Shown here in pieces: positions 1-33,111 of a DNA stretch of 33,111 bases. Each line of letters starts with the position of its first letter. Within the stretch, counting starts at the first letter, position 1. Position numbers and translations under genes: made by a program. The stretch spans positions 1 through 33,111 of the forward strand of contig QBMN01000029.1 in the NCBI GenBank assembly GCA_003241845.1, given 5' to 3'. The stretch comes from Shackletoniella antarctica. Lineage in GTDB: Bacteria; Cyanobacteriota; Cyanobacteriia; Phormidesmidales; Phormidesmidaceae. The notes below the pieces were generated by a model. It made no database searches. It was not told the origin of the DNA and worked only from the letters and a program-made list of their open reading frames with translations.

Positions 1-481
1 CCGCCACTCCGCCCACCAGGGTGAGAATGCTTGCCGCCTGGGGCAGCTCGGTGCCCAGGGCATAGCGCCCCAGCAGCGACAGCGCCGGGCTGCGAAACAG
101 TGCCATCGCCATGGCCCAGGCCACCAGCAGCAGCGGCAGCCCCCAGCGCAGCGCCCCCTGCCCCCACACCAGCGCCGAGGGAATCACCACAAACAGGCCC
201 GCCGTTAGCACCACCCCCAGGCTGATGATTGGCAGGCGGGTGCCGATGCGGTGCTGCATCTGGTCAGAGAAAGTGCCCACCAGCGGCTCGATCGCCATCG
301 CCAGCAGATTCTCGACCACCAGCAAAACCACCGCCAGCCCCTGGGGAAACCCCAGCTGGGTCAGCAGCTGCACCAGATAGAGGTTGTAAATCACCCACAG
401 CAGGGCGATCGCCCCCTGCATCAGGGCCAGCCCCCACACCGGCCCCCAGAGAATCGAGTTGGATGGGGCTGCTTTTGCCAT
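1..481 (-). CDS. MFS transporter, N-terminal part (runs off window edge)
   Basis: The reading frame starts at an ATG at 481 and stays open to base 1, so only about 160 N-terminal residues are present. The translation is very hydrophobic, with roughly four membrane helices. Between helices 2 and 3 lies GTFSDQMQHRIGTRLPI, which matches the G-x-x-S-D-x-x-x-x-R-x-G-x-R-x-P cytoplasmic loop of major facilitator proteins. That loop variant resembles the GPH/SLC45 sugar-cation symporter branch. The substrate cannot be read from this fragment. The gene follows the LpxB-like gene on the same strand with a 15-base gap, so the two are probably co-transcribed. Family assignment is fairly sure; transport specificity is unknown. 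Confidence 0.8.
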   Translation of the reverse strand, partial: MAKAAPSNSILWGPVWGLALMQGAIALLWVIYNLYLVQLLTQLGFPQGLAVVLLVVENLLAMAIEPLVGTFSDQMQHRIGTRLPIISLGVVLTAGLFVVIPSALVWGQGALRWGLPLLLVAWAMAMALFRSPALSLLGRYALGTELPQAASILTLVGGVA

Positions 482-496
482 GGGTGTGCTCCGGTT

Positions 497-1816
497 TTAG
501 TACCCAGACCTTAACTCTTCGACTACCATTGCCGCCAGCTTGGCCGAGGCCCCGGCCTGCCCCCGCACTGATCGCAGCTCTTGCCGCATAGTGGCCAGCT
601 CGTCGGGGTTGGCCAGATAGCCCACCACCGTTTCTGCCACCGCCTGGGGTTGGAGCGGGCCGATCAGCTCAGGCACCACCTCGCGCTTGGCCCAAATATT
701 CGGCCAGGCAAACAGCCTGCCCTCCTTATATACCTGCCGCAATATCAGGGTGTTGATCGCCTTGGCAAAGCTGTCGCCCACCACCGGCAGGTTGGCCAGC
801 AAACCGGGAATGCCATCCCAGGCTTTCATTGCCTCTAGTTTTTGGGTGGGCAGCAGCACCACCATGGGCACAGCCAGAGAACCCAGCTCGGCGGTGTTAG
901 CTCCCACGGTGGTCAGGCAAAACCGCATTTGGGCCATCACGTCGTAGGCGGGGTGGGTCGGCCACAGCAGCACCTCCAGCCCGCTGGGGGTGCGCAGCCG
1001 GGGCAGGGCAGAGTTTTCGCCCACCAGCGCCGCTGTGGTAGCTCCCTCAATCAGGCGAATATCGGCGTTTTGGTCGGCGTTGACAAACTGGGCCAGCGCC
1101 TCTAGCGTCAGCATCGGCGCGACCGGAATCACAAACTGAGTCTGAGGGCGCAGCCGGTGAATTGCCTCGGCAATCCCTAGGGCAAAGGGCAGGCCGACGC
1201 TGAGCTTATTTTTCTTGGACCCCGGCATAATGCCGATCAGGTCGTGGTCGGGGAGCAGGTGAAGGCGATCGCGCACCGCCGCCTGGGCCAACCCATCGGT
1301 CTGCACATCGGCCATCAGGTCGCCGATCACCTCGCACTTGTGGCGATACTTGGCCGGGGCCGCCTCGACAATCGCTGGGGTCATGCAGCCAAAACGATCC
1401 ACCCAGCGGTGCCAGCGGGCATCCCACTCGGCGTAGATCACCGTGCGATAGCCCAGGCGCTTGGCGATCGCCACCGGATACACCTGGTCGCCGCCCAAAA
1501 ACAGCACCACGCCCTGGGGCCGCCAGTCCCACCCCTCAGCCGTCTTGCCCATGAGCAAAAAGGAAAAAAAATATTCTGGCCCCTGAACCCGATCAACCTC
1601 CGGCAGGTTGCGGGCCATCTCGGCCTCGCGTCCCGAGGCATTGGTACAGGGCGACAGCACCACAGAGATGCGGGTGGCAGCGGGCAAGCGCGATCGCAGC
1701 TCTCGCACCACGGGCCGCACCCAGGTGGCAATCTCCCCCGGCCCGTTGGAGAGAATCAAAATATCGCCCATGGGCAAGGTTGCATCAATAGCGGCGGTCA
1801 TGGGGTTAGAGTCCAC
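497..1816 (-). CDS. LpxB-like glycosyltransferase (lipid-A-disaccharide synthase-related protein)
   Basis: This 439-residue protein opens with ILILSNGPGEIATWVRPVV, a nucleotide-sugar-binding N-terminal strand and loop typical of the cyanobacterial/plant LpxB-related family. The C-terminal half has a GT-B-like segment (LTTVGANTAELGSLAVPMVV) where LpxB enzymes bind UDP-sugar. It is longer than canonical LpxB (about 385 residues) and lacks the usual SGEPSGD start motif, so it is a relative and not a proven lipid A disaccharide synthase. Its acceptor is unknown. The longest start is a GTG at 1816; ATGs at 1801 and 1771 are equally possible, and none has a strong ribosome-binding site. The MFS gene follows 15 bases downstream, hinting at an envelope-related pair. 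Confidence 0.8.
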   Translation of the reverse strand: MDSNPMTAAIDATLPMGDILILSNGPGEIATWVRPVVRELRSRLPAATRISVVLSPCTNASGREAEMARNLPEVDRVQGPEYFFSFLLMGKTAEGWDWRPQGVVLFLGGDQVYPVAIAKRLGYRTVIYAEWDARWHRWVDRFGCMTPAIVEAAPAKYRHKCEVIGDLMADVQTDGLAQAAVRDRLHLLPDHDLIGIMPGSKKNKLSVGLPFALGIAEAIHRLRPQTQFVIPVAPMLTLEALAQFVNADQNADIRLIEGATTAALVGENSALPRLRTPSGLEVLLWPTHPAYDVMAQMRFCLTTVGANTAELGSLAVPMVVLLPTQKLEAMKAWDGIPGLLANLPVVGDSFAKAINTLILRQVYKEGRLFAWPNIWAKREVVPELIGPLQPQAVAETVVGYLANPDELATMRQELRSVRGQAGASAKLAAMVVEELRSGY

Positions 1817-1844
1817 CAGGTTGAGTTGTCGATATATATGTTGT

Positions 1845-1860
1845 CTACATATCTACATAT
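1845..1860. repeat. 8-bp tandem duplication in promoter region of LpxB-like gene
   Basis: CTACATAT occurs twice head to tail in an AT-rich island between the divergent LpxB-like and Uma2 genes. It lies 29 bases upstream of the LpxB-like start and is flanked by ATATATAT. It may be part of the promoter; function is inference. Confidence 0.5.
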
Positions 1861-2031
1861 AACGACGGATTTTAGCTAGGGCACAGCTGCATGCCTGTAG
1901 CCTCGCCGGGGGCAAATTGCCCCTAGGCCACCGTGAGAACACCATCATACGGACTCCAGGTGCCCCTGATCCCATGGGTTACGCTAGAGCTACGGATCCT
2001 GTTTCTTCAGTAAGCCCTACCCAAACTCGCT

Positions 2032-2682
2032 ATGGTTGCCATTCAGCTGCGTCAACTCGATGTCCCGCCGGGGCAGCGCCTGCTGCTCCACGATGTCAGC
2101 TGGGCTGAGTTTGAGGCGATTCTCGAGGAGCTAGGCGAGCACCGCAGCACCCGCATTGCCTACGACCACGGATTGCTGGAGATTATGGCCCCTCTACCCG
2201 AGCACGAAGACGACAAAGAAATTCTCAGCGACCTGCTTAAAGCATTTATGGAAGAGTTAGACATCGAGCTGCGTGCCCTCGGGTCAACAACCTTCAAAAA
2301 ACAGGCCATGCTTAAAGGTATTGAGCCAGACCAATGCTTCTACATCCAAAATGAAGCGGCTATTCGCGGCAAAAAGCGCCTAGACCTGGCGGTCGATCCG
2401 CCTCCAGACTTGGCCCTAGAAGTTGACATCACCTCCCGCACCCACCCAGAAACCTATGCGGCGCTTGGGGTGCCAGAGCTATGGCGACGGGTCGGCGGCA
2501 AGATTCGCATTTATCAACTCCAGCAGGGTGAATATGTTGAGGTTGAAGAAAGCCCAGCTTTCCCAGGCTGGCCACTTCAGCGTGAGTTGGCTAAATTTGT
2601 CGAGCAAAGTCGAGTAGATGGGCGCAACCAGACTATTCGGGCTTTGAGACAGTGGGTGCGAGACACCGAAGCGGGCCTCTAG
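2032..2682 (+). CDS. Uma2 family (DUF820) putative restriction-endonuclease-like protein
   Basis: This 216-residue protein has the standard Uma2/DUF820 layout. The N-terminal segment contains YDHGLLEIMAPLPEHED, close to the family's typical 'G-x-L-x-I-M-s-P-x-x-x-H' pattern. The core strand RLDLAVDPPPDLALEVDITS carries the PD-(D/E)xK-like acidic residues, followed by a YAALGVPELWRR segment. Length is usual for the family, which is strongly expanded in cyanobacteria. Its biological role is not established; nuclease activity is predicted from fold only. The gene stands alone, divergent from the LpxB-like gene, with a long structured intergenic region after it. Confidence 0.88.
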   Translation: MVAIQLRQLDVPPGQRLLLHDVSWAEFEAILEELGEHRSTRIAYDHGLLEIMAPLPEHEDDKEILSDLLKAFMEELDIELRALGSTTFKKQAMLKGIEPDQCFYIQNEAAIRGKKRLDLAVDPPPDLALEVDITSRTHPETYAALGVPELWRRVGGKIRIYQLQQGEYVEVEESPAFPGWPLQRELAKFVEQSRVDGRNQTIRALRQWVRDTEAGL

Positions 2683-2880
2683 TTTATTTCTCGTAACAGA
2701 GCGATACGTAACTTAGACTACATAACATTCTTCTCAGGTTCAAGTTCCCGCTTTTGATCGCTCTCATAGGAGCCTATGGATTCCTAGGTTCTTTACCCAT
2801 AGGGAATTCTCCGTGGGCTATAAAAGACAGCCCGAAGAAAATCAGAGTTGTCGCCTAGCCCCTTTCTGAGAATGCTGATA

Positions 2881-2940
2881 AGCACTGTTACAGTTCACCG
2901 ACTTCATTCAGGATCATTGTCGGTGTCTGATCCCGGTGCT
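2881..2940 (+). promoter_or_regulatory. Nested stem-internal loop-stem upstream of a 9-codon ORF
   Basis: The outer arms AGCACTG (2881-2887) and CGGTGCT (2934-2940) pair over 7 positions with one wobble. The inner arms CACCGAC (2896-2902) and GTCGGTG (2919-2925) pair perfectly. They are separated by symmetric 8-base internal loops and capped by a 16-base loop. This could be a folded RNA leader. No family match is recognised. Confidence 0.35.
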
Positions 2941-2991
2941 AAGGTCTGAGTCAATGGATCGAATGGTCCTTCGCTAAGGAGAGCTGAAACC

Positions 2992-3021
2992 ATGACACGG
3001 GTACATCGATTCAGCGTTTAG
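2992..3021 (+). CDS. Possible 9-residue leader peptide (MTRVHRFSV)
   Basis: An ATG at 2992 opens a 9-codon frame ending in TAG at 3019-3021. It is preceded by AAGGAG at 2976-2981 with a 10-base spacer, an unusually good ribosome-binding site for an otherwise non-coding stretch. It follows a nested stem-loop and is followed 7 bases later by a GAGGCG/CGCCTC hairpin. That order resembles a translated leader, but the distance to the SDR start is 244 bases and no U-rich terminator follows the hairpin. A chance ORF cannot be excluded. Confidence 0.28.
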   Translation: MTRVHRFSV

Positions 3022-3265
3022 ATCGGGGGAGGCGCTTTGCCCTCGTCCCCGCCTCGGTAAAATCTGTAGACGCTCTAGCCTCTCTTCTCTAGCCCTTTTG
3101 CAGGGCAACTCCCGCTAAAGTTTCAGATTTTCCACTACTGGCCCAGCCCCCACCCCTAGGGCCAGCGAGAGCACACGCAACAATTCTCGCATTCGGTTTC
3201 GAACTATTGCTCAACCCACGTTTGATCGCGCTGACTGTTTTTACAGACTCAGCAGGAGGTTTTCT

Positions 3266-4072
3266 ATGGATTTTTACGGTAAAACCGCTCTGGTGACCGG
3301 GGCTTCTCGCGGCATTGGTCGCGCCATTGCCCACACCCTGGCCCGCCAGGGCATGCAGCGTATTTTGCTGGTGGCCCGCAACGCTGAGCGCCTGGAGATT
3401 GTCGCCGACGAGGTGCGGCAGCTGGGGGCTGAGGCCGTGGTGCTGCCGGTTGACCTGACCGACCCGATTCAGGCCAACGTGGTGATTGCCCGAGCCTGGC
3501 AGCACCACGGCCCCGTGCATCTGCTGGTCAACTGCGCCGGGGTGGCCCACCAGGCTCCGTTTTTGCAGGCCAAGCTGCCCCAGGTGCAGTCAGAAATTTC
3601 GACCAACCTGATTGGCCTCTACACCGTCACCCGCCTGGTGGCCCGCCGCATGGCCGTGCGCCAGGAGGGCTGCATTGTCAATGTCTCTAGCCTGATGGGC
3701 AAAGTGGCGGCCCCGACCATGGCCACCTACTCGGCGACTAAATTTGCGATCGTGGGCTTTACCCAAGCCCTGCGGAGCGAACTGGCCCCCCACCGGGTGA
3801 AAGTAGTAGCGCTGCTGCCCTCGCTGACCGATACCGACATGGTAAAAGGGTTTGACTGGTTTCGCGGGGTGCAGCCCTCGACCCCAGACCAGGTAGCTGA
3901 GGCGCTGGTGCGGGGCCTCAACCGGGGACACTCTGAAATCTTAGTGGGCTGGCAGAGCCACGCAGCGGTGTGGACTCAGCGGCTGGCCCCCTGGCTGATT
4001 GACCCAATGATGCAGGTGTTAGCGCCGTCTAAACCAGTTCAGCCGCGTCAGCGGCCTGCACGATCTACTTGA
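3266..4072 (+). CDS. SDR family NAD(P)-dependent oxidoreductase
   Basis: This 268-residue protein is a classical short-chain dehydrogenase/reductase. The Rossmann dinucleotide motif is TGASRGIG (residues 11-18), the N-x-A-G motif appears as NCAG (89-92), and the catalytic Ser is in VSSLMG (about 141-142). The catalytic Tyr and Lys are in YSATK (Y155, K159). Substrate is not deducible; FabG-like and other ketone/alcohol reductases share these motifs, and a longer C-terminal tail than FabG argues against the core fatty-acid enzyme. The start at 3266 is supported by AGGAGG at 3254-3259. A small hairpin (3230-3253) abuts this site and might modulate translation. It converges with the PerR-like gene. 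Confidence 0.92.
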   Translation: MDFYGKTALVTGASRGIGRAIAHTLARQGMQRILLVARNAERLEIVADEVRQLGAEAVVLPVDLTDPIQANVVIARAWQHHGPVHLLVNCAGVAHQAPFLQAKLPQVQSEISTNLIGLYTVTRLVARRMAVRQEGCIVNVSSLMGKVAAPTMATYSATKFAIVGFTQALRSELAPHRVKVVALLPSLTDTDMVKGFDWFRGVQPSTPDQVAEALVRGLNRGHSEILVGWQSHAAVWTQRLAPWLIDPMMQVLAPSKPVQPRQRPARST

Positions 4073-4098
4073 CCGGGTTGAAAGGCTAGAAAAAGTTG

Positions 4099-4132
4099 AG
4101 CAGGTTGAAACCCGTTGACGCTTCAACCTGCT
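4099..4132 (+). terminator. 11-bp inverted repeat after the SDR gene
   Basis: AGCAGGTTGAA (4099-4109) and TTCAACCTGCT (4122-4132) form a perfect 11-bp stem with a 12-base loop, 27 bases after the SDR stop codon. No T-run follows, so it may be a processing or stabilising hairpin and not a classic terminator. Confidence 0.5.
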
Positions 4133-4200
4133 AATGGCGGTTCCCGCTTTAGTGAGACACCCATTGGCTGAGTTCTAGATCCCCCAGTTTCTGTTGTCTA

Positions 4201-4243
4201 AGATCTCCCCTGCCCCTCTTATCAAGGTGGGCAGGGGAAATCT
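4201..4243. terminator. Bidirectional hairpin between convergent SDR and perR-like genes
   Basis: The 15-base arms 4201-4215 and 4229-4243 pair at 14 of 15 positions around a 13-base loop, with a GC core of CCCCTGCCC/GGGCAGGGG. It lies 28 bases beyond the perR-like stop codon and after the SDR gene. T-tracts are weak on both sides. Confidence 0.6.
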
Positions 4244-4270
4244 TCGTGGTGTACTTTACCCGAGTTAGAT

Positions 4271-4714
4271 CTACTTGGCGGCTGTGGTGGTGCCAAAGAA
4301 ATCAATGCGGTAGTCGGTGATGGTGACCCCGGTGCGGCCTTCTATTTGCTCAATTAAATCCGGGGGTAGGGTCACCTGAATGTCAATAATTTCGTCGGTG
4401 TCGAGACAGTTGACGTGGCTGTGGGAGTCGCTCAGGTGGCCGTAGAGGCGACCGTCGGCGCGTTCGACGCACTCAATAATGCCCTGCTCTGAGAGGGCGT
4501 CGAGGTTTTGGTAGACCGAGGTGTGGCCAATCTCGCGGCCCTGCTGGCTGAGGCGGTTATAAATTTCGCGAGCAGAGAGGTGCTCGTGGTTTTGCCAGAG
4601 CAATTCTAAGATGTAGCGCCGCTGCCGACTCAGCCGCATGCCCAGCACCTGGCAGCGCTCCAGGGCATCTTCTAGGCAAGTAATTGGCTTTTGGAGCCTG
4701 GCTTGATCATCCAT
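4271..4714 (-). CDS. perR: Fur-family regulator of the FurC/PerR type
   Basis: This 147-residue DNA-binding protein has the winged-helix half with SRQRRYILELLW (29-40), LSAREIYNRL (46-55) and the recognition helix HTSVYQNLDALSEQGII (64-80). The metal-site histidines appear in DSHSHVNC (96-103). The two C-x-x-C structural zinc motifs of Zur and many Fur proteins are absent. N-terminal ITCLEDALERCQVLGMRLSRQRR closely resembles cyanobacterial FurC/PerR proteins, which control peroxide-stress genes. The PerR identity is from family resemblance; binding sites were not identified. A 15-bp tandem repeat lies 53 bases upstream of the start (4767-4796) and could be an operator. Confidence 0.85.
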   Translation of the reverse strand: MDDQARLQKPITCLEDALERCQVLGMRLSRQRRYILELLWQNHEHLSAREIYNRLSQQGREIGHTSVYQNLDALSEQGIIECVERADGRLYGHLSDSHSHVNCLDTDEIIDIQVTLPPDLIEQIEGRTGVTITDYRIDFFGTTTAAK

Positions 4715-4766
4715 GGTGCTGCATAGTAAATCATACTCAGTACCACTTTAACTTGTTTGCAAGAAT

Positions 4767-4796
4767 CGTGTCTATGAATACCGTGTCTATGCATAC
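4767..4796. repeat. Two tandem 15-bp repeats upstream of perR-like gene
   Basis: CGTGTCTATGAATAC (4767-4781) is followed directly by CGTGTCTATGCATAC (4782-4796), with one mismatch. The pair sits in the perR-like promoter region, between it and the mazF stop codon. It could be a two-site operator or a slippage duplication. Confidence 0.7.
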
Positions 4797-4847
4797 ACTG
4801 ACGGCAACAGAGTCTAACCCCATCGCTGGCGGGTGCCGCGTCTCGGC

Positions 4848-5177
4848 CTACTCGGCAAACATTTCGGCCAGGGTTTCTAGCACCAGGCTTTGCTCAGCTG
4901 GGCTGATTTGCCCCAGGGGTTTGACCAGTCGCGTTTTGTCTACGGTACGAATTTGATCTAGAACGATTTGCCCGGCTTTGCCCTGAAACTGACAGGCCAC
5001 GCGGGTGGGGTAGGGTTTACCTTTTGTGGTCATGGGGGCAACGATGACCGTGGCAATGTGGCGGTTCATCTCATCGGGAGAGATGACTACACAGGGGCGG
5101 CTCTTTTTGATCTCGCTACCCACGGCGGGGTCAAGGTTGACGAGAAAAACGTCGAAGCGGTTAGCTACCAGTCCCAT
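4848..5177 (-). CDS. mazF: MazF/PemK-type mRNA interferase toxin
   Basis: This 109-residue protein shows the PemK/MazF fold signature: an N-terminal strand RFDVFLVNLDPAVGSEIKKSRP, then CVVISPDEMN, VIVAPMTTKG, and a central GQIVLDQIRTVDK strand. LVKPLGQISPAEQSLV precedes the C-terminal helix. MazF enzymes cleave mRNA at short sequence motifs and are neutralised by binding a cognate antitoxin; cleavage specificity cannot be read here. Its ATG at 5177 overlaps the upstream mazE stop by 13 bases, the usual antitoxin-first, translationally coupled arrangement. Length is normal and nothing appears broken. Confidence 0.93.
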   Translation of the reverse strand: MGLVANRFDVFLVNLDPAVGSEIKKSRPCVVISPDEMNRHIATVIVAPMTTKGKPYPTRVACQFQGKAGQIVLDQIRTVDKTRLVKPLGQISPAEQSLVLETLAEMFAE

Positions 5178-5425
5178 TCAGCGGTGTCCCAATCGGTAGG
5201 GCTGATGTCGTCGAGTAGGGTGTCGTCTTGGTGCTTGGCCATGGCGGCAAAGGCGTCATCCCAGCCGGCGCGCTGGCGGGGGGCGGTGCGAATGACGAGG
5301 CGATCGCCCTCGACCTCTACTTCTACCTCAGCATTGAGGCCACTTTGCTCCAGCAGCAGCTTGGGGATGCGAATGCCCTGGGAGTTGCCGATCTTGACGA
5401 TGCGAGTTCTGATGGCAGTGCCCAT
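5165..5425 (-). CDS. mazE: MazE-type antitoxin (AbrB/MazE DNA-binding domain)
   Basis: This 86-residue protein begins with a swapped-hairpin AbrB/MazE domain: RIVKIGNSQGIRIPKLLLEQSGL (residues 8-30) followed by EVEVEVEGDRLVIRTA. The acidic, probably disordered C-terminal half (about 55-86, ending in TDWDTAEWDW) is the part expected to wrap around MazF. It is the first gene of the mazEF pair and overlaps mazF by 13 bases. The N-terminal domain normally binds the operon's own promoter, so autoregulation is likely by family knowledge. The AT-rich stretch just upstream (about 5445-5470, with TGTA-GA-TACA at 5458-5467) is a candidate operator. Confidence 0.92.
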   Translation of the reverse strand: MGTAIRTRIVKIGNSQGIRIPKLLLEQSGLNAEVEVEVEGDRLVIRTAPRQRAGWDDAFAAMAKHQDDTLLDDISPTDWDTAEWDW

Positions 5426-5844
5426 GGGTAAAACCTATACGTGCAAGGTAATTACATTGTAGATACATTTCTCCAGGCGCGTCAAATAGCTGCTGCCCAG
5501 CGGTGATGATTTGCTCAGCTAAGGGACGTGCGTCTAAATAAGTTACCAGAAGCGTTGATCGCTGTAGGGTGCATTCGCGAAGCAATGCACCAATGGAAAA
5601 GATGGCAATTGGTACGTTATTTTCTTGCGCGTTCCTAAGACCCTGCAACCGAAACACTCTAGAGTCTGGATGTTGCCACCGAGGCACGTCTGGGATGCGT
5701 TGTCTGGGGTGCGCCACCGCCCCAAAGCAACTCGGTCTCTGCCTGGCAAGACGCTTTAGATTCGGCTATCCCTCCAATCTGCTGCCCTCTTGGGGAACAC
5801 AACTCGCTAGAATCAGGTAAACCAGTACAAAGTGGCTTATCACG
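5426..5844. other. 419-bp intergenic region between mazE and clpP
   Basis: The left end holds the AT-rich likely mazEF promoter. The middle carries a palindromic repeat (5568-5591). Two overlapping minus-strand ORFs here lack family resemblance and ribosome-binding sites, and I do not call them. The right end should contain the clpP promoter; TAGAAT at 5809-5814 is a plausible -10 element but has no convincing -35 partner. Confidence 0.5.
5568..5591. repeat. Palindromic repeat, probable dispersed element
   Basis: GGTGCATT (5568-5575) and AATGCACC (5584-5591) form an 8-bp perfect stem around CGCGAAGC. The sequence, preceded by GTAG, resembles a short palindrome that recurs in intergenic DNA of many cyanobacteria. 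Only one copy is seen here, so dispersal is from memory of the motif and not from this window. Confidence 0.55.
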
Positions 5845-6450
5845 ATGATCCCAACCGTTATTGAGCAATCCGGGCGTGGCGAGCGCGCGTTTGATATTTA
5901 TTCTCGGCTTTTGCGGGAGCGCATTATCTTTCTTGGCCAAGAAGTCACCGCTGACTCGGCCAACCTGATTGTGGCGCAAATGCTGTTTCTCGAAGCCGAA
6001 GACCCTGACAAAGACATTTACTTGTACATCAACTCCCCCGGTGGATCGGTGTCGGCGGGGCTGGGCATCTACGACACCATGAACCACATTCGGCCTCAGA
6101 TCTGCACCATTTGCGTGGGCTTGGCGGCCAGCATGGGAGCATTTTTGCTGACGGCGGGCGAAAAGGGCAAGCGCATGAGCCTGCCTAACTCTCGCATCAT
6201 GATTCACCAGCCGCTGGGCGGTGCCCAGGGCCAGGCCACCGATATTGAAATTCAGGCTAAAGAAATTCTCTACCTGAAGCGACAGCTCAACGATGCCATC
6301 GCTAAAAACACTGGTAAGCCCATTGAAAAAATCACCGAAGACACCGAACGCGACTTCTTTATGAGCCCCCACGAGGCGGTGGAGTATGGCCTGATTGACC
6401 AGGTGATTGACCGCACCTCCGTTGGTGCTCGCCCGCTGACGGTGATGTAG
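5845..6450 (+). CDS. clpP: ATP-dependent Clp protease proteolytic subunit
   Basis: This 201-residue serine protease subunit has an intact catalytic triad: S96 in AASMGAF, H121 in MIHQPLGG and D170 in TERDFFMS. The glycine-rich INSPGGSV strand (62-69) that aligns substrate is also intact. It would form the tetradecameric barrel that degrades proteins unfolded by ClpC or ClpX. Cyanobacteria carry several ClpP paralogues; the [20 protein letters not shown] start and the lack of an adjacent clpX or clpR suggest the stand-alone ClpP1 type, which is an inference. It is monocistronic and followed by a strong terminator. Confidence 0.96.
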
Positions 6451-6484
6451 CCTGGGCCTATTGCTGCATTTTGAATGCCCTTGC

Positions 6485-6516
6485 CCCCCAGATTCTAGAG
6501 AATTTGGGGGCTTTTA
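6485..6516 (+). terminator. Rho-independent terminator of clpP
   Basis: CCCCCA/TGGGGG arms enclose a further ATTC/GAAT stem with a TAGA loop (6485-6510), followed by CTTTTA. It lies 35 bases after the clpP stop and also separates clpP from the convergent downstream gene. Confidence 0.85.
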
Positions 6517-6532
6517 CGTTGATGCCCGACGG

Positions 6533-7285
6533 CTAAGGGGCGCTGGGGGGCGACTGGGTTTCTAGGTAGAGCAAAAACTCCAGCAGTTCATCGTCGGTGA
6601 GGTCGTGGCGCGATCGCTTGCCGTAGGTCTTCTCTAAAAACTCGCGGCCTTGGTTGACATCCCAGCCCAGGCGCTGAAGCTCGACATCGGTCTGGGCGAT
6701 GATATCTGACAGGTCAACGGAGGCAACTGGCCCCGCGCCGAAATTCATCAAGTCGTTGTCGAAATCGTCGGGCACATCTGGCAGGTCGGGCAGATTTGGC
6801 AGATTGTCTGGCGGAGCGGAGTCGGGGGGAGCGCTGGGGGGCGGTGTGGCCAGCGCTATTGGTGGTGGTTCAGGGTCTGGCCAGCTCGGCTCATACTCTA
6901 GACCTGGCGGTGTGGCCTTTGATGGCTCGTTCAGGGTTGGAGGCCCATCTGCCGCAAGCTGGCTCTGGTCTGGGGCATGCTGCTTGGGAACTAGGGCGAG
7001 GGGCGCAGCCGCTGCCGGGGGCTGAGCCTGAACTATTGCCGCTGGTGCAGCCACCCTAGGCGACTCTGAAGTCGTCAGCCCCAGCCGTTCTAAAGCACGG
7101 GTCGTGGCTAGATCTTCGGCTTGCTCTAGGGTGGCATGGGCGCTCAGGCCGCAGGCCAGGGTCACTCCTTCGGCCCCAGCGCAGACCCGCACTAGGTACA
7201 GCCCATCGTGAATAGTCAGCAGATCTGAGGTTAGATTGCCCTGGGGGTAACGATGGCGAAATTGGGTCAGCAGCGAACTCAGCAC
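6533..7285 (-). CDS. Uncharacterised cyanobacterial protein with proline-rich linker
   Basis: I do not recognise a named function. The 250-residue protein has three parts. Residues 1-70 look like a compact alpha-beta-beta-alpha module (YPQGNLTSDLLTIHDGLYLV, then a hydrophobic strand and a helix), similar in pattern to Rad52/double-stranded-RNA-binding-like folds. Residues 75-180 are a Pro/Ala-rich, low-complexity linker with clustered acidic residues near its end. The last 60 residues form a helical domain ending LTDDELLEFLLYLET. The start is a GTG at 7285, preceded by GGGGAG. It converges with clpP across the terminator. A role in nucleic-acid binding is only suggested by the N-terminal pattern. 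Confidence 0.75.
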   Translation of the reverse strand: MLSSLLTQFRHRYPQGNLTSDLLTIHDGLYLVRVCAGAEGVTLACGLSAHATLEQAEDLATTRALERLGLTTSESPRVAAPAAIVQAQPPAAAAPLALVPKQHAPDQSQLAADGPPTLNEPSKATPPGLEYEPSWPDPEPPPIALATPPPSAPPDSAPPDNLPNLPDLPDVPDDFDNDLMNFGAGPVASVDLSDIIAQTDVELQRLGWDVNQGREFLEKTYGKRSRHDLTDDELLEFLLYLETQSPPSAP

Positions 7286-7391
7286 GCCAAAAGTCTCCCC
7301 TGCACGTGGATGGTAACCGTACTATTCTAGGGAAGCGGGGCACGTTAGACTGAAACCATTGTGCCGCAGCCGCTGTGCGAGACGGGCCTGT

Positions 7392-7422
7392 GCAGACAGA
7401 GATGGCCTCTGAAACTGTCTGC
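7392..7422 (+). promoter_or_regulatory. Hairpin in the leader of the TerC-family gene
   Basis: GCAGACAG (7392-7399) and CTGTCTGC (7415-7422) form a perfect 8-bp stem 85 bases before the TerC start. The 220-bp region between the divergent genes is GC-rich. It does not show the conserved segments of the yybP-ykoY manganese riboswitch that often precedes TerC genes. Confidence 0.35.
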
Positions 7423-7507
7423 GTCCATAGCCTGCACGGATGAGCTGGGCCACACGCTTTTACCCTAGACCCTTACGATGGCTGCCGCAGGTGGCTGAAC
7501 CGAGCTA

Positions 7508-8332
7508 ATGCTAGACCGACTGCTGGATATTTCTGCCAACTTTGGGGTTGATACCCTGCTGCTGCTGCCGGTGCTGATTGCCCTGGAGGCGGTGCTGTCG
7601 GCAGATAATGCGATCGCCCTGGCGGCGATCGCCCAGGGTCTAGACAGCGAAGCCATGCAGCGCCGCGCCTTAAACTATGGGCTACTGATCGCGTTTGTTT
7701 TGCGGGTAGGGCTGATTTTGACGGCGGGCTGGGTGCTTCAGTTTTGGCAGTTTGAGGTCATGGGGGCGGCCTACCTGCTGTGGCTGGTGTTTAAGCATTT
7801 CACCGCGGCCTCAGACGACGACGCGGAGCACCACGGGCCTCGGTTTGCTACCGTCCTACAGGCGATTCCGGTGATTGCTTTCACCGACTTAGCGTTTTCG
7901 CTCGACAGCGTGACCACTGCCCTGGCCCTTTCTAAAGATGTGGTGGTGATTTTGCTGGGCGGCACCATCGGCATTGTTACCCTGCGGTTTATGGCGGGGC
8001 TGTTTATCCGCTGGCTTGAAGAGTTTGAGCATTTAGAAGACGCGGGCTTTGTCACGGTGGCCTTTGTGGGCATTCGGCTGCTGGTGCGGGTGATCGACTC
8101 CACTCTGGTGCCGCCAGAATGGGTGATGGTGGCCGTGATTGCCGCAGTGTTTGCCTGGGGCTTTTCGAAGCGCACTGAAGTTACTGAAGTTGAGGCAACG
8201 GGCGAAACCGCTCACCTGGTCAATGGCAAAGTGCTTACGGTGGCTGAGCTAGAGGCTCAGAACAGCACCGCTGTCGAGGCATCCACTGATCAAAAGGATC
8301 CGACAGCTGCGATGCCGCTTCAGCAGGACTAA
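7508..8332 (+). CDS. TerC family integral membrane protein
   Basis: This 274-residue protein has about seven predicted membrane helices and the two TerC signature helices: LEAVLSADNAIALAAIA (about residues 26-42) and TDLAFSLDSVTTALALS (about 123-139), each with the buried acidic residues thought to bind metal ions. TerC proteins are linked to metal (manganese/calcium) export or handling and, in photosynthetic organisms, to thylakoid membrane biogenesis; which role applies is not decidable here. The last about 50 residues are a polar, poorly conserved cytoplasmic tail. The ATG at 7508 has no strong Shine-Dalgarno sequence. It stands alone and converges with the sulfurtransferase gene. Confidence 0.9.
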   Translation: MLDRLLDISANFGVDTLLLLPVLIALEAVLSADNAIALAAIAQGLDSEAMQRRALNYGLLIAFVLRVGLILTAGWVLQFWQFEVMGAAYLLWLVFKHFTAASDDDAEHHGPRFATVLQAIPVIAFTDLAFSLDSVTTALALSKDVVVILLGGTIGIVTLRFMAGLFIRWLEEFEHLEDAGFVTVAFVGIRLLVRVIDSTLVPPEWVMVAVIAAVFAWGFSKRTEVTEVEATGETAHLVNGKVLTVAELEAQNSTAVEASTDQKDPTAAMPLQQD

Positions 8333-8345
8333 GGCAGCGAAATCG

Positions 8346-8412
8346 GGGTTCACGGTGCAGGGTGTACGATTCATAGGGCTGATTTTTGCCTTGCACTTTG
8401 CACTGTAAACCC
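8346..8412. terminator. Long imperfect inverted repeat between convergent genes
   Basis: The 21-base arms 8346-8366 and 8392-8412 are complementary at 16 positions, and several of the five differences allow G-U pairs. It sits just after the TerC stop and before the sulfurtransferase stop, so it can act as a bidirectional terminator. The internal GTGCA repetition suggests it may instead be a dispersed palindromic element. Confidence 0.5.
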
Positions 8413-8418
8413 TTACTT

Positions 8419-9243
8419 CTAAAGGTAAGAGCACCAGTCGCTCCAGCCCCCGGCATAGAGCTTGGCCATGGGCCGACCGGCCAAAGTTTGGGCCAGCAGG
8501 TTGACGCAGGCGGTGACCCCCGAGCCGCAGTAGACGATCGCATCATCGGCGGCATCTAGCTCGGCCCAGGGGTGGGCCAGGTCGGCAGGAGATTTCATCT
8601 GGCCGTTTTCAGCCGAAACATTTTGCCAAAAGTAGTTCACCGCACCGGGGATGCTGCCCGCGACGGGGTCGATGGGTTCGACTTCGCCCCGGTAGCGTTC
8701 GGGCGATCGCGAGTCGATCAGCACTACCCCATCTTGGCGGTGGCGCACCCCATCAATGTCCACCAGCCAATCCTGTCGGGGCGCAGCCGTGAACTTACCC
8801 GACCGTGGGGCAGGAATTTCTTGACTGGTAGGGTAGCCCCCCTGGCTCCAGCCCGCCCAACTGCCGTCTAGCACGGCCACATGGTCGTGGCCCAGGTAGC
8901 GCAGCAGCCACCAGAGGCGGGCGGCAAAGGCAAAGCGCGAGTCGTCGTAGGCCACCACCAGAGTAGGGTTTGGCCCCCCAGACACCACCCCCATGGCCGC
9001 GAGGGTTTTGCTAAATATCCCTAGCTCAGGCAGGGGATGGCGGCCACCGTGGGCCTGCACCGGGCCAGATAGATTCTGGTTGAGATCGAGGTAGTGGGCA
9101 CCGAGAATGTGGCCGTCAGCATACTGCTGTTGCCCCTGGTGGGGGTCACCCAGGGCAAAGCGGCAGTCGACCACCACCACCCTGGGGTCATCGAGGTGGC
9201 GAGCTAGCCATGCAGCAGTAACCAGGTTTTGAGAATAGGTCAT
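8419..9243 (-). CDS. sseA: Tandem-rhodanese sulfurtransferase (3-mercaptopyruvate/thiosulfate type)
   Basis: This 274-residue protein has two rhodanese domains. The N-terminal domain (about 1-140) is inactive: its loop position carries Asp in VAYDDSRFAFAARLWW. The C-terminal domain holds the catalytic cysteine C239 in CGSGVTA, the loop sequence typical of 3-mercaptopyruvate sulfurtransferase; thiosulfate-specific enzymes more often have a Lys/Arg there. It would transfer sulfur from mercaptopyruvate to cyanide or thiol acceptors in the cytoplasm. Length matches E. coli SseA closely. The ATG at 9243 lacks a clear ribosome-binding site. Substrate choice from the loop is established family knowledge but not proof. 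Confidence 0.9.
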   Translation of the reverse strand: MTYSQNLVTAAWLARHLDDPRVVVVDCRFALGDPHQGQQQYADGHILGAHYLDLNQNLSGPVQAHGGRHPLPELGIFSKTLAAMGVVSGGPNPTLVVAYDDSRFAFAARLWWLLRYLGHDHVAVLDGSWAGWSQGGYPTSQEIPAPRSGKFTAAPRQDWLVDIDGVRHRQDGVVLIDSRSPERYRGEVEPIDPVAGSIPGAVNYFWQNVSAENGQMKSPADLAHPWAELDAADDAIVYCGSGVTACVNLLAQTLAGRPMAKLYAGGWSDWCSYL

Positions 9244-9397
9244 AGGGTTCGTAACTGTGAGTGGGCGCGGTGGGCGGTAGCTGTAGGAGACGTCAGGGGT
9301 TGCTCAGCTATGCCCTCCTGGGGATAGCGCTGCCCGACAAAATTAGGGTATAAGGTGGCTGAAATATCGACAGACCATAATCATTGAGGCACAGGTC

Positions 9398-9952
9398 ATG
9401 ACTATGGAACCGCCATTGGGTACCGAGATCAAAGCGGCAACGGGCTGGGTGATCGCCCTCAGTCTGGGATTGATGCTGTTGGGAATTGTGGCAATTTTAG
9501 TGCCCCATATTGCCCTGGCTTTTTTTACCTCGGGGCCGGGGTGGTTAGTGCTGATCAGCGGAATTTTGCAGGTTATTCAGTCGTTTCAAGCGGGGCCGGT
9601 GAGGGGCACATGCCTCAGCCGGGGGGTCGGTGCCCTCTACGCCATTGCCGGGCTGTATATCTTGATCAACCCGGTCAAGTCGGCGGCGGTGTTTGCCTTT
9701 GCCCTGGGTCTGCTGTTTATTGTCGAAGGTGTTTTTACCATCGCAATGGCGTTTGGCTATCGGGCGGGGCGCTCCCTGTCGTGGTTTGTGGCAATTAACG
9801 GCATCGTCACGCTGACTTTAGGCATTTTTGTGATCAACGGCTGGCCCTTTCGGGCGCTGTGGCTGATTGGTATGTACATGGGCATTAGCCTACTGTTAAG
9901 TGGGGCTTCGCTGCTGAGTGCGGCCCTGGCAGCTCGCGAAGAACTAGCCTAA
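9398..9952 (+). CDS. HdeD-like (DUF308) membrane protein
   Basis: This 184-residue protein is almost entirely hydrophobic, with about six predicted membrane helices. It matches the HdeD/DUF308 pattern: a first helix ending in LGIVAILVPHIAL, the loop LVLISGILQVIQSFQA, then GLYILINPVKSA and a repeated helix pair. HdeD was named for acid resistance in E. coli, but its biochemical activity is unknown and most cyanobacterial homologues are unstudied. The ATG at 9398 is followed by a second ATG two codons later; either could be used. The alpha/beta hydrolase gene follows on the same strand after 71 bases, so co-transcription is possible. Confidence 0.85.
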   Translation: MTMEPPLGTEIKAATGWVIALSLGLMLLGIVAILVPHIALAFFTSGPGWLVLISGILQVIQSFQAGPVRGTCLSRGVGALYAIAGLYILINPVKSAAVFAFALGLLFIVEGVFTIAMAFGYRAGRSLSWFVAINGIVTLTLGIFVINGWPFRALWLIGMYMGISLLLSGASLLSAALAAREELA

Positions 9953-9983
9953 ACCCTTGGCGCAAAATCTATTGCACCCTCTC

Positions 9984-10025
9984 TCTCAAAATCCCTATCT
10001 CAAAACCACCATCTCAAACCCCCAT
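9984..10025. repeat. Three imperfect 14-bp tandem repeats before the hydrolase gene
   Basis: Units at 9984-9997, 9998-10011 and 10012-10025 all begin TCTCAAA and then diverge in C-rich sequence. The third overlaps the hydrolase start codon at 10024. The array replaces any recognisable ribosome-binding site. Confidence 0.55.
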
Positions 10026-10908
10026 GTCTGAGACCTATATTTTCTTTGCTCAGCACGGCTGGGCCGATACCAACCAGTCAATGATGATCCTGACCGAGCG
10101 GCTAGCGGGGGGGAATGCGCAGATCGTTGCTCCCTGCCTCAACTACGCGATGACCTGGCTGCGCATGGCACCATTGATTGATCAGGTAGATGCCCTGGCC
10201 ACGGCTACCCTGGCCCGGCAGCCGAGCCTGCCGCTGCGCATTGTGGGTCACTCCATGGGAGGGCTGATTTGGCTAGAGGTGCTCGCTCGCCACCCAGAGT
10301 GGTGGCAACGGGTAGAGTTTCTCGTGCTGGTCGGGTCTCCGGTGGGCGGGGCCGACCTGGGCCGCATTCTCGACCCGCTACAGGTGGGGGTGGGGGTGGC
10401 GGCAGATCTGGGGCGCGATCGCCGTCCCCTAGCCACCCGTATTGCCGCTGTCATCAACACCCTATCCATCGCCGGAGATATCGATGGGGGCAGCGACGGC
10501 ACCATCACGGTAGAAAGCACGCGGGTGCCCAACGCCCAGTTTGTCTGCTTGCCGGGGCTAAAACATGCTGCCCTGCGCTGCCATCCCCAGGTGGTTGAGC
10601 AGATTCAATCCTTTTGGGCGGGGGCGCAGCTGAGCGCACCGCTGGTGCTGAACCCCCTGGTAGAGCGGCTGCGCCAGATTCCGGGCATGACCGATGCCCA
10701 CCGGCGCGACTTTGCCCGCGCTACCCCCTGGCACAGCTTTGCCGATGGTACCGGCCTGCGCCTGTGGCGCAGCCCCTTGGGCATTGACCACGTGTTTCTC
10801 GTGTCGGCTCGGGGTGCCTGTCTCTACTCGGGCTACGTGGGGCTGCTCCACCGGCAGGAGTTGTGGAGCGGGCTAGAGGCGCTGCGAGCTGAGCCGATTT
10901 CAACCTAA
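10024..10908 (+). CDS. Alpha/beta hydrolase (lipase/esterase-like)
   Basis: This 294-residue protein has an alpha/beta-hydrolase fold. The oxyanion-side motif is QHGWAD (10-15) and the nucleophile elbow is GHSMGG (75-80, Ser77). A probable catalytic His lies in LKHAALR after the DGTITVES segment, which may supply the acid. The G-x-S-x-G context is that of triacylglycerol lipases and related esterases, but there is no signal peptide and the substrate is unknown. The C-terminal about 90 residues (PGMTDAHRRDFARATPW onwards) are outside the core fold. The gene follows the HdeD-like gene and starts within a repeat array, with no clear Shine-Dalgarno sequence. Confidence 0.85.
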   Translation: MSETYIFFAQHGWADTNQSMMILTERLAGGNAQIVAPCLNYAMTWLRMAPLIDQVDALATATLARQPSLPLRIVGHSMGGLIWLEVLARHPEWWQRVEFLVLVGSPVGGADLGRILDPLQVGVGVAADLGRDRRPLATRIAAVINTLSIAGDIDGGSDGTITVESTRVPNAQFVCLPGLKHAALRCHPQVVEQIQSFWAGAQLSAPLVLNPLVERLRQIPGMTDAHRRDFARATPWHSFADGTGLRLWRSPLGIDHVFLVSARGACLYSGYVGLLHRQELWSGLEALRAEPIST

Positions 10909-10919
10909 GGCAGCGCAAG

Positions 10920-11888
10920 TCACCGCAAGTCACCGCCATCAGGGGGGCTGGCAAGCAGCGGGCGGGTAGACGTCCAGCTACTGGAGACCGAGAGGCCGTC
11001 GTTGCTGAGCAGGCCAGTGGTGACATCCACGGTGCCCTCCTGGTGGTTATGTTCGCGGCGGTATTGCCCAACGGCGGTGTTGACCTCGGCGGCGATCGCC
11101 AGCGTGGCCTTTGAGGGAGCGGGCGACTGCCGCAAAATGTTGAGCTGAAAGCTAACCTGCTCGATCAGCAGTTGTTCGTCAACCACCGCGAGCTGGGTGT
11201 CGAAGCTGAAGTCGGTCTGGTGCTTGAGCACAGCGCTCAGGGCTGTAGAAATCAGGTCAGAGCCGATGTTGGTGAGCGTGGGGGCATACTTTGCGACGTA
11301 GGCGATGATGGTTTCGCCAACGGCGACTTCTAGGGTTTTTTGGCTGAGGCTGATGGCCAGCTTTTCGGCCAGCGCCAGGTAGGCGGGGTCGATGGCCGGG
11401 GCGATCGCCCCCTCAGGGTCAAAGGTTTGCACCAGGTGACTGACTAGGCCAATGACCTCGGCGACGGTCGTCGGGCGATCGCCCTCTAGCAGAGGCGCAA
11501 CCGCCGTTGCCGCTCTGCGCAGGGTCTCTGGGGTGAGGATCGGCCCATAGCGCTGCCCATAGGCGGTGATAGTGCCTGCCATCTGCTGCTCTAGGTGCTG
11601 CTGCCAGCGGTGGGCCGCTTTGGCCAGAGCGCTGCTGGCGCGATCAACAATGGCCGCCTTCAAAGCTTCAGGGCTCAACCCATCGAGCACCTGCTGGGCC
11701 ACCTGGTCTACGGCCAATGCCGGGCGATCGGGCTGATAGAGCCGCAGCAGGGTGGCTAAAATGCCGCGCACCTGCTCGGGGCAGATGGGCAAGCCGTAGA
11801 GCCGACCGTAGGCGCTGAGGCCACTGGTCAGGGTGCTCAGAACGTCTGAGGTCGGGGCAGGCAGGGCATCGGTGGGCATCGGCAGCAT
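10920..11888 (-). CDS. Uncharacterised protein with three internal repeats
   Basis: I do not recognise a named family. The 322-residue, mostly helical protein contains an internal repeat of about 85-120 residues. Each unit starts with a Y-G-x-x-Y-G/A-P element followed by a helix: YGRLYGLPICPEQV near residue 27, YGQRYGPILTPETL near 108, and YVAKYAPTLTNIGS near 196. The first two units also share a DRP motif about 25 residues further on. There is no signal peptide or membrane helix. The start is ATG 11888 or the ATG three codons later. It lies downstream of cbiG-cobJ on the same strand. The last about 40 residues are low in predicted structure. Confidence 0.7.
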   Translation of the reverse strand: MLPMPTDALPAPTSDVLSTLTSGLSAYGRLYGLPICPEQVRGILATLLRLYQPDRPALAVDQVAQQVLDGLSPEALKAAIVDRASSALAKAAHRWQQHLEQQMAGTITAYGQRYGPILTPETLRRAATAVAPLLEGDRPTTVAEVIGLVSHLVQTFDPEGAIAPAIDPAYLALAEKLAISLSQKTLEVAVGETIIAYVAKYAPTLTNIGSDLISTALSAVLKHQTDFSFDTQLAVVDEQLLIEQVSFQLNILRQSPAPSKATLAIAAEVNTAVGQYRREHNHQEGTVDVTTGLLSNDGLSVSSSWTSTRPLLASPPDGGDLR

Positions 11889-11946
11889 GCTCCCTAGGAA
11901 TGAAGGCGAGAAAAATTAGCAACCTACGGCGAACACCCCTCTCGAT

Positions 11947-11975
11947 ATATATTACCCCCCAGATATATTACCCCC
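11947..11975. repeat. 16-bp-period duplication covering the cbiG-cobJ stop codon
   Basis: ATATATTACCCCC occurs at 11947-11959 and again at 11963-11975. On the minus strand both copies contain TAA, but the 16-base period puts them in different frames. The gene therefore reads through the first copy and stops in the second, adding a GNISGG tail. Confidence 0.7.
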
Positions 11976-13808
11976 TAGGTTGCCGTTATAGCCTCGGGGG
12001 GTGATCAGCCACGGGCCGTGGCGCTGGGTGCTCTGGTTGCCAATCAGCACCACCGTCAGCATGTCGATGGGGGCTTCGAGCATGGCCCCCAGAGTGGTGC
12101 GATGAATGGTTTCGTCGGGGCGATAGACCGACTTCACCACCGCCACCGGGGTCTCTGGCGAACGGTGGGCCATGAAAATGCCGTGGGCCGTGGCAATCTG
12201 CTCGGTGCGGGTCTTTGACTTGGGGTTGTAGAGTGCCACTACAAAATCGGCGGCGGCGGCGGCCTCCAGCCGTTTGAGAATCACCGCCCAGGGGGTGAGC
12301 AGGTCGCTGAGGCTGATGGCGCAGAAGTCGTGCATCAGCGGTGCCCCCACCCGCGCCGCCGCCGCCTGGAGGGCAGAAATGCCGGGCAATACTTCCACCG
12401 AAGGGGTTTCGCCATCCCACCCGGTACCCTGGAGCTGCTCTAGCACCAGCCCCGCCATGCCGTAGATGCCGCAGTCGCCCGACGAGACCACCGCTACGCT
12501 CAGGCCCCAGCGGGCCAGGTCAATGGCGCGATCGGCCCGCTGGCGCTCCTGGGTGATGGGCCAGGGTTCTACAATTTGCCCCGGTCGGCACAGGGGGCGA
12601 ATCTGGTCGATATAGAGGCCGTAGCCGATCACCACATCGGCCTGGGAAATTGCCGCCTTAGCCGCCGGGGTGATCTGGGCTAAATCGCCAGGGCCAGTGC
12701 CCACCAGCGCCAGGTGGCCGGGGTGGGGAATGTATTCGCGCTCGGCCTGGGCGATCGCCACCGTCACCGCCCCCGGCTGCCCTTCGACTCGCACCACCTG
12801 CTTAGCCACCCGCAGCTCACCCTGGGCGGCGAGAATAGCCGCCGCTTCCGCCACGCTGGGGGTCTGCACCGCCTGTTCCACAACCGTGGAAGGGTTGGGT
12901 ACGGGGATGGTTTTTAGCTCCTCAGCGGTGAAGCAGCGCAGGGGCCAGCTGCGTTCTGCGCACAGGGCAACCAAGCCCACTTCATCGGCCTTGAGGTCGA
13001 GGCTGGCCAGTCCGGCGATCGCCCCTTCAGCAAAGTGCCCCGCCCGGCACACCCGCGCGATCGCCGCCTCGATTACCCCCTGGGGCGTTCCCCGCTCGCA
13101 GCCGACCCCCACCCACAGCACCCTGGGGTGCCACTGGGCCTTGGCCAGGTTGCTATCTGGGTCAAACTGCCGCTGAATCGGGCTAATCCACAGCCGCGCC
13201 GCCGGGGAAGTTGCCGGTTCAAAAATAAAGGGATGCGGCTCGGGTAGGTGGTCTTGCCAGAGGGTAGAACCGCTGTCTTGAAGCACTTCAACGGTCTTGC
13301 CGTGGGCAATGGCGGCACTAACCCCCGTCCAGTTACCGCTGCCTTTGCTCCAGCCAAAGGGCAGCCCCAGCACATCCACCCCCGGCAGTCCTTGGGCTGC
13401 GGATGATCCGGTGATCACCGCATGCGCCCCCAGCAGGTGGGCGACCTGGCGGGTCAGGTCGTTCCCGCCCCCCTGGTGCCCGCCGCACAGGCTGATTACC
13501 TGGTCGCCCGCTTCGCTCACCACCACCACCGCCGGGTCGCTGACCTTGTCGCTCAGCAGCGGCGCAATCAGCCGCACCACGGCCCCGGTGGCCAGGGCAA
13601 AGATCAGGCCGTCGTGGGTGGCCCACAGGTCGGCAAGGGTGTCTTTGAGGGGGCGATCATAGACCCGCACCTTGACATTCAAGGCTTCTGCGTCGGCAAC
13701 GAGGCTAGGGGGAACCCACAGATCGGCTGGGAGTCCGGTGGCTAGGGGCAGGAGAGAGGTGAGCCCGGCGGGGGTGACAGCGATCGCGGCAAAAGATGAC
13801 AACGACAA
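11952..13808 (-). CDS. cobJ: CbiG-CobJ fusion: cobalt-precorrin-5A hydrolase / precorrin-3B C17-methyltransferase
   Basis: This 618-residue protein fuses two cobalamin-biosynthesis enzymes. Residues 1 to about 350 are CbiG-like: LIFALATGAVVRLIAPLL and SLCGGHQGGGNDLTRQVA form the central and N-terminal parts, and VGVGCERGTPQGVIEAA the C-terminal part. Residues from about 365 to 610 are a CobJ/CbiH SAM methyltransferase, with ALVGTGPGDLAQITPAA, VVSSGDCGIYGMA and ALYNPKSKTR as signatures. The pair acts at ring contraction: C17 methylation and opening of the delta-lactone. This fusion is known in cyanobacteria. The frame opens at a TTG (13808), but a second TTG at 13802 is better spaced from GAGG. 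No cobalamin riboswitch is visible upstream. Confidence 0.93.
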   Translation of the reverse strand: MSLSSFAAIAVTPAGLTSLLPLATGLPADLWVPPSLVADAEALNVKVRVYDRPLKDTLADLWATHDGLIFALATGAVVRLIAPLLSDKVSDPAVVVVSEAGDQVISLCGGHQGGGNDLTRQVAHLLGAHAVITGSSAAQGLPGVDVLGLPFGWSKGSGNWTGVSAAIAHGKTVEVLQDSGSTLWQDHLPEPHPFIFEPATSPAARLWISPIQRQFDPDSNLAKAQWHPRVLWVGVGCERGTPQGVIEAAIARVCRAGHFAEGAIAGLASLDLKADEVGLVALCAERSWPLRCFTAEELKTIPVPNPSTVVEQAVQTPSVAEAAAILAAQGELRVAKQVVRVEGQPGAVTVAIAQAEREYIPHPGHLALVGTGPGDLAQITPAAKAAISQADVVIGYGLYIDQIRPLCRPGQIVEPWPITQERQRADRAIDLARWGLSVAVVSSGDCGIYGMAGLVLEQLQGTGWDGETPSVEVLPGISALQAAAARVGAPLMHDFCAISLSDLLTPWAVILKRLEAAAAADFVVALYNPKSKTRTEQIATAHGIFMAHRSPETPVAVVKSVYRPDETIHRTTLGAMLEAPIDMLTVVLIGNQSTQRHGPWLITPRGYNGNLGGNISGG

Positions 13809-13890
13809 ACCTCAAAAAGCACAGAGTCTCTCATCTTAGAAGGCATTGATGTCCAAAGCACTGGTCAGGTTATGCCCCCAGTTTTTTGCC

Positions 13891-14130
13891 TCAATCTGCT
13901 CCCACTGAGTTACTCGGCTGCTGGCGTTGAGCAATCTGAAGCAACAACCGCAGCGCTTCGTTAACCGACGCATCCGTTGGAAACGCTTGGGCAACATCAG
14001 GCTCTAAAAGCACTAGGTTTGTGCCTGCACGGTATTGCTTGACATATTTACCCCTAACAGCTCCTGTCATGGCCGAAAAGTCGTACTCAGGGCGCAGATC
14101 ATCTTCCATATCATTAACTGTCTTCTTCAT
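13891..14130 (-). CDS. brnA: BrnA-type antitoxin
   Basis: This protein is about 79 residues when started at ATG 14130. It shows the BrnA/CopG-like pattern: DDLRPEYDFSAMTGAVRGKY at the front, then the short strand TNLVLLEPDVAQAF and a helix VNEALRLLLQIA that would form the ribbon-helix-helix DNA-binding unit. BrnA binds BrnT and represses the operon. The frame extends upstream to 14238, but that part lies inside brnT and is not like the family. The start at 14130 overlaps the brnT stop by 17 bases, so translation is probably coupled. Toxin-first order is normal for this type. Confidence 0.88.
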   Translation of the reverse strand: MKKTVNDMEDDLRPEYDFSAMTGAVRGKYVKQYRAGTNLVLLEPDVAQAFPTDASVNEALRLLLQIAQRQQPSNSVGAD

Positions 14131-14389
14131 AAAATCTCTGCTCCTGGCGTGTAGCTCGTCGAGCGCTGAGGATCCGAATGCGATCACCCTGGTCGGTGTG
14201 AGAGACAACGAGCAACTGTGCCAACTGTGGTATTCCAATGGTAATGCAGCGTTCTTCTCCTACCGAGTGGTCAAGGTCAGGGAAGGTAAGCGATAGGGCA
14301 TCGCCAAATACAGTAGCGGCTTCCTGAAAAGCAACGCCGTGTTTCTGGAAATTACTGGCTGCTTTATCTGGATGCCACTCAAATTCCAT
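14114..14389 (-). CDS. brnT: BrnT-type ribonuclease toxin
   Basis: Starting at ATG 14389 gives a 91-residue protein beginning MEFEWHPDKAASNFQKHGV, the hallmark start of BrnT (F-x-W-D/H-x-x-K-x-x-x-N-x-x-K-H-G-V). It continues with FQEAATVFGDAL, an E-R-x-x-x-I-G strand and the C-terminal ISARRATRQEQRFYEE-like segment (here ILSARRATRQEQRFYEE). BrnT is a RelE-fold endoribonuclease that inhibits translation until bound by BrnA. The longer frame from 14437 adds 16 residues without family resemblance. The gene sits 53 bases downstream of flv3 on the same strand. All expected motifs are intact. Confidence 0.92.
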   Translation of the reverse strand: MEFEWHPDKAASNFQKHGVAFQEAATVFGDALSLTFPDLDHSVGEERCITIGIPQLAQLLVVSHTDQGDRIRILSARRATRQEQRFYEEDS

Positions 14390-14442
14390 CTTAAAGGTAT
14401 TGCTACTCGCAGGATGATCAACGCTCCTGCCTGACAACCCGA

Positions 14443-16167
14443 CTAATAATAGGTGCCAACCTTGCGGTGATGAATGGCGGTCTGTCCGTCGGGGTCAGAT
14501 ACCTTGCCGTCCTGCACCGTGCAGTAGACAATCCAGTGGTCGCTGACCTCCATGCGGCTGGTGACTTCGCACTCCACGTAGGCTAGGGCGTCGGCCAGCA
14601 GGGGCGAGCCGTTGCTGGCGGGGCGGGTACGCACTCCGGCAAAGCGATCGGCACCGGGGGCAAACCGCTTGAGAAAGTGCTTCATCAGGCCCAGGTGCTT
14701 GCCCTCTTCGAGAATGTTGAGTACAAAGGTGTCGCCCACCTGCATCAGCGACTCGATGGCGCGGTCTTTGGCCACCGCCACCGTAAAGCCCAGGGGCTGG
14801 AAGCTGGCCTGGGCTACCCAGGAGGCCAGCATGGCGCTGGAGAGTTCGCTTTTCTTTGCGGTAATGATGTAAAGCCCGCTGCTGATGCGGCCCAGGGCTT
14901 TTTCTAAGTCGGCATCAAGGGACTTGAGCTTCTTCAGCTTGCCCGCCTGGGCCAAGCCCTGGCCCAGGTCAGTGCCCGCCTCTTCGCAGGACTGGTAAAG
15001 CCCCCCGGTGGGGGTGTCTTTAATCCGCAGGGGCGCAAAGGCCGAAATTAGCCCCAGGTCTTGGAACTTGTTGGCCAGGGGATCGATCGGCTCATCGTTG
15101 CCGCCGTAGGACTCGTACAGGCCAATGGTTTGCTTGCCATGTACTGCTGCCAGCACCGTGCCCAGGGTGGTTTGGGTTTCTTGCGCCCCAACGCCAGAGG
15201 CAGGGGGCATGCCGATCACCAAGCCCTTGGCCCGACCTACCAACTCCGTTACCTCCTGTGGGTCGGCCGATCGCATGTCCATCATTTCGACCGTGACGCC
15301 GGTTTTGGTAATGCCGCGAGAAATAGACTGGGAAAGGCGATCGCTAAACCCGTAGTCAGACACGTAGAACACCGCCACCAGGTCTTCGGCTTTACTCTTT
15401 TCCTGGCTCCAGCGCCGGTAGCGCCCGGTGAGCTCGCCCACGTTGTAGCGCAGCAGCGGGCCGTGGCCAGTGGCGACCAGGTTTACCGGGGGCAAGGCAT
15501 CCATGCGCTTCATCGCGCCTAGCACCGATCGCGCATTGGGGGCCATCAGACACTCGTAGTAAAAGCGAAAGTCGGGGGAAATCGCCTCCAAATCTTCGTC
15601 GTAGAGGGCGTCGCTGCAAAAGTGCAGGCCAAAGGCGTCGCAGGTAAACAGCGCGCCGGTTTTGTGGTCGTAGGTAAAGATGGTGTCGGGCCAGTGCAGG
15701 TTGGGGGCGCTGACAAACTCCAGGGTGTGGCCGTTGCCCAGATCAAGGGTGTCGCCGTTTTTCACCACTAGACGCTCAAAGGGGCGGTGCACCAGGTCTT
15801 CGAGAAAGGCGATCGCCACCTTGGCCCCCACCACCACCGCCTGGGGGGCTAGTTCTAGCACGTCGCGCACCAGGCCGCTGTGGTCAGGCTCGGTGTGGCT
15901 AATCACCAGGTAGTCAATGGTTTTGGGGTCGATCTCGCCGGTTAGGGTCTTGAGATACAGCTCGCGAAACTTGGCGTGGGAGGTGTCCACCAGGGCCACC
16001 TTTTCGCCCCGCACGATGAAGGAGTTATAGGTGGTGCCGTTTTGCAGGCCAAACTCAATGTCGAAGCGATCGCGATCCCAGTCGAGGGAGCGAATGGTAG
16101 TGGTGTCGTCAGCCACCCCTTCGACCTGAATGGTGAGGCGTTTTTGCGCTGGTACCGCTACAACCAT
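14443..16167 (-). CDS. flv3: Flavodiiron protein Flv3-type (oxygen photoreduction)
   Basis: This 574-residue protein has the three-domain cyanobacterial flavodiiron layout: a metallo-beta-lactamase-like diiron domain (about 30-260), a flavodoxin domain (about 265-405) and a C-terminal NAD(P)H:flavin reductase domain (about 430-570). The canonical diiron ligands are present in HTEPDH (91-96), with further ligands in the LHWPD, CDAFGLH and TGHGP segments. Intact ligands and close resemblance to Synechocystis Flv3 favour Flv3 over Flv1/Flv2, whose ligands are altered. Flv3 works with Flv1 to reduce oxygen to water at the acceptor side of photosystem I. AGGAGG directly upstream supports ATG 16167. 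No flv1 lies in this window. Confidence 0.93.
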   Translation of the reverse strand: MVVAVPAQKRLTIQVEGVADDTTTIRSLDWDRDRFDIEFGLQNGTTYNSFIVRGEKVALVDTSHAKFRELYLKTLTGEIDPKTIDYLVISHTEPDHSGLVRDVLELAPQAVVVGAKVAIAFLEDLVHRPFERLVVKNGDTLDLGNGHTLEFVSAPNLHWPDTIFTYDHKTGALFTCDAFGLHFCSDALYDEDLEAISPDFRFYYECLMAPNARSVLGAMKRMDALPPVNLVATGHGPLLRYNVGELTGRYRRWSQEKSKAEDLVAVFYVSDYGFSDRLSQSISRGITKTGVTVEMMDMRSADPQEVTELVGRAKGLVIGMPPASGVGAQETQTTLGTVLAAVHGKQTIGLYESYGGNDEPIDPLANKFQDLGLISAFAPLRIKDTPTGGLYQSCEEAGTDLGQGLAQAGKLKKLKSLDADLEKALGRISSGLYIITAKKSELSSAMLASWVAQASFQPLGFTVAVAKDRAIESLMQVGDTFVLNILEEGKHLGLMKHFLKRFAPGADRFAGVRTRPASNGSPLLADALAYVECEVTSRMEVSDHWIVYCTVQDGKVSDPDGQTAIHHRKVGTYY

Positions 16168-16614
16168 GGAGAACCTCCTGCCAACTTTAGGTGCTGCTAA
16201 CGTAGGTGCTGCCCCCCTAGGCCATCGGCCTGCCCCCAGGGTTTAGCAATCAAAACGTTTCTTAATAATTGCATTCTCGCTTTAAACCCGAGAGCCGGGG
16301 GTCAAAATCTCTTATTGCTCTAATTGCAATTGGTAACCACTGGCAATGGATGCCAGCCAATTTCGAGGGCTTTGATCCTGCTCCAAGCCCAGAAGTAGAG
16401 TTCTGTCTGGGGAAACCTACGAGCGCCAGTACGGCTCTGGGCAATCCAACCCGGCCAGCTAATATTATCCCCAGGCTGCGTCAGCAGCCCTAGCCCTAGT
16501 ACCAAAGTCGCCCCGACACAAGCGGTGGTGGCCCTTACACCAAAAAGAACCCTCCCTTCGATAGTCTGAAGGCTCGATCCACTGCCCGGTGATTGCCATT
16601 TTCAGGTTGTTGCT
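16168..16614. other. 447-bp intergenic region between flv3 and the broken HD-GYP gene
   Basis: This divergent region should hold the flv3 promoter. AT-rich sequence with TTAATAATTGCATT lies near 16262-16275. A small CCTTC/GAAGG hairpin lies at 16555-16572. No conserved ORF is seen on either strand. Confidence 0.5.
16188..16212. repeat. 10-bp direct repeat with 15-bp period upstream of flv3
   Basis: TAGGTGCTGC is found at 16188-16197 and 16203-16212, beginning 21 bases before the flv3 start codon. It may be part of the flv3 leader or a slippage duplication. Confidence 0.6.
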
Positions 16615-17676
16615 GTGTCTTACCGAAATTCTCTACCGCCCCGAGTGCTAGTGGTTGACGACCACGCCCCCAGCCGCCGGACCGCCGTCGCGCTGCTATC
16701 GGTAGAGGGCTACTAAGTGGAGCAAGCCCACTGCGGGCAAAGCGCCCTTAGCCGCGTATATCAGCACCAGCCCGACCTGATTTTGCTGGATGTGATGCTG
16801 CCGGGTCTAGACGGCTATGAGGTCTGTCGTCAGCTCAAAGAAAATGACGACATCAAAGAAAATGACGACACCCGACTGATCCCCGTGGTGTTTATCACCG
16901 CCTTGGGCGATCGCGAGGCCAAGCTGCGGGGTATTGAAGCCGGCGGCGATGACTTTTTGACCAAGCCCTTTGACCAGGTTGAACTCTCGGCCAGGGTCAA
17001 GTCGCTGATTCACCAAAAGCGCCTCAACGAAGACCTCGACCACGCCGAGAAGGTGCTGTTTTCTATCGCTCGCACCATTGAAAGCCGCGATCCCAATACC
17101 GGAGATCACTGCGATCGCCTCATCAGCCTGGGGCGTGTCTTTGGTGAATACCTGGGGTTGTCCCCCACCCATATTCAAGATCTCACCTGGGCTGGCTACC
17201 TGCATGACATTGGTAAAGTCGGCATTCCCGATGCCGTACTGCTCAAAACTGGCCCCTTCACCGTGGCAGAGCGCACAATCATGGAGCAGCATGTCGCCAT
17301 TGGCGAAGACATCTGCCGTCCCCTACGCACCATGTAGGGGGTACTGCCCATCATTCGCCACCACCGCGAGCGCTGGAACGGCAGCGGCTACCCCGTCGGG
17401 CTAGCCGCTGCCGCGATCCCTCGCCTCGCCCAGGTCTTTCAGCTAATCGACATTTTCGATGCCCTCACCCACGAGCGCCCCTACAAGTCAGCCTTCTCGA
17501 TTGAAGAATCGCTACAGATCATGCGCCATGAGGTTGAAAAGGGCTGGCGCGACCCAGCTCTGGTGGCCCAGTTTGAGGCGTTTGTGGTCAGCTATTGCCC
17601 TGGTGCCGGGGCTGAGACGGCGATCGCTACCCATCTACCCGAGCCACCCCAGCCCGCCAGCCGGCAGTATGCTTGA
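16615..17676 (+). pseudogene. Response regulator with HD-GYP domain, interrupted by two nonsense codons
   Basis: One reading frame from GTG 16615 to TGA 17674-17676 (354 codons) encodes a receiver domain (VLVVDDH with D15/D16, phospho-acceptor D59 in LLLDVMLPGLDG-like sequence, K117 in FLTKPFD) and an HD-GYP phosphodiesterase domain (YLHDIGKVGIPD and HHRERWNGSGYP). The frame is broken twice without frameshift: TAA at 16714-16716 (codon 34, where a GAA or CAA would fit GY-x-V) and TAG at 17335-17337 (codon 241, where CAG would fit). The HD-GYP part would hydrolyse cyclic di-GMP. An internal GTG at 16717 could give a 206-residue fragment lacking the first receiver strand and the GYP motif, probably inactive. 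An 18-bp in-frame duplication (16837-16872) doubles KENDD in the receiver domain. Confidence 0.88.
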
Positions 17677-17864
17677 CCAGCTAAGCCAAATGGCCTAGCC
17701 CGTCTCTGGCTCAGCTAAAATTTGAGGCTATGGGCAGCCAAAGTGAGCGTTTCTTTAAATATGTAGCGCGCTTGTCTTTTTTAGAAGACAAAGCAGAATT
17801 ACATTTGTAGAAATGTTCCTGATTACGCCACCTAGAATTGCGCCAGGGTAGCTTTTCTCAGAGT

Positions 17865-17912
17865 GTTGACACAAAGCCCAGTTGACACAAAGCCCAGTTG
17901 ACACAAAGCCCA
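17865..17912. repeat. Three perfect 16-bp tandem repeats containing TTGACA
   Basis: GTTGACACAAAGCCCA is repeated three times without spacers. Each copy contains TTGACA, the consensus -35 hexamer. The array lies about 230 bases upstream of the receiver-like gene. Confidence 0.9.
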
Positions 17913-18095
17913 AACGCAGCACATCAATAGTCCATCTCTGCAAGCCAATGAGTTAGCGAGATAGCCTAGGCTGACGTAATTGACAGCGTAGCCGCTTAGG
18001 TCACACACAAATCAGCTTTGGCACTGGCGCTTTAATGTTAGTTGAGTGTCGCAGCCCCCGAGACGACTTGGGCATGATGGTCAACCTAAAGCTTC

Positions 18096-18127
18096 GCTCG
18101 GATACACCTTTGCTCGGATACACATTT
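18096..18127. repeat. Two tandem 16-bp repeats just before the receiver-like gene
   Basis: GCTCGGATACACCTTT (18096-18111) is followed directly by GCTCGGATACACATTT (18112-18127), one mismatch. It ends 17 bases before the GTG start at 18145. Confidence 0.85.
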
Positions 18128-18144
18128 AGGGGATTGTTGACACC

Positions 18145-18945
18145 GTGGATGCACCGCAGAAGCTGGTTTTTATCGTTCAGTCTAACCGTCTACAGGGGCT
18201 AATGTGGCAGGCCCTACTGAAGTCTCAAAAGCTGGCCGTTATTTTAGAGCCAGTCAACGGTGATCTGGCCGACTGCCTTAGTCAAATCGCCACCGCCGGG
18301 CTAACCCTCCCCGATGTGATTGTGCTAGACGCCGAAGCCTCAGTCCTCAACCCCTATGAGTTTTGTCGCTGGTGTCGAGAAAACTTCCCGAAAATGCAGA
18401 TCTTCTTGACCCGCTGCCGTCAGCTGCACATCTCAGACACCGAACGGCGGTGGGCCAAGCAGCAGGGGGCAACCGACTTTCTCAACGGCTTTGATCGCGA
18501 CACCCTCATGAGCAGCGCTACCGAAAACGTGAAGCGTATTCTCACCAGCCTCGATTACCCCTTCCTCAACGAGAAGGCTCTGCTCACGGTACTGCTAAAC
18601 ATTCGCCGTCAGCTCAACACCACCCAGGCACCAAACGCCCCAGTTCAGAATGCTCTGGGGCAAAGCGCTCAGCCAGACAGGGCTAAGGTTAAGGGGCTGG
18701 CGTTAGCAAGTGCCCAACCAGCAGCTGTCACTGCCGGTCAGCCCGATCCCCTTAACGATATTGACTGGGTAACTTCAGGTCTACGAGCTTTGGGCAATGG
18801 CCTAGCCAGAAAAGCCGCTAAAGAAACCTTTATGTCGCCCCCGCCAGCGGTTAAATCTAGCGCCCTACCCAAACCCTCAGACGACCCTGAAGAAAAGTTG
18901 GCAGATGGCGCCACAGTGCGCCGCTATCGCGGGGTTGCCTATTAG
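18145..18945 (+). CDS. Degenerate receiver-domain protein
   Basis: This 266-residue protein starts with a CheY-like domain (about 1-135). The usual acidic pair after strand 1 is replaced (VFIVQSN), the phospho-acceptor position is kept (D62 in VIVLDAEA), and the conserved Lys of strand 5 is not evident (QGATDFLNGFD). It is therefore a pseudo-receiver that may act without normal phosphorylation. Residues 155-245 are a low-complexity linker, and the protein ends VRRYRGVAY, resembling the YRG-x-x-Y element of small cyanobacterial DUF4278 proteins. GTG 18145 is the start, with AGGGGA 11 bases away. It lies downstream of the broken HD-GYP regulator; a link is not shown. Confidence 0.75.
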   Translation: MDAPQKLVFIVQSNRLQGLMWQALLKSQKLAVILEPVNGDLADCLSQIATAGLTLPDVIVLDAEASVLNPYEFCRWCRENFPKMQIFLTRCRQLHISDTERRWAKQQGATDFLNGFDRDTLMSSATENVKRILTSLDYPFLNEKALLTVLLNIRRQLNTTQAPNAPVQNALGQSAQPDRAKVKGLALASAQPAAVTAGQPDPLNDIDWVTSGLRALGNGLARKAAKETFMSPPPAVKSSALPKPSDDPEEKLADGATVRRYRGVAY

Positions 18946-18988
18946 CTACAGCCAGGTCTAGCTGCGGCGGCGGCAAAATAATAGACTC

Positions 18989-19030
18989 CCTAAAATCACA
19001 AAGCTCTAGCTTGAGCTTTGTGATTTTAGG
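18989..19030. terminator. Perfect 18-bp bidirectional terminator
   Basis: CCTAAAATCACAAAGCTC (18989-19006) and its exact complement (19013-19030) flank a 6-base loop, followed by TTTTAT on the plus strand. It sits between the receiver-like gene and the convergent topA stop. Confidence 0.9.
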
Positions 19031-19048
19031 TTTTATCGACTGCCGCGC

Positions 19049-21796
19049 TTAGGCATCGGCAGCAGGATCGCTCGTCTTCTTAGAAGCTGACTTGCGGGTT
19101 GTGGTCTTAGTGGTTTTGGCAGCTGTCGACCGGGTGGTCTTTTTTGCCGCAGTGGCCTTAGTTGTTTTTTTGGTGCCGCTGGCTTTGCTGGCCGCCGCTG
19201 TCTTGGTGGTGCGAGACGTGGTTGACTTACTTTGGCGGCCGCCCTTGGTCTTTTTCGTGCCAGCTTTAGCGTTAATCCAGCTGAGGGCCTCCTCTAGGGT
19301 CACCGCATCGACTTCAACGCCCTCAGGTACTGAGGCATTGACCTTGCCGTGTTTGACGTAGAGACCATAGGGGCCGTTAAACACCGCCACAGACTCGTTG
19401 TCGTCGGGGTGAGCGCCCAACTCCTTAAGCGGGTCAACTTTCTTGCGTCCGCGCCCGGCCTTGGGCTGGGCCAGCATTTCTAGGGCGCGCTCTAGGGTAA
19501 CCGTCAGCACATCGTCGTCGCCCTTGATAGAGCGATAGTCGCGGCCTTCTTTACCCTGGTCGTGAACGATGTAGGGGCCAAAACGACCTTGGCCTGCCTT
19601 AATCGACGCGCCAGTGTCGGGGTGCTGGCCCAGCTTGCGGGGCAGCAGCAGCAGCCCCACAGCCATCTCCAGGGTAACGGCCTCAGGCTGAGTGCCCTTG
19701 GGCAGAGAAGCGATTTTGGGCTTGGGATTGTCGTCGGTGGGTTCACCGAGCTGCACGTAGGGGCCGTAGGGGCCAATGCGCATGAAAATCGGCTCCCCGG
19801 TGTCGGGGTGGAGGCCGACTTTATCAGGGCCTTCGACCTTTTGCTTGATGATGCGCTCAATTTGCTCACTATTGAGGTCAGCAGGGGGCACATCAGCGGG
19901 AATTGAGGCTTTGACCGACTCTTCTCCGGTGCCAATTTCCACGTAGGGGCCGTAGCGGCCAATGCGAATTTTGGCATCTAGGTCGTCGAGTAGTACCGTG
20001 CGGGCGGCGGTGGGGTCGATCTGGGTTTCTCGCTCGTGAACCAGAGTTTCTAGGCCCTGATCGCCAGAGTAAAATGCTTTCAGGTAGGGTAGCCACTCGA
20101 CCTCGCCCCTGGAGATGTCGTCAAGGGTCTGCTCCATGCGGGCGGTAAAGTGCACATCCACCAGGTCGGGGAAGTTTTGCTCAAGCAGCTCGGTGACCGC
20201 GAAGGCCGTAAAGGTGGGGATTAGGCTGTTGTTGACCAGGTTGACGTAGCCGCGATCAATGATGGTGCTGATCACGGTGGCGTAGGTACTGGGGCGGCCA
20301 ATGCCCTCGCTCTCTAGCGTTTTGACCAGAGTGGCCTCGGTGTAGCGGGCGGGGGGCTGGGTTTCGTGGCCGATCGCATCCAAATCTGTGCAGTTAAGCG
20401 CATCGCCCGTAGCTAGGGTGGGCAGCAGCACCTCCTGGTCTTCGATCGCCGCCTCGGGGTCATCAGAGCCTTCGACGTAGGCCCTAAAGAAGCCGGGAAA
20501 GTCGATGCGCTTGCCGGTGGCGCGAAAGAGGGCGCTGTCAACCTCAATGGAGGCGGTGACGTTGGTTTGGCGGGCCTCGGCCATCTGGCTGGCCACGGTG
20601 CGCTTCCAGATCAGGTCGTAGAGGGAGGCTTCGCGCCCGGTCAGCCCGGTTTCTTTGGGGGTTCTAAAGGTGCTGCCAGCGGGGCGAATGGCCTCGTGGG
20701 CCTCCTGGGCACCCTTGGATTTGGTGGCGTACTGGCGGGGTTTGGGGCTGAGGTAGTCGGTGCCATACTTGGTGGTGACGCAGGCGCGGGCGGCGGAAAT
20801 TGCCTGCTCCGACAGGTGCACCGAGTCGGTACGCATGTAGGTGATGTAGCCCTGCTCGTAGAGGTTTTGGGCCACCCGCATAGTGTCGCGGGCCGAGAGC
20901 CGCAGCTTGCGGTTGGCCTCTTGCTGGAGGGTGGAGGTGGTGAAGGGTGGCGAGGGCTTACGGTTGTTGGGGCGCTCTTCTAGATTGCTGACCGTCCATA
21001 CCCCGGCTTGCAGGCGGGCTTGCAGGTCGTGGGCCTGAGCCTCGTCGAGCAGCACCACATTGCGCCCCTCGGAAACGCGACCTGTGGATTCATCAAAGTC
21101 GCTGCCGTTAGCTAGGCGGGTGCCGCCCAGGGAGTAGAGCTTGGCCTCAAAGGCGTTTTTGTCCTTTAGCAGGCTGGCCTTGAGATCCCAGTAGGAGCCT
21201 CGGCGGAAGGCGCGGCGCTCTTGCTCACGCTTAACCACTACCTTGACGGCAACCGACTGCACCCGGCCCGCTGAGAGGCCCCCAGCAATTTTCTTCCACA
21301 GCAGAGGCGACAGGGTATAGCCCACCAGGCGGTCTAAAATACGGCGCGTCTCTTGGGCATGGACGAGCTGGCTGTCGATGTCGCGGCAGTTGTCGAGGGA
21401 TGCCTGGATGGCTTCTTGGGTAATTTCGTGGAACACCATGCGCCGAGTCGGCACCTTGGGGTTGAGCACCTGGAGGAGGTGCCAGCTAATGCTCTCGCCT
21501 TCGCGGTCTTCGTCAGTGGCTAGGAGCAGTTCGTCGGCGTTTTTAAGGGCGTCTTTGAGGGTTTTGACGACCTTCTTTTTGTCGCCGGGCACGATGTAAA
21601 GCGGGGCGAAGTCATCTTCTGGATTGACCCCGAGCTGCGCCCATTTTTCCCCCTTGACGCTGGCAGGAATTTCGCTGGCCGATCGCGGCAGGTCGCGCAC
21701 GTGGCCCATGGACGCCTCGACCCGGTACCCCGCCGGTAGGTAGTTGCGAATCGTCTTGGCCTTGGTAGGAGACTCGACAATGACAAGGGTTGACAT
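19049..21796 (-). CDS. topA: DNA topoisomerase I (type IA)
   Basis: This 915-residue enzyme relaxes negative supercoils. The TOPRIM domain has E8 in [11 protein letters not shown] and the acidic triad D95, D97, E99 in [10 protein letters not shown]. The nucleophile is Y320 in YITYMRTDS. After the catalytic core (about 1-590) come repeated C-terminal modules with the R-x-G-P-Y-G-P-Y-V pattern ([45 protein letters not shown]) in place of zinc fingers, as usual in cyanobacteria. The last about 75 residues are a Lys/Thr/Ala-rich tail resembling histone H1 tails. It is a single gene, divergent from ndhB. Confidence 0.97.
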
Positions 21797-22314
21797 AGGG
21801 ATGCTGGCGCTCGGGGATAATCGTTAGCAATCGCGGCTAGGCTTTTCTTAACCTACAGGATTAATCTATAGCAGGGTCTGAGAACTCATCTATAAAAAAA
21901 TCTATCTCTATATACTTCGCAGGTTTTACGGTCAGATGATCAATACTGTACTGCACACCTATAGAGCTGTTGGGGCCAATCACCCTGAAAACTTAAGCAT
22001 TGGTGGTGGCGACCCTAGACTACTCGTAAACCGACTGACGCGGCTATAGACTACATAAATAGATCATTCTGACGGCAATCGTCCAGCCCTGGTTAGTCTT
22101 GCCCAGGGTGGTGGCAAGGGGAAACTGTCTGAGGCAGGGCTGCGATCGCGCTTCCCGAAACCAGCTCCGTACGTCCCAATTACCCCCCAATCTCCACTGG
22201 GCTCAGCTAACATAAGGCGGCTGAAGGTATGACCTAGGTGACATTAAGCCTTAGCCCCTGGTCACCACACGGTCAAACTGGTACGGTTAAACATAATCTT
22301 GCGGAAGGAAACCC
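21797..22314. other. 518-bp divergent promoter region of topA and ndhB
   Basis: The topA-proximal part is AT-rich with repeated TCTAT elements (about 21884-21912). The ndhB-proximal part is GC-richer and ends in GGAAGGAAA, the ndhB ribosome-binding site. No conserved ORF or RNA gene is visible. A near-NtcA site (GTA-N9-TAC at 22169-22183) has the wrong spacing. Confidence 0.5.
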
Positions 22315-23868
22315 ATGGATCTCGTCAACCTCGGGGCACAGCTCAACGCTAGTACTATCTGGCCAGAGGCCGTTCTGCTGGTCACGATTTTGGTGATTTT
22401 GGTGGGCGACCTGATTCAGGGGCGCTCGTCATCGGCCTGGACACCCTACGCCGCCATCGCTGGCGGACTGGGGGCCGTGGTCGCCCTGGTGTTGCAGTGG
22501 TCGATGGCCAACCCCGTCGGTTTCATCGGGGCGTTTAATGCCGACGACCTGAGCATTGTGTTTCGCGGCATTATCGCCCTCTCGGCGGTGGTGACAGTGC
22601 CCATGGCGATTCGCTATGTGGAGCAGTCGGGCACCTCGCTGGCAGAATTTCTGGTGATATTGCTCACGGCTACTCTGGGGGGCATGTTTCTCTCGGGGGC
22701 CAGCGAGCTGGTGATGATTTTTGTCGCCCTAGAGACCCTGAGTATTTCGTCTTACCTGCTGACGGGCTACATGAAGCGCGACCCCCGATCCAATGAGGCG
22801 GCGCTGAAGTATCTGCTGATTGGGGCGGCCAGTTCGGCGATTTTTCTCTACGGTTCGTCGCTGCTGTACGGGCTGTCGGGGGGCGAGACAAGGCTGAGTG
22901 CGATCGCCGCCAACATCGTCAGTGACGGCACCGAGGCTCCTATTGGCTTGGTGGTAGCCCTGGTGTTTGTGATTGCCGGTATCGCCTTTAAGATTGCCGC
23001 TGTGCCCTTTCACCAGTGGACCCCCGACGTGTACGAGGGATCGCCCACGCCCGTGGTGGCATTTTTGTCGGTGGGGTCTAAGACCGCAGGCTTTGCCCTG
23101 GCCATTCGCCTGCTGGTGACGGCCTTTCCCCTGGTGTCAGAGCAGTGGCACTTTGTGTTTACCGCCCTGGCGATTCTCAGCATGGTGCTGGGCAACGTGG
23201 TGGCCCTGGCCCAAACCAGCATGAAGCGTCTGCTGGCCTACTCTTCCATCGGCCAGGCCGGGTTCTTAATGATTGGCCTGGTGGTCGACAGCGACGCGGG
23301 CTACGCCAGCATGCTGTATTACCTGTTCATCTACCTGTTTATGAACCTGGGCGGCTTCACCTGCGTGATTTTGTTCTCGCTGCGCACCGGCACTGACCAG
23401 ATCAGCGAGTACGCTGGCCTCTACCAAAAAGACCCGCTGCTGACCCTGGGCCTGAGCATTTGCCTGCTGTCGCTGGGGGGCATTCCGCCCATGGCCGGGT
23501 TCTTTGGCAAAATCTACATCTTTTGGGCGGGCTGGCAGGCCGGAGCCTACGGTCTAGTGCTGGTGGGCTTGGTCACCAGTGTGATCTCCATCTATTACTA
23601 CATTCGCGTGATCAAGATGATGGTGGTCAAAGAACCCCAGGAAATGTCTGATGTGGTCAAGAATTACCCCGCCATCCGCTGGGATCTGCCCGGACTGCGC
23701 CCCATGCAGGTGAGCCTGATTTTGGCGGTAGTGGCCACCTCCCTGGCAGGCATCTTGTCGAACCCGCTGTTTACCATTGCCAACAACGCCGTCATCCAGA
23801 CCCCGATGCTGCAACCCCCAGTAGCCCAGGTAGCGGTTACCCCAGTAGCCGCTACGGTGCAAAACTAG
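22315..23868 (+). CDS. ndhB: NAD(P)H-quinone oxidoreductase subunit 2 (NdhB)
   Basis: This 517-residue protein is a proton-pumping antiporter-like subunit of the thylakoid NDH-1 complex, with about 14 membrane helices. Signatures include [21 protein letters not shown] with the conserved Glu in helix 5, the Lys-bearing [19 protein letters not shown] segment, and the [14 protein letters not shown] helix. NDH-1 accepts electrons from reduced ferredoxin and reduces plastoquinone in respiration and cyclic electron flow; NdhB is shared by its CO2-uptake forms. Length is usual for cyanobacteria. GGAAGGAAACCC upstream supports ATG 22315. It is a single-gene unit, convergent with the GAF sensor gene; no other ndh gene is nearby, as is common for ndhB. 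Confidence 0.97.
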
Positions 23869-23939
23869 TCTGCGCGGCGATCAGCAGATTCCAACAGGGT
23901 AGAGGTGGTTCAAATCGAGCATAATCACAGCATTCTGCC

Positions 23940-26816
23940 CTAGGTCGGGCTGGGCTGATTGAGTTCAGGGAAAGGCAAAGCAGTGGCCTGAGGTTTGGGT
24001 TTAACCTGGTCGGGGTAGGCGGCGAGGGGCAGCAGCAGACGACTGTGGGTGCGGCCATCATCCAGAATGGAGAAACTCATTTCGCCCCCGAGCTGATCGA
24101 CCAGCATTTTGCAGATGGACAGGTGCAGCCCCGGTGGACCATCCAGGGGAGAGGGGGCCAGCACATCTAGGGGGTGACCCTGGTTGAGTTCTTCGATCAA
24201 ACGATGGGAGCAGTCACCGTCATCGGTAATGGAAAGCTCGATCCAGTCGAGGTTGATCACTCGGCACCACAGATCAATCCGGCCACCCACGGGGGAGCGG
24301 TTGCCGGCGGCGGCCATGACTTCGTAGAGAATTAGCTCTAGCTTGAGCATGTCGCCCCCCAGCACCACGTTGCTTTCGTTGTGCACCTTAAACCAGAGCT
24401 GGCGGGCTTCTAAAACCGGGTTGACCCGCTCGATCAGCCGGTTGAGCAGGCTCACCAGGGGCATGGTCTGGTGCTGGTTATGGAGCTGCCAGCGCTCGCC
24501 CACCAGCACCGACTCGGCGTTTTCCATCACGGCGGCAAGCTGGGTGTGCAGTAGTTGTAGCTCATTGCCCAGGGTGCTTTCTTTGCCCCGCAGGTGGTCT
24601 AGATCTTGGGCCAGCTTGCTCAAAATGCGGTAGAGATCTTCGAGCCGGTGGTGCTTATACCAGTTGAGGTTTTCTAGCTCTTGGCGCTGGTGGGTGAGCA
24701 TGGTGCTCATGGTCAGGTGCCGCCGCGACCAGGCCAGCTGACTGATAAGTAGCTTAAAAATAATCAGGTGGTGGTTGGCCCACTGGCGGTGGGCCGGAGA
24801 TATGGCCACGGCCACGCCAGTTACCGCATGGGAAGGCGCGGTGCGCAGGGCGGTGATCAGCAGGCGGCTGCCCGCTGGGGCCGCCAACCAGTCGGCGGTT
24901 TCTGGCGGCAGCTCATCCACAGTGAGGGGTAGCATACCGTCGGTTTGCAGCGCCCAGTTAATTACGGCATCGGAGCTGACGGCAATGGGATGATCGGCAT
25001 TGACCCGGACACTGGTGTCTTGGCTGACCACTTGGGTAACGGCGGCGGTGTGCCCCCCGGCGGGCCAGCTGACCAGCAGCACTGTAGAGCTTTGCAGCAG
25101 CTGCATGAGGTGTTGCAGCGTGACCTGCTCTAGCTGATCGGGCTGTAGCCCTTTGTGGAGCGCCTGTAGCCCCCACTGAATTGACTCGTAGATATGCTGC
25201 TGCTGGTCGAGCTGGCGCTGGAGCTGCCACTGGTGCAAAATCACGCCAATTTGCCGAGACACCGCCTTAAACAGCGACTGCTCGGTAGAGGTCCACTGGC
25301 GGCTGATGCGATCGCAGATCAGCACCAGCCCCTCAGGGGCGTTGCCGGGGGCCACATTGCTCACCAGCACCGACTGAGCGCCCAGCTCTAGCAGCTGAGA
25401 CCGCCAGGTCGTAAGCCTGAGGTCATGGGCCAAACTGTCGACGCTGATTGGCGAGGGGCTGCGCTCTAGCATTTGCCAATCGCCATCGTCGAGGCAGGGC
25501 CACACCAGAGGTACCGCTTTGGGGCGGCTAGCCTGGCTCTGGAAGCAGAGGTCATAGCCGTTGCGATCGGGGTTAAACAGCAGCACAAAAAACTGCTGAA
25601 TGGCGAGGCGGTCTTGCAGCACTGTGGCACAGGTTTGCAGAGTGTCGTGCCAGTCGACATCGCCGTGGATGCCCTGAATCACCCCGGTCGTGAGGTGCTC
25701 ATCGAGCTGAATTTGGCGACTGCTCTCGCGGCTGACGGCACCGGGCAGAGCCAGGCTGAGCAGCTGCGCGGCACCAATCATAAACTGCTTTTCGGTCTCT
25801 TTCCACAGGCGGGGCGCATTGCCCTCTACCGAGATAAAGCCCATGAGATCGCCTTGGTGGCTGATCGGGGCGACCAAGAGCGACTGGGCGTGAATGTGTT
25901 GCAGCAGGCGGTCAGAGACGATCGCCTTGAGCGCGCCCTGGCTTTCGCCCACCACCACCAGCTGCTGGTTGCACAGCGCCTGGTATAGCCCCCGCACCTC
26001 GTCTACGGAAATGTGGGCGTTAGATGTGGGGGCGTTAGATGTGGGGGCATTGGGGTCAGCCCCTGGAGCCGTAGGCCGCAGGGCCAGAGCGGGCATGCGC
26101 TGCCAAAAGTAGTTGCCCCTAGGCTCAAACCAAAACACCCGAGTACGGTGGGGCGCGATAAACCGTTGAATCTCGCGCAGCACCTCTTTGAGCTGGCTAT
26201 CGATATCGGGCAGGGCACCCAGACTGCCCAGCAGCGCCAGCAGCGGCTGCTCTGGGCGCTTGGCCTGCTGTCTTTGCTGTTCGGCCTCGAAGTGGTGCAG
26301 CGCCTCGGCTAGCTCGCCCGTGACAATAGCCAGATACGATCGCTCGCCTAGGGAGGCACCCTTGCCCCACTCAGAGGAGGCCAGCACCAGCAGACCAAAG
26401 CATTCTTCTTGGTACTTAATCGGGAAAATAATGGCGCTTTGGAGAGCCAGCTGCTTGGCGATGGTGCCCCACTCGCCCGCGCGAATTTCGGTTTGCAGGT
26501 CGGCCACAATCAGCGGGCGCAGCTGAATCACCACCTGCTCCATCACATCCCCAGAGGTGAGGTTAATCACCGTGCGGATGGATCGCATTTGGGTCGGGCT
26601 GTGGCAGCCCTTGGTGAGCAGGCGATGGTTAGGGCGATCATAACGCCCCACCCAGGCCACCTCAAAGTCTAGCTCTTGGTGCAGGTGGTCGATGGCTAGG
26701 GTAAACGCCTCCTCGGGCGTGGTGGTGCCGCGCAGCGCCTTGAGCAGGCGCGACAGAGCCATAATCTTTTGGTCGTGCTGGTCGTTAAGGGAATCGTTAG
26801 CTCGCGATTGCGCCAT
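23940..26816 (-). CDS. Multi-GAF sensor with degenerate histidine-kinase core
   Basis: ATG 26816 gives 958 residues and has GAGGAG 13 bases upstream; the frame extends 14 codons further to 26858 without support. Four GAF-like modules follow one another (about 20-185, 210-365, 385-540, 555-720), the first with FEVAWVGRYD and VADLQTEIRAGEWG. Next is a helical DHp-like segment with KHHRLEDLYRILSKLAQDL, then a GHKL-ATPase-like end with ITDDGD and GPPGLHLSICKMLVDQLGG. The N-box Asn-Leu is replaced (ELILYEVMAAAGNRSP) and the G-boxes are weak, so kinase activity is doubtful. The GAF domains lack an evident chromophore-binding Cys-His pair, so ligand and output are unknown. The gene stands alone. Confidence 0.8.
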   Translation of the reverse strand: MAQSRANDSLNDQHDQKIMALSRLLKALRGTTTPEEAFTLAIDHLHQELDFEVAWVGRYDRPNHRLLTKGCHSPTQMRSIRTVINLTSGDVMEQVVIQLRPLIVADLQTEIRAGEWGTIAKQLALQSAIIFPIKYQEECFGLLVLASSEWGKGASLGERSYLAIVTGELAEALHHFEAEQQRQQAKRPEQPLLALLGSLGALPDIDSQLKEVLREIQRFIAPHRTRVFWFEPRGNYFWQRMPALALRPTAPGADPNAPTSNAPTSNAHISVDEVRGLYQALCNQQLVVVGESQGALKAIVSDRLLQHIHAQSLLVAPISHQGDLMGFISVEGNAPRLWKETEKQFMIGAAQLLSLALPGAVSRESSRQIQLDEHLTTGVIQGIHGDVDWHDTLQTCATVLQDRLAIQQFFVLLFNPDRNGYDLCFQSQASRPKAVPLVWPCLDDGDWQMLERSPSPISVDSLAHDLRLTTWRSQLLELGAQSVLVSNVAPGNAPEGLVLICDRISRQWTSTEQSLFKAVSRQIGVILHQWQLQRQLDQQQHIYESIQWGLQALHKGLQPDQLEQVTLQHLMQLLQSSTVLLVSWPAGGHTAAVTQVVSQDTSVRVNADHPIAVSSDAVINWALQTDGMLPLTVDELPPETADWLAAPAGSRLLITALRTAPSHAVTGVAVAISPAHRQWANHHLIIFKLLISQLAWSRRHLTMSTMLTHQRQELENLNWYKHHRLEDLYRILSKLAQDLDHLRGKESTLGNELQLLHTQLAAVMENAESVLVGERWQLHNQHQTMPLVSLLNRLIERVNPVLEARQLWFKVHNESNVVLGGDMLKLELILYEVMAAAGNRSPVGGRIDLWCRVINLDWIELSITDDGDCSHRLIEELNQGHPLDVLAPSPLDGPPGLHLSICKMLVDQLGGEMSFSILDDGRTHSRLLLPLAAYPDQVKPKPQATALPFPELNQPSPT
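26015..26044. repeat. 15-bp in-frame duplication inside the GAF sensor gene
   Basis: GGGCGTTAGATGTGG is repeated twice at 26015-26044, with a partial third copy following. It encodes the repeated NAPTS pentapeptide in a loop of the second GAF module. It keeps the reading frame. Confidence 0.85.
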
Positions 26817-27244
26817 TGGCGTTAACAATCTCCTCGATGGCAGAAAGGGGACACACATCTATACCTGGGGCTGGGTTCGCCCCTGCGCCCAGCCCCAGAT
26901 ACACCAAGCCCAGCTCGGGGGCTGGAGTTTTGCCTGGAGGGAAACTCCAACCCTGGACTTGGCCTTGGGTTATTGCCCAGGCGGCTAACCTGGCCGCGCC
27001 GGGTACGGCTGTAAACCTTACCTCACCGGGCAACGGTAGCGCGATTGCTGTAGACTCCACCCATATTCTGCTTAGGGATTTTGAGCGACCCCCCAGGGCT
27101 GCTTTAATGAGAGAGGTAGGAAAGTGATTGCAGCACCTGTTCTTTAAGACCTCTAACCGTTGTACTTACCTGGCGTGCTCCGGGATGCGGTTGACTACTG
27201 ACGCAGCGCCTGTAGCCTGAATATCAGTTTACCCTGCCCTTTGT
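26817..27244. other. 428-bp divergent region between GAF sensor and pyrD, with two hairpins
   Basis: Two perfect stems lie close to the sensor gene: CTGGGGCTGGG/CCCAGCCCCAG (26865-26898, 11 bp) and TGGAGTTT/AAACTCCA (26923-26949, 8 bp). Both would fall in the sensor gene's 5' leader. The pyrD half shows no strong signal. No conserved ORF is present. Confidence 0.55.
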
Positions 27245-28405
27245 TTGCATTCACTAATACAGTCTGTGAAAGATCCCTATCGTCAGGTTTTGCGGCCGCT
27301 GCTGTTCCACGGCGTTAGGCTCGACCCAGAGTTTGTTCACCGTCGGGCGATCAACCTGCTGAGCTGGCTAGGCCAGCCGGGAGAGCCCACCGTGGCGGCC
27401 CAGACTCGCCCCTGGCTGCGATCGCAGTTTTGCCTTAGCGATCCGCGCCTGGCGCAGACCTGCTGGGGGCTGCAGTTCTCTAACCCCCTGGGTTTGGCGG
27501 CGGGGTTTGACAAAGATGGCGAAGCTGCACTGGCCTGGCCTCTGCTGGGCTTTGGCTGTGCCGAGCTGGGCACCGTCACCCGTCACGGCCAGCCGGGCAA
27601 CCCCCAGCCCCGCCTGTTTCGCCTGGTGCCCGACGAAGCGGTGCTCAACCGCATGGGCTTTAACAACCACGGGGCCGCTGCCCTGGCGGAGCGTCTGGGC
27701 GAATACTGGCCCACCCAGCGACCCAAGATCCCCATCGGGATTAACCTGGGTAAATCGAAGGTCACAGAACTCGCCGACGCTGCTGACGACTACAGGTTTA
27801 GCTTTGAGCAGCTCTACCCCTACGGCGACTACTTTGTGGTGAATGTGTCGTCGCCCAATACGCCGGGGCTGAGGTCGCTCCAGGCCGCCGATCAGCTTGG
27901 CCCGATCTTGGCGGCATTGCAGGAGGAGAACTGCGATCGCAAGCCGATTCTAGTTAAAATTGCCCCCGATCTAGCCTGGCCCGACATCGACGCAGTGATT
28001 GATCTGGCCCAGACCTACGGCCTGGCGGGCATCATCGCCACCAACACCACCATTGCCCGGCAGGGGCTAAAAACCCAGACCCTGCTGCAAACCGGCAATG
28101 CTGTGGCCGAAGAGGCCGGGGGCATCAGCGGTGCTCCCCTGCGGCAGCGCTCTACGGCGGTGATTCACCACATCTACAAGCGCACCGGAGGCAGCCTGCC
28201 CATCGTCGGCGTGGGGGGCATCTTTACCGCTGCCGACGCCTGGGAGAAAATTACCGCCGGGGCCACCCTGCTGCAAATTTATACCGGCTGGATCTACGAA
28301 GGCCCCTGGATGGTGCCGCGAGTGTTAGCAGGGTTGCTGGCTCAGCTAGATCAGCACAAAATTTCAGACATTAGCGCAGCGGTGGGGCTGAGTCACCGGG
28401 TCTAG
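27245..28405 (+). CDS. pyrD: Quinone-dependent dihydroorotate dehydrogenase (class 2)
   Basis: This protein of up to 386 residues oxidises dihydroorotate to orotate in pyrimidine synthesis, passing electrons to membrane quinone. Class 2 features are the N-terminal amphipathic extension (about 1-75), FMN-binding [13 protein letters not shown] (80-92), the catalytic serine loop [11 protein letters not shown] (200-210, Ser203), KIAP, ATNTT and [15 protein letters not shown] at the phosphate site. The longest frame starts at TTG 27245; a GTG at 27266 gives a protein seven residues shorter and is equally credible, since neither has a clear ribosome-binding site. It is convergent with the small exported-protein gene and is not in an operon. 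Confidence 0.95.
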
Positions 28406-28442
28406 GCGCTGGTGCCTAAAACAAAAGCCGAGAAGAGCAGAA

Positions 28443-28477
28443 GCATAGAAGCAGGGTTTCTATGCCAATCACCCTGC
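28443..28477. terminator. Two mutually exclusive hairpins after pyrD
   Basis: GCATAGAA/TTCTATGC (28443-28450 with 28458-28465) and GCAGGGT/ACCCTGC (28451-28457 with 28471-28477) share bases, so only one can form at a time. They lie 37 bases after the pyrD stop and before the convergent gene. No T-run follows either. Confidence 0.5.
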
Positions 28478-28527
28478 TGGGGCAAGCGCCGCTCGCCCTG
28501 GCAGGGTGGGCACAGGACAAGACGGGG

Positions 28528-28869
28528 TTAATTTTTGCTAGGCGTGATTTTCTCGATCAGCTCTTTGGCTTCTTCAACCAGGCCCCCGGTTTCGGGATTT
28601 TCTTGGCGGTACTGCTTAAGGTTGTCTTTGTAGGCCTTTTGCACCCCGTTGGGGTCGTCGATCACCTCTAGGGCCTCTTCGTAGGCCTGGTCACGGGGTT
28701 CTGCGGCCATCACTTGGTCGACTGGGGTTGAGGTCTCAGCGGTGCTGGCGGCATAGGCGGGCTCAGGGGCAACCATGAGCCAGCTCATCACGCTGACCAG
28801 GGCCGCTAGGGCAAGCGATCGCAGACAGCGATCGCAAAATTCTTGGGTAAGGGTAACTAGACGTTGCAT
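28528..28869 (-). CDS. Small exported protein, low-temperature-induced-like
   Basis: This 113-residue protein has a signal peptide: a basic start, the hydrophobic stretch SLALAALVSVMSWLMVA and a probable cleavage after AYA (about residue 40). The mature part is small, charged and helical, ending DPNGVQKAYKDNLKQYRQEN and EEAKELIEKI. It resembles small cyanobacterial proteins annotated as low-temperature-induced, whose function is unknown; that match is from memory of the pattern. AGGAG five bases upstream supports ATG 28869. The signal-peptide coding region includes two HIP1 octamers eleven bases apart. It would act in the periplasm or thylakoid lumen. Confidence 0.75.
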   Translation of the reverse strand: MQRLVTLTQEFCDRCLRSLALAALVSVMSWLMVAPEPAYAASTAETSTPVDQVMAAEPRDQAYEEALEVIDDPNGVQKAYKDNLKQYRQENPETGGLVEEAKELIEKITPSKN

Positions 28870-29311
28870 AAAAGCTCCTGAGTTGTAGTTGTAAGGGGGC
28901 GGTTTGCCTCTGTAGAGCGGCGGTAGAGCGACGGCAATATTGGATGTTGATTGGCGTTAATGGCAAAAAACGAGACGGCAAAAAACCGACTGCACTGTAT
29001 GGTATGAAACCAAATGCCTGCCCTTCTCTACCTCCGGGCACATCCCCAGGGCTGAGGTTTATTGGGTGGGGCTCGGCTCTGTTCAGGGGTAGAAGGCCCG
29101 ACTGGCAAAACCAGCTAGCACAGGGCTTGAACATCGTGCAAACCCATAGATCGGTTTTTGTCTTCGCCCGCCGCTCATTTACGGTGAGAAGCGGCTGCTG
29201 TAGGATAGGTGCTTGGGTAAAATTTCGGCCAGGTTCAGGCCTGGGCGCTCAACTTGTGCGGCGCTCAGTGGCTCGGGCTACCGGAACACTTTGGTCTGTT
29301 GCGCCGTTGCC
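28870..29311. other. 442-bp divergent intergenic region
   Basis: A 10-bp direct repeat GGCAAAAAAC with a 15-base period lies at 28962-28971 and 28977-28986. The rest is GC-rich. Open frames across it have no family resemblance. It must contain the promoters of the flanking divergent genes. Confidence 0.45.
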
Positions 29312-30583
29312 ATGATTCCTCAATCCCAGTTGCAGAAGCTTGAGTCTTGCCCCTCGGGGCCGTTACAGATTTTGCCCCTGACCGGCGCTGCGGGGCTGGC
29401 CCCTGGGGAGAATGGCCATTCCTTCAAAGCCCCAGCACCCAAAACCCTGACCCTATCGGTAGCCATCCCAACTTACAACGAGGGCAAAAATATCGGCCCC
29501 CTAATTCAGCGGCTGACGACTCTGCTCGATGGGGCACTGCCCCATGACTACGAGCTGATCGTGGTAGACGACAACAGCTCTGATTTAACCTGGCAGCAGG
29601 CCCTGGCCCTTACCGCCACCTACCCCCAGCTGCGGGTGATCCGCCGCCGGGGAGCGCGCGGTCTCTCTTCGGCGGTGATTCGGGGCTGGCAGGGGGCGAG
29701 GGGGCAAATTTTGGCGGTGATCGACGCTGACTTGCAGCACCCGCCCGAGGTGCTGATCGAGCTGCTGGGGGCCATTCAGCAGGGGGCCGATTTGGCCGTG
29801 GGCAGTCGCCATGTGGAGGGCGGCGGCGTCAGCGAGTGGAGCCTGGCCCGGCGGGTGCTGTCGCGGGGGGCGCAGACCGTGGGGCTGCTGCTGCTGCCTC
29901 GAGTGGTGGGTCGGGTGAGCGACCCCATGAGCGGCTACTTTATGGTGCGGCGCAGTGCGATCGCAGGCCCGCTGCTCAACCCCAAGGGCTACAAGATTTT
30001 GCTAGAGGTGCTGGGGCGCGGCGGCATCGACACCATCGCTGAGGTGGGCTACGTGTTTCAAGAACGCCAGGAGGGGGCCAGCAAGGTCACCTGGCGGCAG
30101 TATATCGACTACATTCACCATCTGCTGCGGCTGCGGCTGGGAGGGCGGCTGGGGCTGCTGCAACAGCGGTTCCCAACGCAGCGGTTTGTACGCTTTGGCC
30201 TGGTGGGTCTGAGCGGCGTGGTTGTGGATATGGTGATTCTCTACCTGCTGCACAGCACCCTGGGGCTGCCCCTCACCCGCAGCAAAATTTTTGCCGCCGA
30301 GGTCGCCATTCTCAACAACTTTATTTGGAATGACGCCTGGACCTTTGCCGATGTCAGCATGCTGCAAAAGGGCTGGTCAGCGCGGCTGAAGCGGTTCTTC
30401 AAGTTCAACCTGGTTTGCCTGGCGGGGCTGGTGCTCAACGTGCTGTTGCTGAATGTGCTCTATAACCTAGTGTTTGGCCAGCGCTGGGCCTACGCGGCCA
30501 ATTTGATGGCGATCGCGATCGTCACCTTCTGGAATTTTTGGCTCAACCTGAAGCTGAGCTGGCGCGTTACCCAAGTCAAGTAG
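29312..30583 (+). CDS. GT2 glycosyltransferase fused to a GtrA-like membrane domain
   Basis: From ATG 29312 this is a 423-residue protein. The N-terminal part is a family 2 glycosyltransferase of the dolichol/polyprenol-phosphate sugar synthase type: AIPTYNEGKN (51-60), the nucleotide-binding VVDDNSSD (84-91) and the metal-binding DADLQHPPE (138-146). The C-terminal about 130 residues form four membrane helices of the GtrA/DPMS type, starting FVRFGLVGLSGVVVDM. Such fusions are thought to load a sugar on a lipid carrier and help flip it for envelope glycan synthesis. The upstream extension to TTG 29213 lacks family resemblance. No clear ribosome-binding site precedes the ATG. Confidence 0.9.
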   Translation: MIPQSQLQKLESCPSGPLQILPLTGAAGLAPGENGHSFKAPAPKTLTLSVAIPTYNEGKNIGPLIQRLTTLLDGALPHDYELIVVDDNSSDLTWQQALALTATYPQLRVIRRRGARGLSSAVIRGWQGARGQILAVIDADLQHPPEVLIELLGAIQQGADLAVGSRHVEGGGVSEWSLARRVLSRGAQTVGLLLLPRVVGRVSDPMSGYFMVRRSAIAGPLLNPKGYKILLEVLGRGGIDTIAEVGYVFQERQEGASKVTWRQYIDYIHHLLRLRLGGRLGLLQQRFPTQRFVRFGLVGLSGVVVDMVILYLLHSTLGLPLTRSKIFAAEVAILNNFIWNDAWTFADVSMLQKGWSARLKRFFKFNLVCLAGLVLNVLLLNVLYNLVFGQRWAYAANLMAIAIVTFWNFWLNLKLSWRVTQVK

Positions 30584-30603
30584 CTAATTTTTGAGGCCAT
30601 GCC

Positions 30604-31221
30604 CTAGCGACAGTCGAGGGTGGCAAACACCCCATCGGCGATCGCCTCGGGCATATCGCCATGGGCCAAAAGCCAGACAAACCGGGCGGTGTCGTTGTGA
30701 TCGACAAAGGTGAGCAGGCTGACGGCATCGTAGGTGGTACCCCCCTCCTGAAAGCTGCCCGATTGCAGCAGCACTGACACCGGCTGGCCGCAGAGGGTGC
30801 GTTCTTCTACCCGTTGCTCGGCCAGCTGGTAGGTGCCCTCTACGGTGACGCTCTCCTGAAACCCCTCAATGAAGGTCTCTCGGGTCTCGCGGTCTTGCAG
30901 ATAGCGGGGCAGCTTGCCCATGGTCAGCAGCACCGAGGGCGGCGAGTCGGTGCTCGCCACCTGAATCACCTGCATGCCCAACATATCCATATTGAAAGTG
31001 CCCTGGCTTTCCCCCGGCAGGGCGTAGGCAAATAGCTCTTCGCTGCTGGCTTTGGTTTGGTCGGGGCCAAAGGCAAACCGCATGGTGCGGTTGATCAAAA
31101 AGGCCAGCGCTAGACCCACTAGCACCGTTACCCCCAGGCAGCCGCCACAGCCCAGAGCCAGCCACTTGGCTGTGGCGGCGTTGCTCTTGGGCTGGGGAGA
31201 GGTAGAGTCGGCCTGGGCCAT
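30604..31221 (-). CDS. Uncharacterised membrane-anchored protein
   Basis: I do not recognise a named family. The 205-residue protein has a short polar N-terminus, one membrane helix (about residues 20-43, starting LALGCGGCLGVTVLVG) and an extracytoplasmic-type globular domain of about 155 residues, rich in beta-strand pattern. Two cysteines, in TLCGQPV and the C-terminal TLDCR, could pair. It converges with the GT2-GtrA gene with only 20 bases between stops. No conserved catalytic motif is apparent. An anchor in the plasma or thylakoid membrane is inferred from the single helix. Confidence 0.7.
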   Translation of the reverse strand: MAQADSTSPQPKSNAATAKWLALGCGGCLGVTVLVGLALAFLINRTMRFAFGPDQTKASSEELFAYALPGESQGTFNMDMLGMQVIQVASTDSPPSVLLTMGKLPRYLQDRETRETFIEGFQESVTVEGTYQLAEQRVEERTLCGQPVSVLLQSGSFQEGGTTYDAVSLLTFVDHNDTARFVWLLAHGDMPEAIADGVFATLDCR

Positions 31222-31323
31222 AGCTGATGTGCAGAACGAATAGACGGTATTGCCATCATAGTGCTGCGGCCCAGCGGCCTAGGTCAGATGTTGAGCAACG
31301 GTAATTTTTGCACCAGGCCTCAG

Positions 31324-31349
31324 CGCCAGTCATCAACGCCAGTTCTCAA
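31324..31349. repeat. 13-bp imperfect tandem repeat at the end of the YggT gene
   Basis: CGCCAGTCATCAA (31324-31336) is followed by CGCCAGTTCTCAA (31337-31349), two mismatches. The second copy contains the YggT-family stop codon at 31346-31348. Confidence 0.55.
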
Positions 31350-31771
31350 CGACTGTAGGGAGATTGCCCCTGTAGATAGTTGACGATGGCGATCGCGATC
31401 GCCCCCAGCAGCGCATATACCACCATGGCAATCAGCAGATTGATGTCAAAAATCTGGGTCGCTCCACCGTTGGTAGGACTAACAAACAGCGTCGAAAACG
31501 GAGCCATGAACGGCTCAGACAGCCCAAAGATAAACCGAGCAAACGGGTTGTCGGGGTTGGCCCCGGTCACCCGCAAAAAGAAGCGAATCCCCAGCAAAAT
31601 CTCCAGCGACCCCACCAGCAGGCCAATGGTGTTGCTCATCCAAACAAACTTGCCCCGCCGCTGCGCTGCGCTGACTCGGTCGGTTTCTTGACGCAGGCGT
31701 AGAGCGTCTTGCTGCCGGGTCAGCTCTTGCTGGCGCAAAAACTCGTCGTGCTGGTTGGGGTTATCGTTCAT
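31346..31771 (-). CDS. YggT family membrane protein
   Basis: This 141-residue protein has a charged, helical N-terminus (about 1-42, Gln/Arg-rich) and then the YggT/Ycf19 region with two membrane helices. The signature is GIRFFLRVTGANPDNPFARF leading to LSEPFMAPF in the loop between helices, followed by the second helix, INLLIAMVVYALLGAIAIAI. YggT proteins are linked to membrane protein assembly and, in photosynthetic organisms, to cytochrome b6 assembly and nucleoid distribution; the role here is not decidable. GAGGG eight bases upstream supports ATG 31771. The long N-terminal extension is not part of the conserved domain. The coding region includes the overlapping HIP1 run at 31389-31402. 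Confidence 0.85.
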   Translation of the reverse strand: MNDNPNQHDEFLRQQELTRQQDALRLRQETDRVSAAQRRGKFVWMSNTIGLLVGSLEILLGIRFFLRVTGANPDNPFARFIFGLSEPFMAPFSTLFVSPTNGGATQIFDINLLIAMVVYALLGAIAIAIVNYLQGQSPYSR

Positions 31772-31973
31772 TGGGGTTGCCCTCGGGTAATGTCTTGGCA
31801 GACCGCTGGGTCAATAGCCAGGTTTTACCAGCATAAAAGGCCCTAGATAACCTGTCGCCACTCCAAGGAAACAGATTTGGGTGGCTGTAATATCTGCTCA
31901 CACAGTTCTAGGCCCATTCATACACAGCAGCTGCATGGGTCTGAGCATGGTGCATTCTTGGAATGCGAGTGCT

Positions 31974-32576
31974 TTACTTGCCCAGCAATATAGAAGCTAG
32001 GGCACCGATGCGCTCGAAGTCGACTTGGGAGGCGATCTCCATTACCCGGCGGCCATCGACCTGTAGCCTACTGGCCTCGATGGTGCGGAGCACGTCTAGC
32101 ATGGTCAACTGGCCGCTGGCGGCGGTGTCGAGGACGGCATTGCGCAGCAGCTCCCAGCCGGGGCTATCGTTGTCGGTAAAAGTAACGGTGGTGGCTAACA
32201 ACTGCCAGAGAAACTGCCCAGCAAAGGTGTTGGACGCCTCACGCAGGCTGTCTACATCAACCAGCACGTTTTGGGTGAGGGCCTGGCGGGCCTGGGTTTC
32301 TTCAATGCGCAGCACGTTGAGCAGCAGCTGTAGGTCGCGACTGGGGATGCCGGTGCGCGCGAAAGACTCTAAATCGCTAACAGAGATGGGAGACGCTTCT
32401 AGCGCGCCGTAGGTGATTTGCACATCTTCTACGGCTTTGGCTGATGGGGCGGCGATGGCTAGGCCCGTCAGGGTGGTAGCTACCAGCGTTAGGGTAATGG
32501 TGCCATGCCCAAGACGCTCTGCCGCCGCTGACAGGGCTAAAAATTTCTGATGAGTAGTCTGCCAGAATCGCTGCAT
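31974..32576 (-). CDS. Stand-alone DUF1400 protein with signal peptide
   Basis: This 200-residue protein begins with a basic region and a hydrophobic stretch (about 26-43) ending APSAKA, a likely signal-peptide cleavage site near residue 47. The mature part starts with the DUF1400 pattern: a short strand (VQITYGALEASPISV), then SDLESFARTGIPSRDLQ and a series of helices ending FERIGALASILLG. In cyanobacteria DUF1400 usually precedes an alpha/beta hydrolase domain; here the protein ends after the DUF1400 part. It would be periplasmic or lumenal. Function is unknown. It follows the DUF760 gene on the same strand after 158 bases. Confidence 0.8.
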   Translation of the reverse strand: MQRFWQTTHQKFLALSAAAERLGHGTITLTLVATTLTGLAIAAPSAKAVEDVQITYGALEASPISVSDLESFARTGIPSRDLQLLLNVLRIEETQARQALTQNVLVDVDSLREASNTFAGQFLWQLLATTVTFTDNDSPGWELLRNAVLDTAASGQLTMLDVLRTIEASRLQVDGRRVMEIASQVDFERIGALASILLGK

Positions 32577-32635
32577 GGTGTTTAACCCACTCCTACTAGC
32601 AACATGGTTAGGCCAGCGATCGCATGGTAACTAGC

Positions 32636-32653
32636 GGGGCGGGGTGTCGCCCC
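32636..32653. terminator. GC-rich hairpin between DUF760 and DUF1400 genes
   Basis: GGGGCG and CGCCCC pair over 6 bp around a 6-base loop, about 80 bases after the DUF760 stop in its direction of transcription. There is no T-run, so termination is only possible. Confidence 0.35.
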
Positions 32654-32734
32654 AGGAGGGTGTGCCACTATTTAAATGGTTTGCGCGATCGCCAGCGAGC
32701 GGCAATCGGTTTCTAATTTGCCGCTGAGAAAGCC

Positions 32735-33037
32735 CTAATCGTCAAAGTCAATATCGTCAGAGCTGAAGTCGGCCCCGAGAAAGGAACCAGATATGGTGTG
32801 CTCTAGCTCCATGCGCTGCTCCATCTGGCGGAGGAAGTAGCCGGTCATCATGGCGGAGGCCAGCAGCCCGGCCAGATTTTCGCGATCAGTGGTGACCTGG
32901 ACGCTAAAGCCTTCGCTGGGCAGCACGCCCACTAGGCCCTGCACGTTGTGGGCAATGATTTGTTTAATTTCGCCGCTGACGGCTTGGGCTACCCGGCTGA
33001 GCACTTCTGGAGACTGGTGCTGGAGATATTTGAGCAA
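32735..33037 (-). CDS. DUF760 family protein
   Basis: This protein of about 100 residues matches the cyanobacterial/plastid DUF760 family: LLKYLQHQSPEVLSRVA at the start, then GLVGVLPSEGFSVQVTT, RENLAGLLASAMMTGYFLR and an EQRME helix. The tail is acidic (ADFSSDDIDFDD). Function is unknown; plant members are chloroplast proteins. The start is uncertain. The annotated TTG at 33037 cuts into the conserved block, and the open frame continues upstream to encode SDHPNE before any ATG or GTG appears. A GTG at 33068 in another frame would encode MNLY and then a stop. Either an unusual start or a one-base disruption is possible. Confidence 0.82.
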   Translation of the reverse strand: MLKYLQHQSPEVLSRVAQAVSGEIKQIIAHNVQGLVGVLPSEGFSVQVTTDRENLAGLLASAMMTGYFLRQMEQRMELEHTISGSFLGADFSSDDIDFDD

Positions 33038-33111
33038 CTCATTGGGGTGATCACTAGTAAAGGTTCACTCCCCCCTGCCATCAGACCGATAAATTCCAGT
33101 TTTTTTTAAGC

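Follow-up and report, generated by a model that had tools for sequence, protein, structure and literature searches.

A conserved promoter and short upstream ORF ahead of an SDR oxidoreductase gene in Shackletoniella antarctica and other cyanobacteria

What is encoded in the 583 bp that lie ahead of an SDR oxidoreductase gene in the cyanobacterium Shackletoniella antarctica? The question was addressed within a window of 33,111 nucleotides (the whole stretch of DNA that was analysed, contig QBMN01000029.1). A first-pass annotation had listed a nested stem (2881-2940), an AAGGAG, a 9-codon ORF, a GC-rich hairpin and the SDR ribosome-binding site, all of which are present. Comparison among cyanobacteria supports a promoter block, its linkage to the SDR gene and, in the predicted leader, a conserved Shine-Dalgarno sequence, upstream ORF (uORF) start and short ORF length. 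The features are as follows.

2874-2891, plus strand: degenerate HLR1-like box with two halves spaced by 10 bp (GCTGATAA-GC-ACTGTTAC), candidate RpaB site
2917-2922, plus strand: -35 hexamer TTGTCG
2937-2945, plus strand: extended -10, TGCTAAGGT (TGC-TAAGGT), assigned by comparison of SDR-linked promoters
2951-2954, plus strand: predicted transcription start, placed from the position of the -10
2976-2981, plus strand: Shine-Dalgarno sequence AAGGAG of the leader ORF, kept in the genus alignment
2992-3021, plus strand: leader ORF (uORF) of 9 codons, MTRVHRFSV, with its ATG at 2992 and a conserved frame
3024-3051, plus strand: GC-rich hairpin after the uORF
3230-3253, plus strand: hairpin directly before the SDR Shine-Dalgarno sequence
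3254-3259, plus strand: Shine-Dalgarno sequence AGGAGG of the SDR gene
3266-4072, plus strand: SDR family oxidoreductase of 268 aa, the main ORF linked to the leader

The locus and the extent of its conservation

The main ORF is assigned to the SDR family by its match to Pfam adh_short (E 1.1e-55); in NCBIfam, none of the best 25 of 227 matches reached its cut-off. The closest SDR proteins among named relatives are those of Leptolyngbya sp. DLM2.Bin27 (94%) and of Nodosilinea strains (89%). Upstream lies a Uma2-type gene (2032-2682), and on the 3' side a Fur-family gene (4271-4714, minus strand) is convergent to the SDR gene. The top NCBIfam matches of this Fur-family regulator are PerR and Fur models, both under their cut-offs.

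When the 583-base query was searched against the DNA of 57 genomes, 23 matched, and all but one of these are the own genome or congeners. The matched intervals end in a recurrent place: 17 of the 26 stop at query position 312-314, which is the end of the ATG of the 9-codon ORF or just past it. When all SDR loci were oriented and their upstream regions aligned (alignment A1, which omits L035 with its 14-nt insertion), the conserved block of the genus extended from about 2865 to 2997, and the leader was poorly conserved between the uORF and the SDR gene. In one genome with a split SDR match (G024), the block and a 9-codon frame are present as well (L018). Two congeners (G014 and G022) lack the block, and their SDR matches are only distant ones. 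In the closest relative (L028) the leader is longer by about 100 bases that include an inverted repeat, GTAGGGTGGGCACTGCCCACC, apparently a small repeat that was inserted between the uORF and the SDR gene.

A predicted sigma-70-type promoter and the nested stem

On sequence comparison, the block at 2917-2945 is a predicted sigma-70-type promoter with an extended -10, positioned upstream of the same SDR gene across cyanobacteria. A core pattern of the block matched at 81 places, spread over 76 of 388 genomes in the class, against 7 for a reversed control pattern. In 83 of 97 distinct promoter sites an SDR gene follows 124-1151 nt downstream; the other 14 comprise three contig ends, eight small membrane-protein ORFs and three likely chance matches. 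Among the SDR-linked sites, the TTG of the -35 lies 17 bp from the -10 in 76, 18 bp from it in three and is lacking in four, a spacing that, like the shape of the -10, is partly imposed by the search pattern. Matches to R1, a sequence-only profile of the block, are free of that constraint. They occur in 51 of the 388 class genomes, at one place each, and in 52 of 80 named SDR loci at E<=0.05, many of which are species already in the class-genome set; many of the named loci without an R1 match bear a diverged form of the promoter. Within the genome of the window itself, the core has a single mismatch-free occurrence; three further places appear at 3 mismatches, a level at which the control also has one.

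For the analysis of conservation, promoters were divided by SDR identity into a near set (at least 77%, 20 promoters) and a distant set (below 77%, 63 promoters, including three loci of the same genus, L078, L079 and L080). The distant promoters align as TTCTGAGA - TGTAACAAT - TTAATAAATGTTGCAG - CTTGATCCC - TAGGGT, with CTTGATCCC lying in the 17-bp spacer between -35 and -10, which carries a conserved CTGATCCCGG. In the distant set, the ten bases up to and including the -10 carry 1.44 bits per base; past them, information content drops to 0.56 and then to 0.16. Because the -35/-10 pair is kept in distant relatives and conservation is lost right after the -10, the block is read as a promoter; in the window the two hexamers are 17 bp apart. 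A generic consensus promoter scan of the window returned no site, and TAAGGT fits just 3 of the 6 letters of the -10 used in that scan. An alternative -10 further upstream (TGTTACAGT, 2886-2894), which would place the nested stem partly within the transcript, was rejected in that the distant alignments favour the downstream promoter.

The promoter reading bears directly on the nested inverted repeat at 2881-2940, which the first-pass annotation had treated as part of a structured leader. If the reading is right, this stretch is untranscribed from that promoter, and the stem is probably conserved promoter DNA upstream of the transcription start. Its left arm sits between a conserved TGAGAA and the -35, and in distant relatives this arm is not kept, whereas the promoter hexamers are. 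The same observation weighs against reading the nested stem as the core of a structured regulatory RNA (riboswitch-like or a small RNA). Such an RNA would fit the high conservation of the stretch within the genus and the predicted stability of the stem region (2870-2950 folds at z -1.99, with 6 of 200 shuffles as good); the whole 583-bp stretch folds at z -2.09, with 2 of 100 shuffles as good. However, covariation is at shuffle level. Across 22 relatives, double-sided change was found in 3 pairs of the nested stem against a shuffled mean of 3.0, and 78.6% of cells pair, equal to shuffles. For the block, RNAalifold on 22 relatives gave an energy of -3.17 kcal/mol with a covariation term of 0.12 kcal/mol, none of it in the fold's favour, and no conserved fold. 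Rfam gave no match at gathering score anywhere in the window; at E up to 10, the sole match in 2600-3300 was a chance-level snoRNA on the opposite strand. A separate small RNA is made somewhat less likely by the lack of any terminator-like site between promoter and SDR gene in 80 leaders (strict criterion). Taken with this evidence, a structured regulatory RNA is very improbable, and the stem is better accommodated by the promoter. A second stable inverted repeat is found upstream of the promoter at 2771-2819 (2760-2840 folds at z -2.13, with 9 of 200 shuffles as good).

Upstream of the -35, an HLR1-like box suggests a candidate regulator. The HLR1 consensus consists of two (G/T)TTACA-type halves 10 bp apart. 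The best HLR1 match fell at one fixed position, 72 bases upstream of where the -10 ends, in 45 of 63 distant and 16 of 20 near promoters. Among distant promoters, 45 of 63 score at least 9.5, compared with 15% of base shuffles; near promoters match weakly, with 1 of 20 at this level compared with 6% of shuffles. RpaB control of the SDR promoter is inferred from this candidate site. Published motif examples link the HLR1 box to RpaB and high-light genes (PMC6331805). As in the HLR1/RpaB promoters of high-light genes it describes, the half-sites here are 10 bp apart and, in the distant set, lie mostly at one place upstream of the core; unlike them, the box is degenerate in this genus and binding is putative. 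The SDR promoter is probably light- or redox-regulated.

The same composite promoter is also found before another class of gene. In eight genomes (loci L098, L112, L223, L229, L230, L231, L235 and L245) it precedes an ORF of 35-37 aa with one hydrophobic stretch. The four of these ORFs that were scanned show a weak relationship to Psb35 (NF047380, E 1.6e-6 to 1.5e-5, under the cut-off). Psb35-related ORFs under the same promoter fit a photosynthesis or light regulon, which the SDR gene and the 35-37 aa ORFs may share. In three loci of one genus (g34; L240, L241 and L242), the promoter is followed by an ORF of 54-65 aa ending in a shared MK.AVA.SLKLCLFT..VLLG core; that of L241, the one scanned, had no NCBIfam or Pfam match.

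A short ORF in the predicted leader

The leader ORF with its Shine-Dalgarno sequence appears, by comparison, to be real and conserved well outside the genus. Every one of the 23 genus loci whose SDR ortholog is full-length has an ATG at this place with a short frame behind it; the frame has 12 codons in twelve loci, 9 in six, 13 in three, and 10 and 18 in one each. The Shine-Dalgarno sequence is weaker (AAAAAGAG, AAAGAGAG or CAAGAGAG) in six of the genomes in alignment A1. In three genomes the promoter lies 124-133 nt before the SDR gene and there is no uORF.

Occurrence beyond the genus was evaluated in 80 distinct leaders of at least 160 nt, by scanning the first 130 nt for ATG or GTG starts only. 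This set excludes four loci with contig ends before the SDR gene (L103, L105, L109 and L111) and three with leaders below 160 nt (L220, L221 and L222). A strict Shine-Dalgarno sequence with an ORF of at most 25 codons was found in 54 of the 80, compared with 3.6 on average in shuffles (at most 10 over 200 rounds), a count in which related genomes enter more than once, as near-identical species were merged only at 80 identical nt. The passing leaders include 16 of 23 from the genus and 38 of 57 others. The excess over shuffles holds as length is restricted: ORFs of 7-15 codons occur in 50 leaders (shuffle mean 1.5, maximum 5), and ORFs of exactly 12 codons, the commonest length both in the genus and among the 80 leaders, in 24 (shuffle mean 0.12, maximum 2). 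Counted from the end of the -10, the uORF starts after 38-93 nt. A similar picture emerged from further named loci in which the first core pattern had missed the promoter. Of 36 such loci, 13 had no usable near-match; 11 of the other 23 passed, all with 10-13 codons, a result without a shuffle control. They include Anabaena, Fischerella, Sphaerospermopsis and Oscillatoria strains, and one of them (L133) is a genus locus counted before.

These counts speak directly to the possibility that the uORF is an annotation artefact, a functionless short ORF that happens to lie downstream of a conserved promoter. Short ORFs are common, and 26 of the 80 leaders fail the strict test, some of them plainly homologous with a weaker ribosome site or a different start. 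An origin by chance is nevertheless scarcely credible against 54 leaders where shuffles give 3.6, 24 with exactly 12 codons where they give 0.12, and the 11 further loci. The "translated leader" of the first-pass annotation is supported as far as Shine-Dalgarno sequence, start codon and short ORF are concerned, with translation itself predicted.

Conservation of the encoded peptide depends on the lineage. In Scytonema/Brasilonema-type leaders the peptide is conserved as ML[YHD][IVL]NLG..xI[HR]-stop. Across 11 ML-type loci picked by hand, differences affect 28% of the ORF positions compared, 58% of those in the downstream flank and 49% of those in the upstream flank. Differences at codon positions 1, 2 and 3 of the ORF number 186, 139 and 230, a mild coding pattern; the corresponding values are 370, 389 and 382 in the downstream flank and 307, 326 and 345 in the upstream flank, which is not flat either, and the six most divergent loci show a weak pattern (61, 54 and 69). 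In the present genus, no peptide conservation was found among seven 12-codon loci. Their differences by codon position run 54, 77 and 40, with 15 synonymous and 125 non-synonymous changes, and a conserved peptide in this genus was accordingly rejected. The opposite codon pattern means that only the start, the ribosome site and the short length are kept there. The peptide conservation suggested for examination by the earlier annotation holds for the Scytonema/Brasilonema type and fails in the genus in which the ORF was first noted.

This mixed outcome has consequences for two further explanations. According to the first, the product of the uORF is a functional micropeptide, active in trans or at the membrane, so that promoter and uORF form a small gene of their own and the SDR gene is read either from the same transcript or from its own promoter. 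Several distant cyanobacteria do share both the 12-codon length and a similar sequence (MLYVNLGFSLIH, MLYIHLGSTPIR, MLHINPGAALIH and MLDLNLGDRSIR), and HliR1/SliP4, encoded upstream of sodB, offers a precedent (PMC5126843). Against a micropeptide stand the drift of the peptide in this genus, the occurrence of versions of 4-9 aa, and the linkage to SDR: apart from the Psb35-type ORFs, the short-ORF sites without an SDR gene are contig ends (L105, L109 and L111) and a likely chance match (L239). We regard this explanation as unlikely.

The second holds that the uORF is passive, with early ribosome binding merely stabilising the 5' end of the mRNA and conveying no signal. It would account for a presence and a short length that are kept while the genus peptide drifts, and for the weak structure around the uORF start; of the stretches tested, the one with the Shine-Dalgarno sequence and ORF has the least structure (mean MFE -4.6). 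It sits poorly with the conserved peptide of Scytonema/Brasilonema-type leaders and with the sharp preference for 12 codons, and is likewise doubtful.

Termination, hairpins and a possible cis role of the uORF

The region downstream of the uORF gave little indication of a conserved switch. The GC-rich hairpin noted right after the ORF exists at about 3024-3051, and its stability is ordinary (z -0.68); over 61 leaders, the 45 nt from the uORF stop had a mean z of -0.08, with no excess structure. The notion of a structured leader was accordingly not upheld: the nested stem falls in conserved promoter DNA that is probably upstream of the transcription start, and in relatives both the stem and the hairpin behind the ORF lack covariation and exceptional stability. 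A slight structure excess was seen in the 45 nt starting 42 nt past the uORF stop (42-86; mean z -0.51, s.e. 0.16, n=61). Directly before the SDR Shine-Dalgarno sequence, the outer GCTG/CAGC stem of the hairpin at 3230-3253 is kept in the 18 closest genus loci. Its inner stem beats shuffles at p<=0.05 in individual folds of 13 of 18 related sequences and reforms in different registers across the genus. Double-sided change was found in 0 of its pairs, a count spoiled by a register shift in part of the genus. The pre-SDR hairpin (3230-3259) could mark a processed 5' end or a site of translation control.

Classical attenuation, by a terminator or a Rho-dependent stop, was considered and rejected. 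A strict script criterion, run without a positive control, detected no terminator-like site between promoter and SDR gene in any of the 80 leaders, and none was found in the 2600-3300 region. A search for the Rho domain gave 0 hits in the own genome, with 9 of 14 control genomes positive. The lack of terminator-like sites and of Rho makes attenuation by termination unlikely, and in a genome that shows no Rho the uORF would not act by the usual Rho route. Between uORF and SDR gene lies a long gap of variable size, 204-409 nt within the genus and 123-781 nt across the 54 passing leaders, which makes direct translational coupling or reinitiation unlikely.

These observations are most simply combined in a model in which a regulated promoter gives rise to an mRNA with a long leader, and the uORF near its 5' end affects SDR expression in cis, a proposal we hold to be about evenly balanced. 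A light- or redox-regulated sigma-70-type promoter (HLR1-like box, -35 and extended -10; 2874-2945) would start the mRNA near 2952, leaving about 314 nt of leader ahead of the SDR gene. About 40 nt into this leader, a ribosome would bind AAGGAG and translate the 9-codon ORF. Early ribosome loading may then protect or open the long, otherwise untranslated leader and so tune SDR expression. This cis effect of ribosome loading is favoured. A bolder alternative is a peptide-dependent stall, in which the uORF encodes an arrest-type peptide of about 12 aa that senses a photosynthetic or redox signal during translation and controls the SDR mRNA without Rho or a terminator; we consider it quite unlikely.

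The nearest described arrangement found is the hliR1 (sliP4)-sodB unit of Synechocystis 6803, in which a light-induced, RpaB-controlled promoter reportedly precedes a very short ORF with read-through into sodB (PMC5126843, PMC12850537). HliR1 is a 37-aa membrane protein, for which no homologs outside Synechocystis were reported in 2016 (PMC5126843). The analogy lies in the promoter logic and in a very short ORF followed by a gene for a redox-related enzyme. In contrast to hliR1, the ORF here usually has 7-15 codons, too short for a membrane helix, the main gene encodes an SDR protein, and RpaB is a candidate regulator. Among bacterial regulatory uORFs, those described for TopAI-YjhQ (PMC12121999) and for the translation-aborting small ORF upstream of a Salmonella Mg2+ transporter gene (PMC8092293) are also comparable, with a short ORF, its own ribosome site, a long 5' leader and a single linked gene. 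Here too, a start codon, a Shine-Dalgarno sequence and an early stop are kept upstream of one gene. In contrast to those systems, no terminator-like site, Rho or conserved switch structure was found for the present leader, and its gap is long and variable. No description of this leader ORF was found in the literature within reach.

If the favoured model is right, it would add a conserved leader ORF to cyanobacteria and tie an uncharacterised oxidoreductase to an apparent light regulon that includes Psb35-related ORFs. With its conserved length of 12 codons, the uORF would offer a concrete, testable case in a lineage for which the genome analysed here shows no Rho.
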